A DNA stretch of 64,000 bases from Halorussus pelagicus (GTDB taxonomy: Archaea > Halobacteriota > Halobacteria > Halobacteriales > Haladaptataceae). The notes below the pieces were generated by a model, which saw nothing but the letters and a program-made list of their open reading frames with translations, was not told where the DNA came from and did no database searches. The position numbers and the translations under genes were made by a program. This document shows positions 1 through 64,000 of the stretch, in pieces. The first letter of the stretch is position 1. Every line of letters begins with the position of its first letter. The stretch spans positions 806,001-870,000 of the forward strand of contig NZ_CP035119.1 in the NCBI RefSeq assembly GCF_004087835.1, read 5' to 3'.

Positions 1-2
1 CC

Positions 3-251
3 CACCTCGGGTTCGTGGTCGAGGCCGCACTCGTGCCCTACTACGGCGCGACGACTCGCGGCGCGCTGGCGACCGCGCTCGCGGCCCTGCTGGCGAACGA
101 CGCCATCGACTACCTGTTCGGTCTCCACCCGCCGCTTCGGTACGAACCCGGCCTACTGTTGCCCGTGGCGACTGTCGCACTCTCGATTCTGGCGGTCGCG
201 GCGGCCGCGCGCGCCTTCGAGGACCTACCGGAGAACCCCCGCTCCGCGTAA
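3..251 (+). CDS. C-terminal part of a membrane protein, 5' end outside the window
   Basis: The frame is open from the first bases of the window and stops with TAA at 249-251, so about 82 residues are present. They are hydrophobic, with a strong last membrane helix (LPVATVALSILAVAAAA) and a short charged tail ending PENPRSA. An ATG-like start at 15 exists, but the frame continues upstream of it, which suggests a longer gene cut by the window edge. I do not recognise the family. The next gene starts 112 bases downstream with its own promoter, so the two are probably separate transcription units. Confidence 0.6.
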   Translation, partial: HLGFVVEAALVPYYGATTRGALATALAALLANDAIDYLFGLHPPLRYEPGLLLPVATVALSILAVAAAARAFEDLPENPRSA

Positions 252-334
252 CGTATTCTAATCCGGATTTAAACTCTAAGAGCGCGCTTCGGCGAGTGAA
301 ATTCCTTTCTAAACGGAACGAACGAATGTCGCCC

Positions 335-341
335 TTTTTAA
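335..341 (+). promoter_or_regulatory. TATA-like box for the secreted protein gene
   Basis: TTTTTAA lies 25-28 nt before the tandem ATGs at 363 and 366. This is the usual haloarchaeal spacing for a transcript that starts at or next to the start codon, so the gene is probably read from a leaderless mRNA. Confidence 0.5.
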
Positions 342-362
342 GCTGCGGACGTAAAGGTCGAA

Positions 363-1487
363 ATGATGAGTCCCTATCGAGCCGTCCTGTTGGCGCTGTT
401 CGTGGTCGGCGGTGCGCTGGGCGCGGCCGCTCCCGCCAGCGCGACGAACCACGACGGGGAGGCGACCCGAGTCGTCGCTTCGACCGGAGACCGAGTCGGC
501 CTCTCGGACGCGCGACCGGCACCCTCCACGAACGGCGCGGCCGCCGCGAACAACGGCACCAACTCGTCGCTGGGCACGAACATCTCTTCGTTCATGCAGT
601 CGAACGCGGCCGAAGTCGATGGTACGGTCGAGACCGGCATGTGGTCGGCGGCGTTCAACGGCACCGAAAACGAATCCGCCCGAGGCGAACTCGTCGAGAT
701 GCGGACCGTCGAACTCCGCGAGCGACTGACCGAACTCCGCGAGCGCCGGAGCGAACTCGTCGCCGCGCGCGAGGCGGGCAACATCAGCGAGACCGCGTAC
801 AAGGCGCAGGTAAGCCGCCTACTCGGAGATATCAACGCTCTGCAATCGGCCATCGACGTGACCGCGACGAACGCACGGGAAGTGAACGAGAGTAGCGGGA
901 TGACGGCGAGCGTCGAGACGAACGCGAACGCCGAGATGAACGCAAACGCCGAAATGAACGCGAACGCCGAAGCACTGGCCGGTCTCCGCGCCGAAGCCGG
1001 GAACCTGACCGGTCCCGAGGTTGCGTCGGTCGCACGGAACGTGACCGGCGCCAGTAACGGGGACCGCGGTCCGCCGAGCGGCGTCGGTAACGACAACGCC
1101 GCAAACGCCGCCAGCGATACTGCTCCGGGAAACGGTAACGCCGCAAGCCCGACCGACGGCACGACGCCCGGTAACGGCAACGCCGCGGGACGGGAGAAGG
1201 GCATGAGCAACGCAGGTAACGGAAGCGTCGCGGGCAACGGCAGCGGAATCGACGCGAACGACGGAAACGGCGTCACCGACCCGAGAAACCGGTCGAACGG
1301 ACCGCCGGACCACGTCGGCAACGCCACGAACGGCAGTAGCGGCCCGCCGGACAACGCTGGCAATGCCGCGGACGGTTCGCGGGGTAACTCGGCCGCCGAG
1401 GACGCCGCGCTAACGGGCGCGACGACCGACTCCACCGACCGCGTCTCCACGGCGTTCGTCGCTGGCGTCGGCTCTTTCGCGGCCTGA
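363..1487 (+). CDS. Secreted Asn/Gly-rich haloarchaeal protein
   Basis: 374 residues. A hydrophobic signal peptide (about residues 6-25, ending PASATNH) is followed by a helical middle with a Glu/Arg-rich coiled stretch (about 105-150) and a long low-complexity C-terminal half. That half is built from imperfect repeats: NANAEM units near residue 190, PGNGNAA units near 255-275 and GPPD-xx-GNA units near 315-335. Many N-x-S/T sequons suggest a heavily N-glycosylated exported protein. I see no C-terminal membrane anchor. It lies just upstream of an ArsR-type regulator on the same strand, an arrangement I believe recurs in haloarchaea. The function is unknown. Start ATG is 363 or 366. Confidence 0.75.
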   Translation: MMSPYRAVLLALFVVGGALGAAAPASATNHDGEATRVVASTGDRVGLSDARPAPSTNGAAAANNGTNSSLGTNISSFMQSNAAEVDGTVETGMWSAAFNGTENESARGELVEMRTVELRERLTELRERRSELVAAREAGNISETAYKAQVSRLLGDINALQSAIDVTATNAREVNESSGMTASVETNANAEMNANAEMNANAEALAGLRAEAGNLTGPEVASVARNVTGASNGDRGPPSGVGNDNAANAASDTAPGNGNAASPTDGTTPGNGNAAGREKGMSNAGNGSVAGNGSGIDANDGNGVTDPRNRSNGPPDHVGNATNGSSGPPDNAGNAADGSRGNSAAEDAALTGATTDSTDRVSTAFVAGVGSFAA

Positions 1488-1556
1488 TTCGGTCACTGAG
1501 CGGTTCCGGACCGAAAGACACGCTTTTGAGCGCGGGATGCGTAACCTCGGCATCGA

Positions 1557-2345
1557 ATGGACTCCGCCGAGCTACTCGACATCCTCGGAAACGAGAATCG
1601 CAGGCGCATCCTCCGCTTACTCTCGCGCAAACCCTGTTACGTCACGGAGATCAGCGAGTATCTCGGCGTCAGCCCGAAGGCCGTCATCGACCACCTCCGG
1701 AAGCTGGAGGACGCCGGACTCGTCGAGAGTCGGACCGACGACCAGCGCAGGAAGTATTTCAGCATCTCGCGCAACCTCCGCCTCGAAGTGAACGTCTCGC
1801 CCTACGAGTTCGGAATGAAGAGCGCCTACCCCGCGAGTACGAGCCTCGACGCGAGCAGGTGGCGCCACGTCTCGCTCAACGTCCAACTGGCCGCCAGCGA
1901 CGACGAGGACAGCGACGAGTCGGACGCAGACGAACGCGAGGGAACCGACGACGCAACCGACGCCGTGGAAGCGGACGACGAGACCGACCCCGACGAAATC
2001 GACGCCGACCCGGAGGACACCGAGACGACCGAGCGCGCCACCGACCTCGCGGCCGAACTCGACGAACTCCAACAGCTCCAGCGCGAACTCTCGCTAGCCC
2101 AGCGGTGGGTCCACGGCCGACTCGCGGACGTGCAGGACCGGCTCGGCGACTCGCTTGACGCGAACGGCGAGAGCCGACTGCTCGCCGAGGTGCTGGCCGC
2201 CGTGGCCGGTGGCGCGACGACCGTCGGCGAGGTGAGCCGAGCGGTCGAGGCCCCCGAACACGTCGTCGAGGAGTCGCTGACCGAACTCGCGGACCGAGAG
2301 CTTCTAAAGCGCGACGAGAGCGGCGAGTGGGAACTGACCGAGTAG
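1557..2345 (+). CDS. ArsR-family winged-helix transcriptional regulator with acidic insert
   Basis: 262 residues. The first 80 form a winged helix-turn-helix typical of haloarchaeal ArsR-like regulators: LLDILGNENRRRILRLLS, the recognition region YVTEISEYLGVSPKAVIDHL, then a wing with RRKYFSIS. Residues about 115-165 are an Asp/Glu-rich linker. The C-terminal part (about 165-262) is a coiled coil followed by a second winged-helix-like segment (TTVGEVSRAVEAPEHVV). It should bind DNA, probably as a dimer; the ligand is not evident and no metal-binding Cys cluster is seen. A TATA-like CTTTTGAG about 30 nt upstream suggests its own promoter. It probably works with the secreted protein gene before it. 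Confidence 0.85.
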   Translation: MDSAELLDILGNENRRRILRLLSRKPCYVTEISEYLGVSPKAVIDHLRKLEDAGLVESRTDDQRRKYFSISRNLRLEVNVSPYEFGMKSAYPASTSLDASRWRHVSLNVQLAASDDEDSDESDADEREGTDDATDAVEADDETDPDEIDADPEDTETTERATDLAAELDELQQLQRELSLAQRWVHGRLADVQDRLGDSLDANGESRLLAEVLAAVAGGATTVGEVSRAVEAPEHVVEESLTELADRELLKRDESGEWELTE

Positions 2346-2354
2346 AGAAGACGT

Positions 2355-2843
2355 TCAGATGTCGGCGGTCACGCCGTCGCGCAGGTCGCCGCCGAAGTAG
2401 GCACCGAGCGCGCCAGCTATCAGGCCGGTCCCCGCGCCGACCGCCGCCAGCGGGACGCCCGCGCCGCCGAACGCCGACACCGCGAGGTTTCCCAAGAGGA
2501 CGGCGAGACCGGACGCGAGCGCGCCAGCGACTGCCGATTCGAGGACGGTACTGCGCTCGACTGCGAGTCCGAGGACGAACGCGCCAGCGAACATGCCGAG
2601 CAGTCCCGCAAGATTGTCCAGAACCGGGAGCGGGACGAAGGCGTTCCCGACGACCATCCCGCCGCCGAGCAGGGCGAGCGCGACGAGGAACACGCGCGGC
2701 GAGAAGAGGCTCACGGTGCGTCGCTTGGTGCGCTGGACGAACGACGAAGACTCCGACTCCTGCTCGCTGGCGTCGTCTTGGAGGGACTCGGTCAGGTCGT
2801 CCGCAAACGAATCGGGGTTGCGCTGGTCGGAACGCTGGGGCAT
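2355..2843 (-). CDS. Small haloarchaeal membrane protein
   Basis: 162 residues from the ATG at 2843. I chose this start because a TATA-like ATTATCC lies about 25 nt upstream and the longer frame adds only a basic, non-haloarchaeal-looking extension. The N-terminal 55 residues are polar and acidic (SDQRNPDSFADD, then a Ser/Glu cluster). After a basic stretch (RTKRRT) come three to four membrane helices rich in Gly/Ala/Leu. It resembles unnamed conserved haloarchaeal membrane proteins. Nothing catalytic is visible. It is convergent with the ArsR gene (9-base gap) and divergent from gatD. Confidence 0.7.
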   Translation of the reverse strand: MPQRSDQRNPDSFADDLTESLQDDASEQESESSSFVQRTKRRTVSLFSPRVFLVALALLGGGMVVGNAFVPLPVLDNLAGLLGMFAGAFVLGLAVERSTVLESAVAGALASGLAVLLGNLAVSAFGGAGVPLAAVGAGTGLIAGALGAYFGGDLRDGVTADI

Positions 2844-2958
2844 ACCGAGACATGGGGCGTCGGGGATAATGGTTCTTTCCGTGACGAAACTATCTCGCCT
2901 GCGGGTCCCCACGCGCCGAAGAGATGGTTTCAAGTCCGCCCCGCCGGTACTCGGAGGT

Positions 2959-4206
2959 ATGAATCCCGGCGACCGCGTCCGCGTCCAGCGGGCCGACCAG
3001 ACCTACGAGGGCGTACTGCTCCCCTCCACGACGAGCCAGAACCTCGTCGTCAAGCTAGAGGGCGGCTACAACGTGGGCATCGACCGCGAGGACGCCGACG
3101 TGGACGTACTCGAAAGCGACGTGTACGACATCGAAGACGGCGACGCCGACGAGGAGTCGTCGGTCGAGTTCGACCCCGACCTGCCGACCATCTCGCTCAT
3201 CTCGACCGGCGGGACCATCGCCTCGACCGTGGACTACCGCACCGGCGCGGTGACCGCGCAGTTCGACGCAGAGGACGTGCTTCGGGCCGTTCCGGACCTC
3301 GCGGGCCGGGCGAACTTCCGGGGCCGGGTCGTCGCCAACATCCTCTCGGAGAACATGACTCCCGACGTGTGGCAGGACCTCGCCGAGGCCGTCCGCGAGG
3401 AAATCGAGGACGGCGCGGACGGTGTGGTCGTGATGCACGGCACCGACACGATGCAGTTCACCGCGTCGGCCCTCTCCTTTATGCTCGACACGCCGGTGCC
3501 AATCGTGTTCACCGGAAGCCAGCGGTCGGCGGACCGACCCTCCTCGGACAACGTGATGAACGCGGTCTGCGCCGTCGAGGCCGCCAAGGCCGACGCCGCG
3601 GAGGTCATGGTCTGCATGCACGCGACCGAGAGCGACGACGCCTGCGCGCTCCACCGCGGCACCCGCGTCCGGAAGAACCACACCTCCCGGCGCGACGCCT
3701 TCGAGACGGTCGGCGCGAAACCGCTCGGCGAAGTCGAATACGCCAGCGGAGAAGCGTCGGTCGATTTCCGCCGAGACTACGCCGAGCGCGGCGAGACCGA
3801 CCTCTCGCTGTCGCCGGACCTCGAAAGCGAGGTCGAACTGCTGAAGTTCACGCCCGGCATGGACGAGTCGGCGCTCGACATGGCGGAGGGCAAGGCCGGT
3901 CTCGTCCTCGAAGGCACCGGTCTGGGCCACGTCCACTCCGACTGGGCCGACCGCATCTCGGAACTGGTCGATTCGGGCACGACGGTCGTCATGACCAGCC
4001 AGTGCATCGAGGGCCGGGTCTGCGACCGAGTGTACGACACCGGTCGGGACCTGCTCGATGCGGGCGTCGTGGAGGGCGAGGACATGCTCCCCGGCACCGC
4101 GAAGGTGAAACTGATGTGGGCGCTGGCCAACGGCGACGAACCCGAGACCACGGTCCGGACCCCTCTCGCGGGCGAGATAACTGACCGGTCGGTCCCGTGG
4201 GAGTGA
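2959..4206 (+). CDS. gatD: Glu-tRNA(Gln) amidotransferase subunit D
   Basis: 415 residues, the usual length for GatD. In archaea GatD is the asparaginase-like subunit that releases ammonia for GatE, which converts Glu-tRNA(Gln) to Gln-tRNA(Gln). An N-terminal beta-barrel domain (residues 1-60, GDRVRVQRADQTYEGVLLP) precedes the asparaginase fold. The catalytic motifs are visible: STGGTIAS with Thr86 after G84-G85, and the MHGTDTM motif with Thr162-Asp163. gatE is not in the window, which is normal because the two are often unlinked. The ATG at 2959 is preceded by GGAGGT only two bases away, too close to act as a ribosome site, and by a weak TATA-like element about 27 nt upstream, so leaderless initiation is likely. 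Confidence 0.95.
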   Translation: MNPGDRVRVQRADQTYEGVLLPSTTSQNLVVKLEGGYNVGIDREDADVDVLESDVYDIEDGDADEESSVEFDPDLPTISLISTGGTIASTVDYRTGAVTAQFDAEDVLRAVPDLAGRANFRGRVVANILSENMTPDVWQDLAEAVREEIEDGADGVVVMHGTDTMQFTASALSFMLDTPVPIVFTGSQRSADRPSSDNVMNAVCAVEAAKADAAEVMVCMHATESDDACALHRGTRVRKNHTSRRDAFETVGAKPLGEVEYASGEASVDFRRDYAERGETDLSLSPDLESEVELLKFTPGMDESALDMAEGKAGLVLEGTGLGHVHSDWADRISELVDSGTTVVMTSQCIEGRVCDRVYDTGRDLLDAGVVEGEDMLPGTAKVKLMWALANGDEPETTVRTPLAGEITDRSVPWE

Positions 4207-4215
4207 GGTGGTACG

Positions 4216-5148
4216 ATGAGTAGCATGCACGCGGGCGTCGAGGTTCGAGAGGCCCGCCACGACGATTACGACGAGATAGCGGCGTTCACGCAGGATACGT
4301 GGCCCGAGCGCGACGGCGGCGACTACATCCCGGACATCTACCACGACTGGATAGACGGCGAGGACAAGCGCACCGCCGTCGCCGTGGTGGACGGCGAAGT
4401 TGCGGGTCTCGCTCAGGCCGTCATGCTGTCGGACTGGGAGGCGTGGAATCAGGGGATGCGCGTCAACCCCGAGTTCCGGGGCCGAGGCGTTAGCGTCAAG
4501 GTCAGCGAGGACCTCTTCGAGTGGGCGCGCGAGCAGGGTGCGACCATCGCCCGGAACATGGTCTTCTCGTGGAACGCCGCGGGACTGGGCCAGTCGCGGG
4601 CGATGGGCTACGACCCCGTGACGGAGTTCCGGTGGGTCCATCCCGACCCTGCCAGCGCCGACGCCGACGCGTCGGCGTCCGCGTTCGACGTGACCGCCGA
4701 CCCCCGCGCGGCGTGGCGCTACTGGACCGACAGCGAGGCCCGTGACCACCTTCGAGGTCTCGCGCTCGACCCCGACGAGTCGTGGGCGCTTTCGGAACTG
4801 ACCCGCGACGACCTCCGCACTGCGGCCGACGAGGACGGCCTGTTCGTCGTGCAGAACGACGGAACCCGCGGGTTCGCTCACCGAGTCCGAGAGTACGAGC
4901 GCGATTCGGACGCGAACGGAACCGACGAATCCGTGCAGTGGATCGAGTACGGCGTCGGCGCGTGGGCCGACGCCGAGAGCGCCGACGCGCTGTTCGACGC
5001 GATAGCCCGCGACGCCGCCGACCGCGGGGCCGACCGGACGCGAGTGTTGGTCCCCGAGACGACCCGAGTTGTCAGCGACGCGGCGCTCTGCCGGGTCGAA
5101 ATCGCCGACGAACCCGACTTCGTGTTGGGCGCGGACCTGACCGCCTGA
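4216..5148 (+). CDS. GNAT-family acetyltransferase, double-domain
   Basis: 310 residues. An N-terminal GNAT domain has the acetyl-CoA loop in NPEFRGRGVSVKVSEDLF (about residues 92-109). The C-terminal half, about residues 150-310, looks like a second, degenerate GNAT-type fold without a clear Q/RxxGxG loop. The substrate is unknown. It starts 9 bases after the gatD stop, behind GAGGTGGTACG, a reasonable ribosome-binding site, so it is probably co-transcribed with gatD and translated from an internal site. The same 12-base context GGTGGTACGATG precedes purU in this window. Confidence 0.85.
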   Translation: MSSMHAGVEVREARHDDYDEIAAFTQDTWPERDGGDYIPDIYHDWIDGEDKRTAVAVVDGEVAGLAQAVMLSDWEAWNQGMRVNPEFRGRGVSVKVSEDLFEWAREQGATIARNMVFSWNAAGLGQSRAMGYDPVTEFRWVHPDPASADADASASAFDVTADPRAAWRYWTDSEARDHLRGLALDPDESWALSELTRDDLRTAADEDGLFVVQNDGTRGFAHRVREYERDSDANGTDESVQWIEYGVGAWADAESADALFDAIARDAADRGADRTRVLVPETTRVVSDAALCRVEIADEPDFVLGADLTA

Positions 5149-5159
5149 GAAGAGTTCGT

Positions 5160-6362
5160 TCAGTCGTCGGCCCGCTTGCTTTCCTCTTGCTGGTCGTCCG
5201 TGCGCTCGTCGGCGGTCCGGTCGTCTGCTTCCGTGGGAATGTTCGGGTCCGACACCTCGATGTCGTCTTCGTTCCAGTCGAAGTTCTCGACCCCGCCGCC
5301 GTGTTCGAGGATGAACGGGCCGGACGCGAGCGTCCGAAGCGTCACGGCCATCGCCCGGAGGACGTACGCGGTGAGCGTCAGATACGGTACGAGCGCGATG
5401 GTGTACGCGACGCCGACGAACACCATCAGCGGCGTCAGCATCAAAAACGACACCTCCGGGAAGAGGTTTGCGTCGAGCGCGAGCAGGACGTAGGAGGTGA
5501 CGACGATGGCGGGAAGCGAGACGTACAGCAGTCTGGTCGAGAGGTGAGCGAACTCGCGTTTGTAGTAGAGCGACTTGAAGTATTCCCGGCCGGTCGCAAA
5601 CACCTTCAGCGTCTCCACGATGTCCTCTATTGCCCCTTTCTCCTCGTCGTCCAGACTGTCGCCGTACTTGCGGTCGAACCGGCGCGCGACGTGGAGTTGC
5701 CACGAGTAGTCGTAGTTCAACCCCGCCAGCAGGACGCGAAACGTCCCGAACCGGGCGTTGGTTAGCGTCTCGCCCGCGCGCTCGGCCTCGTTGGTGATGT
5801 TCTCGGAAAAGGTCTCGGCCTCGTCGCGGAACTGGTCGTTGTCGCTCTTGGCGGCGATGTCGGCGAGCGACGACGACTGCTGGTCGATTATCTTCAAAAT
5901 CGCTCGAAGGAACTCCGCGGGACGGGCCGGACTCACGTCGCCCTCGATGAACTCCTCTATCTGGCCGCGGTACTGAATCGAGGCGTCGATTCGCTCGCGC
6001 TGGTGCTCGATGTCGGTAATCTCCTCGGAGAGGACGATCGAGTTGATGGAGACGACGACGGAGACGAGCAGAATCATGCCGCTCAACAGCGTGTTGAACA
6101 GCGTTTGAATGGTGTTCGTGTCGTTGAGCAGCGCGTACACGTCCACCGGTCGCAGAATCGACAGCGCCAACAGGACCGCGAGGACGCCGAGCAACAGGAC
6201 GCCGGTGACGTGCGTGCGCTTGCCCCGCAGGAGAAACCAGTGGCTCACTCGCTCTGGAAGCGACGACGGCGCGCCGCTGTCGCCGGGTATCAGCGTGTCG
6301 AGCGACCGGTGGTCCGGTACCAATTCGTCGATAGTGTCGTTGTCGGAGTCCCCCGTCCCCAT
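5160..6362 (-). CDS. Haloarchaeal four-helix membrane protein of unknown function
   Basis: 400 residues. The acidic N-terminus (about 45 residues) leads into two membrane helices (about 51-71, LLLGVLAVLLALS; about 90-110, ILLVSVVVSINSIVL). A long soluble helical region of about 150 residues follows, then two more helices near 265-330 and an acidic, Gln-rich C-terminal tail. The layout is reminiscent of haloarchaeal membrane proteins with a large internal helical loop; no channel signature or enzyme motif is visible. A TATA-like TTACCC lies about 27 nt upstream of the ATG at 6362. It is convergent with the GNAT gene. I cannot assign a function. Confidence 0.75.
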   Translation of the reverse strand: MGTGDSDNDTIDELVPDHRSLDTLIPGDSGAPSSLPERVSHWFLLRGKRTHVTGVLLLGVLAVLLALSILRPVDVYALLNDTNTIQTLFNTLLSGMILLVSVVVSINSIVLSEEITDIEHQRERIDASIQYRGQIEEFIEGDVSPARPAEFLRAILKIIDQQSSSLADIAAKSDNDQFRDEAETFSENITNEAERAGETLTNARFGTFRVLLAGLNYDYSWQLHVARRFDRKYGDSLDDEEKGAIEDIVETLKVFATGREYFKSLYYKREFAHLSTRLLYVSLPAIVVTSYVLLALDANLFPEVSFLMLTPLMVFVGVAYTIALVPYLTLTAYVLRAMAVTLRTLASGPFILEHGGGVENFDWNEDDIEVSDPNIPTEADDRTADERTDDQQEESKRADD

Positions 6363-6506
6363 CCCGGTTCCGTGTACTGTTGCGTTCGGGTAAGGGTTTC
6401 TGGCGGGGCGTACCGGCCCGAAAGGGTCATCTACCGAGTCTTAGGGACTGCCTGTCGGGTCGGGGTATGGCGGGTCGAGCGAAAGGTATCCGTCGAACTG
6501 CCCGCG

Positions 6507-6782
6507 TCACCCGCCGCTGACAGGCGGGAAGAGAGCGAGTTCGTCGCCCGCGTCGAGTTCGGTGTCGAGTCCGTCCGCGGCGCGGACGTTCGCTCCGTTC
6601 CGGAGGACGTTGATGTGGTCGCGCAGGTCGCCCTCGTCGTCGTAGATGCGGTCTTCGAGGTCGGGATGCTCGGCGACCAGCGCGGCGAGCGCCGCGCCGA
6701 CGGTTTCGCCAGGGTCGGTTCCGACTTCGACCTCCTTCCCGCCCGCGATTTCGGCAAGGTCTGCGAAGAGCTTCCACTCCAT
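6507..6782 (-). CDS. samp1: Ubiquitin-like small archaeal modifier protein, SAMP1 type (MoaD fold)
   Basis: 91 residues ending exactly in FPPVSGG, the C-terminal diglycine needed for adenylation by UbaA and conjugation to lysines. The beta-grasp pattern is clear: MEWKLFADLAEIAGGKEVEV at the N-terminus, the DHINVLRNG segment, and GDELALFPPVSGG. SAMP1-type proteins act both as protein modifiers (sampylation) and as the small subunit of molybdopterin synthase; which role dominates here cannot be told from sequence. It stands alone, downstream of an intergenic repeat. A second MoaD-like gene at 23392 differs in having a tail beyond the diglycine. Confidence 0.92.
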   Translation of the reverse strand: MEWKLFADLAEIAGGKEVEVGTDPGETVGAALAALVAEHPDLEDRIYDDEGDLRDHINVLRNGANVRAADGLDTELDAGDELALFPPVSGG

Positions 6783-6904
6783 AGCCGGGCGTTGGCGGCG
6801 GGCGGCCTTTGTTCCATCGCTCTCCGGGACGACGACGATATTTCGCTCGCACTCACGACACGAATCCAGAAGTCCGGAAGAAGCGAGCGACAGGCTTGAG
6901 CGAT

Positions 6905-7051
6905 GGAGTCACCGCAACCGCACAGCACCGCATCAGCCTCACGCCTCCCCAACCCCCTCCATCGCTCCTTTCAGTCGCTCAGTCGTCCCTCGCGCGGAAG
7001 GTCGCGGCGCGCAGTCGCGCGCCGCGCCCTCACGCGCCGACGTGGAAAATT
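6905..7051 (+). repeat. Dispersed intergenic repeat, copy 1 (forward, lacks the GCTAGC end)
   Basis: This gap contains the conserved blocks ACCGCAACCGCACAGCACCGC, GCCTCACGCCTCCCCAACC and TCAGTCGTCCCTCGCGCGG in the order found in the other copies. A 10-bp perfect hairpin follows (arms 7003-7012 and 7017-7026, loop AGTC), then ACGCGCC and GTGGAAAAT. The GCTAGC terminus present in the other copies is missing here. It sits between the 3' end of the membrane paralogue gene and the start of samp1, with the hairpin end nearest the 3' end of the upstream gene. Confidence 0.75.
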
Positions 7052-7059
7052 CGGTCCTC

Positions 7060-8298
7060 TCAGCTCTGCCGAGAGGTTCGGACCGCGGTCCCGTCACCCT
7101 CGCCGACCGGCACGGACTCGCCGCCAGCGGCGGTCTCGACCTTCCGGAGCAGGTCGGGCCGGGCGACCACGTAGAGGGTGTCATCGGGCGCGAACAGGCG
7201 GTCGTCGCCCGGAATCGTCTCGACGCCGTGGGCGTCCCGGACCGCGACCACCGTCGCGGCGAGGCTTCCGACCGGCGCGCCGACCAGCGGACTGTCGGCC
7301 GCCAGCGTGACCGCGCCGACCGTCTCGTCGGCCGACCGGAGGCGCGCGGAGAACTCCCGGTCGGCGCGGGGTTCGGTGGGGAGCGTGACCAGTCGGTACG
7401 TGGCGTCGAGGTCGAGGTCGGCCGCGGCGTCGGCATCGAGCGCCAGCGTCACCACGTCGCCGACCGCCGCCCGGAGTTCTGCGGTGGCGACGCGGGCCGG
7501 TCGCTCGGAGTCATCGTCCGGCGCGGACGCGTCGCCGCTCCCGTCCGCGGAACCGTCACCCGGCGACTCGCCGCGCCGCCAGACCTGCACGAGGTCGCCC
7601 GCGCTCGCGCTGAACGCCGGGTCCGCCCGGACCGCGACGGCAACCGTTCCGGGTGCGAGCGTCGGCCCGAGACCGACCGCCCGGCCCCCGGCCGCGAGAT
7701 ATTCGACGCTCCCGTCGTCGTCGAGTTCCACGTCGATGTGGCCAACGCCGTAGTCGTCGCGGAGTCGCTCGACGAGGCGCTCGCGGAGTTGGGCGACCGT
7801 CAGCCCTCTGGGGAATCGGAGCGACGTCCCGGAAAGCGAGTCGGCGGTCTCGGCGTCGAGCGGTTCGTAGCCGTCGATATCGCCGATTTCCTCGGGGAGG
7901 TCCACCGTGACGAACCGGCCGACGGACTGGACGAACCGGCCCACGTCGCCCTCGCCAGCGAGCGAGAGCGCGTCCGCGATGACCCGCGACCCGGACCGTG
8001 CGCCGACTGCGGCCGCGCCAGCGCCGAGGGCGAACGCGGCGACGTTGACCGCGACGACTTCGAGGGATGGAACGGTCTCGCCGGTGCCGAGAAACTGCCG
8101 GAGCGCGGTCGTGGTGTTGAGCCACCCGCCGACGACGCCGAGACCGACCAGCACCGCCAGCCCCTCGGGTATCTCCTCGCGGGCGTACGTCCGGTAGAGG
8201 ACGCCAACGACGGTGGCGACGCCGCCCGAGAGGGCCGCGAGACCGACGATGCGAGCGACCGCGACCACCGGCCGTTCGAGCGCGGTGAGGAGGTTCAC
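7060..8298 (-). CDS. Membrane protein with C-terminal TrkA_C-like domain, paralogue B of a tandem pair
   Basis: 412 residues. Three membrane helices fill residues about 10-103. They are followed by a cytoplasmic region starting EEIGDIDGYEPL (near 138), a variable Asp/Ser-rich linker and a C-terminal domain that resembles RCK_C/TrkA_C ligand-binding domains (LVGAPVGSLAATVVAVRD, then DDTLYVVARPDLLRKVE). There is no pore signature and no Rossmann NAD-binding motif, so it is not itself a K+ channel. It overlaps the preceding gene by four bases (ATGA), and both share the same layout, so the two products probably assemble together. Known relatives are only annotated as TrkA_C-domain proteins; a role in ion sensing or transport is inference. 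Confidence 0.8.
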   Translation of the reverse strand: MNLLTALERPVVAVARIVGLAALSGGVATVVGVLYRTYAREEIPEGLAVLVGLGVVGGWLNTTTALRQFLGTGETVPSLEVVAVNVAAFALGAGAAAVGARSGSRVIADALSLAGEGDVGRFVQSVGRFVTVDLPEEIGDIDGYEPLDAETADSLSGTSLRFPRGLTVAQLRERLVERLRDDYGVGHIDVELDDDGSVEYLAAGGRAVGLGPTLAPGTVAVAVRADPAFSASAGDLVQVWRRGESPGDGSADGSGDASAPDDDSERPARVATAELRAAVGDVVTLALDADAAADLDLDATYRLVTLPTEPRADREFSARLRSADETVGAVTLAADSPLVGAPVGSLAATVVAVRDAHGVETIPGDDRLFAPDDTLYVVARPDLLRKVETAAGGESVPVGEGDGTAVRTSRQS

Positions 8299-9557
8299 TG
8301 GACCGCCTCCCCGAACCGGTCGAGCGCGTCGCGGTTCCCGACGACGTAGAGGAGGTCACCGACCGCCAGCCGCGCGGTTCCGCGCGGCGCGACCGTCCAC
8401 TCGTCGCCGCGCCGGAGCGCGATGACCGCGACGCCGTAGCGCTCGCGCAGGTCCGCCGCGCCGAGCGTCGCGCCGTCGAGTTGGCTCCCGCTCCGCAACT
8501 CGACTCGCTGGACGCGCTTGCCGTCCCGGCGAAGCAGCGACAGCAGTTCGAACTCCCGGTGAGTGCCGCGAGCGCGAACCCGAACCTCGGCCGACTCGGT
8601 GCCGAGCAGCGTCCGGGCCTCGCGCCGCGGAACCGCGACCGTCACCCGACCGTCGCCGCCGGTGGCCTGCCCCGACGACGCGCTCACGGTCGGACGCGAC
8701 GCCGCGGCGTCGTCGGACCGGACGGACTCGTCCGCGGATTTCGAGGAGTCGCTTCCGGCCGACCCGCCGCTCACCGGGACCGACCCCGACCCGTCCGTCC
8801 GCGCGCTCAGGACGGTGCCGGTCACGTCGCCCGCGGGCGTCGAGACGGTCACCTCGTCCTTGCGCGCCAGTCCGGACGGCACCAGCGCCTCGACGGAGAC
8901 GGCGCGCTCGCCCGGCGGGACTCGCCGGGAGAGGGCACCGGTTGGCGGGGCCGCGCTGACGGTGGCCTGCCCCCGCGAGTCGAGAGCAACCGCGACCGCC
9001 GCGAGGTCGTAGTCGGTTCGGAGTCGGTCTTCGAGTCGCCGCTCTAACTCCGAGAGCGGCAGGTCCGCGGGGAACGTCCACTCGCCGTCCCGAATCGTCT
9101 CCCGGAGGTCGTCGGGGAGCGGGGGATACCCCTCCACGTCGCCGACCTCGCCCGTCGTCCGAACGCGAATCTGGCCGAACCGGCCGACGCGCTCGACGGC
9201 GTCGGCCGACAGGCCGCGCTCGCGGAGACCCCGGAGCGTCAGTCGGCGGGGGAACTCCGCGCCCATCCGGTCGCCCTGCGCGTGGGCGTACAGCGTCGCC
9301 ATCATCACGACCAGCGCAGAGACCAGCGCGCTCGGCGAGGTGACGAACTGGGGGTCGAGCAGGCCGAGCAGGCCGCCCTGAATCCCGGCGATGGCAATGC
9401 CGAAGACGAGGACACCGAACCCCGGAATCGTGACGCCGGTGAAGTATTTGAACGTGAATCCGAGCGACCACGCCACTAGCGCGGGGACGACCGCGGAGAG
9501 AATCCCGATGTAGAGACCGACGAGGAGGTCGATCAGTAGCGCGGACCCGAGAGCCAT
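8295..9557 (-). CDS. Membrane protein with C-terminal TrkA_C domain, paralogue A of a tandem pair
   Basis: 420 residues from the ATG at 9557 (MALGSALLIDLLVG). Three membrane helices are followed by VGDVEGYPPLP, the counterpart of the motif in the downstream paralogue, then an LERRLEDRLRTDYDL helix. The C-terminal TrkA_C-like domain is clearer here: QLDGATLGAADLRERYGVAVIAL, then GDLLYVVGNRDALDRFGEA. A Ser/Asp-rich linker separates the halves. TrkA_C domains bind ligands such as c-di-AMP or ATP in known transporters; the ligand here is unknown. It is divergent from the K+ channel gene at 9718, with 160 bases for both promoters. Confidence 0.82.
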   Translation of the reverse strand: MALGSALLIDLLVGLYIGILSAVVPALVAWSLGFTFKYFTGVTIPGFGVLVFGIAIAGIQGGLLGLLDPQFVTSPSALVSALVVMMATLYAHAQGDRMGAEFPRRLTLRGLRERGLSADAVERVGRFGQIRVRTTGEVGDVEGYPPLPDDLRETIRDGEWTFPADLPLSELERRLEDRLRTDYDLAAVAVALDSRGQATVSAAPPTGALSRRVPPGERAVSVEALVPSGLARKDEVTVSTPAGDVTGTVLSARTDGSGSVPVSGGSAGSDSSKSADESVRSDDAAASRPTVSASSGQATGGDGRVTVAVPRREARTLLGTESAEVRVRARGTHREFELLSLLRRDGKRVQRVELRSGSQLDGATLGAADLRERYGVAVIALRRGDEWTVAPRGTARLAVGDLLYVVGNRDALDRFGEAVQ

Positions 9558-9717
9558 GCGTATGCTTTCGGCCAGACGGAGGACCCCTAAAGAACCACCG
9601 ACGCGTTCGGCCCGTTCGGCGGGGCGTCGAGGGCGCTCACCGACAACCAGAGACACCGTACCGACGAATCACCGAACGACCGACGGTTTATTGACGAAGA
9701 CGGCGACAGGTACGGGC

Positions 9718-10884
9718 ATGGAGGTGTCGTGGCGGAGACGAGTCGGCGTGCGCGTCACCGTGACGCTGACGTTCGCGGTCGCGGTGCTGTCGATAGCGAC
9801 CGGCGTCTCTAGCATCGGATTCACCGCGGCCTCGACCCAGAATCTCTTCGGCGGTGGGATTCCCCACTGGGCGCAGGAGACCGCCGGGTTCACCGGCACG
9901 CTGACCGGGTTCCTGATGCTGGCCAGCGCGTTCGGAATGCGCCGGGGCTTCCGCGTCGCGTGGTACTCGACGGCCCTCCTGCTCCCGCTGACCGCGGTGC
10001 AGGGGCTGGTCCAGTCGAGTCCCTACTCCCTGCCGCTGGTCGTTGCCTCGTTGGCGTCGGTCCCGGTGGTACTGCGGACCCGCAGTCGATTCGACCACGA
10101 CGTGAACCTATCGGCCTCGCAACTAGCCTCGCTGGCCGCGCTCGCTGGCGTCCAGATGTACGGGACAGTAGGCACGTACGCGCTCGAAGATCACTTCCAG
10201 AACGTGAACACGCCCCTCGACGCGTTCTACTACACGCTCGTCACGTCCAGCACGGTCGGGTACGGCGACCTCACGCCGACGACCCAGACAGGTCGTCTGT
10301 TTGGCATGACAGTGGTCGTCCTCGGCACGGCGAGTTTCGCCGTCGCGCTGGCCTCCCTGCTGGGTCCCGCCATCGAAGCCCGCCTCGCCACTGCACTCGG
10401 AAAAATGACAGAATCACAGCTCGAACTCCTCGAAGACCACGTCATCGTCCTCGGCTACGGCGATTTGACCGAACCGATACTGAACGAACTCGACGGGCAG
10501 GCCACCTTCGTCGTCGTCTCGCCCGACCAACAGCGCACGACCGAACTCTCGGACCGCGGGTTCAAAGTGCTGAAGGCCGACCCGAGCGACGAGGACCCGT
10601 TGAGACGGGTCGGCATCGAGGAGGCGCGGGCAGTCGTCGCCGCCACGAACAACGACGCCGAGGACGCGCTGGCCGTGCTAACCGCCCGCCAACTCAACCC
10701 CGAGGTCCGCATCGTCGCCGCGGCCACCGAGCGCGAGAACGTGGACAAACTCAAACGCGCGGGGGCCGACACCGTCATCAGTCCCGCGACCATCGGGGGC
10801 CACCTGCTCGTCCGGTCGGCGCTCGGGAGCGACGGGATGGAGAGCATCGCCGACCGCCTCACGGGCGAGTCCGCGAAGCGGTGA
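9718..10884 (+). CDS. Potassium channel with RCK (TrkA_N) domain
   Basis: 388 residues. Membrane helices at about 10-37, 58-75 and 82-120 precede a pore module with the selectivity filter TVGYGD at residues 179-184 and an inner helix. The cytoplasmic part begins DHVIVLGYGDLTEPILNEL (about 240), a Rossmann nucleotide-binding loop typical of RCK/TrkA_N, and ends at VRSALGSDGMESIADRLTG. No TrkA_C domain follows. It should gate K+ flux, central to a cell that accumulates molar KCl. More helices precede the pore than in a two-helix channel. The ATG at 9718 was chosen because the longer frame is Arg-rich and a TATA-like GTTTATTG lies about 30 nt upstream. Confidence 0.92.
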   Translation: MEVSWRRRVGVRVTVTLTFAVAVLSIATGVSSIGFTAASTQNLFGGGIPHWAQETAGFTGTLTGFLMLASAFGMRRGFRVAWYSTALLLPLTAVQGLVQSSPYSLPLVVASLASVPVVLRTRSRFDHDVNLSASQLASLAALAGVQMYGTVGTYALEDHFQNVNTPLDAFYYTLVTSSTVGYGDLTPTTQTGRLFGMTVVVLGTASFAVALASLLGPAIEARLATALGKMTESQLELLEDHVIVLGYGDLTEPILNELDGQATFVVVSPDQQRTTELSDRGFKVLKADPSDEDPLRRVGIEEARAVVAATNNDAEDALAVLTARQLNPEVRIVAAATERENVDKLKRAGADTVISPATIGGHLLVRSALGSDGMESIADRLTGESAKR

Positions 10885-10903
10885 GGACGACCGGCCGCCG
10901 GGG

Positions 10904-12409
10904 CTACCCCCGGTGGACGATGGCAACGTCGCAGTCTAACTCGTGGATGCGCTCGAACGTCGGCGGCGAGACGAACCGCGAGGCCGCCGACCGGTCGGTA
11001 CTCGCACCCATGATGGTGAGGTCGTAGTAGCTGTCGTTGGCCGACAGGAACGACTCGATGGACGACCGCGAGACGCGGGTCTCGAACGACCCCTCGAACG
11101 CCTCTACGAGGTTCGCCAGCGTCGTCTCGGCCGCCCGACGCTCGCCCTCGCCGTCGATACAGGTGCAGACGCTGACTCGCCCCGACTCGCCTGCGACCCG
11201 GCGGGCGAACTCTATCATCGCGTGTGCGGTGTCGCCCGCCCCCCGAACCGGGACCAGCACGCGCTTCCAGCGCTCGCGCGAGTCGTCGCCCGAGCGGAAC
11301 GCGACGGTGTCGATGTCGCCACGGAACAGTCCCCGAACGAACGGCGAGAGACTACCCGCTTCCTCCTCGTAAGGGGCGACCACGAGGTCGCAGTTGGTCT
11401 CCCGCGCGGTCTTCAGGACGGTCCGCGAGCGGTCGGTGCCGTCCCCGACCACGACCACCTCGCAGGGGATACCGACCTCCGTCTCGATGCGCCGGGCCTC
11501 GGCTTCCAGTCGCTCGGCGGAGCGTTGGGCAACTTGGACCTCCTCGGTCTCGACGGCGTCGGTCTCGGCCGCGTCGGTATCGACCAGTCGCGCGTCGGCA
11601 CCGTCGGTCGGCACCGCCATCGTCCGCGCCGCCTCCTCGACGGACGCCTCGTCCACCACGTCGAGCAGAACGACCTTCCCGGCGTCGTGGGCCGCGGCGA
11701 GTCGCGCGCCGAACATCGCTGTCGGGCGGTCGGCGTCGCTCCGCATCGGGACGAGGACGTGGTCGTCACCATTCGTGGACTCGTAGAGGTAGCGCGACCG
11801 CCGCTCGTAGAAATGCTTTCGCCAGACGTGGAACGCTCCGGCGACGATGGTGCTGGCGACGAACACCGACCCGACGTACTGGAGGAAGAACGTCCCCACG
11901 GAGCCGGGGGTCCCGAACACGGGCGCGATGAGCGCCAGTAGAGCCGTCGAGAACGCGGATGGCTCTTCGAAGTCCAGCGCCCACGTCACCCCGCCGGTGA
12001 GGAAGACCGCCAGCGCGGCCTCGACCGGCGAGACGAACAACTCGGTCGCGGCGATGGGGTCGTGGAGCGCGGTGTTGACACCGACCCAGATGGCGACGGT
12101 GCCACAGAGCGCCCCGGCAGTGAGTCCGCCGACGAACTTCGTCGGCGAGGCGTAGGTTCCCTCCGGGTCGGCGAACAGCGTGAACGTGCCCGACGCCAGC
12201 GGCGGGAACAGGACGAACGGCAGAATCGCCACCGAGTTCGAGATGGCGGTCACGAGCGCGATGAGGAGCGGAACCAAAAGCAGGACCGAGAGGTGAATCA
12301 GGTTTCCGGTGTGTTCTATCCACCGGCGGAACTCCCGGACTTCCCGGCGCTCGAACCGACGTACGCGCCGAAGAACTCCAAGATACCGCGCTCGCAGGCC
12401 GTCAAACAT
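10904..12409 (-). CDS. HPP-family membrane protein fused to UspA-like domains
   Basis: 501 residues from the ATG at 12409; an in-frame GTG at 12418 is an alternative. After a basic N-terminal segment come six or so membrane helices. The HPP-type stretch contains FVLFPPLASGTFTLFADPEG and a later SPTKFVGGLTAGALCG. The C-terminal half (about residues 210-500) has two universal-stress-like regions: DHVLVPMRSDADR, and ERWKRVLVPVRGAGDTAHAMIEFARRVAG ending in DLTIMGAS. HPP proteins have been linked to nitrite transport, and UspA domains bind nucleotides or stress signals. The fusion suggests a regulated transporter. Its 3' end faces the K+ channel gene with a 19-base gap. Confidence 0.85.
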   Translation of the reverse strand: MFDGLRARYLGVLRRVRRFERREVREFRRWIEHTGNLIHLSVLLLVPLLIALVTAISNSVAILPFVLFPPLASGTFTLFADPEGTYASPTKFVGGLTAGALCGTVAIWVGVNTALHDPIAATELFVSPVEAALAVFLTGGVTWALDFEEPSAFSTALLALIAPVFGTPGSVGTFFLQYVGSVFVASTIVAGAFHVWRKHFYERRSRYLYESTNGDDHVLVPMRSDADRPTAMFGARLAAAHDAGKVVLLDVVDEASVEEAARTMAVPTDGADARLVDTDAAETDAVETEEVQVAQRSAERLEAEARRIETEVGIPCEVVVVGDGTDRSRTVLKTARETNCDLVVAPYEEEAGSLSPFVRGLFRGDIDTVAFRSGDDSRERWKRVLVPVRGAGDTAHAMIEFARRVAGESGRVSVCTCIDGEGERRAAETTLANLVEAFEGSFETRVSRSSIESFLSANDSYYDLTIMGASTDRSAASRFVSPPTFERIHELDCDVAIVHRG

Positions 12410-12506
12410 TATCGACACGTCTGGCGCGGGGCTTCAAATATCTGTCCGCTCGCGGACCCCTCACGTCGGAGCGAAACCGCCGGACAAAAAGCCGACGATC
12501 AGACGC

Positions 12507-13238
12507 TCACTCCGCGAGTTCGACCACGGCGTCGAGCGTGATGAGAATCGCGCGCTCGACGTTGTTCTTGGCCTTCTCGGGCAGTTCCTCGTCCTCGGTC
12601 TCGCCCTTCTGAGTTCCCTCCACGAGGTTGCCGTCCACGGTACAGATTGCGCCCGCCTGCATGCCGCGCCGCCGGGTCAGCGAGAAGACGGCCGCGGCCT
12701 CCATCTCGACCGAGAGGATGTTGGCCGCCTCCCAGTCCTCGACGTACTGCTCGGTTTCGGCGTAGAAGGCGTCGTCGCTGGCGATGGGACCGACGTGAAC
12801 GTCTTCGTCGTTCGCCTCGGCGGAGTCCACCAGCGAGGTCAGCACGTCGTAGTCCGGGACCGCGGGATACTCCACGTCCTCGTAGCGCTTGCTCGTGCCC
12901 TCGTTTTTGGTCGCGCCGGTGGCGATTATCATGTCGCCGATTTCGATGTCCGACTGGAGCGCGCCGGTCGTGCCGACCCGAATCACCGTCTCGACGCCGA
13001 CCGCGTGGAGTTCCTCGATAGCTATCGCCGCGGAGGGACACCCGATACCGGTCGAGCAGATGGTGAGGTCGGTGCCCTCGTAAGTCGCGTTGACGACCTT
13101 GTACTCGCGGTTCTCGGCGACGACCTCGGAGCTATCGCAGAGACCGGCGATGCGGTCCACGCGGCCGGGGTCGCCGGGGATGAGCGCGATGTCGTTCAGG
13201 TCGCCCTCTTCGACGAGGAGATGGGGCTGTTTCGCCAT
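12507..13238 (-). CDS. udp: Uridine phosphorylase
   Basis: 243 residues, normal length for the nucleoside phosphorylase family 1 (PNP/UDP). It splits uridine with phosphate to uracil and ribose-1-phosphate. Visible motifs are the phosphate-binding IPGDPGRVDRIAG near the N-terminus, the CSTGIGCPSAAIAIEEL segment, RVGTTGAL (phosphate/ribose contact Arg) and ILSVEMEAAAVFSL (ribose-binding MEAA). The neighbouring PfkB kinase on the same strand, 92 bases upstream, could phosphorylate the ribose-1-phosphate. That matches the haloarchaeal pentose bisphosphate route of nucleoside breakdown; the pairing is inference from adjacency. Confidence 0.93.
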   Translation of the reverse strand: MAKQPHLLVEEGDLNDIALIPGDPGRVDRIAGLCDSSEVVAENREYKVVNATYEGTDLTICSTGIGCPSAAIAIEELHAVGVETVIRVGTTGALQSDIEIGDMIIATGATKNEGTSKRYEDVEYPAVPDYDVLTSLVDSAEANDEDVHVGPIASDDAFYAETEQYVEDWEAANILSVEMEAAAVFSLTRRRGMQAGAICTVDGNLVEGTQKGETEDEELPEKAKNNVERAILITLDAVVELAE

Positions 13239-13330
13239 GGGTGAGGGTTCTGGCGAGAGGGAGAAAAAACGCGCGGGTTCGCGGCGAGATGGTACTCTTC
13301 GATAGTCATCTCCAAGAACAGAGGCTTGGT

Positions 13331-14239
13331 CTAAAACTGCCCGTCCAGAAACGCCTCCACGTCCTCGAACGACGGCGCGGTCCGCGCGCCCTCCTCCATC
13401 GCCGCGAGCGCGCCGCAGGCGTTTGCGAACTCCAACGCGCGCTCGTAGTCTGCTTCCGGCCCGACGACCCCGTTCTCGCGCAACAGCACCGCGAGGAACC
13501 CCGCGGCGAAGGCGTCGCCAGCGCCGGTGGTGTCCACGACTTCGGCGTCGAAGCCCGGATGGTCTACCGCCCTGTTCGGCGTGTCCACGCGCGCGCCGTC
13601 CGCGCCGTGTTTGACGACGACGACGCGGCCGTGCAGTTCCGAGGAGGGATGTTCGAGGTCGCTGTCGAGCAGGGTCTTCGCCTCGCGGTCGTTGAGAAAC
13701 ACCACGTCGGAGTAGGCCAGCGCCTCGCCGAAATCCCGCTCGGCGAGGCGTCGGCCGGGGTCGAAACTCACGCTGACGCCCGCGTCCGTGGCGGACCGGG
13801 CGAGCGCCGCGGCGGTGTCGGGGCGCTGACTGGTCAGGTGGAGGTGGTCGGCATCGGCGACGAACTCGTGGTCCACGTCGGCGGGCGTGACCTCCTCGTT
13901 CGCGCCCTCGTTGCCCAGCACCATGACCTCGCCGTCGTCCTCGACGATGAGGTACTTCGTGGTCGTCTCGCGGGTCTCGACCTCCAGCAGGTGCGAGCAG
14001 TCCACGCCCGCGGTCTGCAACCCGCGGCGCACGAACTCGCCGGTCTCGTCGTCGCCGACGCTCCCGACGAGGCCGGTGTCGAACTCCATGCCCGCCAGCG
14101 CGACGGCGACGTTGGCGGCGCTTCCGCCGCCCGACCGACGCTGGGAGTCGATACGGGCTTCGCCGTCGGGTTTCGGAAGGGCATCGACGCGGAGGGTCAC
14201 GTCCCAGTTGACGTGACCGGCGGTGACTACTTCGACCAT
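13331..14239 (-). CDS. PfkB-family carbohydrate kinase, candidate ribose-1-phosphate kinase
   Basis: 302 residues. The ribokinase fold is plain: the N-terminal VVTAGHVNWDVTLRVD, the GGGSAANVAVALAGM substrate motif near residue 40, and the C-terminal PfkB signature DTTGAGDAFAAGFLAVLL with catalytic Asp in GAGD (about residue 247). The substrate is not settled by sequence. Because it lies directly upstream of uridine phosphorylase on the same strand, ATP-dependent phosphorylation of ribose-1-phosphate to ribose-1,5-bisphosphate, as described for haloarchaea, is a good hypothesis; ribokinase or fructokinase activity are alternatives. The start at 14239 (MVEVVTAGHVNWD) fits the family; an intergenic repeat lies just upstream. 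Confidence 0.88.
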   Translation of the reverse strand: MVEVVTAGHVNWDVTLRVDALPKPDGEARIDSQRRSGGGSAANVAVALAGMEFDTGLVGSVGDDETGEFVRRGLQTAGVDCSHLLEVETRETTTKYLIVEDDGEVMVLGNEGANEEVTPADVDHEFVADADHLHLTSQRPDTAAALARSATDAGVSVSFDPGRRLAERDFGEALAYSDVVFLNDREAKTLLDSDLEHPSSELHGRVVVVKHGADGARVDTPNRAVDHPGFDAEVVDTTGAGDAFAAGFLAVLLRENGVVGPEADYERALEFANACGALAAMEEGARTAPSFEDVEAFLDGQF

Positions 14240-14389
14240 CGGTGGCGACTGCGGCGGCGGTTTGCGAACGACATACCGCCACGGTAGGCACCCGGCCGTC
14301 AAAACGCTGGTGGGTTTCTCGAAATCCGTGGCTCGTGGGTGGAGAGTTGAACTTCCAGTTCTCGAAAACAGGTCGAGGGCGAACGCGGA

Positions 14390-14577
14390 GCTAGCTACTG
14401 CCGACGCAGAGGAGTCACCGCGACTGCACCGCGCCGCACTGCGACTACACAGCACCGCGACCGCAGGCCTCACGCCTCCCCAACCTCTTCTTTCACTCCC
14501 TCCGGTCGTTCAGTCATCCCTCGCGCGGTTGGTGCGACGGCGCAGGTGTGCCGTCGCACCAGCACGCGCCGGGAAAT
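14390..14577 (+). repeat. Dispersed intergenic repeat, copy 2 (forward, complete)
   Basis: A complete copy. It has GCTAGCTACTGCCGAC at 14390-14405, then GGAGTCACCGCGACTGCACC, GGCCTCACGCCTCCCCAACC and TCAGTCATCCCTCGCGCGGTT. An 11-bp hairpin follows (arms 14531-14541 and 14550-14560), then AGCACGCGCCGGGAAATA. It occupies most of the 395-base gap between the PfkB kinase (5' end) and the DUF63 gene (3' end). The hairpin end points to the 3' end of DUF63. The other 150 bases of the gap hold the kinase promoter region and nothing else I recognise. Confidence 0.85.
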
Positions 14578-14634
14578 AAGTTCAGCCCCAGAAGCCGACA
14601 AAACCCGACCTCACGAAACTCCGACATCCCGCAC

Positions 14635-15441
14635 TTACCCCGTCAGGATGAACAGGAGCAGGTTGTGCGCGCCCGGTCCCAACCCGACCGCGGCGACCGT
14701 GCCGAGCAGTAAGAACCCCTCGCGGGGGTCCTCGCGGACGAAATCCGCGAACAGAACCACCACAACCTCCGCGATGGCGAGTTTCACGAGGACGAACAGC
14801 CACCCGACGCCGAACATCTCGGCGGTCGGGAGCGCGGCGGCCGCGTCGAGGACCGCCCGCGAGACGGGCGTTCGCTCGCCGAACCCGAGCAAGTCTACGC
14901 CCACAGCGGTCGAAACCGCGTCGAGCGCGTGGCCGAACAGCGCCAGCGCGCCGGTCGCGCCCGTCGCGGCGGTCACGCTCGGGTACGACCATCTGGTCGC
15001 GGCCCAGAGCGTTCCGGCAAGCAGCAACGCCAGCGCGAGACCGACCAGCGGCCAGAAGAGCCGAAGCCCGGTTTCGGACCCCCGAGCGACCGCGTAGGCG
15101 ACGACCGCGCTCGCGGCCAGCACCCCGACCGCGACCACCGGGCGCTCGGGGTCCGTGGCGGTGTGAATCCCGGCGAGCCAGACCACTCCGGCGACGGCGA
15201 ACGTCGAGAGGTAGACCGACGGCGTGCCGAGTAGCGGCGCAACCGCCGCAGGCACCCAGTCGAGGACGAACAGGACGTGGAGACTCGACCCGACGACGAC
15301 CCACGGCGCGAGCGCGAGGACGATGCGGTCGGAGACGTGCGGGTCCGACCGGGCCAGCGCCCCGCCGACCAGCGCCACCGCCGCAAGCAGGCCGACGAGA
15401 TACGGGAGCGGCGGGAGCGCGAACCCCTCTGGAAGCACCAT
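14635..15441 (-). CDS. DUF63 family membrane protein
   Basis: 268 residues from the ATG at 15441 (MVLPEGFALPPLPYLVGLL). Seven or eight membrane helices cover nearly the whole chain. Conserved-looking features of the archaeal DUF63 family are the AGTLWAATRWSYP region, GHALDAVSTAVGVDLLGFGE (polar His/Asp within the membrane) and GLGPGAHNLLLF at the end. The family has no known function; the intramembrane His-Asp residues hint at a metal or enzymatic role, which is inference. The longer upstream frame is basic and was rejected. It is divergent from the SPW gene. Confidence 0.85.
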   Translation of the reverse strand: MVLPEGFALPPLPYLVGLLAAVALVGGALARSDPHVSDRIVLALAPWVVVGSSLHVLFVLDWVPAAVAPLLGTPSVYLSTFAVAGVVWLAGIHTATDPERPVVAVGVLAASAVVAYAVARGSETGLRLFWPLVGLALALLLAGTLWAATRWSYPSVTAATGATGALALFGHALDAVSTAVGVDLLGFGERTPVSRAVLDAAAALPTAEMFGVGWLFVLVKLAIAEVVVVLFADFVREDPREGFLLLGTVAAVGLGPGAHNLLLFILTG

Positions 15442-15631
15442 GCCCGATACGGCGGATTGCGGGGCCGAAAGGTTTGCGGTCGGCGATTCCGGGGTTCCAG
15501 TGGTCGGCGACCAGCCCGAACCACCAACCCGACTCCGAGTGCGACGGTGACGTGTTCCCTGGCCGACCGACGATGTATAACCCGCCGTTCGACTTATCCT
15601 ATTGAGTGGCGAACTAGATTCGGGGGAGACA

Positions 15632-16039
15632 ATGAGCGAACCAACAACCACGAACCGCGACAGCAACGCTGGCGGCTACATCGCGGCCGCGACGGCGCTC
15701 GTCGGGACGTGGATACTCATCTCGGCGTTCGTGTACGAACCGCCCGCGGCCAACTTCTGGAACGACGTTATCGTCGGTTCCGCAATCGGCATCATCGCGG
15801 GCTACAACGCCGTCAAGGCTGACGACAGGGAGGGTATCAACACCGGCGGCGCGTCGCTGGTCGCGTTCCTCGGTCTCTGGATGGTGGTCGCGCCGTTCGT
15901 CTTCGAGACCGTTTTCGAGGCCGCGTTCTGGAGCGACGTGGTGAGCGGCGCGCTGGTCGCGCTCCTCGCGGGCTACAACGTCTACCAGTCCAGAGGGACC
16001 GAGCGCCGGACCCGAACCGCTGAGGCCGAAACCCGGTAG
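15632..16039 (+). CDS. SPW-repeat membrane protein
   Basis: 135 residues. Four membrane helices are arranged as two tandem halves, each ending with the same type of motif: FWNDVIVGSAIGIIAGYNAV (about residues 42-61) and FWSDVVSGALVALLAGYNVY (about 99-118). This is the SPW repeat architecture found in small bacterial and haloarchaeal membrane proteins of unknown function. The tail is polar (ERRTRTAEAETR). The ATG at 15632 follows GGGGGAGACA, a fair ribosome site, and is preferred over a TTG at 15602. A run of five T at 16056-16060 may end the transcript. Confidence 0.85.
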   Translation: MSEPTTTNRDSNAGGYIAAATALVGTWILISAFVYEPPAANFWNDVIVGSAIGIIAGYNAVKADDREGINTGGASLVAFLGLWMVVAPFVFETVFEAAFWSDVVSGALVALLAGYNVYQSRGTERRTRTAEAETR

Positions 16040-16549
16040 CCGGGACGATTCGGACTTTTTCCCGTTCGTCGGCAAAATAGTATCGCGGGATACGGTGTAT
16101 AGTAGGCGAGTCGTCGCTACCGCGGAGTCGAACCGCCGTTCGGCGATAGCGTGAGAATAGGTAGGTACGATGTCGATCTGTGGGTGACCACTACTCAGGA
16201 CGTTGTAGAACGGTGCGTCTGAGCGGAATCGGTGACCGAGATAGAAGCGTGGTTGTTGGGACAGTCGGAGAGTTCGAGACTTGATTCGTAACCGACCGAC
16301 CGGCCCACCTCGAAACCGACTGGCAAACGACTCGGGAGGAATTGCCAAGACGCACTCTCAGAACGAGGCGAGGTCGCTCAACTCGGGACATTGCAAGTGC
16401 CTCGCCGAAGGACGAAGGCACGTCGCTCGATTCGACAGAGATTCCGCGGGGTATAAATCTTCGAGCGCTATATCGAATTGCCATCGAATCCGCAAGCGCG
16501 TGTCACCAATAGCGAAGCACCTTTTTCGCCCCCGAACTCACGGAGAGCC
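16040..16549. other. 510-base intergenic region with two promoter-like elements
   Basis: No convincing gene is present in this stretch between the SPW protein and the Nudix gene; the short frames on both strands have non-haloarchaeal composition (Arg/Ser-rich, few acidic residues). It contains a T-run at 16056-16060, a strong TATA-like box GGTATAAATC at 16450-16459, and a second T-rich element CCTTTTTCGC at about 16519-16528. The second is correctly spaced for leaderless expression of the Nudix gene. A small RNA starting near 16482 or a gene remnant is possible but unproven. Confidence 0.4.
16452..16458 (+). promoter_or_regulatory. Strong TATA box upstream of the Nudix gene
   Basis: TATAAAT is the best TATA match in this gap. 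A start about 27 nt downstream (near 16482) would give the Nudix mRNA a 5' leader of roughly 68 nt, unlike most genes here, or drive a separate short RNA. Confidence 0.5.
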
Positions 16550-17107
16550 ATGAGCGATGACCCCCTCGCGTGGGAGACCCTCGACTCGGCGGTGGCCTAC
16601 ACTTGTCCGGGTTTCGACGTTCGCAACGAGTCGGTCCGTCTCCCCGACGGGACCGAAACCGACTTCGACTACCTCGACGAGACCGAGAGCGTCGTCGTCC
16701 TCCCGTTCACGCCCGACGGCGACGTGGTCGTCATCGAAGAGTGGCGACAGGCCGTCCGGCGGGTCAATCGGAGCCTTCCGGTCGGCGGGATGGAACCGGA
16801 AGACGAGGACCGCGCGGCCGCGGCGCGCCGCGAACTCCGCGAGGAGACGGGCCACGAGGCCGAGTCGGTGGAGTTTCTGACCAGCATCGAACCCGCGAAC
16901 GGAGTTGCGAACTCGGTCCTGCACTTCTTCGTGGCCCGCGAGTGTACCCCGACCGCCGAGCAGGAGTTGGACCACAACGAGTCGATTCGCGTCGAGACGA
17001 CGACCGTCGAAGAATTGCGCGAGCATATCGCGGAGCGCGAGATTCGTGACGGCCGGACGACGCTCGGACTGCTCTACTACGAGGCGTTCGGGACTTCTGG
17101 GGCGTAG
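16550..17107 (+). CDS. Nudix hydrolase, ADP-ribose pyrophosphatase type
   Basis: 185 residues. The Nudix box is complete: GGMEPEDEDRAAAARREL then REETGHEAE, matching Gx5Ex7REUxEExGU with catalytic glutamates in REETG. The upstream VVVIEEWRQAVRR and downstream sequence resemble ADP-sugar pyrophosphatases, which split ADP-ribose to AMP and ribose-5-phosphate; the exact substrate is not certain. The ATG at 16550 (MSDDPLAWE) is chosen because the upstream extension is basic and an upstream T-rich element is correctly spaced. A degenerate copy of the intergenic repeat follows the gene. Confidence 0.88.
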   Translation: MSDDPLAWETLDSAVAYTCPGFDVRNESVRLPDGTETDFDYLDETESVVVLPFTPDGDVVVIEEWRQAVRRVNRSLPVGGMEPEDEDRAAAARRELREETGHEAESVEFLTSIEPANGVANSVLHFFVARECTPTAEQELDHNESIRVETTTVEELREHIAEREIRDGRTTLGLLYYEAFGTSGA

Positions 17108-17167
17108 GTACGCACGGAATTTGTTTGCCGGACCGACGCCGACCTCGGAGAGAAGTCGGGAGACAAC

Positions 17168-17247
17168 GCTAGCTTCAGGCGTGACCAAATCATGACCGCA
17201 CCCTCCGCACACCACCGCATGGGCCTCACGCGCCCAACTGGAAATCG
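17168..17247 (+). repeat. Dispersed intergenic repeat, copy 7 (internally deleted)
   Basis: GCTAGC (17168-17173) is followed by GACCGCACCCTCCGCACACCACCGCA and GGGCCTCACGCGCC, then CTGGAAAT. The central blocks and the hairpin of complete copies are missing, as if deleted between the GCCTCACG block and the terminal GCGCC. It lies between the Nudix gene and tgtA. Confidence 0.5.
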
Positions 17248-17318
17248 ACCTTTGCGCGAAATCCGACCGACGCCGGAGAACGGAACCCTTACCCTCCCCG
17301 TCCGGCAATAGCGCGCCA

Positions 17319-18791
17319 ATGAGAGACAACTTCGAGATACGCGACCAAGACGGTCTCGGTCGCATCGGGGAGCTTTCGGTCCCGCGGGCGGGCGTGACCG
17401 TCGAGACGCCCGCGCTCCTGCCAGTCGTCAATCCCCACGTCCGAACCGTCGAACCCGCCCGGATGCAGTCGGAGTTCGGCGCGGACATCCTCATCACGAA
17501 CTCCTACATCTTCTACGGGAGCGACGACTACCGCGAGGCGGCGCTGGACCGCGGTCTCCACGACGTGCTGGACTTCGACGGGGCCATCATGACCGACTCG
17601 GGGTCGTTCCAGTTGGCCGAGTACGGCGAAATCGACGTGACGACGCCCGAAATCCTCCAGTTCCAGCACGACGTTGGAAGCGACATCGGGACGCCCGTGG
17701 ACATTCCGACGCCGCCCGACGCCCCGCGAGAGCAGGCCGAAGACGAGTTGGCGACGACCCAAGAGCGTCTCAAAGTCGCCGAGGGCGTCGATGTCGGCGA
17801 GATGCTCGTCAACGCGCCCGTGCAGGGTTCGACGTACCCCGACCTGCGCGAGGAGGCGGGTCGCCACGCCGAAGCGACGGACTTGGACGTGTTCCCGGTC
17901 GGCGCGGTCGTCCCGCTGATGAACGACTACCGGTACGCCGAGATGGTGGACGTGGTCGCCGGAGCGAAGCGCGGTCTCGGCGCGGACGCGCCGGTCCACC
18001 TCTTCGGCGCGGGCCACCCGATGATGTTTGCGCTGGCGGTAGCCATGGGCTGTGACCTCTTCGACTCGGCGGCGTACGCGCTCTACGCCCGCGACGACCG
18101 CTATTTGACGGTCCGGGGCACCGAACATCTGGAGGAATTGGACTACTTCCCGTGTTCCTGTCCGGTCTGTGCCGACCACACCCCGGCGGAGTTGCGCGGT
18201 CTCGACGCTCGCACGCGCGAGGAGTTGCTAGCCGAACACAACCTCCACGTCACGTTTCAGGAGATGCGGACGGTCAAGCAGGCGCTTCGCGCCGGAAACC
18301 TGCTCGAACTGGTCGAGACCCGCGCCCGCGCCCACCCCGCGATGCTCGACGGCTACCGCGCGCTGACCGACCACGCCGACCAGTTGGAGCGCGAGGACTC
18401 GGTGTCCAAGGGCGCGTTCTTCTACCTCTCTGGCGAGAGCGCGCGACGCCCCGAGGTCGTCCGCCACCAAGCGCGACTGGAACGGCTCAGTCTCGACTCC
18501 GGCGACAGCGTCTTCCTCACCGAGGGCGGACACAGCGACCGCTACGACGAGTCGTGGCGCGTCGTCGCCCCGTTCGGTCCCTTCCCGAAGGCGCTCTCGG
18601 AGACGTATCCCCTGACCGCCGAAGTCCCCGAGCGCATGGACGCCGAGGGCTACCGCTCGGCGGCGGAAGGCGTCGCCCGCCTCGCGGCGGCGAATCCGGA
18701 GACGGAGTTCACGCTGGCCTACCACGGGTGGCCCGAGAGCGCGCTGGCGCTGGTGCCCGAGGACGTGGACACCGTGGACCTCGCGGAGTAG
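17319..18791 (+). CDS. tgtA: tRNA-guanine(15) transglycosylase (archaeosine pathway)
   Basis: 490 residues. It exchanges guanine-15 in the tRNA D-loop for preQ0, the first tRNA-level step of archaeosine (G+) synthesis. The TGT core is clear: [22 protein letters not shown], the active-site TDSGSFQ motif near residue 90, and the zinc site CSCPVC (Cys279, Cys281, Cys284) with a later His in EHNLHVTF. The C-terminus lacks the PUA domain of longer archaeal TGTs, as in haloarchaea where the related C-terminal unit is in arcS. A TATA-like CCTTACCC lies about 27 nt upstream of the ATG, so translation is probably leaderless. Confidence 0.96.
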
Positions 18792-18795
18792 TCGG

Positions 18796-19167
18796 TCACT
18801 CGGAGAGAGCTTTTTGCCAGATTTCCACCGACACAAGACCGACCATACCACCGAGGAGGTAACTCTGAGTCGGCAGCGTCGGCGGTTCGATGGCGAACAT
18901 CGACCCCCAAATCACGATTGCGAGAGCGACGATAATGGCGGCTCGACCGCCGACACCGATAGATTCGAACCACGACTCGACGCGCTGGCCGAACCGACTG
19001 GCCGCGACCGGACCCGCCGCGGCCGCCCACGAGACGACGCCGAGACCGAGCCACGGCCACGAGACGGTTCCGGCATCGTAGAGTCTGATGGCGGGCGAGA
19101 CTGCGACGAGGACGAACAGCGCGAGCGACGGCTTGAGCGAGCGTCCGCGAGACCGGTCAGTGTTCAC
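18796..19167 (-). CDS. Small four-helix membrane protein between tgtA and arcS
   Basis: 123 residues with four membrane helices (about 15-27, 35-55, 73-90 and 98-115), separated by short polar loops including RFGQRVESWFESIGVGG. The last residues are EIWQKALSE. No family motif is recognised. It is on the opposite strand between two archaeosine genes, convergent with tgtA (4-base gap) and divergent from arcS. Its codon use and GC match its neighbours, so it is probably a real gene; any link to tRNA modification is unsupported. Confidence 0.65.
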   Translation of the reverse strand: MNTDRSRGRSLKPSLALFVLVAVSPAIRLYDAGTVSWPWLGLGVVSWAAAAGPVAASRFGQRVESWFESIGVGGRAAIIVALAIVIWGSMFAIEPPTLPTQSYLLGGMVGLVSVEIWQKALSE

Positions 19168-19374
19168 GTTCGGGAAGGCTCTCGTAAATCTGATACTATT
19201 TTCGATACCACTGACCGCTCCTCGACACTGGCAAGCAGTCGGCTACGAGCCACGTTACGTGGTCGCTCGTCCGACCGGACACGAGTACGGACCGTGCGCG
19301 ACGGCGACGGCGAACCCGTCACCGAGCAGGCCCGACTCGCAAGATAGTTGCCCCTCGCTCCCCGACCCGAAAGC

Positions 19375-21126
19375 ATGACCGACTACTTCGAGGTCCACGA
19401 GCGCGACGGCGCGGCGCGAATCGCCGAGTTGCGCCTCGCGGACTCGGTGACGACGCCCGCGCTCGCGGACGACTTTCTCGCCGACGCCGGAAGCCTCTGG
19501 ACGGCCGACCGCGAGATTCCCGAGGGAAGCGACGACGAACTCACGGTTCTCCCCCATCGCGGATTCCCGAGCGGCACCGACGAGGAAGTGATGGATTCCT
19601 TTGCTGTCGAGTACCCCGACGTGGACTTCCCGAGCGCGGCGGTCGTCGCGCCCGAAACCGCGGACGACCACGGGGCGGACGCCTACGCCCTCTCGGGCGC
19701 GCAGGGGTTCGTCGGCCACGGTGCCGGATTCAAGGAGGCCATCGTCGAGACCCGCGAGGCGATTCCGGCCGACAGCGCGCTCTACCTGCCCGGCGTCGCC
19801 ACGCCCGCGAACGTCGCCATGCTCGCCTACGCCGGGGTGGACCTCGTGGACGCCGACCGCGCCGTCGTCGCAGGGACACAGGGCGAGTACCTGACGAGCG
19901 AGGGCCGACACTTCCTCGAAGACCTCTCGGAACTCCCCTGCGCCTGCCCGGCCTGTCAGAAACCCGTCTCGGAGTTCACCCGCGAGGACTGCGCGGAACA
20001 CAACGAGAACGCGCTGAGGGCCGAACTCGGCGTGGTCCGCGAGCGAATCCGCGCGGGGCGACTCCGCGACTACATCGAGGGACAGGCCCGCCACGAGCAG
20101 TGGCTAACCGCCGCGTTCCGGGAGTTCGACCAGCAGTGGAGCTACGTCGAAGAGCGCACGCCGCTCATCCGCGACACCGAACTCTCGGCCGCGACCGAGG
20201 ATACCCTCCAGCGCGTCGAAATCAAGCGGTTCGCGGATAGGGTGACGACCCGGTATCAGAATCGGTTCGACAACCCCCTCGTGCTGGTGCCTTGCTCGGC
20301 CGCCAAACCCTACAGCGAGTCCCAGAGCCACGGCCAGTTCCACGACGCCATCCAGTTCCGAGGCCACACGGTGTCGATGACCTCGCCCATCGGCGTCGTC
20401 CCACAGGAACTCGAACTGACTTACCCCGCCCAGCACTACGACTCGGTGGTGACCGGTCGCTGGTCCGAGGACGAAAAGCAGTTCGTCGCCGAAGTCCTGC
20501 GGCGCTACCTCGAACAAAACGACTACCCGCGAGTCATCGCGCACGTCCCGCCGGAGGGGTACCGAGAGGTCTGCGAGCGCGTCGAGGACCAGTTGGACCT
20601 CGACTTCGAGTACACCGTCTCCGACCACCCGACGACGACCGAATCGCTCGGCAACCTGATGCGGACCCTCGACGGCGAACTCAAGTACGGCAAGCGCGAG
20701 CGCCAGCACAACACCATCCGAGCCATCGCGGACTACCAGTTCGGCGCTGGCGCGGGCGACGCCCTCTTCGACGGGATTCGGACCGAGGCTCGCTACCCCA
20801 AGTTGCGGGTCCACGACGACGACGGCGAGCAACTCGCCGCGATGGTGCCCCAGTACGGCGTCCTCTCGTTTACCCTCGCGGGCGCTCGCCGGTGGGTCGA
20901 TTCCGACGCCCCGACCAAGCGCGTCGAAATCGACAACTTCGCGCCCCACGGGAGCGTCCTCGCGCCGGGCGTCGTAGACGCCGACGACGACGTGCGCGTC
21001 GGCGACGAAGTAGTCATCGAGGGACCGAAGGCGTTCGCCGTCGGCCGTGCCGAGATGTCCGGCCCGGAGATGGCCGAGAGTACGCGCGGCATCGCCACCA
21101 CGGTCCGGCACGTCGAAGAGAAGTAG
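19375..21126 (+). CDS. arcS: Archaeosine synthase subunit alpha (ArcS)
   Basis: 583 residues. ArcS converts preQ0-15 in tRNA to archaeosine; current knowledge is that it attaches lysine through the preQ0 nitrile and a radical SAM partner (RaSEA) then cleaves the adduct. The N-terminal TGT-like domain has diverged from tgtA but keeps a zinc motif (CACPAC, then EDCAEHNENAL). The ArcS core motif PCSAAKPYSES contains the nucleophilic Cys307 and Lys311. The C-terminal PUA domain (KRVEIDNFAPHGSVLAPGV, then VGDEVVIEG) binds tRNA. The RaSEA gene is at 31216. A TATA-like element 27 nt upstream fits leaderless translation from 19375. Confidence 0.95.
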   Translation: MTDYFEVHERDGAARIAELRLADSVTTPALADDFLADAGSLWTADREIPEGSDDELTVLPHRGFPSGTDEEVMDSFAVEYPDVDFPSAAVVAPETADDHGADAYALSGAQGFVGHGAGFKEAIVETREAIPADSALYLPGVATPANVAMLAYAGVDLVDADRAVVAGTQGEYLTSEGRHFLEDLSELPCACPACQKPVSEFTREDCAEHNENALRAELGVVRERIRAGRLRDYIEGQARHEQWLTAAFREFDQQWSYVEERTPLIRDTELSAATEDTLQRVEIKRFADRVTTRYQNRFDNPLVLVPCSAAKPYSESQSHGQFHDAIQFRGHTVSMTSPIGVVPQELELTYPAQHYDSVVTGRWSEDEKQFVAEVLRRYLEQNDYPRVIAHVPPEGYREVCERVEDQLDLDFEYTVSDHPTTTESLGNLMRTLDGELKYGKRERQHNTIRAIADYQFGAGAGDALFDGIRTEARYPKLRVHDDDGEQLAAMVPQYGVLSFTLAGARRWVDSDAPTKRVEIDNFAPHGSVLAPGVVDADDDVRVGDEVVIEGPKAFAVGRAEMSGPEMAESTRGIATTVRHVEEK

Positions 21127-21273
21127 GCGAAGAGAGCGCGAATACGGCAGGGGCGTACAGCCCGATAGCGGCGATATTTTACTCGGAGCGAGATTAATCC
21201 TCCCGCGAATATGGCGCATACGCTCTCGTACCGCCGCAATAACCATGAGCGTCGGCGGCGTATCTCCGCCAAC

Positions 21274-22122
21274 ATGGCGACACCTCAACTGGAGTTCGAG
21301 AGCGACGTGGCGAGTCGTATTTATCGGTACGTCGAGCGCCACGGGGCGGCCGACCCCGAGGAGGTCCGCGAGCAAGTTCGAGTCTCCGAGAGCGCCGAGT
21401 CCAAGCCCGCGCGGTCGGGGACCGAACCGTCGGTCCGTCTGCCGGTCGGGGAGTTCAACGCCCACGTCGAGAGGCTGACCGACGAGGGGCATCTCACCGA
21501 GCGCGACGGGAAGTTGGCGGTCGAACCCGACGCGGAGACCGAGCGCCACGAGACTGACGACTTCGCGTACGAGATCCGGCCCGCACGCGAGAGCGACCGC
21601 GAGACGGTCGCTCGACTTATCCGCGCGGTGGCCGCGGAAGGTGCCATCGTCGTGGACGAGCGTGTGGCCGACGCAATCGAGCGCGACGACGCGCTGATTC
21701 GGCGCAACGAGCGCGAGTCCCGGATGGTGTTCGTCGCCGAGAAACTCGGCGACGAGACCGAGCGCGAAGACGGCGAGAACGGAAATAAAGCGGACGAGGT
21801 GGACCGGGAAATCGTCGGATGGGTCTACCTACAGGGCTTCGAACTCCCGGCGCGGGACCACACCGCGGAGTTGACTGTCGGCGTCGCTCCCGAGTACCGC
21901 GAGCGAGGCATCGGCGGCACTCTGCTCGAACGCGGAATGGCGTGGGCCGACGCCGAGGACTGCCGGAAGGTGTACCAGAGCCTCCCGGCGACCAACGACG
22001 AGGCGCTCGAACTGCTCGAAGAACACGGGTGGTCGCGCGAGGCGACCCGCGCCGACCACTACAAAATCGAGGGCGAACTCGTGGACGAAGTCCAGATGGC
22101 CGAGCGGTTGGACGGCGAGTAG
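21274..22122 (+). CDS. GNAT acetyltransferase with N-terminal winged-helix-like domain
   Basis: 282 residues from the ATG at 21274 (MATPQLEFESD). The first 90 residues look like a winged helix (ASRIYRYVERHGAADPEEVREQVRVSE split by an insert, then DEGHLTERDGKLAVEP). The C-terminal GNAT domain runs from YEIRPARESDRETV, with the acetyl-CoA loop PEYRERGIGGTLLERGMAWA and a final GWSREATRADHY. An in-frame ATG at 21211 would add a basic 21-residue extension; a TATA-like ATATTTTA at about 21174 fits a transcript start near 21204, so the longer form cannot be excluded. It might be a protein acetyltransferase; the substrate is unknown. Confidence 0.82.
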   Translation: MATPQLEFESDVASRIYRYVERHGAADPEEVREQVRVSESAESKPARSGTEPSVRLPVGEFNAHVERLTDEGHLTERDGKLAVEPDAETERHETDDFAYEIRPARESDRETVARLIRAVAAEGAIVVDERVADAIERDDALIRRNERESRMVFVAEKLGDETEREDGENGNKADEVDREIVGWVYLQGFELPARDHTAELTVGVAPEYRERGIGGTLLERGMAWADAEDCRKVYQSLPATNDEALELLEEHGWSREATRADHYKIEGELVDEVQMAERLDGE

Positions 22123-22129
22123 CGCGACG

Positions 22130-22308
22130 CTCACTTGCCGACGAGTCCCGCGAGCAGGCCAACACCGACCCGCGCGAAGGATGACTGAGCGACCGGAGGG
22201 AGAGAGAAGAGGTCGGGGAGGCGTGAGGCCCGCGGTTGCGGTGCTGTACGGAGTGATGCGGTTGCAGTGCGTCGCAGTGTGGTTTGATTGGCATCGGCAG
22301 TAGCTAGC
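22130..22308 (-). repeat. Dispersed intergenic repeat, copy 3 (reverse)
   Basis: On the minus strand this copy reads GCTAGCTACTGCCGATGCC (22308 downward), CGCATCACTCCGTACAGCACC, GGGCCTCACGCCTCCCCGACC and TCAGTCATCCTTCGCGCGGG. The region corresponding to the hairpin is present but its palindrome is poor. It begins 8 bases after the GNAT stop, with the hairpin end nearest that stop, as in most copies. Confidence 0.8.
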
Positions 22309-22325
22309 GCCTCGGTCGCGTTCGA

Positions 22326-22396
22326 CCTCGTTGTGCGACGGCGAGCGACTTCGTCGTACAACATCGAGCCACCTCGTCGTACGACACCGAGACCAC
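22326..22396 (+). repeat. Three imperfect 23-24 base tandem repeats
   Basis: Units read ACCTCGTTGTGCGACGGCG.., ACTTCGTCGTACAACATCG.. and ACCTCGTCGTACGACACCG.., one after the other. They sit between intergenic repeat copy 3 and the promoter of the next gene. The inner GTCGTACGAC is close to palindromic, so a protein-binding array is possible. Confidence 0.55.
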
Positions 22397-22489
22397 TTCT
22401 CGGCGTCCGCAGTAGACGACGCCTCCCAGTCTAAAGCGAACTTTATCCGCGACCGTAGGTATTTCACCCGAGAGGACCAACGCGCGGAC

Positions 22490-22870
22490 ATGGACGAGAT
22501 TTCGCTGACGGTTCCCGACCCGATTACCGAGTCGCTTCCCGCCGACGGCGAGGACGCCGCCCGAGACATGCAGCGAGCGGTCGAAGGCTGGGAGCGACGG
22601 CTCAACCGGGTCATCGCCGAGGAGGACGACGAGGCCGCCGCGGGCGCAGTCGTGGACATGCTCGAACGCTTCGAAAACCGGTGGGAGCAGTACGACGACT
22701 TCGTGGCCGAACTCCGGGCGTGGGGCCAGTCGCCCATCTACGCGATGGCGTGGCGCGACCTGATGGGCGCGCTGATGCGCCAGCTCTACGACCACGAGGA
22801 CCTCAACGAGCGAATCGACCGCGAGCGCCACGCGCGCCTCGTGAGCGACGGCATCCGGCCGGGGCGATAG
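22490..22870 (+). CDS. Small helical haloarchaeal protein of unknown function
   Basis: 126 residues, acidic and entirely polar, probably all alpha-helical: MDEISLTVPDPITESL, then long amphipathic helices (AARDMQRAVEGWERRLNRVI and MLERFENRWEQYDDFVAELR). No membrane segment or enzyme motif is seen. The start at 22490 was chosen because the frame upstream runs through the tandem repeats; a TATA-like CTTTATCC at 22441 would give a leader of about 20 nt. It is followed 8 bases later by a membrane protein gene and probably leads the small-gene operon that reaches the MOSC gene. Confidence 0.75.
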   Translation: MDEISLTVPDPITESLPADGEDAARDMQRAVEGWERRLNRVIAEEDDEAAAGAVVDMLERFENRWEQYDDFVAELRAWGQSPIYAMAWRDLMGALMRQLYDHEDLNERIDRERHARLVSDGIRPGR

Positions 22871-22878
22871 CGGACAGC

Positions 22879-23358
22879 ATGACCGACGACGACACGCTCT
22901 CGCGCGTCCGCCGGGCGAAAGCGCGCCAGCACAGTGACCACTGGCTCGACGGCGGTGCGGTCGCGGCCGGTGGCGTTCTCACGGTGGCTCCGCAGGTCGC
23001 CCCGGCGCTCGCGTTCGCGGCGGGCGTCCCCGAGTCGGCGGTGACCGCCCTCGCGGCGGCGACGCTCCTCGCAACCCTCCTCGGGGCCTACGTCGCGGGG
23101 TATCTCGGCGGGTCAGACGGCGCGTCCGGCGCGCGCCACGGAGCCACGGCGGTCGGTTGTGCGGCCCTCGGCGCGGGACTTACCGGGTTCGCGCTCGCGC
23201 CGGGGACAGTCACGTCGGTGCTGGTGGGCGTCTCCATCCCGCTCGCGCTGGTCGGACTCACGGCCGCCGGGGCGGCCGTCGGTGCGCTCGTCGGGTCCGT
23301 CGGTGGTCGGCGCAAGGGCCGCGACCTGCGAGTGTCGCCCCGGAAGCGCGACGCATGA
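22879..23358 (+). CDS. Small Gly/Ala-rich membrane protein
   Basis: 159 residues. A polar N-terminus with HSDHWLDGG is followed by four membrane helices rich in Gly, Ala and Val, and a basic tail (VGGRRKGRDLRVSPRKRDA), which suggests a cytoplasmic C-terminus. No family is recognised. It starts 8 bases after the preceding stop and ends just before the promoter of the MoaD-like gene. The role is unknown. Confidence 0.72.
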   Translation: MTDDDTLSRVRRAKARQHSDHWLDGGAVAAGGVLTVAPQVAPALAFAAGVPESAVTALAAATLLATLLGAYVAGYLGGSDGASGARHGATAVGCAALGAGLTGFALAPGTVTSVLVGVSIPLALVGLTAAGAAVGALVGSVGGRRKGRDLRVSPRKRDA

Positions 23359-23359
23359 G

Positions 23360-23366
23360 TATTTAT
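23360..23366 (+). promoter_or_regulatory. TATA-like box for the MoaD-like gene
   Basis: TATTTAT overlaps the stop region of the upstream membrane gene and lies about 29 nt before the GTG at 23392. It overlaps the alternative ATG at 23365, which argues against that ATG as the true start. Confidence 0.5.
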
Positions 23367-23391
23367 GCTCGCGGGGTCCCAAGACGGTGAC

Positions 23392-23697
23392 GTGACTCTC
23401 GAACTTCGTTTCTTCGCTAACTTCCGGGAGGCGGTCGGCCAGAAGATCGTCGAGCGCGAGTATCCCGACGACGCCACCGTCGGCGACGTTCTCGCGGACC
23501 TGACCGACGAGTACGGTCTCGACCTGTTCGAAGACGGCGACCTTCGGACCCAGTTGTCAATCATGAAGAACGGCAAGGACGTGGTCCACCTCGACGGCGT
23601 GGACACGCCGCTCTCGGACGGCGACACCCTGAGCGTCTTCCCGCCGGTCGCGGGCGGTTCCGGCGAATCGACTCGCGCGCCGGACGCGGAGCGATAG
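23392..23697 (+). CDS. MoaD/SAMP-like ubiquitin-fold protein with a tail beyond the diglycine
   Basis: 101 residues from the GTG at 23392 (VTLELRFFANFREAVGQK). I prefer this over the ATG at 23365 because the family begins at this point and a TATA-like box covers that ATG. The beta-grasp fold is complete: LELRFFANF, DDATVGDVLADL, SIMKNGKDVVHLDG and DTLSVFPPVAGG. Unlike normal MoaD/SAMP proteins it does not end at the diglycine but continues SGESTRAPDAER. Either a protease must expose GG or the protein does not act as a modifier or sulfur carrier. The next gene starts on the base after its TAG stop. Confidence 0.88.
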   Translation: MTLELRFFANFREAVGQKIVEREYPDDATVGDVLADLTDEYGLDLFEDGDLRTQLSIMKNGKDVVHLDGVDTPLSDGDTLSVFPPVAGGSGESTRAPDAER

Positions 23698-23967
23698 ATG
23701 CACGTCGAGAAGTCCTACCGGGGAATCTCCGAGCGACTCGCCCGCAGGTACCTCTCGAACCTCGGCGGCGACATCGAGGGCGGCGACCCGGAGGGCGACG
23801 GCGATGTTCTCGCTGACGACTGGCGGGCCAGCGTCTCCTCCGAGAAGGTGAAGATCGGCCGCTCCGTGACGCTGACGGAGGTAACGGTCGTCTTCGAGGG
23901 CGACGAGGAGACACTCGACGGAGTAATCGAGAAGTTCTCCCAGAAGGCGATGCGGGCGGGCGGATGA
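23698..23967 (+). CDS. Small conserved protein ending in Gly-Gly, partner of the MoaD-like gene
   Basis: 89 residues. MHVEKSYRGISERLARRYL is followed by an acidic Gly-rich loop and an alpha/beta segment ending FSQKAMRAGG. It resembles the MoaD-related C-terminal (DUF1952-like) domain found fused to or beside archaeal MoaD proteins; that is a recollection of the family, not a search result. The ATG abuts the stop of the MoaD-like gene with no gap, so the two are co-translated and probably function together. The C-terminal diglycine is notable because the neighbour's own diglycine is internal. Confidence 0.75.
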   Translation: MHVEKSYRGISERLARRYLSNLGGDIEGGDPEGDGDVLADDWRASVSSEKVKIGRSVTLTEVTVVFEGDEETLDGVIEKFSQKAMRAGG

Positions 23968-23995
23968 GTTCCCGCCGACCGAACCCTCTCCGACG

Positions 23996-24361
23996 ATGAC
24001 CGCCGACAACCCCATCGAAGGGCAGGTGCTGGTCCTCACGGCCGCGAAGGCCAGCGTGGGTGGCGACAGGGTGCCGGACCTCGTGGCCGAGGCGCGCCGA
24101 GCGGTCGAACCGCGGACCGACGAACTCCGCAGACGGTACGAGCGCGTCCACGCCGACGACGTGCGCGAGATATTCCTCGCGCCCGATGGGTTCTGGGCCG
24201 AGGTGGGCGAGGAGCGCGGGTGGTCGCGCCGGGCCGCCGAAGCCGTCGCGCGCGCTCACGCCGAGCAACTGCTTCGGGTCGGCAAGCGCGAGGAGCGCCG
24301 CGAGGAGTTCGAGACCGCCCTCGAACTGCGCGAGACCGTCGTCGTCGGTGCCAAAAAATAG
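23996..24361 (+). CDS. Small helical haloarchaeal protein of unknown function
   Basis: 121 residues. A short beta-like start (IEGQVLVLTAAKASVGG) is followed by Arg/Glu-rich amphipathic helices (ELRRRYERVHADDVREIFL and FWAEVGEERGWSRRAAEAVA) and a final LRETVVVGAKK. No motif is recognised. It lies 28 bases after the GG-ending gene and 41 bases before the MOSC gene, all on the same strand, so it is likely part of the same operon. Confidence 0.72.
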   Translation: MTADNPIEGQVLVLTAAKASVGGDRVPDLVAEARRAVEPRTDELRRRYERVHADDVREIFLAPDGFWAEVGEERGWSRRAAEAVARAHAEQLLRVGKREERREEFETALELRETVVVGAKK

Positions 24362-24402
24362 CGACCGCAGGATTCACGACCGGCCGCGCCGACTTCGAGA
24401 CA

Positions 24403-25245
24403 ATGGCTCCGACGCTCAAACGAATCGCGGTCAACCCCGTCAAGTCGCTCGACCCGGAACCCCGCGAGCGCGTCCGACTCGCCGAGCGCGGCGCGCTCGC
24501 GGGCGACCGCGAGTACGCCATCGTGGACGCGCCCGCCGACCGACCGCACGACCCGCAGTCGGCGTCCGTCGCCGGTGACGGCGACTACGTGAACGGCAAG
24601 CAGACCGACGCGGTCCACCGCCTGCGCTCGTCGGTGGACCCCGACGAGGGGACTCTGACGCTCCGGGTGCAGGGCGACGACGAGACCCACCGATTCGAAC
24701 TGGACGAGCGCGCCGACCTGAACGACTGGCTGAGCGACTACTTCGGCCGCCCGGTGAGCGTCCGGCGGGAACCGGCGGGCGGGTACCCCGACGACCGGGA
24801 GGCGTCGGGACCGACCGTCGTCTCCACGGCGACGCTCCGGGAGGTCGCGTCGTGGTTCTCCGAGATGGACCTCTCGGGCGCGCGCAGGCGGTTCCGCGCG
24901 AGCCTCGAAATCGGCGGCGTGGCCCCGTTCTGGGAGGACCGACTCTACGGCGACCGTGGCGAGGTCGTCGCCTTCGAGATCGGCGGCGTCCGCTTCGAGG
25001 GCGTCCGGCCCTGCTCGCGCTGTGTCGTCCCGGCGCGAGACCCCGACACGGGCGAGGCGACAGAAGGCTTCCGCGAGACGTTCCTCGAAAAGCGCGAGGC
25101 GACCCTGCCCGCATGGGCCGACTCGGATCGACTTGACCACTACTACCAGTTGATGGTCAACACGCGAGTCCCCGAGTCGGAGTGGGGCGAGGAGATAGCG
25201 GTCGGCGACGAGGTTCGAGTCGTCGGTACGCGACCCGAGAACTAG
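24403..25245 (+). CDS. MOSC domain protein
   Basis: 280 residues. The N-terminal beta-barrel domain begins LKRIAVNPVKSLDPEP, the MOSC_N signature. The C-terminal MOSC domain contains the conserved Cys in RFEGVRPCSRCVVPARD (about residues 202-218), the residue that ligates or handles the molybdenum cofactor sulfur in this family. MOSC proteins act in Mo-cofactor sulfuration or amidoxime-type reductions. The position downstream of a MoaD-like gene fits a cofactor-related job, though the enzyme reaction is not known. It overlaps the convergent PLP enzyme gene by four bases at CTAG. Confidence 0.88.
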   Translation: MAPTLKRIAVNPVKSLDPEPRERVRLAERGALAGDREYAIVDAPADRPHDPQSASVAGDGDYVNGKQTDAVHRLRSSVDPDEGTLTLRVQGDDETHRFELDERADLNDWLSDYFGRPVSVRREPAGGYPDDREASGPTVVSTATLREVASWFSEMDLSGARRRFRASLEIGGVAPFWEDRLYGDRGEVVAFEIGGVRFEGVRPCSRCVVPARDPDTGEATEGFRETFLEKREATLPAWADSDRLDHYYQLMVNTRVPESEWGEEIAVGDEVRVVGTRPEN

Positions 25246-26546
25246 TCGGTCGAGACCGAGGCTTCCGAGGCGTCGGCGCGGTCGGCGCTCTCTTCCGCGT
25301 CGCCCGCCTCGCCCGCGCTCATCGCCTCGAACCCGCGTTCGAAGTCCGCGATGAGGTCTTTCGGGTGTTCGACGCCCACCGAGACCCGGAGCAGACTGTC
25401 GGTAATTCCCAACTCGGCGCGCTCCTCGGCCGGGAGCGGCGAGTGAGTCATGCTCGCCGGATGCTCGATAAGGCTCTCGACGCCGCCGAGACTGACCGCG
25501 AGCGTGAACTGCTCCAGCGCCGCGACGAAGTGTTCGACAGCTTCGAGGTCGCCGTCCAACTCGAACGAGAGGACCCCGCCGTGACCGTCCATCTGGTCGT
25601 CGGCGAGGTCGTGCTGTGGGTGCGAGTCGAGACCGGGGTAGTGGACCGCCGAGACCTGCTCGTGGGCGTCGAGGTAGGCCGCGACCTCCGCGGCGTTCGT
25701 CTCGTGCTGGCGCATGCGCAGGGGCAGGGTCTTCATCCCGCGCAGGATCATGTAGGCGTCGAAAGGGGCCATCACGTTGCCCATCCCCACCTGCTGGAGG
25801 AAGCCGATTTCCTCGGCGTAGGCGTCGTCCGAGAGGACCGCCACGCCGCCAAGCGAGTCGCTGTGACCGTTGATGTACTTCGTCGTGCTGTGGACCACCA
25901 CGTCCGCGCCGAGTTCGAGCGGCCGCTGGAAGTACGGTCCCATGAAGGTGTTGTCCACCCCGAGCAGGGCGTCGTAGTCGTCGGCGATGGCGGCCATCTC
26001 GGAGATGTCACACAGTCGGAGCAGGGGGTTCGTCGGCGTCTCCATCCAGAGCAGGGCGGTCTCGTCGGTCGCGGCGGCTCGGACCTCTTCGGGGTCGGTC
26101 GCGTCCACGAAGTCCACCGCGACGTTCAATTTGTCGCGGAACAACTCCTTGAGCATCGTATTGGTCCCGCCGTAGAGGTCCTCGAAGGCGACGACGTGGT
26201 CGCCCGGTTCGACCGCGGCCATCATCGTCGAGACGATGGCGCTGGTCCCCGAGGCGAACGCCATCGCGTGGTCGCCACCTTCGAGCGCCGCGACGCGCTT
26301 CTCGACGGCGCGCCGGGTCGGGTTCGAGAGGCGAGTGTAGAGATACTCGTCGGCGTCGGGGTCCAAGTCTTCGAGCGCGGTCTCCATGTCAATTCCCTCG
26401 ACCGCGTAGGTGGAGGTAAGGTGAATCGGCGAAGTCACGTCGCCCACTCCGCTCGGGTCCGGTTCCTCGCCGTAGGTCACCGAGAGCGTTTCGAACCGTC
26501 GGTCGCCCCGTCCATCGTCAGCCCCAGTCGGTTTTTTGGAAGACAT
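25242..26546 (-). CDS. Cys/Met metabolism PLP-dependent enzyme (cystathionine gamma-synthase/lyase type)
   Basis: 434 residues from the ATG at 26546. The family is plain: SPIHLTSTY, YTRLSNPTRRAVEKRVAALEGG, FASGTSAI, LYGGTN, LLWMETPTNPLL and the PLP lysine in STTKYINGHSD. Members make or break C-S bonds in Cys/Met metabolism (cystathionine synthesis or cleavage, O-acyl-homoserine sulfhydrylation, Met gamma-lyase); sequence alone does not decide. A C-terminal acidic Ser/Ala extension is haloarchaeal. A TATA-like CTATATC at about 26577 places the transcript start close to the ATG, supporting this start. Confidence 0.9.
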   Translation of the reverse strand: MSSKKPTGADDGRGDRRFETLSVTYGEEPDPSGVGDVTSPIHLTSTYAVEGIDMETALEDLDPDADEYLYTRLSNPTRRAVEKRVAALEGGDHAMAFASGTSAIVSTMMAAVEPGDHVVAFEDLYGGTNTMLKELFRDKLNVAVDFVDATDPEEVRAAATDETALLWMETPTNPLLRLCDISEMAAIADDYDALLGVDNTFMGPYFQRPLELGADVVVHSTTKYINGHSDSLGGVAVLSDDAYAEEIGFLQQVGMGNVMAPFDAYMILRGMKTLPLRMRQHETNAAEVAAYLDAHEQVSAVHYPGLDSHPQHDLADDQMDGHGGVLSFELDGDLEAVEHFVAALEQFTLAVSLGGVESLIEHPASMTHSPLPAEERAELGITDSLLRVSVGVEHPKDLIADFERGFEAMSAGEAGDAEESADRADASEASVSTD

Positions 26547-26761
26547 ACACAACCAGTGAGGTCTCCGATGAAGAGCTATATCATTCCTTCGACTGCCTCA
26601 TGCGCCGAAAGAATGCATATCTGCGAAAGATTACCACGGAGAATATCGGCAGGGATTACCATCGTCTTGGCGGATATTTCATAACCGCACAAGTCTGTAC
26701 GAAACCGATTTCGGCCGCGACGAGCTGGCGCGCGTCGGCGCTCGCCGCGAGGCGAGACGGG

Positions 26762-27301
26762 TCACTGCGCCTTCGCGTAGACGTTCTCGGTTCGGGTCGT
26801 CCCGTCGAGTTGGGTCTCGGCCTCGTCGGTCTTCTCGAAACCGTGGTCCTCGTAGAACGCGTTGCCCATCTCGTTGTCGGCCAGCACCATCGCCTGCATC
26901 CGCTCGGCACCCATCTCGGTGAGTCGCTGTTCCATCGCCTCCAGCAGGGCGCTTCCGATGCCCTCGTTCCAACGGTCGGGATGCACGTAGAGGCGCAACA
27001 CGTCGCCCTCCTCGCCCTCGGTCGCGCCGTGTGCGAACCCGACGATTTCGCCTCCCGATTCGCTCCGCTCCCCGCTCGCGTTTTTCGAGGCGTGAGACGC
27101 CTCGCTATCGTCAGTCGCCACCAGGCACACCTGCTCGTCGTCGCCGACGATTCTGGTCATCGTCTCGTCACCGTACCACTCGCTCACGGCGTCCTCGACG
27201 ACTGATTCGGGCACCACGTCGGCGTACGCTCGCTTCCACGATTCTCGGGCGACCGACCGGATGGTCGGTACGTCGTCGGTCGTTGCGTTGCGAATTTCCA
27301 T
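26762..27301 (-). CDS. GNAT-family N-acetyltransferase
   Basis: 179 residues from the ATG at 27301 (MEIRNATTDDVPTIRSVAR); an in-frame ATG at 27316 would add five residues. The GNAT core shows VLRLYVHPDRWNEGIGSALLEAME with the acetyl-CoA loop NEGIGS and the last strand GNAFYEDHGFEKTDE. A Ser/Glu-rich insert (about residues 65-85) interrupts the first half. The substrate is unknown. About 215 bases without a gene separate it from the PLP enzyme on the same strand; that gap holds the promoter of the PLP enzyme. Confidence 0.85.
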   Translation of the reverse strand: MEIRNATTDDVPTIRSVARESWKRAYADVVPESVVEDAVSEWYGDETMTRIVGDDEQVCLVATDDSEASHASKNASGERSESGGEIVGFAHGATEGEEGDVLRLYVHPDRWNEGIGSALLEAMEQRLTEMGAERMQAMVLADNEMGNAFYEDHGFEKTDEAETQLDGTTRTENVYAKAQ

Positions 27302-27399
27302 GGTGGTTGTTTGCATGGAACGTGGTTAGCGGTAGCGGTCGGATTCGTCGCGGAGAGTGGCAGAACGAGGATACGTCGCTACCACCGCTCTCGACGAAA

Positions 27400-27406
27400 T
27401 TTTTAG
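27400..27406 (+). promoter_or_regulatory. TATA-like box for the small membrane protein
   Basis: TTTTTAG followed by TTC lies 28 nt before the ATG at 27431. The same TTTTAGTTC sequence is used again at 27733 before the antitoxin gene. Confidence 0.5.
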
Positions 27407-27430
27407 TTCTTCTGAACTTTTCGTGTTTCT

Positions 27431-27847
27431 ATGGAGTCATCACTCGGAACAGCATTCGTCCTACTAGTCTCTGTACCAGTCGCGTTCGGTTTGACCGCCC
27501 TGTATTTAACGAGTACCCAAAGCTATCGTGGTCTCTACTTTGCTCCGCTCGTACTGCTGGGCGCGGCACTCTACCTGTTTTCGGCGTCGGGCGCACCGCT
27601 TCTCAAAAACGGGATAACGGATGCGAAGAGCGCCGTACTTGACGGCTCCGTCGAAATCAGCCCTCAAGAAAGAGCGGAGTCAGTCGTTGCCCGAGGCCGC
27701 CACGCTATTCGAACTCGATTTCACCGGAATCCTTTTAGTTCAGACTCCCTACCTATGTGCATATGGCCGCCGATTCAGGGAGCGATGCCGACAAGCGAGA
27801 GAATTCAGAACCTTCTGACCCCGAACTGGCAAGCGGCGACTCGGTAA
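27431..27847 (+). CDS. Small two-helix membrane protein, 3' part possibly degenerate
   Basis: The frame gives 138 residues. The first half is convincing: two membrane helices (TAFVLLVSVPVAFGLTALYL and LYFAPLVLLGAALYLFSA) and a polar segment through EISPQERAESVV near residue 86. After this the composition changes to Arg, Pro, Ile and Trp, and the frame runs across the promoter and first 85 bases of the antitoxin gene. Another frame in 27680-27760 gives a more protein-like FELDFTGILLVQTPYL, so a frameshift or truncation is possible. A correctly spaced TATA box supports expression. The function is unknown. Confidence 0.5.
   Translation: MESSLGTAFVLLVSVPVAFGLTALYLTSTQSYRGLYFAPLVLLGAALYLFSASGAPLLKNGITDAKSAVLDGSVEISPQERAESVVARGRHAIRTRFHRNPFSSDSLPMCIWPPIQGAMPTSERIQNLLTPNWQAATR
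27733..27738 (+). promoter_or_regulatory. TATA-like box for the toxin-antitoxin pair
   Basis: TTTTAG lies 27 nt before the antitoxin ATG at 27763, predicting a leaderless two-gene transcript that starts inside the upstream frame. Confidence 0.5.
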
Positions 27848-27933
27848 GCGACCGCCTCGAAGAAATCGAGTTCGAGGAGAGCGAGGGCAACTCCGTTGCC
27901 GAGCTTCGTGGGAAAATCGACTCGAATAGCTAA
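27763..27933 (+). CDS. Candidate antitoxin of a RelE-type toxin-antitoxin pair
   Basis: 56 residues starting MAADSGSDADKRENSEPSD and ending ELRGKIDSNS. It is very acidic with a predicted amphipathic helix (VSDRLEEIEFEESEGNSVAE), the composition of a small antitoxin that wraps a basic toxin. No DNA-binding domain is visible, so the N-terminus is probably disordered. It precedes the RelE-like gene by 33 bases and has a well-spaced TATA box, so the pair should be one transcript. The identification rests on gene order and composition, not on a recognised antitoxin family. Confidence 0.6.
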   Translation: MAADSGSDADKRENSEPSDPELASGDSVSDRLEEIEFEESEGNSVAELRGKIDSNS

Positions 27934-27966
27934 TTTCATCTGTCGTTTAGTCCGTTAGCTCACGGC

Positions 27967-28305
27967 ATGCATAATGTCGGGACGGTGGAAATACACGACT
28001 GCGTTACCGACGACCTCGCGCAGTTCGACCCACCCGAACGGAAGCGAATCCTCGGCGATGACGACAGAGGGATTCAGAAGGTAGAGACGAAGGTCGAAAA
28101 ATGGGGTGCCGACTTTCGGAGCTACGTCACTCCGCTCACGGCCGCTACCGACGAAACGGTGTACCGACAACGAATCGGAAAGAGCGACTACCGGGCCTAC
28201 TACGTGAGACGAGACGACACTCTCTGGTGTATCGGCGTCGGCGAACGGGACACAACGTACGAGCGGGACCTCGATAGCGTCGTGGAGCGGGCAGAAACGT
28301 TGTAG
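27967..28305 (+). CDS. RelE/ParE-like toxin
   Basis: 112 residues. The C-terminal half has the RelE-superfamily pattern of a basic strand pair followed by a dyad of strands: ETVYRQRIGKSDYRAYYVRRDD, then TLWCIGVGERDTTYERDLDSVVERAETL. The N-terminal helices (DDLAQFDPPERKRILGDDD and KVETKVEKWG) fit the fold. Arg/Lys/Tyr residues in the YRAYYVRR strand are candidate ribosome or mRNA contacts. In known systems such toxins cleave mRNA in the ribosome or poison gyrase. The protein is less acidic than its neighbours. It is convergent with the AOR gene (19-base gap). Confidence 0.72.
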   Translation: MHNVGTVEIHDCVTDDLAQFDPPERKRILGDDDRGIQKVETKVEKWGADFRSYVTPLTAATDETVYRQRIGKSDYRAYYVRRDDTLWCIGVGERDTTYERDLDSVVERAETL

Positions 28306-28324
28306 AACCCGAACGACTCGGCGC

Positions 28325-30256
28325 TCAGTCGTCGCCCGAGGCCGCCGCACTGCCACTGCTCACGCCGGTTCCCGGTCCCACGTCGATGCCGAGTTCGTCC
28401 AGTTTCTCGTCCGGAACCACGCCGTCTTCCCAGCCGCGGACCTCGTAATACTCGTCTTTGAGTTGGTCGAGTTCCACGAGTTGGCCCTCGGAACCGCCCT
28501 GTCCGGGAATTGCTTTGGGGTCGCCCTCGACGAAGCGGGCGGGCAGGTCGTCGTCGCTCCCGTCGAAGCCGACGAGGTTGTTGTAGTAGCGTTCGAGGTT
28601 GTAGACGCGCTCGCCAACCTCCAGCAGTTCCTCTTCGGAGAAGTCCAGTCCCGTCATGCCGTTGAACTGCAGGACGTACTCCTCGATGCCTTCTGCGAAG
28701 GCGTTGAACTTGCAGATGTCGAACGAGTCGCTGATTGCGTGGAGGTCTTGGAACGTCGCGCAGAGTTCGCCTTTCCCCTCGGGTTCGCTCGGGTCCACCT
28801 TGGTCGGGACGCCGAGAATTTCGGCCGACGGGGTGTACCCCCGGAGGTGGCAGGCCCCGCGGTTCGAGGTGGCGTAGCCGATTGCCATCCCCTTCATCGC
28901 TCGCGGGTCGTAGGCCGCCATCGTCTGGCCCTTCACGTCGAGGCTCATGTCGGGGTCGCCGAACTCGGCGGCGGCCCGGCCCGCGCCCTCCGCGAGCGTG
29001 TCCGCGAGGTCGTCCTCGCGGTGGGCGATGCGCTCTATCATCTCTATCATCGTGTCGGCGTCGCCCCAGTCGAGACCCTCGTCGATGTGGCCCTCCTCGG
29101 TGGCCTCCATCGCCATCGCCATCGTGTTGCCCACGTCGATGGTGTCGATGCCCATGTCGTTGCACCGGTCGAGCATCATGGCGATTTTGTCGCGGTCGTC
29201 GCTCATCGAGTTCGGACCGAGCGCCCACGCCGACTCGTACTCGTAGGACTCCATCCGGATGTTGTGGTCCTCGCCCTTGTGGTGGACATCGACCTCGACT
29301 TCCTTCTTACACGCGACTGGACAGGAGTGACAGGTGGGTTCGTCCACCAGAATGTTCTCCCGGACGTTCTCGCCGGAGACGTTCTCGGAGTCGATGTTGG
29401 GTTCGGAGTCGTCGGTCTCCATCTCGCTCTGGGTGGAGGTGTGCTGGGCGTTCTTGGTTGGCAGGCCGTCCATCTCCTCGGTCAGGTTCATCAGGACGTT
29501 GGTGCCGTACATCGAGAGACCGCCCTCGTTCGGGGCGGTCACGTCGGACTCCTGAATCACCTGCATCGCCTGCTTGTGGCCCTCTTGGAACGTCTCTTGG
29601 TCGGCGGGCTTTGGCATCTTGGTCGAGGACTTGACGACGATTGCCTTGAGGTTCTTCGAACCCATCACCGCGCCGGTGCCGCCCCGTCCCGAGGCGCGGT
29701 CGTCCTCGTTCAAGATAGCCGCGTAGCGGACCTGATTCTCGCCGCCCGGCCCGATGGCCATCACCGAGACGTTCTTGCCGACGCTGCCCTCGGCTTCCTC
29801 GCCGAGCGTGTCGATGGTGTCGTGGACGCCCGACCCCCAGACGTGGGAAGCGTCGCGCAGTTCGACTTCGCCGTCCTCCACGACCGCGTAGACGGGGTCG
29901 TCGGCCTCGCCCTCGAAGAGCAGGCCGTCGAATCCGGCCCACTTGAGTCGCGCTCCCGACCACCCGCCGTGGTGGGAGTCGGTGACGGTGTTCGTGAGCG
30001 GCGACTTCGTGACGACCGCGATGCGGCCGCTCATCACAGTCTGGGTACCGGTGAGCGGCCCGTTCATGAACGCCAGCAGGTTGTCGGGACCGAGCGGGTC
30101 CACCTCCGGGCCTTGGTCGAAGACGTACTTCACGCCGAGACCGCGCGCCCCGATGTACTTCCGGGCGTCCTCGTCGTCGATGCTCTCGTAGTCTACTCCC
30201 TCCTCGCTCAGGTCGATTCGGGCGACGTTGTCTTGGTATCCGCCGAGGTCAGTCAT
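28325..30256 (-). CDS. Aldehyde ferredoxin oxidoreductase (tungsten/molybdenum AOR family)
   Basis: 643 residues from the ATG at 30256 (MTDLGGYQDNVARIDLS). AOR enzymes oxidise aldehydes to acids with ferredoxin using a bis-tungstopterin. The N-terminal domain has ARGLGVKYVF, the MSGRIAVVTKSPLTN segment and GRGGTGAVMGSKNLKAIVV. The [4Fe-4S] ligands are the cluster CHSCPVAC (about residues 305-315) and the distal Cys in DSFDICKFNAF. Substrate specificity cannot be read from sequence. A TATA-like CATAAG about 25 nt upstream supports this start over an upstream TTG/GTG-type extension. No dedicated ferredoxin or cofactor gene is adjacent. Confidence 0.93.
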   Translation of the reverse strand: MTDLGGYQDNVARIDLSEEGVDYESIDDEDARKYIGARGLGVKYVFDQGPEVDPLGPDNLLAFMNGPLTGTQTVMSGRIAVVTKSPLTNTVTDSHHGGWSGARLKWAGFDGLLFEGEADDPVYAVVEDGEVELRDASHVWGSGVHDTIDTLGEEAEGSVGKNVSVMAIGPGGENQVRYAAILNEDDRASGRGGTGAVMGSKNLKAIVVKSSTKMPKPADQETFQEGHKQAMQVIQESDVTAPNEGGLSMYGTNVLMNLTEEMDGLPTKNAQHTSTQSEMETDDSEPNIDSENVSGENVRENILVDEPTCHSCPVACKKEVEVDVHHKGEDHNIRMESYEYESAWALGPNSMSDDRDKIAMMLDRCNDMGIDTIDVGNTMAMAMEATEEGHIDEGLDWGDADTMIEMIERIAHREDDLADTLAEGAGRAAAEFGDPDMSLDVKGQTMAAYDPRAMKGMAIGYATSNRGACHLRGYTPSAEILGVPTKVDPSEPEGKGELCATFQDLHAISDSFDICKFNAFAEGIEEYVLQFNGMTGLDFSEEELLEVGERVYNLERYYNNLVGFDGSDDDLPARFVEGDPKAIPGQGGSEGQLVELDQLKDEYYEVRGWEDGVVPDEKLDELGIDVGPGTGVSSGSAAASGDD

Positions 30257-30446
30257 AGTAACGGTGTACACTTGTCTTATGCCGGAAACGTGTTAGGGAT
30301 TGCCGTAACTGTGTAACCGATTTCGGTTATATCGGTCGGCGGCGAGGCGCGGTCGGCGACGAGATGCAGTCGTCGGTGGAGAATAGGACGGACCCATCCG
30401 CCGACGACCGCCGCTTTTTACCGCCGTAGGTGTCAACGCTCGGACG

Positions 30447-30878
30447 ATGAACCTGCACGCAGTTCGGCCGCCGACGTGGCTCCGGTGGGTTGCGGTCGCG
30501 GTCGTGGCCGGTGGTATCTTCTTCGCGTCGGTGCTGGACTCGCCGTCGTCGGGTCTCGCCGCGCTCGGACCTTTCGAGACGTTCGGGATGGACAAGTGGC
30601 TCCACGCGCTCGCCTACGCGGGTCTCGCGGGAACGCTGGCGAGCGCGCTCGCGCCCGGTCGCAGTCCCGCGGTCACGGCCGCGCTCGCGGGCCTGCTCGC
30701 GGTCGGCTACGGCGTCGGCATCGAGTTCGTGCAGGCCCCGCTGGCCGAGCGGTCGTTCTCGGTGGCGGATATGGTCGCCGACGCGGTGGGCGCTGGCGTG
30801 GCGGTTCTGGGCTGGCGCGTACTGGTGGGTCTAGTGAATCGGTCGTCGTCGGAACGAGGGGCCGAGAGAGAGGTTTAG
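30447..30878 (+). CDS. VanZ-family membrane protein
   Basis: 143 residues with four membrane helices. The VanZ-like motif is GMDKWLHALAYAGLAGTLA (about residues 47-65), with a second conserved element GYGVGIEFVQAPLAERSFSVADMVADAVGAG around residues 90-120 in which Glu, Gln and Asp lie near the membrane. In bacteria VanZ proteins are linked to teicoplanin resistance and phospho-sugar or lipid-like substrates; the archaeal role is unknown. A TATA-like CTTTTTA about 30 nt upstream suggests a short leader. An intergenic repeat follows the gene. Confidence 0.85.
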   Translation: MNLHAVRPPTWLRWVAVAVVAGGIFFASVLDSPSSGLAALGPFETFGMDKWLHALAYAGLAGTLASALAPGRSPAVTAALAGLLAVGYGVGIEFVQAPLAERSFSVADMVADAVGAGVAVLGWRVLVGLVNRSSSERGAEREV

Positions 30879-30913
30879 CGACTGCGGAGCGAATATCGGA
30901 CGAAGGTGCGGTC

Positions 30914-31128
30914 TGATTGGTGTTGGCAGTAGCTAGCACAGCTACGGTTGAAGGTACAGAGAAGCTAGCTGTTGCCGACGCCGAGGAGTCACCGCACCGC
31001 GACCGCACAGCACCGGGCCTCGTCCTCCCCACCCGCTTGCGGTCCTCGGCCACGGGCCTGCGGTCCTCAGCCCTCGCGCGGTTGGCGGACCACGAGGGTC
31101 CGCCAGCGCGCGCCGAGAAGACGAGGGG
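30914..31128 (+). repeat. Dispersed intergenic repeat, copy 4 (forward, with head-to-head inverted start)
   Basis: GGCAGTAGCTAGC (30925-30937) and GCTAGCTGTTGCC (30964-30976) form an inverted pair around a 26-base spacer containing GAAGGTACAGAGAA. Forward blocks follow: GGAGTCACCGCACCGCGACC, CACAGCACCGGGCCTCGTCCTCCCC and CCTCGCGCGGTTGG. A 9-bp hairpin (arms 31083-31091 and 31097-31105) precedes AGCGCGCGCCGAGAAGA. The middle is filled by GCGGTCCTC repeats. The left side carries a short reverse-orientation stub ending CTGATTGGTGTTGGCAG. It fills the gap between VanZ and RaSEA. Confidence 0.85.
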
Positions 31129-31215
31129 CACGAGGCCGACGACGAGAGAGTCCGCGACCAGTTTCCGATTTCGGACCCGAAGCCGATTTACGCGCCCGAA
31201 CGCTACCAACGCCCA

Positions 31216-32301
31216 ATGAGCAAGCCGACGCCCGACGTGTACGAGCAGGGGAGGGGCATGGACGCCCACAACAAGGTGATGCGCGAGATTCGCGCGGAGA
31301 AAGACAAGACCTACGACCCCCACGAACCCACGCGGGTCTGGATAGACGAGGACCGCACCCCCGGCGGCGTCTACCAGAGTCTCACCATCATCCTCAACAC
31401 CGGCGGGTGTCGCTGGGCGCGCGCCGGTGGGTGTACGATGTGTGGCTACGTCGCCGAGTCCGTCGAAGGTGGCTCCGTGGCTCACGAGGCGCTAATGGAC
31501 CAAATCGATGTTTGTCTCGACCACGAACGGGACAAAATCGAGGCGGGCGAGGCCGACGGGAAGTCCGGTCTCATCAAGATTTACACCTCCGGGTCGTTCC
31601 TCGACGAACGCGAGGTCGGCGCGGAGACCCGCCAAGCCATCGCCGAGACGTTCGCCGACCGCGAGCGAATCGTGGTCGAGAGCCTGCCCGACTTCGTGGA
31701 GCAGGACAAAATCGAGGACTTCACCGCGCAGGGCCTGAACACCGACGTGGCCATCGGTCTCGAAACCGCGACCGACCGCGTGCGCCACGACTGCGTGAAC
31801 AAGTATTTTGACTTCGAGGACTACATCGAGGCGAGCGAGCAGGCCGAAGCCGCCGGGGCCGGAATCAAGGCCTATCTCCTGATGAAGCCGCCGTTCCTCA
31901 GCGAGTCCGAGGCCATCGAGGACATGAAGTCCTCAGTGCGCCGCTGTGCCGAGTACGCCCACACCGTCTCGATGAACCCGACCAACGTCCAGCGCTACAC
32001 GATGGTCGATCAGTTGTACTTCCGGGACGGCTACCGCCCGCCGTGGCTCTGGTCGGTCGCCGAAGTGCTGGAGGACACCGCCGACGCCGACGCCATCGTG
32101 GTCTCGGACCCGGTGGGCCACGGGTCCGACCGCGGCCCGCACAACTGCGGCGAGTGCGACGACCGAGTGCAGAAGGCCATCAAGGACTTCGACCTCCGCC
32201 AAGACCCCTCGGTCTTCGAGGAAGTCTCCTGTGAGTGCGAGGCGACGTGGGAAGCCGTCGTGGAGCGCGAGAAGGGCTTTAGCCTGCCGCTGGCGCGGTA
32301 A
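31216..32301 (+). CDS. raSEA: Archaeosine synthase radical SAM subunit (RaSEA)
   Basis: 361 residues. RaSEA is the radical SAM partner of ArcS: it cleaves the lysine adduct on preQ0-15 tRNA to leave the formamidine of archaeosine. The iron-sulfur ligands lie in GGCRWARAGGCTMCGY, with Cys65, Cys73 and Cys76, a wider spacing than the canonical CxxxCxxC and consistent with this family. IKIYTSGSFLDEREV and GLETATDRVRHDCVNK are typical of the TIM barrel. The C-terminus has Cys residues (HNCGECDD and SCECEATW) that may bind metal. With tgtA and arcS in this window the late archaeosine pathway is complete. A TATA-like element 27 nt upstream suggests leaderless translation. Confidence 0.92.
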   Translation: MSKPTPDVYEQGRGMDAHNKVMREIRAEKDKTYDPHEPTRVWIDEDRTPGGVYQSLTIILNTGGCRWARAGGCTMCGYVAESVEGGSVAHEALMDQIDVCLDHERDKIEAGEADGKSGLIKIYTSGSFLDEREVGAETRQAIAETFADRERIVVESLPDFVEQDKIEDFTAQGLNTDVAIGLETATDRVRHDCVNKYFDFEDYIEASEQAEAAGAGIKAYLLMKPPFLSESEAIEDMKSSVRRCAEYAHTVSMNPTNVQRYTMVDQLYFRDGYRPPWLWSVAEVLEDTADADAIVVSDPVGHGSDRGPHNCGECDDRVQKAIKDFDLRQDPSVFEEVSCECEATWEAVVEREKGFSLPLAR

Positions 32302-32376
32302 GTCGGTCGATTCGGGTTCCATCCGGTCTATGCCTTCTTATCGTCACTTCTGATCGTCGCTTTGGGTCTCTCACTC

Positions 32377-32898
32377 CTACCAAAATCCCACCTTACAGCC
32401 TTCGGTGGTCTTGATGCTCGCCGTGTCGAACTCCGTCGCTCGAATCGCCACGTCCGTCACCGAAGCGTTACAGTCGAATTCCGACTTCGAAATCTCGACG
32501 GTCTCCGTCCGGTCGGGGACGCCGACGGTAATCGCGTAGTCGCGGCTCTCACGCAGGTCGATAGCGAGGTTCACGTCGGTGTCGAGGTCGTAGCTCTGTT
32601 GAAACCACGGTTCACCGTCGCCCTCACGGCTGATTTCGACGGCTACCTCCAGATTCCGGTCTGTCTCGTTCCAGAGCCAGACCTGACGGTGGTCGCTTCC
32701 TCGTCCGACCGCGAGCGTCGTGACCGTCGAGTTCGCCGAGAGGTCGGGGTTCGCAGTCGGGACTCCGCGCTCCGGTGGTTCAGACTCCATTTGTACGTCC
32801 GGTGGCCCGCCAGCGAGCAACCCCGACGAGAGACACCCCGACAGCGACGCCGCGAACGCCGACCCCGAGAGCGCGAGATAGTCGCGCCGCGTCGCCAT
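32377..32898 (-). CDS. Secreted lipoprotein, second gene of a paralogous pair
   Basis: 173 residues from the ATG at 32898. The N-terminus MATRRDYLALSGSAFAASL has a twin arginine and ends in the lipobox LSGC, so it is probably exported by Tat and lipid-anchored. The mature part is a predicted beta-sandwich with VWLWNETDRNLEVAVEISR and DYAITVGVPDRTETVEI, and two Cys (FDCNASVTDV and EGCKVGFW) that could form a disulfide. The upstream gene product has the same plan and equivalent motifs, so this is a duplication. The start codon shares one base with the upstream stop. The function is unknown. Confidence 0.78.
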   Translation of the reverse strand: MATRRDYLALSGSAFAASLSGCLSSGLLAGGPPDVQMESEPPERGVPTANPDLSANSTVTTLAVGRGSDHRQVWLWNETDRNLEVAVEISREGDGEPWFQQSYDLDTDVNLAIDLRESRDYAITVGVPDRTETVEISKSEFDCNASVTDVAIRATEFDTASIKTTEGCKVGFW

Positions 32899-33527
32899 CA
32901 CGACCCTCCCGGCGTCGTCGTGCAGGCCGCCGAGGTCGAAACCGTCCCGGACTTGATGGCGTCGGGTCGAATCTGCACGTCGGTCCCCGTGGCGTTGCAC
33001 CAGAAGCGGTTCGGTTCGACGGTGACGGCCTTCTCGCGGCCGCCGATGCGGACCGTCACGTCGTAGGCGCGCCGCGCGTAGAAGACGACCGCGAGGGGTG
33101 CCCCGGCGGGGAACTCGGTCTCGGCGCGGTGGAGTCGCGCGCCGCCGGTCGCCACCTCGACCGCGATGGTGGTGGGGTCGCCGGTCAGGTTCCAGACCCA
33201 GACGTGGGGCGTCTCGTAGTGGCCGCCGGGCGTCTCGGGGCGTTCGCCGACGACCACGCCGCGAAACGGGTCGTAGGTATTGGATTCGATAGTCGGCGAG
33301 CGCGGGACGCCTCGCTCGCCGATAGCGGCGGGTTCGACCGCCTCGGCGGTCGGCGGGACCGCGGTGGTCGGCGTTCGGTCCGTTGTTGTCTCGGACGTGG
33401 ATTCGGTAGTCGTTCGCGTCGTCGCGGTCGTCTCGCCGGACGAGTCGCCGCCGGAGCCGAGACAGCCAGCGACGCCGAGAGTCACTCCGACGCCGCAGGT
33501 CCGCAGGAGAGCGCGTCTGGAGGGCAT
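32898..33527 (-). CDS. Secreted lipoprotein, first gene of a paralogous pair
   Basis: 209 residues from the ATG at 33527 (MPSRRALLRTCGVGVTLG). The twin-arginine motif SRRALLR and lipobox VAGC indicate Tat export and lipid anchoring. A Thr/Ser-rich linker (about residues 25-60) likely carries sugars. The folded part includes HVWVWNLTGDPTTIAVEV and YDVTVRIGGREKAVTVEPN, matching the VWLWNETDRNLEVAVEI and ITVGVPDRTETVEI segments of the following gene, with paired Cys near the end (RFWCNATGTDV and SAACTTT). It is probably a cell-surface protein; the ligand is unknown. Confidence 0.78.
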   Translation of the reverse strand: MPSRRALLRTCGVGVTLGVAGCLGSGGDSSGETTATTRTTTESTSETTTDRTPTTAVPPTAEAVEPAAIGERGVPRSPTIESNTYDPFRGVVVGERPETPGGHYETPHVWVWNLTGDPTTIAVEVATGGARLHRAETEFPAGAPLAVVFYARRAYDVTVRIGGREKAVTVEPNRFWCNATGTDVQIRPDAIKSGTVSTSAACTTTPGGS

Positions 33528-33737
33528 AACCGGGAGGTGGCCGTCAGCCGACAAGTGTCTTGTGTCGCCGGGAACAAGCATCCATTCCGCGTTTCGCGCG
33601 TCTAAGCCGACCCTACCTGTCGATACTTGCCGGATAACAAAGGCTTCGCTCGCCCACCGTCCTCGTGGGGGTGGCACGCAGGGCGGCGCTCGGCGACCGG
33701 GGAGTTCGTCGGGTCGCCGACCCGGCGTGTCGGACAC

Positions 33738-33863
33738 ATGTCCGAGGGATGGGGCGACTACGAAACTATCTTCTGTTCGAACGGCTGGATAGAAATCCGG
33801 AACAGCGACGAGACCGACCACCAGTGGATAGCCAGCGATACGCCGGTATCCATCGACCGATGA
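33738..33863 (+). CDS. Haloarchaeal micro-protein
   Basis: 41 residues: MSEGWGDYETIFCSNGW at the start and HQWIASDTPVSIDR at the end. The pattern (a Cys-Ser-Asn-Gly-Trp core and a conserved-looking WIASDTPV end) resembles small uncharacterised proteins that recur in haloarchaea; I cannot name the family with certainty. Translation from 33738 gives a haloarchaeal-like acidic peptide and the stop overlaps the ATG of the next gene (ATGA), supporting both as real. The upstream 200 bases contain the promoter-like CGGATAACAAAG at about 33629, also seen before the gene at 36281. Confidence 0.6.
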   Translation: MSEGWGDYETIFCSNGWIEIRNSDETDHQWIASDTPVSIDR

Positions 33864-34054
33864 CGGTCGCCACGGGAGTTCCGGTGGTTGCTACCAGTCT
33901 CCCGGCAGATGCGACGGGAGTATCGGCAGTCGCCGCAGGGCCGATTTCGGCGTGGTCGATACTCGTCGTCGTCGGCTGGCTCGTCGTCGTGGCACTCGTT
34001 TGGGCACTGGTCTTCGCGTACGGTCGCCGAGAGAAGCGGGAGTCGCACCACTGA
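33860..34054 (+). CDS. Single-helix membrane micro-protein
   Basis: 64 residues from the ATG at 33860, overlapping the preceding stop by four bases. A short Ala/Val/Ser-rich stretch leads to one membrane helix (ILVVVGWLVVVALVWALVF, about residues 35-53) and a basic tail (YGRREKRESHH) that should face the cytoplasm. It is probably co-translated with the 41-residue micro-protein. No function can be assigned. It is convergent with purQ (29-base gap). Confidence 0.6.
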   Translation: MTVATGVPVVATSLPADATGVSAVAAGPISAWSILVVVGWLVVVALVWALVFAYGRREKRESHH

Positions 34055-34083
34055 GCGACTCGCAGACGAGTCCCGAGTCCGTC

Positions 34084-34761
34084 TCAGGTCTCGAACCCGC
34101 GGAGGATTCCCTGTCCGTCGGTACCGCCGATGTCGGGGAGCGAGATACGCTCGGGGTGGGGCATCAGCACCGCCACGTTCTTCGAGTGGCCGAGGACGCC
34201 AGCGACGTTCTCCTTCGAGCCGTTGGGGTTGGCCTCGTCGGTGACCGCGCCCGTCTCGTCGCAGTACCGGAAGAGGATGCGATTCTCGTCGTTCAGTTCC
34301 GCGAGGTGGTCGTCGGTCACTTCGAACCGACCCTCGCCGTGGGCGATGGGCAACTCGACGACCTCACCTTCCTCGTAGTTGGCAGTCCACGGCGTGTCGG
34401 CGTTCTCGACGCGGACGTGGACGCGCTCGCACTGGAAGCGCGCGGAGGCGTTGGTGGTGAACGCGCCGGGCGTGAGCCGCGACTCCGAGCCGATTTGGGC
34501 ACCGTTGCAGACGCCCAGAACTGGCACGCCGTCGTCGGCGGCCTCCCGAATCTCGGCCATGATGGGGCTGTTCGCGGCGATTGCGCCCGCCCGGAGATAG
34601 TCGCCGTAGGAGAACCCGCCGGGGAGCATGATGCCGGTTGGGTCCGCCGGGAGACCGTCCTCGTGCCAGACGAGTTCGGCGTCGATGTCGAGGTGGGCGA
34701 GCGCGCGCCGGGCGTCCCGGTCGCAGTTGCTACCGCCGAATTGGACGATGGCGACGGTCAT
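34084..34761 (-). CDS. purQ: Phosphoribosylformylglycinamidine synthase, glutaminase subunit
   Basis: 225 residues. PurQ supplies ammonia from glutamine to PurL for the fourth step of IMP synthesis. The class I amidotransferase triad is visible: nucleophilic Cys in VLGVCNGAQIG (about residue 86) and the His-Glu pair in LMPHPERI near the C-terminus; the oxyanion region is MLPGGFSYGDYLRAG. The gene overlaps purS by four bases (ATGA), giving tight coupling of the small and glutaminase subunits. The purL partner is not in the window. Confidence 0.96.
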   Translation of the reverse strand: MTVAIVQFGGSNCDRDARRALAHLDIDAELVWHEDGLPADPTGIMLPGGFSYGDYLRAGAIAANSPIMAEIREAADDGVPVLGVCNGAQIGSESRLTPGAFTTNASARFQCERVHVRVENADTPWTANYEEGEVVELPIAHGEGRFEVTDDHLAELNDENRILFRYCDETGAVTDEANPNGSKENVAGVLGHSKNVAVLMPHPERISLPDIGGTDGQGILRGFET

Positions 34762-35012
34762 TCTCGGGATTCGACCTCGATGTCGTAGTCGTGGATGGTC
34801 GGATTCGCCAGTAGGCGCTCGGCCATCTCGTCGGCGCGCTCGGCGGCGTCGTCCGCCGATTCGGCGTCGAGGTCCAACTCGAACCGGTCGGCCGAGCGGA
34901 GGTGGTCCAACTCGAAGCCGAGTCGCTGTAGGGCCTGCTTGGTCGTCTCTGCCTCGGGGTCGAGGACGCCCTCCTTCAGGCGGACCGTGACCGTGGCGGT
35001 GTAGGCAGTCAT
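34758..35012 (-). CDS. purS: Phosphoribosylformylglycinamidine synthase, PurS subunit
   Basis: 84 residues (MTAYTATVTVRLKEGVLDPE). PurS bridges PurQ and PurL in the three-part FGAM synthase of archaea and Gram-positive bacteria. Conserved elements are VRLKEGVLDPEAETTKQALQ and the final NPTIHDYDIEVE strand. The start at 35012 has a TATA-like CTTTTGAG about 29 nt upstream; an in-frame ATG at 35033 with another box (GCATTTATGC, 35074-35084) is an alternative. A 7-bp dyad at 35054-35072 lies between the two promoters. Confidence 0.93.
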   Translation of the reverse strand: MTAYTATVTVRLKEGVLDPEAETTKQALQRLGFELDHLRSADRFELDLDAESADDAAERADEMAERLLANPTIHDYDIEVESRE

Positions 35013-35053
35013 CGCTTCGAGATGGTCGTTCATGCTCAAAAGCCCTTTCGGAA

Positions 35054-35072
35054 TCCGTGGTCGTTCCACGGA
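35054..35072. promoter_or_regulatory. Dyad TCCGTGG-N5-CCACGGA in the purS promoter
   Basis: A perfect 7-bp inverted repeat with a 5-base spacer lies 42-60 bases upstream of the purS ATG. Its right half is part of CGTTCCACGGAC (35062-35073), which also occurs upstream of cetZ (50586-50597). It could be an operator for purine or growth control. Confidence 0.4.
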
Positions 35073-35110
35073 CGTGCATAAATGCGGGAATCTTGCGCCG
35101 AAGCGGTTCC

Positions 35111-35116
35111 TTTTAG
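35111..35116 (+). promoter_or_regulatory. TATA-like box for the purU transcript
   Basis: TTTTAG lies about 30 nt before the ATG of the purU leader ORF at 35144 and about 54 nt before purU itself, so transcription should begin just before the leader ORF. Confidence 0.5.
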
Positions 35117-35143
35117 CGTCGAGCGTTCTCAGACAGAGCAACG

Positions 35144-35170
35144 ATGTCTCCCGTGCAGGTGGTACGATGA
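35144..35170 (+). CDS. Short leader ORF overlapping the purU start
   Basis: Eight codons (MSPVQVVR) then TGA, which shares four bases with the purU ATG (ATGA). The leader ATG lies close to the expected transcript start given the TTTTAG box at 35111. The leader codes through AGGTGGT, the likely ribosome site of purU. Translation of the leader would bring ribosomes onto the purU start. A similar arrangement precedes purC. It may be regulatory; a functional peptide is unlikely at this length. Confidence 0.45.
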   Translation: MSPVQVVR

Positions 35171-36150
35171 CGCAGCGCGAACTGACCGAAATCACTGTCA
35201 TCGGCGACGACGACACCGGACTCGTCGCCCGCGTCACGAGTCTCCTCTTCGAGCGCGGAATCAACATCGAGGACTTGGACCAAGCGGTCCGCGACGACCT
35301 CTTCCGGATGACGATGCGCGTCGATACCGCCGGGATGGAGACCACCCGCGACGCGCTCCGCGCGGACCTCGGCGAACTCGGCGACGACCTCGGCGTGGAC
35401 GTTCGGGTCCGGTTCCCCGACGACCGCGAGACCAAGCGCATCGCAGTGCTGGTCACCAAGGAAAGTCACTGCCTGCGGCGACTCTGCGAGGCCGAGGCGG
35501 ACCTCGACGCCGAGATTTCGGTCGTCATCGGGAACCACCCGGACCTCGAATCGGTCGCCGAAGAGTACGACGTTCCCTTCCACGACATCGGCGACGCGCA
35601 GGGCAACGCCGACGAGGAACATCTGCTCGATTTGCTCGGGGAGTACGACGCCGACCTCGTGGTGCTGGCCCGCTACATGCGCATCCTCGGGCCGAACGTC
35701 GTCTTCCGCTACGAGGGCCGCATCATCAACGTCCACCCGAGCCTCCTGCCCGCGTTCCCCGGCGCGAAGGCCTACCGGCAGGCCAAGGAGGCGGGCGTCA
35801 GGTTGGCGGGCGTGACCGCCCACTACGTCACGACCGACCTCGACCAAGGTCCCATCGTCGCCCAGCGCGCGTTCAACGTGCCCGACGGCGCGAGCGTCGA
35901 GACGCTGAAAGAGCGTGGCCAACCCCTCGAAGCCGACGTGTTGCTGGAGGCGGTTCGTCTCCACCTCGGCGACGACCTGTCCATCCACCGCGGCCGGACC
36001 AAACTCCGAGATGACGCCGCGGAGGTGGCGACTGGCGCGAGCGACGACTCGGCCTATCAACTCGGCATGCCGCCCGAACTCGACCGAGCGACGCCGGACG
36101 AACCGACCGACGAGCGACTGGTCGCGCCCCCGGAGACGAGCGACGACTGA
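35167..36150 (+). CDS. purU: Formyltetrahydrofolate deformylase / PurN-like formyltransferase with ACT domain
   Basis: 327 residues. An N-terminal ACT domain (ITVIGDDDTGLVARVTSLLFE, residues about 7-80) precedes a formyltransferase domain with the catalytic triad region: INVHPSLLPAFPGAKAY (Asn, His) and HYVTTDLDQGPIVAQ (Asp). PurU releases formate from 10-formyl-THF; a role as glycinamide ribonucleotide formyltransferase is an alternative in archaea. A C-terminal acidic extension of about 45 residues is unusual for bacterial PurU. The ATG at 35167 has GCAGGTGGTACG before it. It is divergent from purS-purQ. Confidence 0.88.
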   Translation: MTQRELTEITVIGDDDTGLVARVTSLLFERGINIEDLDQAVRDDLFRMTMRVDTAGMETTRDALRADLGELGDDLGVDVRVRFPDDRETKRIAVLVTKESHCLRRLCEAEADLDAEISVVIGNHPDLESVAEEYDVPFHDIGDAQGNADEEHLLDLLGEYDADLVVLARYMRILGPNVVFRYEGRIINVHPSLLPAFPGAKAYRQAKEAGVRLAGVTAHYVTTDLDQGPIVAQRAFNVPDGASVETLKERGQPLEADVLLEAVRLHLGDDLSIHRGRTKLRDDAAEVATGASDDSAYQLGMPPELDRATPDEPTDERLVAPPETSDD

Positions 36151-36280
36151 GAACCCTCGTCGTACTGCTCCTTTCAGCCTCGGTCTGTGGCTCCCTCCTG
36201 CGATTCGCCGAGCGGTAACGCCGCGATGGCCGCCTCTAGTCTCCGGATAACAAAGACGGTTCATCGCCAACCGCGACTCA

Positions 36281-37678
36281 ATGCGTTTTCGGGACGCCGT
36301 TAGGGTGTTGTTCGTCGGTATCGTCGTCGCGTCGGCGTTCGTGTTCGCCTCGGGCTATCTCTCCGCCGAGACCACCTCGTCCTCGTCCGGACGGCCGACG
36401 TTCGACGCGTCTCCCAGAGAGGGAATCACGGTGGTCGCCACCGACTCGAACACATGGATGGGCGAGGCCAGCGACGGGCCGCGAGCGCGGGCCGAACTCG
36501 TCGCGTTCGCACCCAACGGCAGCGTGATGTACTACAACGATTCGCACACGCGCTACTGGGATGTGGACCCCGTGCAGGGCGCAGAGACGACCGTCGAGTA
36601 CGTCGCGGCCGACCACCTCAACGCCTCGGAGTGCCACGCGACGACGCCCTGCACGCGGAACGTGGTCGAGCGCGCTAACCTCTCGACCGGCGAGGTGACG
36701 CGCCTCTACGGCCGCATCACGCCGGGCAAGCACTCGACGCGGTGGCACGACGCGGACCGATTGGACGAGGATAGCTTGGTCGTCGCCGACATTGCGCAGG
36801 ACCGGGTGTACGTCGTCAACACGACCAGCGAACTCATCGAGTGGGAGTGGGACGCCCAGCGCGACTACTCGACGGCGAGCGGCGGGCCGTACCCCGAGGA
36901 CTGGACGCACCTCAACGACGTGGAGGTGCTGGCCGACGGCACCATCATGGCCAGCCTGCGCAATCAGGACCAAGTGGTGTTCTTGAACCGCGAGACCGGC
37001 TTACAGGAGAACCGGACGCTCGGCGAGGACGGCGACCACGACACCATCTACGAACAGCACAACCCCGACTACATCAACGCCGCCGACGGCGGTCCCGCAG
37101 TTCTCATCGGCGACTCGGAGAACAACCGCGTGGTCGAGTACCAGCGCGAGGGCGGCGAGTGGACCCAGTCGTGGGTCTGGCAGGACGCTCGCACCCAGTG
37201 GCCGCGCGACGCCGACCGCCTGCCCAACGGCAACACGCTCGTTACCGACTCGAACGGCAACCGCGTCGTCGAGGTGAATCGGCAGGGCGAAGTCGTCTGG
37301 AGCGTGGACATCGCGTTTCCCTACGAGTCCGAGCGCCTGAACACCGGCGACGAGAGTACCGGCGGTCCCGCCGCGGCGGAGGCGGGCCTCCAGTCCAGAA
37401 CCGGCGGCGGCGCGAGTCTGGGCGACTCCGCCGGACAGACGGCGGCGACCGAATCGGCCGGTCCGCTCGACCGAGCGTGGGCGGTCGTCAGGGACCTGCT
37501 CCCCGGCCGGACCGCCAACGGCTTGATGTACGTCACGCCGGTCTGGATGGGCGGCCCGGAGGTGCTGGCGCTCGCGGCGGCGCTCCTGACGCTGGTGGTC
37601 TGGGTCGTCTGCGAGGCTTACTGGTCGTCGTGGCGCGCGTCGGTTCACTCGCCGGTGTCGATTTCGCGGCGGAAGTGA
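36281..37678 (+). CDS. Membrane-anchored arylsulfotransferase-like beta-propeller protein
   Basis: 465 residues. A signal-anchor helix (VLFVGIVVASAFVFASGYL, residues 9-27) is followed by an extracytoplasmic beta-propeller with repeated blades, for example HDADRLDEDSLVVADIAQDRV, HLNDVEVLADGTIMASLRN and DADRLPNGNTLVTDSNGNRVVEV. These resemble the arylsulfotransferase (ASST)/PQQ-like propeller family in haloarchaea. A Gly/Thr/Ser-rich linker (about 360-400) leads to a C-terminal membrane helix (VLALAAALLTLVVWVVC) and a basic tail. The catalytic His of true arylsulfotransferases cannot be placed with confidence. A TATA-like ATAACA about 30 nt upstream fits the ATG at 36281. Confidence 0.8.
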   Translation: MRFRDAVRVLFVGIVVASAFVFASGYLSAETTSSSSGRPTFDASPREGITVVATDSNTWMGEASDGPRARAELVAFAPNGSVMYYNDSHTRYWDVDPVQGAETTVEYVAADHLNASECHATTPCTRNVVERANLSTGEVTRLYGRITPGKHSTRWHDADRLDEDSLVVADIAQDRVYVVNTTSELIEWEWDAQRDYSTASGGPYPEDWTHLNDVEVLADGTIMASLRNQDQVVFLNRETGLQENRTLGEDGDHDTIYEQHNPDYINAADGGPAVLIGDSENNRVVEYQREGGEWTQSWVWQDARTQWPRDADRLPNGNTLVTDSNGNRVVEVNRQGEVVWSVDIAFPYESERLNTGDESTGGPAAAEAGLQSRTGGGASLGDSAGQTAATESAGPLDRAWAVVRDLLPGRTANGLMYVTPVWMGGPEVLALAAALLTLVVWVVCEAYWSSWRASVHSPVSISRRK

Positions 37679-37709
37679 GTAGATGGGAAAGCAGTAGTCA
37701 GGAGAATCA

Positions 37710-37925
37710 CATCGTCGGCGCGCGCGAGCAACGCGTGCGAGGGATGAGGACCGCAGGTCGGAGCGAAGCGGAGACCGAGGACCGCAATCGGTTGGGGAGG
37801 ACGAGGGTGCGGTGCTGTGCGGGGCGGTATGATAGGAGTCGGCAGTAGCTAGCGCATTCTCGATGAAAGTACGGAGAAGCTAGCTACTGCCGATTCCAAG
37901 GAGTTGACCGCGACCGCCCCGCGAG
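37710..37925 (-). repeat. Dispersed intergenic repeat, copy 5 (reverse, with perfect inverted centre)
   Basis: GGCAGTAGCTAGC (37841-37853) and GCTAGCTACTGCC (37879-37891) form a perfect 13-bp inverted repeat around 25 bases that include GAAAGTACGGAGAA. To the left is a nearly complete reverse-oriented element ending in a GC-rich imperfect hairpin near 37715-37740. To the right is only the start of a forward element (AAGGAGTTGACCGCGACCGCCCCGC). GCAGGTCGGAGCG..GACCGAG (37753-37779) is identical over 27 bases to copy 6. It fills the gap between the convergent arylsulfotransferase-like and purC genes. Confidence 0.88.
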
Positions 37926-37980
37926 TTCGGATGTCAAGAAAGTACGCGAGAGTCGAGAATCAACTACCGAAAAGAACGTC

Positions 37981-39006
37981 TCAGAGGTCCCGAACCGCGC
38001 CCACAGCGTCCACCAGCGACGGGGCCTCGAACAGTTCTCGGCCGACGTAGGCGTTCGTCCCCGCCGCGTAGAGGTCGCTGGCGGCCTCGATAACCTCGTC
38101 GTCCAGCGATTCCGGCGACGCCTCGCAGAGCGATTTCCAGTCGGCAACGTCGCGCTTCTTGGCCTCCTGCTTGGCCGCATCGACCGCTTCGACCCACTCC
38201 GGTTGGGTGCGCTTGTGGTACTGGCGGACGAACTCCTTGCTGACCTGCTGGCCGTGGAAGGTAAAGCGGTTCTCGTCGAAGGTGCCCACCACGTCGGCGA
38301 CGCGAACCTCACCGTCAACGTACAGGCACTCGATTTTACCGTCCTCGTGGACCAGTTCGGCCTCGGCGGCCTGCTCGGTGACGACCCGGTTCACTTCGCG
38401 GGCGACTGCTTCCAGTTCCGTCACGTCGGCGAGTCCGGCGATGCGGTCGGCCTCGCGGCGCGAGAGGTAGCGGTCGCCCTCCTCGTACTTCGTCGAGAAC
38501 TCCACGATGGGTTCTTCGAGTTGGACGACGCCCTCGGGCCACTCCGCGAAGTCGAGACCGTGGTCCGCGGGGTCGGTGCGCCGCCGGAGACTCGACCCCA
38601 CGGGGACGCTGTTCCGGAAGACGATTTCGAGCGGAATCAGGAAGTTGTCGCCCGCCGCCTCGTGGTAGGCGTCGTAGTCGTAGCTCCGGCCCTCGTGGGG
38701 CAGGTCGGGTACTTGGGTCAAGTCGATGGCCATCTCGGTCGGCGGGACCTCGGTCTCGGCGAGCGGGACGACCTCGCCGGTCTCCTCGCTGACCACTCCC
38801 CGATAGTGAGTCGGCACGCCCGCCGCTTCCAGCAACTCGAAGTTGAACGCGCCCATCGCGCAGAGACTCGCGCCCTTGTCGGGAATCTCGTCGGGCATCT
38901 TCCCCCAGTCGAAGACCGAGTAGTCGTCGGTGAAGACGAACGACCCGCGCCCGAGCGTGGTCGCGGTCGGTTCGCGCTCGATGCGGAACTCCTTGACGCT
39001 GGTCAC
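37981..39006 (-). CDS. purC: Phosphoribosylaminoimidazole-succinocarboxamide synthase
   Basis: 341 residues from a GTG at 39006 ([14 protein letters not shown]), the usual start and length for haloarchaeal SAICAR synthase. It condenses CAIR with aspartate using ATP. Family elements are [27 protein letters not shown] split by the phosphate loop, [16 protein letters not shown] and the C-terminal VREYH-equivalent [26 protein letters not shown], five bases before the GTG, is a good ribosome site. A 29-codon leader ORF from 39092 stops on this GTG. It is divergent from cofH. Confidence 0.94.
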
Positions 39007-39092
39007 CGTAACCACCTCGCGCTCGACGCCCGACTCGCGCCCGTCCCGGTATCACTCGCCTTGTCGCCGCGTGCCCCGTCGCTGTCGGTCAT
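39003..39092 (-). CDS. Leader ORF overlapping the purC start
   Basis: 29 codons ([18 protein letters not shown].., ending ARWLR) then TGA, which overlaps the purC GTG start as GTGA. The ATG at 39092 lies 26-27 nt below a TATA-like CTTAGT (39115-39122), exactly where a leaderless transcript should begin. The ORF encodes through GAGGTGGTTACG, the purC ribosome site. This matches the purU arrangement in form. It is acidic at first and basic at the end; no homology is recognised. A regulatory or coupling role is inferred. Confidence 0.5.
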
Positions 39093-39325
39093 GTGCGAGG
39101 GGTAGCCGCCGTCGGACTAAGGCGTTTCCATTCCCGTGCGTACTTTCTATCAATCACCCGCTCGAAATATGCACTTTCGCGCATTAGGTCGGGGTGGCGT
39201 CAGGATTTCCGACGACCAGTGAGGACCGCAACGACCCGCGACGACCGAGACCGCTCGTTCCGGACGGCGGCAACCCCCTGCCGTAACCCGTCGGTTTTTA
39301 TCGCTCCCGGTCCTCATCACGGGTG
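39007..39325. other. Divergent purC/cofH promoter region
   Basis: The 319-base gap contains the purC leader ORF and its TATA-like CTTAGT (39115-39122), an AT-rich patch at 39140-39186 (ACTTTCTATCAATCA.., GAAATATGCACTTTCGCGCA), and the cofH TATA box at 39295-39301. The patch has a small imperfect inverted repeat around TGCACTTTCGCGCA. Otherwise nothing coding is seen. Confidence 0.45.
39295..39301 (+). promoter_or_regulatory. TATA box for cofH
   Basis: TTTTTAT is centred 28 nt before the ATG at 39326, so cofH is probably leaderless and starts at the second (ATG) rather than the preceding GTG codon. Confidence 0.55.
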
Positions 39326-40717
39326 ATGGAAGACGCGGCCCGGACGAACGTTCCGCGAGGAGAGTTCGACTTCGAGTACGTGCCCGAGACCGACCAGTCG
39401 TTCGAGAACGCACTGGCGAAAGCCAGCGATGGCGAGCGCCTGAGCGTCGCCGACGGCATCGAACTCATGACGACCGGCACCGACCGCGAGGGTATCCACT
39501 TAGACCGGAAAGAGCGGGTGCTGGAGACCGCCGACCGCCGCCGGGCCGAGGTCGTCGGCGAGGGCGTCACCTTCGTCGCCAACCTGAACAACAACGTCAC
39601 GACCGCGTGCAACACCGGATGTCTGTTCTGTAACTTCAAGAACACGGCTCAGGACTTCGAGACCGATAACGAGACCAACCACGGCGGATTCACCAAGACG
39701 CCCGAGGAGTCCCGCAAAATCGTCGAATCGGCCCGCGAGACGGGAATTTACGAGGTCACGTCGGTCAGCGGTCTCCACCCCGGTCTCGCGCTGGACGACG
39801 AACACCTCGAACTCTTGGAGGCGAGCGACCGCGGCGACCTGAACTACAAGTCGCCGTCGGCCTACGAGACCGACCCCGGCACCTACGTCGCCCAGATGGA
39901 GGCGATGAACGTCGGCGACGTTCACCTCCACTCGATGACTCCCGAGGAGGCCTACCACGCCCGAAGAGGGACCGACTGGTCCTACGAGGAGGTGTACCGC
40001 CGCCTGAAGGAGGCCGGACTCGACAGCGTTCCCGGCACCGCCGCCGAGATTCTGGTCGATGAAGTCCGGGGGGTTATCTGTCCCGGCAAAATCGGGAGCG
40101 ACGAGTGGGTCGAAGCGATGGAGGCCGCCGCAAAAGTCGGTCTCGACACGACCGCGACCATCATGTACGGCCACGTCGAGAACGAGGCCCACCGCGTGAT
40201 GCACCTGAAACGAATCCGGGATTTACAGGACCGAACGGACAACATCACGGAGTTCGTCCCGCTCTCGTTCGTCCACTCGAACACGCCGCTCGCCGAGCGC
40301 GGGATGGTGGAGGCGGGCGCGACGACCCACGAGGACGAACTCATGATAGCCGTCTCCAGACTCTTCCTCGACAATATCGAGAACATCCAGTCGTCGTGGG
40401 TCAAGTACGGCGACGAGCAGGGCCTGAAGATGCTCTCCTGTGGGGCGAACGACTTCATGGGCACCATCCTCAGCGAGGAAATCACGAAGCGGGCGGGCGG
40501 CGAGTTCGGCGAGGCCCGGTCGTTCGCGGAGTACGTCGAGATGATAACCGCCATCGGTCGGACGCCCGTCGAGCGTTCGACCGACTACCGACAGACCCGA
40601 GTTATCGACCCCTCGGACCCGCCGTTCGGCCCGGAGTTGGGTCCGGCGGCCGACGGGTCGCCGCTGGTCCCCGAGTCCGAGCGAACCGCCCCGGCCGAGT
40701 CGGTCGCCGACGACTGA
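39326..40717 (+). CDS. cofH: F420 synthesis, FO synthase subunit 2
   Basis: 463 residues. CofH uses a radical SAM reaction to join tyrosine to 5-amino-6-ribitylaminouracil; CofG then completes the deazaflavin FO. The cluster motif CNTGCLFC gives Cys95, Cys99 and Cys102. Other family elements are NLNNNVTTAC before it, SVSGLHPGL, MTPEEAYHARRG and SHSG-equivalent CGANDFMGTILSEE. The C-terminus has a longer acidic/Pro extension than in methanogens. The start at 39326 fits the TATA spacing. cofG and cofC are 4-8 kb downstream on the other strand. Confidence 0.95.
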   Translation: MEDAARTNVPRGEFDFEYVPETDQSFENALAKASDGERLSVADGIELMTTGTDREGIHLDRKERVLETADRRRAEVVGEGVTFVANLNNNVTTACNTGCLFCNFKNTAQDFETDNETNHGGFTKTPEESRKIVESARETGIYEVTSVSGLHPGLALDDEHLELLEASDRGDLNYKSPSAYETDPGTYVAQMEAMNVGDVHLHSMTPEEAYHARRGTDWSYEEVYRRLKEAGLDSVPGTAAEILVDEVRGVICPGKIGSDEWVEAMEAAAKVGLDTTATIMYGHVENEAHRVMHLKRIRDLQDRTDNITEFVPLSFVHSNTPLAERGMVEAGATTHEDELMIAVSRLFLDNIENIQSSWVKYGDEQGLKMLSCGANDFMGTILSEEITKRAGGEFGEARSFAEYVEMITAIGRTPVERSTDYRQTRVIDPSDPPFGPELGPAADGSPLVPESERTAPAESVADD

Positions 40718-40732
40718 GGAGTTCGACTGAAC

Positions 40733-41290
40733 ATGATGAACACCACGCACGCCGCGATGGGGGTCACGCTGGCGGCCCCGTTCACGGCCCTCGCGCCCGA
40801 GTTTGCGCCCGCGGCCGCGCTGGCCGCACTCGCCGGGGGCGTCTTTCCGGACCTCGATTTGCTCTCGGGCCAGCACCGCCGGACGCTCCACTTTCCGGTC
40901 TACTACGCGGTGGCCGGAGTCGCGGCGGGCGGGATTGCCCTGCTCGCGCCCGCGACGGCGACGGTCGCGCTCGCGTTGTTCCTGCTCTCGGCCGCGCTCC
41001 ACTGCATGACCGACGCCGCGGGCGGCGGTCTCGAACTCCGGCCGTGGGAGGCCACCGACGACCGGGGCGTCTACGTCCACGCCGCGGGCAGGTGGGTCCG
41101 ACCGCGGCGCTGGATTCGCTACGACGGCGCGCCCGAAGACCTCGTAGTGACTGCGGTCTTCTCGCTACCGGGCCTGTTGGTCTTCGACGGCGCGATTCGG
41201 ACGCTGACCGTCGTCGGACTCGCGGTGTCGGTCGTCTACGTCGCGGTCCGAAAGCAGTTGCCCGAGGTCGAGACGCGCTTTCTCCGATAA
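40733..41290 (+). CDS. YdjM/DUF457-type membrane-bound metal-dependent hydrolase
   Basis: 185 residues. The family signature is present: MNTTHAAMGVTLAAP with His near residue 6, GGVFPDLDLLSGQHRRTLHFPVYY (Asp and His ligands), and LLSAALHCMTDAAGGGLELRPWE. Four membrane helices surround these polar motifs, typical of predicted membrane metal-dependent hydrolases of unknown substrate. Tandem ATGs at 40733 and 40736 make the start ambiguous by one residue. It follows cofH by 15 bases and is probably co-transcribed with it. Confidence 0.85.
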   Translation: MMNTTHAAMGVTLAAPFTALAPEFAPAAALAALAGGVFPDLDLLSGQHRRTLHFPVYYAVAGVAAGGIALLAPATATVALALFLLSAALHCMTDAAGGGLELRPWEATDDRGVYVHAAGRWVRPRRWIRYDGAPEDLVVTAVFSLPGLLVFDGAIRTLTVVGLAVSVVYVAVRKQLPEVETRFLR

Positions 41291-41369
41291 TTTTACCGAC
41301 TATGACGTAACGAAAACATGGGGGCCGTTTCAGTACGTTTATCGTGTGCGGTCCGGATGAACCGCACAC

Positions 41370-42821
41370 ATGGACACCGCTATCAGGGTGTTGGTCGTAG
41401 ACGATAGCAATTTCTACGCCCAACTCGTCGCCGACACCCTCTCGACGGACTACGATATGGAGACGCTTACCGGAAACAACGCCCGCGAAGGACTCGACTC
41501 TCTCGAAACGTCGGAAGTCGATTGCGTCGTCACCGACTACCAGATGCCCGACCTCGACGGCATCGAGTTCCTCGAAGCGGCCCGCGAGCGGGGCTTCGAG
41601 CAACCATTCATTCTCCTGACCGGCACCGGGAGCGAGGCGGTCGCCAGCGAGGCGGTTGCGGCGGGCGTCACCCACTACTTCCAGAAGAACGAGGGCGACC
41701 AGCAGTTCGAGAAACTGGCGAATCAGATCGACAACGCCGTCGAACAGCGCCGGACCGAAAAGAAGTACGAACTACTGGTGGACAACTCGCCGGACCTCAT
41801 CGCGCAGATAAACGCCGACGGCGAGTTCGTCATGGCCAACCAGTCGATGGCCGACTCCTTCGACGCCACGCCCGAGGAGTTGGCGGGCAAGTCGGTGGCC
41901 GATCTGGCGCCCGAGGACATCGCCGAGAAGCGACTGTCGGTCGGCCGGGAGGTCATCGAGACGGGCGAGACGCGGCGCTTCGAGGACGGATACAACGGCG
42001 ACTACTTCCACAACGTCTTCGTGCCGGTGGACCTGCCCGGCGAGCGCGCGACGTGTCAGGTCATCGCGCGCAACATCACCGACCGGAAGAAGGCCGAGAT
42101 AGAACTGAAAGAGACCGTCGAAAAGCTCGAAGAGTCCAACGCCCAGTTAGAGCAGTTCGCCTACGTCGCCTCCCACGACCTTCAGGAACCGCTCCGGATG
42201 GTGTCTAGCTACATGCAACTGCTCGAACGCCAGTACGGAGACAAGTTAGATGAGGACGCACAGGAGTTCATCGACTACGCCGTGGACGGGGCCGACCGGA
42301 TGAAACAGATGATAAACGACCTGCTCCAGTACTCGCGGGTTGACACCCGCGGCGGCGACTTCGAGCAGACCGACTTCGAGTCGGTGTTAGAGCAGGCCCT
42401 CGACAATCTACAGGTCGCCATCGCCGAGAGCGACGCCGAGATTACCCACGACTCGCTCCCGACGGTGGTCGGCGACGAGAGCCAACTGGCGATGCTGCTT
42501 CAGAACCTCGTGAGCAACGCCATCAAATACTGCGACGAGGGACCGCCCCGAATCCACGTCACGGCCGAGCGCGACGGCGACGAGTACGTCTTCGCGGTCA
42601 GCGACAACGGCATCGGGATTTCCGAGGACAACCTCGAAGAGGTGTTCCGAATCTTCGGGCGACTCCACGGCAAGGACGAATACTCGGGGACCGGCATCGG
42701 ACTGGCGATGTGCCAGAAGATAGTTGACCGCCACGGCGGCACCATCCGGGTCGAATCGGCCCCCGGAGAAGGCTCTACCTTCTACTTCACTCTTCCCGTG
42801 GGAGGTGTCGAGGATGAGTGA
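41370..42821 (+). CDS. Hybrid histidine kinase, REC-PAS-HisKA-HATPase
   Basis: 483 residues. A receiver domain ([16 protein letters not shown], phospho-acceptor Asp in [12 protein letters not shown] near residue 55) is followed by a PAS domain (about 130-245, [20 protein letters not shown]), a dimerisation helix with the phospho-His in [14 protein letters not shown] (about residue 269) and a complete ATPase domain: [14 protein letters not shown] (N box), VSDNGIGI (G1) and [12 protein letters not shown] (G2). No membrane segment, so a cytoplasmic sensor. It leads an operon of three signalling genes joined by ATGAGTGA overlaps. The phytochrome-like arrangement resembles light or redox relay kinases; the signal is unknown. 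Confidence 0.93.
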
Positions 42822-43266
42822 CCGACTCACCGGCGAGCGAATAGAGATTCTGCTCGTCGAGGACAACCCCGGCGACGTTCGCCTGACCGAGGAGGCGTTA
42901 GAGCAGGGCGACGTGTTGAACAACCTCCACGTCGTCGGCGACGGCGTCGAGGCGATGTCGTTTCTCCGTTGTGAGGGCGAGTACGAGGACACGCCCCAAC
43001 CCGACCTCATCCTGCTGGACCTCAACCTCCCTCGGAAGGACGGCGAGGAAGTCCTCAAGGAGATAGACGAGGACCGCGAACTCCGGCGCATCCCGGTAGT
43101 CGTGCTGACGAGTTCGGAGGCCGAGGAGGACATCGCCCGGAGTTACGAACTCCACGCCAACGCCTACATCACGAAACCGGTGGACATCGACCAGTTCATC
43201 GATGTCGCACAGAATCTAGAGGCGTTCTGGCTCTCCATCGTCAAACTTCCGCCGAACAATGAGTGA
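42814..43266 (+). CDS. Single-domain response regulator, Rcp1 type
   Basis: 150 residues, a receiver domain only. [19 protein letters not shown] supplies the acidic pocket; the phospho-Asp is in [17 protein letters not shown] (about residue 71); [13 protein letters not shown] and [15 protein letters not shown] hold the switch Thr/Ser and Lys. The NPGD after the acidic pair and the long helix region are typical of Rcp1-like partners of phytochrome-type kinases. It starts within the last eight bases of the kinase gene (ATGAGTGA) and ends the same way into the next gene, so expression is tightly coupled. Confidence 0.93.
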
Positions 43267-44410
43267 CCGGTTCTCGAACGAGACGGCGGACGCACAGGCC
43301 GACGAGGAAGCGACGAGCGACGACGCTCCCGACGAGACGACGATTCTGCTCATCGAGGACAACGACGGGGACGCCCGCCTCATCGAGGAGATGATTCACA
43401 TGAAGGGCAACATGCTGGACGACAGCAGCAGCATGCCCAATATCACGCTCGTCCGGGAGGACTGTCTCGCGGACGGTCTGGACACGCTCGACGCGGCGAC
43501 CATCGATGTAATTTTGCTCGACCTGATGCTCCCCGACAGCAGCGGCGAGAAGACTCTCGACGCCGTCCTCGACCAGACCCGCGAAGTGCCAATCGTCCTT
43601 CTGACGGGACTCAACGACCGAGATTTCGGCGTCGAAGCGGTCCAGCGCGGCGCGCAGGACTACCTCGTCAAGGGTGAAATCGATGGGGAACTGCTCGTCC
43701 GGACGATGCGCTACGCGATAGAGCGCAAGAAAAACGAGCGGGAACTCGCCCGCCGGACCGAGCAACTGGCCATCCTGAACCAGATTCTCGAACACGACAT
43801 CCGCAACGATATGAACGTCGTCTGCGGCACGGGCGAACTCCTGCGCGAACGCGTCGATGACGACCACGCGGAGTTCCTCGACCGGATGTTGGAGAACAGC
43901 GAACACGTCGTGGAACTCACCGAGACCGTCTCGACGCTGCTTGAAACCATCACCGGCGAGCAGGACCCCGACCTCGAACCGGTCGATGCGGGCCGAATCC
44001 TCGAAACCGAACTCCGGAAGGCCCGGAGTTCCCACGACGACGCGACGTTCGCCGTGGACGGCGACCTTCCCTCCGTGTCGGTCCGGGCGAACAGCATGCT
44101 CTCGTCGGTGTTCAGCAACCTGCTGAACAACGCGGTCCAGCACAACGACACCGACAACCCGCAAATCGAGGTCGGCGTGTCGGTCGCCGACGATACCGTC
44201 GAGATTCGGGTCGCTGACGACGGGCCGGGGATTCCGAGCGACCGCCGCGACGCCGTCTTCGGCCGGGGCGAACAGGGTATCGACAGCGAGGGCACCGGTA
44301 TCGGTCTCTACCTCGTGGATACGCTCGTCAAGCAGTACGGTGGGTCGGTCCACGTCGAGGACAACGACCCGAGCGGCGCGGTGTTCGTGGTCGAACTGGT
44401 CGCGCTCTAA
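43259..44410 (+). CDS. Hybrid protein: receiver plus histidine kinase core
   Basis: 383 residues. An acidic N-terminal 25 residues lead to a receiver domain ([19 protein letters not shown], phospho-Asp in [17 protein letters not shown]). A linker helix follows, then a dimerisation motif [15 protein letters not shown] with the candidate phospho-His, and an ATPase domain: [14 protein letters not shown] (N box), [20 protein letters not shown] (G1/F) and [15 protein letters not shown] (G2). It could close a phosphorelay with the two genes before it. Its last four bases overlap the convergent cofG gene. The start ATGAGTGA repeats the overlap signature of the previous gene. Confidence 0.92.
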
Positions 44411-45549
44411 GGGCCCGCGAGCGTCTCGCGGTATCGCTCGCCAGCCTCGTCGTCCGCGGCTATCGCGCGTTGAATCGTCTCGGACACCCACGTCTCGCTC
44501 GGTCGGTCGTCGCGTGTGGTCTCGCCACCCAACTCCGCGGGGAGGTAGCGCCGGTACACCGGCAGGCGCTCGCGCAGGGGCACCCCGGCCTCGTCGGCGA
44601 TGTCCTCCAACTCCTGTAAAGCGGGCCACTTGTACTCCGGATTGATGTGGTCGTCCGTGACTGGCGAGACGCCCCCGAGGTCGTCCACGCCGCAGTCCAG
44701 CAGGTCGCGGGTCGGCGAGAGGTTGGGCGGCACCTGCACCGACACCGTCTCGGGCAGACACTCGCGGGCCATCGCCACGACTCGCCGCATGGTCTCGACC
44801 GACGGGCGCTCGTAGTTCGAGCGCTCGTTCGGCACGACGTTCTGGACGATGACCTCCTGAACGTGGCCGTATCGCTCGTGCATCTCACGGATGGCAAGCA
44901 GGCTCTCGGCCCGGTCGCGCCACTCCTCGCCGATACCGACGAGCAGGCCCGTGGTGAACGGCACGCCCAACTCGCCCGCGGTCCGAATCGTGTCGAGGCG
45001 CTGGCCGGGGTTCTTCACTCGGGGTCCGGCGTGTGCGCTCACGTCCGCGGTGGTTTCGAGCATCACGCCCATCGAGGCGTTCACGTCCGCGACCGTCTCC
45101 ATCTGCTCGCGGGTCTGGTCGCCGGGGTTGCTGTGGGGAAGCAGGCCCTCCTCCAGCGTGATTTCGCAGACCTCCCGAAGGTAGTCGTGGATAGAGTCGT
45201 GGCCCCACTCCGCGAGTTGGCCGTGAATCCGGTCGTAGCGGTCGTCGGGGTCGTCACCGAAAGTAAAGAGGGCTTCCGTGCATCCGGCGTCCGCGCCGGT
45301 CCGGACGATATCCCGGACCTCCTCGGGCGAGAGCAAGGTGGCTTCGCCCGGCGGGTCGAAGTAGGTGCAGTACGTGCAGGTGTACCGGCAGGCCGTCGTC
45401 AGCGGGACGAAGACGTTCTTGGCGAAGGTGAGTTCGTCGGCGGCCGACACGTCGTCGGGAGTGACTTCGAGCAGTCGCTCTACATCGGCGTCAGCGATGG
45501 AGAGATCGATGTCGTACTCGTCGGCTCCCGGAATCTCGGCACCAGCCAT
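44407..45549 (-). CDS. cofG: F420 synthesis, FO synthase subunit 1
   Basis: 380 residues. CofG is the radical SAM enzyme that completes FO, the chromophore of coenzyme F420. The cluster ligands are in TTACRYTCTYCTYF (Cys54, Cys58, Cys61). Further family elements are TFGDDPDDRYDRIH, the SHSNPGD-like LLPHSNPGDQTREQM and NERSNYERPS. A TATA-like GATTTTCC about 27 nt upstream of 45549 suggests a leaderless mRNA. It is separated from cofC by the ATPase/TOPRIM pair. Confidence 0.95.
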   Translation of the reverse strand: MAGAEIPGADEYDIDLSIADADVERLLEVTPDDVSAADELTFAKNVFVPLTTACRYTCTYCTYFDPPGEATLLSPEEVRDIVRTGADAGCTEALFTFGDDPDDRYDRIHGQLAEWGHDSIHDYLREVCEITLEEGLLPHSNPGDQTREQMETVADVNASMGVMLETTADVSAHAGPRVKNPGQRLDTIRTAGELGVPFTTGLLVGIGEEWRDRAESLLAIREMHERYGHVQEVIVQNVVPNERSNYERPSVETMRRVVAMARECLPETVSVQVPPNLSPTRDLLDCGVDDLGGVSPVTDDHINPEYKWPALQELEDIADEAGVPLRERLPVYRRYLPAELGGETTRDDRPSETWVSETIQRAIAADDEAGERYRETLAGP

Positions 45550-45603
45550 CGGTGTGGGTTCTCGCTTCGGCGGGAAAATCCTTGCTGTACCGGACCTTCT
45601 CCG

Positions 45604-46200
45604 TCACTCAGGGAGGACCGTATCGAGCAGGTCGTAGACGTGTGCTTCTTCCAGAAATTCCTCGATCTGGTCTCGGCGCGCGTCTATCTCTTCGTCTCTG
45701 GAAACGTCGGCGACTCGCTCCAAGGTCTGTTCGAAGGCGACGATTTTGAACGCCCCTTTTCGGCTTCCGTCGCGTTTCAGCACTTCGCACACGGCGGCCA
45801 CCATATCGTCGTTTCGCCTCGACACTTCGTGCTGTCCCAGTTCGATTCGGTCGTGAGACCCGCGGATTCGCTCGTCCAGTCCGTCCACGAATCGCTGGAG
45901 ACTGCCACCGTCGAGGTCCACTAAGACGACCACCTCGGGACCGATTCGGAGCAGTTGGTTGACGAGCGCCGCGAAAACCTTTTCTAACTCCTGTTTCCCG
46001 TTGTCGGACTTTGCGAGAACGTGGTACGGATTTCGTCGCTCCTGAAAGTTCGTTATCTGGCGCGACTCCTCGCCCTGTATCGGCGAGTCAAGTTCCTCGC
46101 CGATGACCTTCTTCACTTCGAAGTTTCCGTCCCGCTGTTCAAAGAAAGATGATATGAGGTGAACGTCGTGTTTCCCCTCGCAGAGGACGATCTGTTTCAT
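45604..46200 (-). CDS. TOPRIM-like protein paired with an AAA ATPase (candidate defence effector)
   Basis: 198 residues. MKQIVLCEGKHDVHLISSFF has the TOPRIM glutamate (Glu8) and a basic-acidic KHD, and VVVLVDLDGGS supplies the DxD pair (Asp95, Asp97). This is the pattern of TOPRIM nucleases of the OLD/DUF3226/DUF4435 type. The rest is helical and polar (EQTLERVADVSRDEEID). The ATG shares one base with the stop of the ATPase gene, so they form an operon. Paired ATPase-TOPRIM genes are known in PARIS and OLD-type phage defence; assignment to a specific system is not possible by eye. Confidence 0.75.
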   Translation of the reverse strand: MKQIVLCEGKHDVHLISSFFEQRDGNFEVKKVIGEELDSPIQGEESRQITNFQERRNPYHVLAKSDNGKQELEKVFAALVNQLLRIGPEVVVLVDLDGGSLQRFVDGLDERIRGSHDRIELGQHEVSRRNDDMVAAVCEVLKRDGSRKGAFKIVAFEQTLERVADVSRDEEIDARRDQIEEFLEEAHVYDLLDTVLPE

Positions 46201-47537
46201 TAAATCCCTCGCAGGTCGAGGTGGAGGTCTTTCAGATTCTCGCGGGCCGTCTCGTAGTCCTCGACCACGGCGTCGTCTTCCTCCATCCGCAGGAGCGAGA
46301 ACTCGTCTTCGAGATACGCCTCCTCCTCGTCGGTCAGATTCTCGGTGAAGAAGTCGTTGATGAAGTCGCTGTCGTGGGTGGTGATGAACAGTTGTACGTC
46401 CTCCTCGCGGGCGAGGTCGATGAGGAAGTAGACGACCTCGCGGACGTATCCGGGGTGCATGTGGGTCTCGGGTTCTTCGAGGAGGACGATTTCGTTCTCT
46501 ACGTCGTCGTCCATGAGTTCCCAGAGCAGGCCAACGATGGACTTGAAACCGTCGCCCATGAAGTCGTAGGGGATATCGTGTTTCTCGCCGTCTTCCTCAA
46601 AGACGAGATAATCGAGATTGAAGGTCTTGAGGCCGTCTATCAGTTCTGTTTCCTTAACGTAGTCCCCGATGTCGTCTATCTTGATAGCGTGTTCTTCCGG
46701 GTCGATGTTCTGATCTCTCTCCGTAAGTCGTCTGGACTTGATGAACAAGAGTTCTTGTTTCCCCGTCGGTTTTCGAAGAAACTGTCCCTCGTCTGGCGGT
46801 TGGTCGAACAAAAATTCGAAGAACTTGTCTCGGTCCCCTCCGGGATATATCAAATCCCCGTGTTCATCGGGTGTACGGAGATTTTCGGCCTCAAATTCCG
46901 CTTTTATTTCGCGCTCGAATGCACGCCCGATTTCGTCGTAATGATTTCGAAGTACGTCCGATAAGTCTTGGAAATAGACGTACGGGAACTGCTCGCCGTT
47001 CTTTTCGAAGACGAGACATTCCTCAGAGAATCGGTCAGCAGTTTCGCCTCTGAGAGATTGGTCCAGAACCGTAGTGACCGTTTGTTTTAACCCAGTTTCG
47101 ATTTCAGTACCGACTGTGACGCTGTCCATATCGGTGCGTTCTTCGAGGACTCGAACGAAGTCGTTCTCTGTATCGAACCGGGCCTGAAATCCGAACTCGT
47201 GAAGCCCCTCGCGTTGAAAGCTCAGGTTTTCGATGAGGGTTTTGACCAGATGCCCCTTGGCCTCGGCAATTGTCGGTCGGCGAATAGTGATAGACTCTTT
47301 ATTACTTGCTCGCTGGACTCGAATCCGGCTCTCGGCGGCGTCAACGTTGATTAGCTTGTCTACCTTTCGTTCGAAGTGATTGACGTAGCTCAAATCGAAA
47401 GCGAGGTTCACTGCTTCCAAAAACGAGGTCTTTCCCGTATTGTTCCGCCCAGTAATCAGATTAATATCCGTAGGCTCGAACTCGACGTACTCTAACCCCT
47501 TGAACCCCTCAATCTCGACGTGTTCGAGTTCCGTCAT
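46200..47537 (-). CDS. OLD-like AAA (ABC-type) ATPase, partner of the TOPRIM protein
   Basis: 445 residues. The N-terminus LEHVEIEGFKGLEYVEFEP leads to the Walker A GRNNTGKT (residues 30-37). A long helical insert follows. The C-terminal half has MGDGFKSIVGLLWE (signature-like), the Walker B IVLLEEPETHMHPG and the switch FITTHDSDFIND. This is the AAA_15/21 type used in OLD, PARIS and similar systems. The DNA is visibly AT-richer than the flanking F420 genes, and codon choices are less GC-biased, which suggests horizontal transfer. A TATA-like TTTTTATG at about 47572 gives it its own promoter, independent of cofC. Confidence 0.85.
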   Translation of the reverse strand: MTELEHVEIEGFKGLEYVEFEPTDINLITGRNNTGKTSFLEAVNLAFDLSYVNHFERKVDKLINVDAAESRIRVQRASNKESITIRRPTIAEAKGHLVKTLIENLSFQREGLHEFGFQARFDTENDFVRVLEERTDMDSVTVGTEIETGLKQTVTTVLDQSLRGETADRFSEECLVFEKNGEQFPYVYFQDLSDVLRNHYDEIGRAFEREIKAEFEAENLRTPDEHGDLIYPGGDRDKFFEFLFDQPPDEGQFLRKPTGKQELLFIKSRRLTERDQNIDPEEHAIKIDDIGDYVKETELIDGLKTFNLDYLVFEEDGEKHDIPYDFMGDGFKSIVGLLWELMDDDVENEIVLLEEPETHMHPGYVREVVYFLIDLAREEDVQLFITTHDSDFINDFFTENLTDEEEAYLEDEFSLLRMEEDDAVVEDYETARENLKDLHLDLRGI

Positions 47538-47624
47538 CGTAGTCGCTTGCCCGAAACTTAGCCGTCATGGCATAAAAACGGTGGCCTTCTCAGTGGCTGA
47601 CTCCACAAATCACCCTATCAACCC

Positions 47625-48305
47625 TCACGACTGAACGGCACAACCACCCTCGCGTTCGACCGTCGTCCGGCCCGCGTCGTCGGAGAGTTCGAAGCCCGCG
47701 TTCCGAAGCCACGACCGCGCCCGACTCGTCTCGCGGGGGTCCGCGCTCGCGTCGTCCACGTTTCCGGGCGCGCTCCCGCCGTGAATCAGCACCTCCGCGA
47801 GGTCCGCGCGCTCGTCTACGTCGGTCGCCAGTCGGTGCGAATCGACCACCGCCACCTCGGTCCCGACTTGCCGCGCGACGGCGCGGTGGTCCAGATACGA
47901 CGTGCCGTGGTAGTCCACCCGGAACTCCGGGTGGTGCGCGACGACGGCGTTGGTGCCGCCGCCGCGCCCCGGCGCGAGGACGACTTCGCCGTCAGTCTCG
48001 AAGAGACCCGCGAGGGCGTCGGGCGTCGCCAGCGCGAGGTCGGCCATCACGACCGCGACCGGTTCGTCGGTCTCCGCGAGGACCGCGTTGACCGCCTCGG
48101 TCAGCGGTCGGTCGTCCACGGTGACGGGCGCGTCCGCGTCGATGCGTTCGGTGGCGAGAATTTCGGGGGCGCGGCCGGTCGCACGGACCGCCGCCAACAC
48201 GTCGGCCAACATCGCCTCGGCGAACGCGGTCCGCTCGTCGGGCGACAGCGTGTCGGCTAACCGCGTCTTGGGCGCGTCGGCGGCGTACGGGACGACGACT
48301 CGCAT
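47625..48305 (-). CDS. cofC: F420 synthesis, 2-phospholactate/phosphoenolpyruvate guanylyltransferase
   Basis: 226 residues. CofC activates 2-phospho-lactate (or PEP) with GTP for transfer to FO. MRVVVPYAADAPKTRLADTLSPDER is the nucleotidyltransferase start; VVLAPGRGGGTNAVVAHH and DYHGTSYLDHRAVARQVG are conserved CofC elements. A TATA-like CTTAAG about 30 nt upstream suggests direct initiation at 48305. CofD, the next enzyme, is not in the window. It is separated from cofG by the ATPase/TOPRIM pair on the same strand. Confidence 0.92.
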   Translation of the reverse strand: MRVVVPYAADAPKTRLADTLSPDERTAFAEAMLADVLAAVRATGRAPEILATERIDADAPVTVDDRPLTEAVNAVLAETDEPVAVVMADLALATPDALAGLFETDGEVVLAPGRGGGTNAVVAHHPEFRVDYHGTSYLDHRAVARQVGTEVAVVDSHRLATDVDERADLAEVLIHGGSAPGNVDDASADPRETSRARSWLRNAGFELSDDAGRTTVEREGGCAVQS

Positions 48306-48470
48306 GCTCGATTCCCAACTCGCGCGCGCTCCCTTAAGAGCCTACGGAATACCCGTCGGAACGGTGCAAATATCTCACGCAATTAGCTACCTTGCTCGAA
48401 GAATTGTGTAGGATTGTTTCGGCGAGGGAGAACTCTCGTCGGCGAGCGCCCCGCCAGCGACGGCGTGCTG

Positions 48471-48496
48471 TCGGCGACGCCGACTCGTCGCCGACG
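48471..48496. repeat. Hairpin in the gap between cofC and the secreted protein gene
   Basis: GTCGGCGAC-N8-GTCGCCGAC is a perfect 9-bp inverted repeat. It lies downstream of the secreted/anchored protein gene (48577) in that gene's direction, so it may act in 3' end formation; it could also be a fragment of another repeat type. Confidence 0.4.
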
Positions 48497-48576
48497 GTCG
48501 CTCGGTCAATCACGATTACCCCACGATGACACCCCGTTGCGCGCGAACGCGAAAACGGTCCGAAAGCGAAGTCGCG

Positions 48577-49365
48577 TCAGCGCAGTTTGTCGTAGTCGTC
48601 TTGCTGGTTCGAGCGGTACCAGAGCGCACCGCCCACCACGACGACGAGCGCGAGCAGTCCGGCGGCCCCGTAGAGGAGCATCTGGGTCTGCTGGCTCGAC
48701 TGCTGGGAGTTCTCGGCCTTCGTCTGAGCCTCGTCGGCGAGGTCCACCGCGTTGCCGAAGTTCTCGGCGTCGAACGCCGAGACGGCGTTGCTGAGGGTGT
48801 CCTCGGCACCGGAAACGTCCGCGCCGGAACCGTCGGCCGAGTCGATGGCGTCGCGCGCCGAGTCGATGGCGTCGCGCGCCTCTTGGCTCTCTGTGGTGTA
48901 CGGTCGGAACGTCCACTCGTCGATGGAGGCGCTACTGCCGCCGTCACGGAGCTGGTTCAGTTCGGCCAGCGCCAGTTCCTGCTCGGGGTCGTAGGTGAAG
49001 TTCTCGACTTCGGGAACTGTCCCCTTGACGACGACTTTCACCTCAAACGCATCGCTCTGCTCCAGCGAGTGGTTGAACGACTGGCCGTCGTAGGAACTCT
49101 GGTCTATCTTCGACCCGCTCTGGTCGAACAGTTGGACGGTCCACGTCACGTCGTCCAGTTCGGTTTCTCCGTTTAGCGTCCACGTATTGTACTCGCTGAA
49201 CGGCTTGGTGATGGTGAACGTCGATTCTACGTCCTCGCCGACCTGCTTTTCGTCGGGCGCGCCGCTCGCCGAGGCCGACATCGCCGCGGCGGGACCGACC
49301 GCCGAGACGACCAGCGTCGCCGCGAGCAACAGCGCGAGTAGTTTAGAACAGTGGTTCGAGTTCAT
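48577..49365 (-). CDS. Secreted, C-terminally anchored protein overlapping cetZ
   Basis: 262 residues. A signal peptide (LLALLLAATLVVSAVGPAAA, residues 9-28) is followed by a beta-rich extracellular region (VESTFTITKPFSEYNTWTL to VKVVVKGTVPEVENFTY). A coiled-coil-like Ala/Asp/Ser region follows (EARDAIDSARDAIDSADG), then a C-terminal membrane helix (LLYGAAGLLALVVVVGGAL) and a short basic tail. It begins 23 bases inside the end of cetZ on the same strand, so the two are co-expressed. A role linking cell shape machinery to the envelope is tempting but unproven. Confidence 0.78.
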   Translation of the reverse strand: MNSNHCSKLLALLLAATLVVSAVGPAAAMSASASGAPDEKQVGEDVESTFTITKPFSEYNTWTLNGETELDDVTWTVQLFDQSGSKIDQSSYDGQSFNHSLEQSDAFEVKVVVKGTVPEVENFTYDPEQELALAELNQLRDGGSSASIDEWTFRPYTTESQEARDAIDSARDAIDSADGSGADVSGAEDTLSNAVSAFDAENFGNAVDLADEAQTKAENSQQSSQQTQMLLYGAAGLLALVVVVGGALWYRSNQQDDYDKLR

Positions 49366-50524
49366 CGTCGTCGTCCTCCACGAGTTCTTCCAAGTTCTCT
49401 TCGCTCTCCTCCTGAATCTCGTCGATGTTGTCCTGTGCCTCGATGGCGACCTCCTGTAGCTCCTTGATGCGCGGGACGTTGTTCACGCCCGACAGGAGCA
49501 CGACGCTGGCGACGTACTGGGAGTCGGCGACTGGGTAGTCGCCACCGCGGACTTCCATCGAACCGGTCTGCTCTTCGAGCCACTTCCGCCCGCGCTCTAT
49601 GCCTTTCCGATTGAGGTGGCGCGGCGGGCCGCTCAGGACGAGGAGGGCGCGCTCGGTGCCCTCGATTTCGCAGGGCAGGGTGAGTCGCCCGAGCGCCGCC
49701 TTCCGGACGAGACTGGTGATGCGGTTGGTGGTGTTGGCGGTGTCGGTCTGGGTGTCCTCGTCGCCGCCGGTGAACCGCGAGAGCAGTCCGCTGGACGACT
49801 GTTCGTTCTCGACTTCCTCGGCGGCGTAGCCGATGGTCGAGACGCCGCCGCCAGCGAGCGTGTTGATAATCTCGCTGGAGTCCACGACGCTCTCTGCCAC
49901 CTCGCCGTCGCCGGTGACTTCGCCCGCGCCGAAGAGGATGCCGAACCGCCGGACGATTTCCTCGTTGATTTCGTCGTAACCGCCCTCGATGGACTCGCCG
50001 GACTGTCGCCACGCGTCGTTGTCGAACACCATCAGGTTGTCCACTTCGCGGACGAACGTCTGGAACGACCGCGCGGCATTCAGCGTGTAGATGCCGCCTT
50101 CGTCGCTTCCGGGCAGGACACCGAGACCGTACACCGGTTCGGTGTAGATGCGCTTGAGGTGCTTTGCCAGCACCGGGGCACCGCCAGAGCCGGTGCCACC
50201 CCCCATCCCTGCGACGATGAGGAACGCATCGACTTCGTGGACAGGGATGTTGTCGATGGCTCCCTGAACCTCGTCGATGTCTTCCTCGGCGATTTCCGCG
50301 CCAAGTTCGTTGTCTGCTCCTACTCCGTGACCTTTCACACGGGATTGACCAATGAGGACGCGATTATCCTGCGGGATATTGTCGAGTCCCATCAGGTCTG
50401 CCTTCGCGGAGTTAACCGCGACTGCGGACCTGACGATATCGCTTCCAGTTCGCTGGTCGTATTCCAGGAACTTGTCCACGATTTTCCCACCGGCCTGCCC
50501 GAAACCAATCATTGCGAGCTTCAT
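49343..50524 (-). CDS. cetZ: Tubulin-like CetZ cytoskeletal GTPase
   Basis: 393 residues. CetZ proteins form a tubulin/FtsZ superfamily branch that controls cell shape and motility in haloarchaea; length and sequence suggest the CetZ1 group. MKLAMIGFGQAGGKIVDKFL begins the GTP-binding domain; the tubulin signature GGGTGSGG is at residues 108-115; NAARSFQTF and EVDNLMVFDNDAWRQSGESI are further family elements. The C-terminus is a long acidic tail (EEIQEESEENLEEL.., ending DDDDELEPLF). Upstream is a TATA-like GGATTATC at about 50571-50577 and a dyad GTCCGTTCCACGGAC (50583-50597). Confidence 0.95.
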   Translation of the reverse strand: MKLAMIGFGQAGGKIVDKFLEYDQRTGSDIVRSAVAVNSAKADLMGLDNIPQDNRVLIGQSRVKGHGVGADNELGAEIAEEDIDEVQGAIDNIPVHEVDAFLIVAGMGGGTGSGGAPVLAKHLKRIYTEPVYGLGVLPGSDEGGIYTLNAARSFQTFVREVDNLMVFDNDAWRQSGESIEGGYDEINEEIVRRFGILFGAGEVTGDGEVAESVVDSSEIINTLAGGGVSTIGYAAEEVENEQSSSGLLSRFTGGDEDTQTDTANTTNRITSLVRKAALGRLTLPCEIEGTERALLVLSGPPRHLNRKGIERGRKWLEEQTGSMEVRGGDYPVADSQYVASVVLLSGVNNVPRIKELQEVAIEAQDNIDEIQEESEENLEELVEDDDDELEPLF

Positions 50525-50582
50525 TTTCCGGACCGTACTCCGTTGGGAGAAATACAACCACGAAGGGGTGATAATCCTTTTG

Positions 50583-50597
50583 GTCCGTTCCACGGAC
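50583..50597. promoter_or_regulatory. Dyad upstream of the cetZ promoter
   Basis: GTCCGT-TCC-ACGGAC lies just upstream of the TATA-like element of cetZ. It shares the 12 bases CGTTCCACGGAC with the dyad in the purS promoter, so a common regulator is possible. A further CCCGG-TATTT-CCGGG palindrome is nearby at about 50638-50652. Confidence 0.4.
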
Positions 50598-50792
50598 ACC
50601 GGAAATGGCGTTTTACGCCGAATCGCCCGACGTTAACCCGGTATTTCCGGGTATCGGGACCCACCACCAGCTCACGGACATGTCCTTTTAAGTTTGTTGC
50701 CCAGTCAATGTATCCAACGATTGGCGAGTAAATCCCGTCAAACGGGCGTCTGACGCTCGTCTGACGGCGATTCCGCTAAACTCGTCTCTCGA

Positions 50793-51680
50793 CTACCGTT
50801 CGGCGACGCCAAGATACGACCCGAGCGTGGTCAAATCGCTCGTCTCGACGCCGAACGCGTCGATGTCGTTGTGTTCGACCGTGTTGTCGAACTTCAGCGA
50901 CCGGTACTGGTCGCTCCCGAACGGGACGAACGGCACCGGACCCGCGGCGGTTAGTCCGACGCGCGCGAGCGCCATCGGGAGCGGGAGAATCGTCACGGAC
51001 TTTCCGTCCGCGCGGTACGCGAGGCGAGTCACGTCGGCCAGCGTCAGCACCTCCGGGCCGCCGATTTCGTAGGTCTCGCCGTCGTGGTCCTCCGCGACGC
51101 TCTCGGCGAGCATCGGCACGAGGTCGCCGACCCAAATCGGCTGAAAGCGCGTGCGGCCGCCGCCGGGAAGCGCCGTGACGTACGGCGTCGTCAGAACCCT
51201 CGTGAACGAGACGAACTCCCCGCCCTCGCCGAAGACGACCGAGGGCCGGATGATGGTGGTCGCCAACGCCGAGTCCTCGACGACCTGTTCGGCTTGGCCC
51301 TTCGCGCGCAGGTACTCGGTCGCCCCGGTGGGGTTCGCGCCGAGCGCGCTCATTTGGACGATCTTCCGAACGCCGTGGTCCTCGGCGGCTTTCACGACGT
51401 TCTGCGTACCACCGAGGTGGACCTCCATGTGGGAGATTCCACCGGAGGGCTTGAACAGCGGCGAAAGCGCCACGAGGTTTACCACCGCGTCTTGGCCCTC
51501 GAACGCGCTCTCGATGGAGTCGTAAGCCGTCACGTCGCCGCGGGCGCGCTCGACGCCTGCCGGAAGGTCCGCCTCGTCGGGGTCACGCGCCAACACGGTC
51601 ACGTCGTGGCCGTCGTCGTCCAGTTCGCGCACGAGATTCGTCCCGATGAATCCGGTTCCGCCCGCTACAAGAATATTCAT
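50793..51680 (-). CDS. NDUFA9-like atypical short-chain dehydrogenase / epimerase
   Basis: 295 residues. The NAD(P) loop is [19 protein letters not shown] at the N-terminus. [18 protein letters not shown] and [11 protein letters not shown] are typical, as are the active-site-like [24 protein letters not shown] and [16 protein letters not shown]. This pattern is the complex I NDUFA9 subfamily of extended/atypical SDRs, in which members bind cofactor in quinone or lipid pathways rather than act as classical epimerases. The reaction is not known. It is alone, convergent with nothing, and divergent from tmk. Confidence 0.88.
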
Positions 51681-51780
51681 ATCGGGAATAAGTACCGTCG
51701 GAAGGTAAAGCTAACTGCTTCCGACCCGAATCTTTCGCACTCGAACGGAGTTCCGACTCGCCCGACCCGACTCGCAGGTC

Positions 51781-51786
51781 TTTATA
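51781..51786 (+). promoter_or_regulatory. TATA box for tmk
   Basis: TTTATA is centred 26-27 nt before the ATG at 51810, a clear leaderless arrangement. Confidence 0.6.
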
Positions 51787-51809
51787 CCGAGCCGAGACCA
51801 CCTCCGAGT

Positions 51810-52421
51810 ATGCTCATCACGCTGGAGGGTCTCGACGGGAGCGGCAAGACGACCGTCTGGGAGGTCCTGCGCGAGGAGTTCCCCGAGTTCGTCTACACTC
51901 ACGAACCGACCGACTCGTGGTACGGCGACGCAGTGAACCGCTCGGTTTCGAACGACGACGCCGACTCGCTGGCGGAACTGTTCCTCTACACCGCCGACCA
52001 CGCCAACCACCTCTCGGAGACGGTCCGGCCCGCCCTCGCCGACGGGAAGGTCGTCGTCTCGGACCGCTACTCGGACTCGCGGTACGCCTATCAGGCGGTC
52101 AGCATCGAAAACGACGTCAAGCGCCCGTTGGAGTACATCCGGGGGGTCCACCAACCGTGGACCAGACCGCCGGACGCGACGCTCTACTTCGACGTGGACC
52201 CCGAGACCGGTGCGGCCCGGAGCGGCGCGACCAACAAGTTCGAGCAGGCCGCGTTCCTGAGTCAGGTCCAGTCGAACTACGAGCGACTGCGCGACGCCGA
52301 ACCCGAGCGGTTCGTCCGCATCGACGCCACGCGCTCGCCCGAAGAGGTCATCGACGCCGCGGTGGACGCGGTCGAGCGACTGCTCGATGACCGCGGGGAG
52401 CGCGAGGAACGGGACGAATAG
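51810..52421 (+). CDS. tmk: Thymidylate kinase
   Basis: 203 residues. It phosphorylates dTMP to dTDP. The P-loop is [11 protein letters not shown] (residues 5-15), the DR motif [14 protein letters not shown] supplies the catalytic Arg, and [17 protein letters not shown] contains the LID-side region. The acidic tail (RGEREERDE) is haloarchaeal. The start at 51810 is fixed by the TATA spacing; the longer frame covers antisense of the NDUFA9-like gene. A small membrane protein gene follows after 31 bases. Confidence 0.95.
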
Positions 52422-52452
52422 CCCTTTGTCGTTCGATAGCGTAGCACGAGGT

Positions 52453-52899
52453 ATGGCAGACGAGGACGCCGGGCGAAGCCGACCCCGAGAGAGTGCGAGC
52501 GAGCGCGGCCGCCGGGAGCGCGACGACTCCGGATTCCGGTTCTCGCTCCCGCCGATGTCGCTCCCCGAGGTGCGACTCCCCGAGCGCATCCGCCTCGTCT
52601 TTCCGGTGCCCGAGCAGCCGGAGAAGATTTCTCGACCCACCCGCGTCAGGGTCTCGTGGGTCCTGCTCGCGGTCGTCCTCGCGGACGCCCTCGACGCCTT
52701 CGCGGTCCTCTGGGCCGGTCCCGAGACGCTGGCGTGGGCGCGGGCGACGGTCGGCGTCGTCGTCGCGGTCGTCCTCGCGGGCGGTCCGGGACTGCTCTAC
52801 GGGTGGGAGTTGCTGGCGATTCTCGGCGGGGTCGGGTGGCTCTCGTTCGCGCCCACGCTGACCGCGCTGGTTCTCGCGCGAATCCTCCTCTCGCAGTAA
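52453..52899 (+). CDS. Small membrane protein with disordered N-terminus
   Basis: 148 residues. The N-terminal 60 residues are charged and Pro-rich (GRSRPRESASERGRRERDD and PEVRLPERIRLVFPVPEQP) and the rest holds three membrane helices (VSWVLLAVVLADALDAFAVL, then TVGVVVAVVLAGGPGLLY, then LLAILGGVGWLSF). DALDAF within the first helix is polar. No family is recognised, though the plan resembles other haloarchaeal membrane proteins. It lies 31 bases after tmk and may be co-transcribed with it; an intergenic repeat follows. Confidence 0.72.
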   Translation: MADEDAGRSRPRESASERGRRERDDSGFRFSLPPMSLPEVRLPERIRLVFPVPEQPEKISRPTRVRVSWVLLAVVLADALDAFAVLWAGPETLAWARATVGVVVAVVLAGGPGLLYGWELLAILGGVGWLSFAPTLTALVLARILLSQ

Positions 52900-52940
52900 G
52901 TCGAACCTCGGTTGGAAGTCGTCGGAAACGCGAATTTTTG

Positions 52941-53112
52941 GATATTTCCCGGCGCGTGCTGGCGCGCGCAGTTCTGCGCGCGCCAACCGCGCGAGGGACG
53001 AGTAGCGCAGGTCGGAGCGAAGCGGAGACCGAGCAACGCAGGAGGCTGGGGAGGCGTGAGGCCGTCGCGGGGCTGTGCGGTTGCGGTATGAGTGGTGTCG
53101 GCAGTAGCTAGC
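52941..53112 (-). repeat. Dispersed intergenic repeat, copy 6 (reverse, complete)
   Basis: On the minus strand it reads GCTAGCTACTGCCGACACC, ACCGCAACCGCACAGCCCCGC and GGCCTCACGCCTCCCCAGCC, then a CGGTCTCCGCTTCGCTCCGACC module, CCCTCGCGCGG, a 12-bp hairpin with a two-base loop (52960-52985) and AGCACGCGCCGGGAAATA. The hairpin end faces the 3' end of the upstream membrane gene. The rest of the 336-base gap contains the deoC promoter. Confidence 0.88.
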
Positions 53113-53204
53113 TTAGACTCAACTCGATCTACAAGTTCCATTCGGACTTTCACGGAGAGTTCTGTCCCGACTCCCGTCACGCCCTCACTCCACAGATAAT
53201 CGCC

Positions 53205-53210
53205 TTTTTA
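53205..53210 (+). promoter_or_regulatory. TATA-like box for deoC
   Basis: TTTTTA lies about 28 nt before the deoC ATG at 53236, so deoC is probably leaderless. Confidence 0.55.
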
Positions 53211-53235
53211 TCGCCGCGACGTATCAGTTCCGAGC

Positions 53236-53877
53236 ATGAACGACGACGAACTCGCCGCGAAGATAGACCACACCGTCCTCGGACCGGAGACCACCCTCGC
53301 CGACGTGGAGGAAGTCCTCGACGCGGCCGCCGAGTACGGCATGAACGCCTGCATCCCGCCGTGCTTCGTCGCCGAGGCCGACGAGTACGCTCCCGACGTG
53401 ACGCTCGCCACGGTCATCGGCTTCCCGCACGGCCAAAACGCCACCGCGGCCAAGCGCGAGGAGGCCGTCCTCGCCTACGAGGACGGCGCGGACGAGTTGG
53501 ACATGGTCATCAATATCGGCCGCCTGAAGGCCGGAGACCACGAGGCAGTCCGCGAGGACATCGAGGAGGTCGTCGCCGCGGTGCCGATTCCGGTCAAGGT
53601 TATCATCGAGACCGCACTGCTGACCGACGAGGAGAAACGCGCCGCCTGCGAGGCCGCCGAGGAGGCCGATGCCGCGTTCGTCAAGACCTCGACCGGGTTC
53701 GCCGACGGCGGCGCGGAAGTCCCGGACGTGGAACTGATGAGCGAGTATCTGCCGGTGAAAGCCAGCGGCGGCGTCGGCGACTACGAGCAAGCGAAGGCGA
53801 TGTTCGACGCCGGGGCCGAGCGCATCGGCGCGAGTTCGGGCGTCGAAATCGTCGAGGACTTCCGGCGGAACTACTGA
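53236..53877 (+). CDS. deoC: Deoxyribose-phosphate aldolase
   Basis: 213 residues. It splits 2-deoxyribose-5-phosphate into glyceraldehyde-3-phosphate and acetaldehyde. The Schiff-base lysine is Lys150 in [10 protein letters not shown]. The supporting Lys121 is in [14 protein letters not shown] and Asp89 in [25 protein letters not shown] is also conserved. The C-terminus [13 protein letters not shown] is typical. It may serve nucleoside breakdown together with the phosphorylase at 12507, although it is 40 kb away. It is convergent with the exchanger gene at a distance of about 300 bases. Confidence 0.95.
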
Positions 53878-53878
53878 G

Positions 53879-54092
53879 CCGCGGGAGCGCGGCGATGATT
53901 TCCGAGAGCGCATTGCCGAGCCACTCCGGAAGGTTGCCGAACAGTTCTCCGCCGTCCGCCTGAAGGAGTACGTTTGGTCAGTCCATGAGTTCTCACCGGG
54001 TTATCCCGACGCCGAGTGCGACGACGTTCTCGGAGTTTGTTCTTGGCCGCATACCGAGACCGGACGTTCCCCCGGCGACGGGAGGATTTAGG
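53879..54092 (+). other. Intergenic region with a possible coding remnant
   Basis: Between deoC and the exchanger gene one frame stays open for about 60 codons with protein-like content (DDFRERIAEPLRKVAEQF, then KEYVWSVHEFSPGYPDAE) and stops with TAG near 54090, but it has no ATG, GTG or TTG start. It may be a decayed 3' fragment of a gene. About 80 further bases before the exchanger stop hold nothing recognisable. Confidence 0.25.
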
Positions 54093-54173
54093 AGACGTAA
54101 ACGTGTCCCGCCCGCGGGAGATGAAACGGCTGTTTTCTCCCCGACGCGATGCCCCAAGAAAATCCGGCCTGAC

Positions 54174-55205
54174 TCATCCTATCAGACTCGTCACCCCCGC
54201 AGTCTCCAACAGCAACCAACCGACGAACGCGGCGTAGGCGACCAAGAGCGCGTAGGCCTCGCGCCTGCTGAGTGCGAGGTCGGTCCGAGCGAGCGCGAAA
54301 AAGAGTATCGTCGCCGCGACGAGCGCCGCCATCATCGGGACCGCGACGCCGAACTCAACGGGAGTCGCGCCAGCGACGAGGACGCCCGCGGGGAGCGCCA
54401 CGAGCAGGTCGAAGACGTTGCTCCCGAGGACGTTGGCGAGGCTAGTCACGTCCGCGCCCTTCTGGGAGGAGCGCACGCTGACGAAGGTATCGGGGAGGCT
54501 GGTGACGATTGCGACGACGGTCAGCCCCCAGAAGAAACTCGGGATGCCAAGACTCTCCTCGAAGTCGAGGACGGCCTCGACGAGACCTTCGACGCCGACG
54601 ACGATGACGAGGAGACTCACCGCGAGCGTCCCCCAGAGCCGCGCGGCGTTCGCGTCGGTGACTCGCGGTTCGCGCAGGTCCCGCGTGTCGAGATACTGAA
54701 TGAAAATGTAGAGACCATAGAGCGCGACCAGAAGCAGGGCGAGCGGCCGGGTGAACGTCCCGCTGAGCGAGTCGCCGGGACTGGGGAAGTAGATGACCGC
54801 GAACGAGAAGACGACCAGCGTGGCCGCCACTGCGACCATGTAGAACTGGGTCTCCTTGAACACGACGCTCCGGTCGGCGTCGAGGGATTCGGTCCCCGCG
54901 AGCGTCGAGAGGGCCGGGATGACGAGGATGTTGAACACCGCCGACCCGACGATGGCCGCCGCGCCAAGTTCGAAGTTCCCGTGAACGAACGTGGCGATGA
55001 CGGTGCTGGATAGCTCCGGAAAACTGGACCCGATTGCGGCGACGACCGCGCCCTGCACGACGGCTGGCAGGCCGTAGTAGGCCGCCAACTGCTCGGCGGC
55101 GTCTTCGAGCCAGATGCTCCCTTTCCAGATGACGGCCGTCGAGACGACGGCGAGGGCGAGCGAAAGCGCGAGCGACACGACCGAAACGTAAACGGGAACG
55201 GACAA
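54174..55205 (-). CDS. Na+/Ca2+ exchanger family (CaCA) membrane protein
   Basis: 343 residues with about ten membrane helices in two inverted halves. The alpha-repeats are clear: VVAAIGSSFPELSSTVIATFVHG with NFELGAAAIVGSAVFN in the first half, and VAIVTSLPDTFVSVRSSQKG with SLANVLGSNVFDL in the second. These acidic and polar residues bind the ions exchanged for Na+ or H+. The start is uncertain: the frame opens with TTG at 55205, a GTG at 55178 is alternative, and no ATG lies nearby. It is divergent from the methylthiotransferase gene. Confidence 0.9.
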   Translation of the reverse strand: MSVPVYVSVVSLALSLALAVVSTAVIWKGSIWLEDAAEQLAAYYGLPAVVQGAVVAAIGSSFPELSSTVIATFVHGNFELGAAAIVGSAVFNILVIPALSTLAGTESLDADRSVVFKETQFYMVAVAATLVVFSFAVIYFPSPGDSLSGTFTRPLALLLVALYGLYIFIQYLDTRDLREPRVTDANAARLWGTLAVSLLVIVVGVEGLVEAVLDFEESLGIPSFFWGLTVVAIVTSLPDTFVSVRSSQKGADVTSLANVLGSNVFDLLVALPAGVLVAGATPVEFGVAVPMMAALVAATILFFALARTDLALSRREAYALLVAYAAFVGWLLLETAGVTSLIG

Positions 55206-55347
55206 GTTCGTTGTGGGGTAGCTATCGGGTCGCGGGGAGACGAACCGCTCGGTGCAACCGCCGGAAACTCCCGACGCGATTACCGCCGGAAACGGGACCG
55301 GAATCCGTCGCGCTTTTGCCCGCGTAGTCGAAAAGATACCGTAGCGA

Positions 55348-56598
55348 ATGGCCCGGTATCACATCGAAACCTACGGTTGCACATCGAACCGGGGCGAGAG
55401 CCGCCAGATAGAGCGGCGGCTCCGCGACGCGGGCCACCACCGCGTCGAGGGTGCCGAGGCGGCCGACGTGGCCATCCTCAACACCTGCACGGTCGTCGAG
55501 AAGACCGAGCGCAACATGCTCCGGCGGGCCGAGGAGTTGGAAGACGAGACGGCCGACCTCATCGTCACCGGTTGCATGGCCTTGGCGCAGGGCGAGGAGT
55601 TCCGCGACGCTGGCGTCGATGCCGACGTTCTTCACTGGGACGAGGTGCCCGAGGCAGTCACGAACGGCGAGTGTCCGACGACGACGCCCGACGCCGAGCC
55701 GATTCTCGACGGCGTCATCGGTATCCTCCCCATCGCCCGCGGTTGCATGTCCGACTGCTCGTACTGCATCACGAAGAAAGCGACCGGCAAAATCGACTCG
55801 CCGCCGGTCGAAGAGAACGTCGAGAAGGCGCGCGCGCTGGTCCACGCCGGTGCGAAAGAGATTCGAATCACGGGACAGGACACCGGCGTCTACGGCTGGG
55901 ACGACGGCGAGCGCAAACTCCACGAACTGCTCGACCGCATCTGCGACATCGAGGGCGAGTTCCGGGTCCGGGTCGGGATGGCGAACCCGAAGGGCGTCCA
56001 CGGCATCCGCGAGGAACTGGCCGCGGTGTTCGCCGAGAACGAGAAAATCTACAACTTCATCCACGCGCCCGTCCAGTCGGGGTCCGACGACGTGCTGGGC
56101 GACATGCGCCGCCAGCACCAAGTGTCGGAGTACGTCGAAATCGTCGAGACGTTCGACGAGTATCTGGACTACTGGACGCTCTCGACCGACTTCATCGTCG
56201 GGTTCCCCTCGGAGGAAGACGAGGACCACGCCCAGAGTATGGCGCTGTTGCGCGAGACCCGCCCGGAGAAGATCAACGTCACCAGATTCTCGAAGCGTCC
56301 CGGCACCGACGCCGCGGAGATGAAGGGACTCGGCGGCCAGACCAAGAAGGACCGCTCGAAGGCGATGACCGACCTGAAGATGGACGTAGTCGCCGAGGCC
56401 TACGACGACATGGTCGGCGAGACTCACGAGGTGCTGGTGGTCGAGGAGGGCACCGGCGACTCCGTGAAGTGCTACGACGAAGCCTACCGGCAGGTCATCG
56501 TCCAGAACGCCGACGACCACGGCGTCGAAGTCGGCGACTTCGTGGACGTAGAAATTACGGGCCACCAGACGGTGTACGCCTTCGGCGAACCGGTCTGA
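55348..56598 (+). CDS. tRNA t6A37 methylthiotransferase (CDKAL1/MtaB-like radical SAM)
   Basis: 416 residues. It adds a methylthio group to t6A at tRNA position 37. The N-terminal UPF0004 domain carries cluster ligands Cys11 (ETYGCTSN), Cys47 (LNTCTVV) and Cys76 (VTGCMA). The radical SAM motif GCMSDCSYC gives Cys133, Cys137 and Cys140. A C-terminal TRAM domain (HEVLVVEEGTGDSVKCYD to GDFVDVEITG) binds tRNA. The sequence groups with the archaeal/eukaryotic e-type (CDKAL1) rather than bacterial MiaB, judged by motifs only. A T-run (56605-56609) follows the stop. Confidence 0.93.
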   Translation: MARYHIETYGCTSNRGESRQIERRLRDAGHHRVEGAEAADVAILNTCTVVEKTERNMLRRAEELEDETADLIVTGCMALAQGEEFRDAGVDADVLHWDEVPEAVTNGECPTTTPDAEPILDGVIGILPIARGCMSDCSYCITKKATGKIDSPPVEENVEKARALVHAGAKEIRITGQDTGVYGWDDGERKLHELLDRICDIEGEFRVRVGMANPKGVHGIREELAAVFAENEKIYNFIHAPVQSGSDDVLGDMRRQHQVSEYVEIVETFDEYLDYWTLSTDFIVGFPSEEDEDHAQSMALLRETRPEKINVTRFSKRPGTDAAEMKGLGGQTKKDRSKAMTDLKMDVVAEAYDDMVGETHEVLVVEEGTGDSVKCYDEAYRQVIVQNADDHGVEVGDFVDVEITGHQTVYAFGEPV

Positions 56599-56604
56599 GG
56601 CGAC

Positions 56605-56609
56605 TTTTT
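56605..56609 (+). terminator. T-run after the methylthiotransferase gene
   Basis: GACTTTTTCGG lies seven bases past the stop, the kind of short T-run that ends transcripts in haloarchaea. No strong hairpin precedes it. Confidence 0.3.
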
Positions 56610-56717
56610 CGGTTTCAAGTCATATCTCGCCGTTTCAGACGATTCTCTCGGTCAGTGTAGCGACGGTCGAACGCTGGCAAAAAGACGACGACGGCGGTCG
56701 GTTCGACGGACCGTCCG

Positions 56718-59084
56718 TTAGTTGGTCTCTTGAAGGTCGGATTCCGTGGCGGCCGAGTCTGATTCGGTCGTCGCGTCGCTCTCGACTTCGAACTGTTCGA
56801 CCGCGGTCTCCAAGTCGTCGGCACGCGAGCGCAGTTCGTCTACGACCTCGGTTGCCTCGTCGAGCGTCGCGGACTGTTGTCGAGCGGCCGAGGCGACACG
56901 TTCGGTCTCCTCGGCGGTTCGCTCGGCGGTGTCGCTCACGTCGTCTACCATGGCGGCGACCTCTTCGGTGGTCGCGGCCTGTTCGTCGGTCGCGGCGCTG
57001 ATGTCCTGCATGCCTGCGTCGGTCTCCTCGACGCGGTCGGCCACGGAGAGGAGGGCGTCGTGTGTCGTCTCGACGGTCTCGGCTCCCTCGGCCAGTTGCG
57101 TCCGCGACTCGCGCATCCGCTCGGCGGTGGTCTCGGTCTGGCGCTGGATATCCTCGATGTGTTCCTCGATGTCGTCGGCGTGATGCTGGGTCTCTTGGGC
57201 GAGTGACTTGACCTCTTCGGCGACGACCGCGAAACCGTTGCCCGCGGCGTCGGTCCGTGCGGCCTCGATGTTAGCGTTCAGTGCCAAGAGGTTCGTCTGC
57301 TCGGCGATGTCCGAGATGATGTCCACGATGTCGCTCACGTCGTGGATTCGCTCGACCAGTTCATCGACCTCCTCGACGGCTGTCTCGGTGGTCGTCTCGA
57401 CCCGGTCGATTGCATCGACGGCGTCCTCCGCGGCGACCCGACCAGACTCGGCTTCGTCCGCAGTCCGACTGGCCGTATCGGCGACGGCGTCGGCGGTCGA
57501 GGCGACCTCCTCGATAGTCGCGGAGAGGTCGTTAGTCTCGCCAGCGACTTCCCGGAGGCGTTCGCGCTGGTCGGTGGTCCGTTCGTCGATGGTCTCGACG
57601 GACTCGCCGACTTGTTGGCCCGACTCACGAATCGCGTTCGCCTTCGTGCCGAGTTGCTCGCTCGACGCGACGACCTCGTGTGCGAACGACTCGACCTCGG
57701 CGACGGTGCGTTCGAGTTCGACCAACAGCGTGTTCAGTTGGTGACCCATCGAAGCGATGACCTCGTGGTCGCTTTCGGCATCGACGCGAACCGTGAGGTC
57801 GCCGTCGGCGGCCGCGTTCATCGCGGCCTCGTACTCCTCGGCCTTGTGTTCGAGGTGGTCTTTGACCGCTTGGACTTCCTCGCGTGCGGCATCGGCCTCC
57901 TCGCGCTGCTGTTCGGCGTCCGCTCGGGCCTGTTGGGCCTCCTGTTTGGTCTCTTCGGCCTCTGCGATGCGTTCACGGAGGTCCGAGCGCATCCGGTCGA
58001 ACGACCGGTAGAGGTCGCCCACGTCGTCGCTCCGGTCGGTCTCGATTTCGGTGTCGAGGTCTCCCTGTCGGAGCTTCTCGGCGCGCGACGAGAGGTCCGA
58101 CAGCGCGTTGATCGTCGGTCGCTCGACGACCGTTGCGAATCCGAACAGGAGTACCCCGACGAGTCCGAGGAGCAACAAAATCTGGCGACCGACCGATTGA
58201 GCGACCGAGAACAGACTGCTCGGCGGCGCGTAGCTGACGAGCGCCCAGTTCACGCCGTCGATGCCGTCGTGGCCGACGACGAGTCGTTCGCCGGTCGAGG
58301 ACTGCTCGCCCCCAACGGTCATCACACTCTCGTTGCCAGCGAGTCCCGCCTCGACCGCGGGCGATTGGACGCCGTCGTCCGGGACGTGTTGGGTCCCGAC
58401 CGACGACTCGTTGTCCGTATCGAGGACCACGACGCCCGCGTCGTTGACGATGCGCGTTCGCGTGTCGGTCATCACGGCGTCGAGTTCATCCGTCAGCGTC
58501 GAGACCGAGACTTCCGCGACGACCCAGTGTCCATCGACCGGGACCCGGAACAGCCAGAAGTTTCCGTCTGTCGTTGACCGGAACTCGACGCCGGTCCCGG
58601 TCTCGCTGGGAGACGCCGCGGCGACCCCGAGTGTCTGGTCGGTGAGTCGGCCCTCACGAGACGCCGGGTCGGAACTAGCGACAATCCGGCCCGTCGTCGC
58701 GTTCACGTAGTGGAGACGCTGAAACGAATCCGACTGCTCGACTTCGGAGGAAAAAAGAGAGTTTAGCTGGGCTTCGAGCGATTGAGGTCCGTCCTGCCTT
58801 ATTTTTGAGATTCCTTCCTGTGACGACTGTTCGCTCCATCCCTCGACTGTCGTCTCAGTTCGGTTTGCGACCCGCTCCGTGCTTTCGAGTCCGTCCGCCA
58901 CGACGATATCGACGATATCGTCTTGTACGTCGGCCTGACCAGCGAGTGTCGCTCGCTGTTGTGTCCGGACTGTATCGTCTGTAGTCATGTACGTGTAGCC
59001 GCCAGCCGTACCGCCGACGAGCAACACCACGAGGAGTCCGACGAGGACCTTGGCGCTGTAGCTTTCCCGTGGGTCAATATTCAT
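56718..59084 (-). CDS. Halobacterial transducer (methyl-accepting chemotaxis protein)
   Basis: 788 residues. A first membrane helix ([18 protein letters not shown]) is followed by an extracellular dCache-like sensor (about residues 35-285, including [19 protein letters not shown]), a second helix ([19 protein letters not shown]), HAMP ([19 protein letters not shown]) and a long coiled-coil signalling domain. The CheW/CheA-binding tip is [21 protein letters not shown] followed by [15 protein letters not shown]. Glu/Gln-rich heptads flank it as methylation sites. The dCache sensor suggests a small metabolite; which one is unknown. A TATA-like AAAAATATATG about 29 nt upstream of 59084 suggests leaderless translation. 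Confidence 0.94.
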
Positions 59085-59108
59085 AGCTCTGCTTGTTTAC
59101 TTCTATAA

Positions 59109-59119
59109 CATATATTTTT
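59109..59119 (-). promoter_or_regulatory. AT-rich promoter of the transducer gene
   Basis: On the minus strand AAAAATATATG is centred about 29 nt before the ATG at 59084. The gap beyond it (59140-59190) is unusually AT-rich for this genome, with GATTAAATATATTAAATC. Confidence 0.5.
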
Positions 59120-59212
59120 CGAGAGGCGAAGTTCGAGAGCGTTAGATTATGTATGGCTAAAATATGATTAAATATATTAAATCATCACCGTGTTTTGGAT
59201 TTATTTCCCAAT

Positions 59213-60124
59213 TCAGGTCTCCGCAAAACCCTCGACGGTCTCGTCGTCTTTCCACTCGCCGAGTTCCTTCGGGTCTACGTGGACGAACACGTCGTCTACC
59301 TCGTCTAACTCGCGGATAGACTCCACGATGTCGGTCTCGATGTCGTGGGCCTCGAACAGCGTCCGGTCGCCCTCGACCTCGATGTGGAGGCTCACGTCGA
59401 TTTCCGGGCCGACGTAGTGGGCGATAGCGTCGTGGGCACCCTCCACGTCGGGGTGGTCGAGCGCCCGGCGGATGATTTCGGCCCGCAAGTCCTCGGGCGG
59501 CGCGCTCCCGACGAGGTAGTCCACGTTGTCCTGCACGATTTCGTAGCCCGTGTAGAGGATGCCGACCGAGACGACCGCCGCCGCGATGGGGTCGAGGACG
59601 GGCAGGCCGACGCCGGTCCCGAGGACGCCCACGAGCGCCGCGCTCGCGGTTAAGATGTCGTTACGGTTGTCGAGCGCGGTGGCGGTCAGCGCCGGAGAGC
59701 GCGTCTCCTCGGCGACCCGGAGACAGTAGCGATAGAGACCGAACTTCACAGCGGCGGTGCCGACCAGCACGCCGACCGCGGCCGGGGAGACGGTCCCGGC
59801 CCCGACTTCGCCCGAGAGGACCGAAGTGGTCGCCTGCCAGAGGACCGCGCCACCCGCCGCGAACACGCCGAGCGCGATGAACAGCGAGACGAACGGTTCG
59901 ATGCGCTCGTGGCCGTGCGGGTGGCTGAAGTCGGGCGGTTGGGTCGTCAGGTAGAGACCCGCGAGGATGACGACGCTGTACCCCGCGTCCGCGAGGCTGT
60001 TGACCGCCTCCGAGCCGACCGCGAGGCTCCCGGTCGTCCACCAGACCGCTCCCTTGGCGACAACGAGGAAGACGTTGACCGCCAAGACGACCGCGCCAAC
60101 GCGGCGCATGCTCCGCTCGCTCAT
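59213..60124 (-). CDS. Cation diffusion facilitator (Mn2+/Fe2+-type metal exporter)
   Basis: 303 residues from the ATG at 60124 (MSERSMRRVGAVVLAVNVF). Six membrane helices and a C-terminal cytoplasmic domain (residues about 205-303, SLHIEVEGDRTLFEAHDIETDI) are typical CDF. The transport-site motifs are NSLAD in helix 2 and DNRND in helix 5, rather than the HxxxD of zinc exporters, which points to manganese or iron. The HPHGHERIEPF loop between helices 2 and 3 is conserved. The longer frame upstream is Arg-rich and was rejected. The HIT-protein gene lies 50 bases upstream. Confidence 0.92.
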   Translation of the reverse strand: MSERSMRRVGAVVLAVNVFLVVAKGAVWWTTGSLAVGSEAVNSLADAGYSVVILAGLYLTTQPPDFSHPHGHERIEPFVSLFIALGVFAAGGAVLWQATTSVLSGEVGAGTVSPAAVGVLVGTAAVKFGLYRYCLRVAEETRSPALTATALDNRNDILTASAALVGVLGTGVGLPVLDPIAAAVVSVGILYTGYEIVQDNVDYLVGSAPPEDLRAEIIRRALDHPDVEGAHDAIAHYVGPEIDVSLHIEVEGDRTLFEAHDIETDIVESIRELDEVDDVFVHVDPKELGEWKDDETVEGFAET

Positions 60125-60174
60125 CGGGGATGGCTTCGAACTCGGGAAAGAAGGGAGTATCGTTCGTGCGTCGC

Positions 60175-60714
60175 TCAGAACTGGAAGCGAATCGCCCGCT
60201 CGTCGTCGGGCACCGCCGCGCCCTCCTGCTCGGCGAACGCCTCGCGCACTCGGTCGTAGGTCTCGTCCACCGCTTCCACGATGACCTTCGTGTCCGAGAC
60301 GACCGGCATGAAGTTGGTGTCGCCCTCCCACCGCGGGACGACGTGAGTGTGGAGATGGTCGTCGATGGACCCGCCAGCGCCGTCGCCGAGGTTCAGTCCC
60401 GCGTTGAACCCAGTGGGCGAGAGCGCGGTTTCGAGCGCGTCGAAGGTCCGTTGCTTGAGGCGGGCGTGGTCGAGGAGAACCTCCTCGGAGAGGTCCCGAT
60501 AGTCGCCGGTGTGTTCGCGGGGAATGACCATCGCGTGGCCGGGGTTGTAAGGGTAGTTGTTGAACATCACGAAGGCGTGGTCGCTTCGGGCGACGACGAG
60601 ATTTTCGCGGTCGTCCTCGCGCGCCGGGAGTTCGCAGAAGACACAGCCCTCGATGTCGCCCTCGTCGTCTCGCTCGACCCAGTCGATGCGCCACGGTGCG
60701 AAGACCTGTTCCAT
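60175..60714 (-). CDS. HIT-family nucleotide hydrolase/transferase
   Basis: 179 residues. The histidine triad is DDHLHTHVVPRW (about residues 119-130; the middle His of HTHVV is the nucleophile). CVFCELPA near the N-terminus resembles the zinc-binding CxxC of HIT/FHIT-like proteins, and GHAMVIPREHTGDYRDL is typical. It likely hydrolyses or phosphorolyses dinucleoside polyphosphates or AMP-conjugates; the substrate is not decided. It lies upstream of the CDF gene on the same strand and divergent from trkA. Confidence 0.92.
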   Translation of the reverse strand: MEQVFAPWRIDWVERDDEGDIEGCVFCELPAREDDRENLVVARSDHAFVMFNNYPYNPGHAMVIPREHTGDYRDLSEEVLLDHARLKQRTFDALETALSPTGFNAGLNLGDGAGGSIDDHLHTHVVPRWEGDTNFMPVVSDTKVIVEAVDETYDRVREAFAEQEGAAVPDDERAIRFQF

Positions 60715-60824
60715 GTCTCGTCCATCGGCGAGGAGGGTTTAGGTTCCCGCGGTTTCGACGGGATTCGTTCGACGCGAAGAGAAAGGTATCTTTTCAAGTG
60801 TCGCCCCTTTCAGGAGGGACACGA

Positions 60825-61505
60825 ATGTATATCGTCATCGTCGGAGCGGGAGATATCGGCTCGCAACTTATCGAGATAGCGTCCCAGAACGACAACGACG
60901 TGGTCGTCATCGAGAAGAATCCGGAGCGCGCCGAAGCCGCCGCCTCGAAGTTCGACGCGCTGGTGTTGAACGACGACGCCACCGTTCTGGACACATTAGA
61001 GGAGGCCGGTGGCGACCGAGCGGACGCGCTCATCGCCACGACCCAGCACGACGCGACGAACGTCATGGTGAGCCTTCTCGGCAAGGAACTGGAAATTCCC
61101 TCCATCGTCTCGGTCGTCCACAACCCCGAACATATGAATCTCTTTAGACAAATCGGGGTCAACGTGATGGAGAACCCCCAGCGACTCATCGCCGACTACC
61201 TCTACAGGGCAGTCAAGCGACCGTCCATCAAAGACTACATGCGCGTCGGCGACCGGGCCGAAGTGTTCGAGATAACCGTCCAACAGGGTGCCGACGTTTC
61301 CGGTATGACGCTCTCGCAGGCCGCCGAGGAGGGCCTGTTTCGGGAGGGTGTTCTCGTGGTCGCCATCGAGCGCGACGGCGACATCATCACCCCGCGCGGT
61401 GACACCGAAATCAAGGCTGGCGACCTCGTGACCGTCTTCTCCGAGACCGGCGTGACGCCGGAGACGACAGACATCTTCGGTCACTACGAGGATCAGGAAG
61501 CATGA
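60825..61505 (+). CDS. trkA: Trk potassium uptake NAD-binding regulatory protein
   Basis: 226 residues, one TrkA_N plus one TrkA_C. MYIVIVGAGDIGSQLIEIAS is the Rossmann loop with the acidic VVVIEKNPER at the second strand; the TrkA_C half ends GDTEIKAGDLVTVFSETGVT. It gates the TrkH channel. The ATG at 60825 has a strong ribosome site CAGGAGGG seven bases before it, one of the few clear Shine-Dalgarno sequences in the window. The gene overlaps trkH by four bases (ATGA). Confidence 0.95.
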   Translation: MYIVIVGAGDIGSQLIEIASQNDNDVVVIEKNPERAEAAASKFDALVLNDDATVLDTLEEAGGDRADALIATTQHDATNVMVSLLGKELEIPSIVSVVHNPEHMNLFRQIGVNVMENPQRLIADYLYRAVKRPSIKDYMRVGDRAEVFEITVQQGADVSGMTLSQAAEEGLFREGVLVVAIERDGDIITPRGDTEIKAGDLVTVFSETGVTPETTDIFGHYEDQEA

Positions 61506-63103
61506 GGCGACGGCGCACCGTCCGAGGTGTGCCCGCGGACCTCGCCACTATCCTCCGAGACGTGGGTGCACTCGTGTTGATGCAGGCCGGACTGATGACG
61601 CTCAGTATCGGGGTCGCCGCCGTATTCCGCGAGTGGTACGTCGCGCTGGCGTTTCTGCTCGCTGGCGGCGTCACCGCGCTGTTCGGCGGGGTTGCCCGTC
61701 AACTGTTCGCGGAGGCCCCGGACCCCCAAATGAAACACGGGATGGTCATCGCCGCAGGTGGGTGGTTCGCCACGGCGACGTTCGGAATGCTTCCGTTCGT
61801 TCTGTCGGCCTACCTCATTCCCCCCGACGTGATGGCGACGTTCGTTCCGGCGGGCGCAGAGTACGCCGAGTCGAGTCTCAGGTACTTCCGAAATCCGCTT
61901 CACGCCTTCTTCGAGAGCATGTCGGGGTGGACCGGAAGCGGTCTCACGATGGCGATCCACGAACCATCGCTTCCCCACGGTATCCAGTGGTGGCGGTCGC
62001 TCATCCAGTGGGTCGGTGGCGTCGGCGTCATCGTCCTCACGACCGCAATCCTCGCTCGGCCGGGAAGCGGAAGCTACACGCTCTATCAGGCCGAGACCCG
62101 CGAGGAGCGCATCCACCCGAGCATCATACACACCGTCCAAACCGTCTGGAAAATCTTCGCTGGCTACACCGTCCTCGCGGTTCTCGCGCTGTTCGTTGCG
62201 ATTTCGCTCAGCGAACCCCTCTCGACGGGAACCGCCTTCTGGCAGGCGCTCAACCACGCCATGACCGGTCTCTCGACCGGCGGATTCAGCGTCACCGACA
62301 ACTCCATCGCCACCTACGACTCGACGCTGGTCGAGACGGTCCTGCTTCCGATAATGGCTCTCGGTGCCATCGCGTTCCCCATCCATTACATGGTGCTGAC
62401 CGACCGCGACCCGCGCGCGCTTTTCGAGGACGTACAGACCAAGTGGCTGTTCGTCCTGTTCGCGGTCGGCGTGGCCGCCCTGACCGTCCAGAACCTCCTG
62501 ACGCCGCAGTTCGGGGACGCCTTCGTGGGAGAGTGGGACGTGTTCCGAGACTCGACGTTCCAGTTCGTCAGCGCGCTCACCTGTACGGGGTTTCAGTCGG
62601 CACCCATCGGACGTTGGAGCGCGGGCGGAAAACTCATCGTGAGCTTCGCCATGACGCTTGGCGGAGCGGCCGGTTCGACGGTCGGCGGCATCAAGATAAT
62701 CCGCGGGTACACTATCGGCAAGGGGATTCGGTGGCAGTTCTCCCGCGTGTTCCTCCCGGCGTCGGCCGTCGTCAACGTCGAAATCGGCGACCGCTTGCTC
62801 GACCGCGAGGGAATGGAGCGGGAGTTCAGCGAGGCGGCCATCGTGAGCGTACTCTGGGTCCTTATCCTCCTCGCTAGTAGCCTCGTTCTGGTAAATCTTG
62901 CCGGGCCGTCGTTCAGCTACGCGGACGCGCTGTTCGAGGTCGCTAGCGCACAGGGTAACGTTGGACTCTCGGCTGGTATCACTGGCCCGGAGATGCCCGC
63001 ACCCGCCGAAGCGATGTTCCTGTTCAACATGTGGATCGGCCGACTCGAAATCATCCCGGTACTGGTGTTCCTGCGGTCCGCTCTCTACGGACTCGACCCG
63101 TAA
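61502..63103 (+). CDS. trkH: Trk potassium transporter, membrane subunit
   Basis: 533 residues with four M-P-M repeats. Pore-loop elements are visible: FESMSGWTGSGLTM in the first, AMTGLSTGGFSV in the second, FVSALTCTGFQSAPIG in the third, and SAQGNVGLSAGI in the fourth, each with the Gly of the K+ selectivity filter. A basic N-terminus (MRRRRTVRG) is cytoplasmic. It should import K+ and match TrkA encoded just before it; the ATGA overlap links their translation. No further Trk gene is adjacent. Confidence 0.95.
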   Translation: MRRRRTVRGVPADLATILRDVGALVLMQAGLMTLSIGVAAVFREWYVALAFLLAGGVTALFGGVARQLFAEAPDPQMKHGMVIAAGGWFATATFGMLPFVLSAYLIPPDVMATFVPAGAEYAESSLRYFRNPLHAFFESMSGWTGSGLTMAIHEPSLPHGIQWWRSLIQWVGGVGVIVLTTAILARPGSGSYTLYQAETREERIHPSIIHTVQTVWKIFAGYTVLAVLALFVAISLSEPLSTGTAFWQALNHAMTGLSTGGFSVTDNSIATYDSTLVETVLLPIMALGAIAFPIHYMVLTDRDPRALFEDVQTKWLFVLFAVGVAALTVQNLLTPQFGDAFVGEWDVFRDSTFQFVSALTCTGFQSAPIGRWSAGGKLIVSFAMTLGGAAGSTVGGIKIIRGYTIGKGIRWQFSRVFLPASAVVNVEIGDRLLDREGMEREFSEAAIVSVLWVLILLASSLVLVNLAGPSFSYADALFEVASAQGNVGLSAGITGPEMPAPAEAMFLFNMWIGRLEIIPVLVFLRSALYGLDP

Positions 63104-63261
63104 CACAGTATATAAAGACTTCGGCCGTTGCACGGTGTTTTTGTTTCATTACTCTCTCTAACTGTTCTATAAACTATCTCGACTCCTCTCGTTCTCTTTC
63201 TCCGACGAATCGCCCGACGGGAACGGAATAAACGGTTCGAACGCCCCCCAACGGAAGGGGG

Positions 63262-63268
63262 TTTTTAT
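63262..63268 (+). promoter_or_regulatory. TATA-like box for the zinc-ribbon micro-protein
   Basis: TTTTTAT follows CCCCC-N7-GGGGG. It would place the transcript start near 63292, leaving a short leader that contains GAGAGGAAGG, a possible ribosome site for the ATG at 63309. Confidence 0.45.
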
Positions 63269-63308
63269 GCTCCTATCAGCGCAAGAAGAGACCGAGAGGA
63301 AGGTAACG

Positions 63309-63509
63309 ATGGCTACACAAAATCACAGTTTCCAAGCGATAACGGAATCGTGCGACCACTGCGGGCGCGAGACGCCCCACGAGGTCTCCGTCCAGATTCG
63401 GACCGAGAGTCAGAAGCGCGAGAACGCCGAGTTCTCGCGGGAACCCTACCGCGTCACCGAGTGCGAAATCTGCGGTGAAGAGTCGAGCCAGCGGATGAAC
63501 AACGCGTAA
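63309..63509 (+). CDS. Small zinc-ribbon protein
   Basis: 66 residues. Two CxxC pairs, SCDHCGRETPHEV and ECEICGEES, are spaced to form a zinc beta-ribbon. MATQNHSFQAITES begins the protein; the middle QIRTESQKRENAEFSREPYR is charged. Haloarchaea encode many such zinc-finger micro-proteins, several of which affect biofilm or stress responses; the role of this one is unknown. The start at 63309 has GAGAGGAAGG upstream. A pair of hairpins follows the gene. Confidence 0.82.
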   Translation: MATQNHSFQAITESCDHCGRETPHEVSVQIRTESQKRENAEFSREPYRVTECEICGEESSQRMNNA

Positions 63510-63539
63510 CGCCGCCGCGGTCCCCGCCGCATCGGCCCT

Positions 63540-63600
63540 GCGAAAACGGGGGTTTTCGCCGACGACACACCTCGCGGTCTCGTTTTCGCGCGTCGTCGGC
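63540..63600. terminator. Two consecutive hairpins after the zinc-ribbon gene
   Basis: GCGAAAAC-GGGG-GTTTTCGC (63540-63559) is a perfect 8-bp stem. It is followed by GCCGACGAC (63558-63566) pairing with GTCGTCGGC (63592-63600). They could define the 3' end of the transcript or form a structured RNA element. No T-run follows directly. Confidence 0.4.
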
Positions 63601-63713
63601 AATTGTCTCAGAAATCGAAACACCTCGTAGCGAAAGGTATCGTCGTCGGCAGTGATGTCACGCTCGGGAAAATTCGGTCGTCGATTCGCTACGTCGAAGG
63701 CGTCGCCGCGAGC

Positions 63714-64000
63714 CTACTTAGTCGTGACTTCGCACCCGTCCTCGGTCACGATGAGGGTGTGTTCCTTCTGGCTCACCAGTTTCCCGTCGTCCTCCTTGAG
63801 GACCGGGTAGCCGTGGACGATGTCGTTCATCTTGAGGCGGCGCAGCGCCATCTCGGCGCGGGACGCGTCCAGCCATCGCTGGGCAAAGGGGAGCGTCCGG
63901 AACTCCTCGGTAATCTGTTCGAGCGCCTGTCGCGCACTCCGGTCGCGGACCGACCCCTCCCGCTCCAAAGCGAAAATCTCCTCGTCGTTGCCCTCGGTCA
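63714..64000 (-). CDS. map: Type II methionine aminopeptidase, C-terminal part
   Basis: About 95 residues are visible; the frame continues beyond the right edge of the window (TEGNDEEIFALEREGSVRDRSAR at the edge, shortened here to its key part SVRDRSAR). Family elements are TLPFAQRWLD, RRLKMNDIVHGYPVLKEDDG and VSQKEHTLIVTEDGCEV, in which the final EHTLIV Glu binds metal. It removes the initiator Met. About 205 bases without a gene precede it on the right side of the zinc-ribbon gene. Confidence 0.92.
   Translation of the reverse strand, partial: TEGNDEEIFALEREGSVRDRSARQALEQITEEFRTLPFAQRWLDASRAEMALRRLKMNDIVHGYPVLKEDDGKLVSQKEHTLIVTEDGCEVTTK

What the first reader, a model, noticed from the sequence alone, without database searches (positions are those of the whole stretch)
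52960..52985. Repeat hairpin changes sequence but keeps its pairing (compensatory variation)
The terminal stem differs between copies yet stays paired: 10 bp at 7003-7026 (CGCGGCGCGC arms), 11 bp at 14531-14560 (GGTGCGACGGC arms), 9 bp at 31083-31105 (TGGCGGACC arms) and 12 bp at 52960-52985 (TGGCGCGCGCAG arms). The flanks (CGCGCGGTTGG and AGCACGCGCC) are conserved. Free sequence with preserved pairing implies selection on a folded RNA or a cruciform rather than on the bases.
Basis: seen in the sequence. Interest (0 to 1): 0.62.

Follow-up and report, generated by a model that had tools for sequence, protein, structure and literature searches.

The report
Haloarchaeal modular repeat with self-copying hairpin
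A short non-coding DNA element scattered between the genes of salt-loving archaea ends in a hairpin whose two arms nearly always change together, and the pattern of change looks more like DNA replication copying one arm onto the other than like ordinary selection on an RNA, which is a warning for how 'compensatory changes' are read.

Summary
The four stems are copies of the terminal hairpin (H3) of a roughly 150-200 bp intergenic element, with about 45-50 copies in this 3.5 Mb Halorussus genome. Relatives occur across Halobacteria (Halorubrum, Halosimplex, Halobium, Haloparvum, Haloarchaeobius). It has no Rfam hit and I found no paper describing it.

In 439 distinct H3 hairpins from 12 Halorussus genomes, over 90% have perfect stems, with 226 different left arms. 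Re-dealing the arms drops pairing from 96% to 47%.

The inference 'therefore selection on a folded RNA' does not follow. G.U pairs are almost absent (at most 0.7% on either strand, against 5.8% in tRNAs). In a 53-sequence alignment no pair changed on one side only, while 160 cells changed on both. About half of single-pair swaps cannot pass through G.U. Loops occur inverted (11 pairs against 1.5 expected). This is the signature of arm copying by replication template switching.

Neighbouring hairpins H1 and H2B keep a strand-specific tandem G.A mismatch that arm copying would erase, so they do indicate selection on a fold. Best label: REP/BIME-like modular element, outside the tagged REP families.

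The parts
52951..52996 (-). Terminal hairpin H3 of copy F (the finding): conserved outer stem CGCGCGG../..CGCGCC and variable perfect 12-bp stem TGGCGCGCGCAG/CTGCGCGCGCCA
52950..53112 (-). Copy F, whole element: GCTAGC tag (53107-53112) - CCGCA-rich stretch - core CCTCACGCCTCCCC (53048-53061) - H1 - H3
   Evidence: G000 match 858943-859077
6891..7038 (+). Copy A: CAGGCTTGAGC-type tag, core 6937-6950, H1, H3 6988-7038
14390..14570 (+). Copy B: GCTAGCTACTGCCGAC-type tag, core 14468-14481, H1, H3 14519-14570
30964..31114 (+). Copy C, with H3 31072-31114; a partial second copy lies head to head at about 30905-30937 (minus strand)
   Evidence: the pair is conserved in relatives
37719..37853 (-). 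Copy D, a short H3 variant (GCGCGCGCGAGCAACGCGTGCG); a partial head-to-head copy starts at 37879 (+)
   Evidence: pair conserved in G007 and G009
22175..22308 (-). Copy E: tag and core present, H3 lost or degenerate
17168..17236 (+). Remnant: tag, CCGCA stretch and truncated core; H1 and H3 deleted. G007 and G009 have full elements at the orthologous place

Best explanation
The four hairpins are the terminal hairpin (H3) of one modular, non-coding, non-autonomous intergenic repeat family of Halobacteria that resembles bacterial REP/BIME or BOX elements. Shown: each full copy runs tag - CCGCA-rich stretch - core CCTCACGCCTCCCCAACC - hairpin H1 - optional H2 - CCTCGCGCG - H3 - CGCGCC. Shown: both arms of H3 nearly always change together, leaving almost no wobble or single-arm intermediates, with all types of base-pair swap, and loops are found inverted. 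Inferred: the joint change is made at the DNA level. Replication pauses at the palindrome and the polymerase copies one arm from the other (template switching), which rewrites an arm or flips the loop in one event; whole hairpins are also swapped between copies as cassettes through the conserved flanks. Inferred: selection, or the way the element spreads, keeps a hairpin at this place but not a particular sequence. The strand-specific G.A mismatches in H1 and H2B suggest that the minus strand is the one that folds in use, as RNA of a 3' region or as single-stranded DNA during spread.
For: Stems: 396 of 437 perfect, 45 non-Watson-Crick of 4198 positions, 226 distinct left arms. Wobble: G.T 8-12, A.C 18-28, other 19-28 in 4198-4307 positions, against 25 G.T in 428 tRNA pairs from the same taxa (Fisher p 3e-18 plus strand, 3e-13 minus strand). 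Alignment of 53 distinct hairpins: 0 cells changed on one side, 160 on both. Neighbouring stems: 125 differ by one whole base pair, 23 by one arm only; 68 of the 125 are swaps that cannot pass through G.U. Loop inversion: 11 stem-loops in both orientations, 7 within one genome, null mean 1.5, 0/1000. Arm homogenisation plus spacer inversion is the described outcome of template switching between inverted repeats (PMC8604942), and template switching can create and maintain perfect stems (PMC8794818). Cassette exchange: the same long H3 stem sits beside different H1 and tag modules in L039, L042, L049 and L054, and orthologous copies carry different hairpins. Dispersed element.
Against: No single event has been observed between very close strains; the relatives compared are separate species, so arm copying is inferred from the end states. 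Mismatches are slightly strand-biased (A.C over G.T, pooled p 0.0005), which arm copying alone does not predict, though transcription-linked cytosine damage would. In H1 and H2B the TC/TC mismatch (GA/GA on the minus strand) is kept through many stem sequences (71 elements against 10 with the mirror form), so arm copying cannot be the whole story for the element. The nearest-neighbour counts treat related sequences as independent.
Confidence: 0.55

Rival explanations
1. H3 is an RNA hairpin under selection: the element is transcribed on the minus strand as part of the 3' region of the gene that ends next to H3 (terminator, stability or processing signal), and compensatory mutations keep it folded.
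For: H3 lies next to a gene 3' end more often than a 5' end (66 to 41, p 0.02; own genome 27 to 13), with a median distance to the stop codon of 62 nt. G.A tandem mismatches and the A.C over G.T excess both point to the minus strand. Hairpins lie near many RNA 3' ends in Haloferax volcanii, and one tested hairpin terminated 59% of transcripts (PMC7237163).
Against: G.U is at most 0.7% of pairs on either strand; no one-sided changes in 53 sequences; over half of single-pair swaps bypass G.U; loops invert freely. 18 of 107 copies sit between divergent genes. No Rfam family. Two congeners have almost none.
Confidence: 0.2
2. H3 is a DNA structure recognised by shape, as a cruciform or as a single-stranded hairpin bound by a transposase or architectural protein, so Watson-Crick pairing is selected in DNA and the sequence is free.
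For: Near-perfect Watson-Crick pairing, no G.U excess, tolerance of loop inversion, one element boundary exactly at the foot of H3, presence or absence at orthologous sites, strand-specific mismatches in H1 and H2B as in single-strand transposition signals.
Against: No resident Y1 (IS200/RAYT-type) transposase in the element-rich genomes G001, G002, G003, G010. Copies within a genome are mostly about 70-90% alike, and I found no clean recent insertion or target duplication.
Confidence: 0.2
3. The stems are unrelated palindromes that happen to have inserted at the same frame, or chance inverted repeats in GC-rich DNA.
For: Stems differ greatly in sequence; GC-rich DNA makes short inverted repeats common.
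Against: The frame, position and order of modules are conserved in hundreds of copies. Re-dealt arms pair at 47%, and sliding the partner by 1-3 columns leaves 26-43% paired.
Confidence: 0.02

Closest known systems
Bacterial REP / BIME elements (GTAG- and CGTC-tagged palindromes; PMC3733652, PMC2817692)
   Same: Extragenic, tens to hundreds of copies, stems that vary with complementary changes between families, head-to-head pairs, mosaic composites, lineage-specific abundance.
   Different: About 150-200 bp with several hairpins and a conserved 18-nt unpaired core; the hairpin lacks a GTAG or CGTC tag; no RAYT/Y1 transposase in element-rich genomes; archaeal. The phyla listed for GTAG/CGTC families in the passages read are all bacterial, and the archaeal species in the RepRanger survey (PMC12306157) include no haloarchaea.
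PATEs, SMRs and MITEs of Haloquadratum walsbyi (PMC3119063)
   Same: Short transposase-free repeats in a haloarchaeon; PATEs carry near-terminal palindromes.
   Different: PATEs have palindromes near both ends related to IS605 elements, with some types over 90% identical; here copies are mostly 70-90% alike and the palindrome is at one end. No terminal inverted repeats as in MITEs or SMRs were seen.
BOX elements of Streptococcus (from general knowledge, not tested)
   Same: Modular boxA-boxB-boxC design with variable internal modules.
   Different: No sequence relation was sought; covarying free stems are not a listed feature as far as I know.
Template-switch hairpins (PMC8794818, PMC8604942)
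   Same: Multi-base compensatory change in one event, arm homogenisation and spacer inversion.
   Different: Described in rRNA genes and yeast coding genes; here it would act repeatedly on a dispersed repeat, giving hundreds of natural replicates.

Membership tests
Bacterial REP (GTAG/CGTC-tagged) | High-copy palindrome in extragenic DNA | tested here: met
   2 to 101 frames per Halorussus genome; only 1 of 108 tested copies lies inside a predicted gene
Bacterial REP (GTAG/CGTC-tagged) | GTAG or CGTC tag at the foot of the hairpin | tested here: not met
   Foot of H3 is CCTCGCGCG/CGCGCC in the copies collected, with nothing conserved beyond it in Halorussus
Bacterial REP (GTAG/CGTC-tagged) | Associated RAYT (Y1 transposase) gene, for the RAYT-linked classes | tested here: not met
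   PF01797 absent from G001, G002, G003, G010, which have 43-101 frames
PATE (palindrome-associated transposable element) | Palindromes near both termini, related to IS605 ends | tested here: inconclusive
   H3 is terminal at one end; the other end is a GCTAGC tag without a strong stem. IS605 ends were not compared
PATE (palindrome-associated transposable element) | Strain-specific insertions with defined boundaries | tested here: inconclusive
   Presence or absence at orthologous sites, but junctions are blurred by intergenic divergence and remnants
Structured RNA family (Rfam) | Match to a curated family | tested here: not met
   No match at gathering score; best sub-threshold E 0.048 at 20 bits against a cut-off of 56
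Structured RNA family (Rfam) | Transcription and folding in the cell | not testable with these tools
   No expression or probing data available
Template-switch (quasipalindrome) product | Arm homogenisation and spacer inversion | tested here: met
Template-switch (quasipalindrome) product | Two-arm change seen as one event between close strains | not tested
   No pair of very close strains was compared

The most novel reading that the evidence does not exclude
A class-wide, undescribed archaeal repeat in which a palindrome rewrites itself: replication template switching continually regenerates new perfectly paired stems, so the element keeps its shape without conserving sequence, while neighbouring hairpins built of alternating Watson-Crick dinucleotides and tandem G.A mismatches show that the minus strand is used as a folded single strand.
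Probability: 0.35. Interest if true: 0.75.

Novelty: new variant of a known kind. Interest (0 to 1): 0.55.

Why it matters
Covariation is usually taken as the best sequence evidence for a functional RNA. Here is a large natural data set (439 hairpins, 226 arms) in which covariation is very strong yet the usual marks of RNA selection are missing and the marks of DNA arm copying are present. It can be used to measure how often template switching makes 'compensatory' changes, and to calibrate covariation tests. The element itself is widespread in haloarchaea, was unannotated in the three plasmid records checked, and affects how their intergenic regions, 3' ends and annotations should be read.

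Tried and rejected
Rfam: nothing. A resident Y1/RAYT transposase as motor: rejected, absent from four element-rich genomes. Virus, phage or plasmid origin: no core match in IMG/VR, no match in phages, only Halorussus megaplasmids among plasmids. Chance palindromes and unrelated insertions: rejected. A conserved TATA-like motif beyond H3 in Halorubrum looked promising by eye, but only 8 of 32 sequences have TTATAA within 45 nt, so it was dropped. Clean empty sites with target duplications were sought at orthologous loci; junctions were too diverged or held remnants. MAFFT misaligned some equal-length hairpins, so I removed those and realigned. The mirror (GA on plus) control ended in a division error in my script that is consistent with zero hits; I rely for that contrast. 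Literature searches found no description of this element; the library lacks most subscription journals.

Full report
Observation. The frame CCTCGCGCG-N-CGCGCC occurs at exactly those four places in the window against 0.41 expected, and each folds far better than shuffled sequence. The flanks also pair with each other, so each hairpin has a conserved outer stem and a free distal stem.

What it belongs to. Each hairpin is the last part (here called H3) of a longer intergenic element. Read in one direction a full copy is: a tag, either GCTAGCTACTGCCGAC or GCTAGCTTCAGGCTTGAGC; a CCGCA/CCGCG-rich stretch; the core CCTCACGCCTCCCCAACC; a hairpin region H1; an optional pair of hairpins H2A and H2B; CCTCGCGCG; H3; CGCGCC. 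In Halorussus nothing is conserved beyond the foot of H3. The genome holding the window (3.49 Mb) has 55 BLAST matches to the element and 28 non-overlapping copies of the strict H3 frame. That the window is from Halorussus is inferred from the named records that share the element and architecture.

Distribution. 23 of 30 relatives have matches, including several other families. The core was not found in IMG/VR, and the element was not found among phages; among plasmids only Halorussus megaplasmids match. Copy number differs widely among congeners, from 2-3 frames (G008, G013) to 101 (G002). At orthologous intergenic sites of five Halorussus genomes some copies are shared, some missing, and some reduced to remnants.

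Covariation. In 136 hairpins from four genomes, 96% of the first ten stem pairs are Watson-Crick; when arms are re-dealt among hairpins the figure is 47%, maximum 53%. In 439 distinct hairpins from 12 genomes, 396 of 437 parsed stems are perfect, with 226 distinct left arms. On 53 equal-length hairpins, 98.7% of cells pair against 57.4% after shuffling, the covariation score is 0.924 against 0.162, and all nine pairs vary on both sides. Both H1 and H3 of the other genera also have free but paired stems.

What the covariation means. Four features separate H3 from an RNA stem kept by stepwise compensation. First, G.U is nearly absent: 8-12 G.T and 18-28 A.C (which is G.U on the other strand) in more than 4000 positions, against 25 of 428 in tRNAs of the same taxa. 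Second, no pair in the 53-sequence alignment has a one-sided change while 160 cells are changed on both sides. Third, of 125 pairs of stems that differ by exactly one base pair, 68 differ by a swap that cannot go through G.U, and only 23 pairs of stems differ by one arm alone. Fourth, 11 stem-loops exist with the loop in both orientations, seven of them within one genome, against 1.5 expected and never more than 5 in 1000 shuffles. Arm homogenisation with spacer inversion is the described product of template switching between inverted repeats (PMC8604942), and this process can create and maintain perfect hairpins (PMC8794818). I therefore judge DNA arm copying the likeliest source of the joint changes. 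The step is inferred: no single event between near-identical strains was seen.

Cassette exchange also acts. The same long stem occurs beside different H1 and tag modules in four own copies (L039, L042, L049, L054), copies at orthologous sites carry different hairpins, and each genome has its own common loops, for example AAACCGC in G005 and G010.

A second signature. H1 and H2B show something arm copying would erase. Their stems contain TC opposite TC, that is tandem GA opposite GA on the minus strand. It is kept while the neighbouring base pairs vary: 71 of 176 elements have it, against 10 with the mirror form. Where two such mismatches are spaced by two bases, the intervening dinucleotides are exact complements in 42-64% of 64 cases, against 14-30% of the 37 background matches; that background set includes windows holding elements, so it is a conservative control. 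Tandem G.A pairs are stable in both RNA and DNA (general knowledge). This strand preference, the A.C over G.T excess, and the position of H3 beside gene 3' ends (66 to 41, p 0.02) all point to the minus strand. They suggest that the element folds as a single strand in use. They do not say whether as RNA or as DNA.

Function. The most conservative reading is a REP/BIME-like repeat. It behaves like one (extragenic, many copies, paired head to head at some sites, biased to 3' ends) but fails two defining features of the known tagged families: no GTAG/CGTC tag, and no Y1 transposase in four element-rich genomes. Hairpins can terminate transcription in Haloferax (PMC7237163), so a role at 3' ends is possible but unproven.

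Limits. Copies were found by a frame that fixes both flanks, so hairpins with damaged flanks are under-sampled. Gene calls come from a simple codon-usage score. Counts treat related copies as separate. The Halorubrum set is small, and the library of papers lacks most subscription journals.

Noticed in passing
window 30905-30979 and 37839-37893; L145, L146, L150, L153: Two elements often lie head to head with their GCTAGC tags about 25-32 nt apart, and the pair upstream of the radical-SAM-like gene (31216-32301) is kept in many congeners.
   Followed up: partly
G008 and G013: Two Halorussus genomes have almost none of the elements (2 and 3 frames) although close relatives have 26-101, as if the family had been purged or never amplified there.
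   Followed up: no
H1 and H2B modules, for example L026, L049, L060; lists: Hairpins made of alternating Watson-Crick dinucleotides and tandem G.A mismatches (minus strand), often ending in a GAA loop; the dinucleotides covary. This may explain the common haloarchaeal GAGCGAAGCGAG sequences.
   Followed up: partly
L099, L109, L124, L154, L156; window 60803-60813: A second intergenic repeat family, GACTGAAAGGGGCCGCCCG ... CGGGCGGGGGCTTTC; its half GGCCCCTTTCAGTCC is joined to the core of this element in L230. The window has one short match.
   Followed up: no
L193-L272, Halorubrum copies: In Halorubrum the part before the core is replaced by GACTGCCCCTTTGAGTCCCACCCC, and the foot of H3 continues as CGCGCCACCGC.
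   Followed up: no
Each genome has its own dialect of loops and outer stems (for example GGTCG...CGACC in G017, AAACCGC loops in G005/G006/G010), which suggests homogenisation among copies within a genome.
   Followed up: partly
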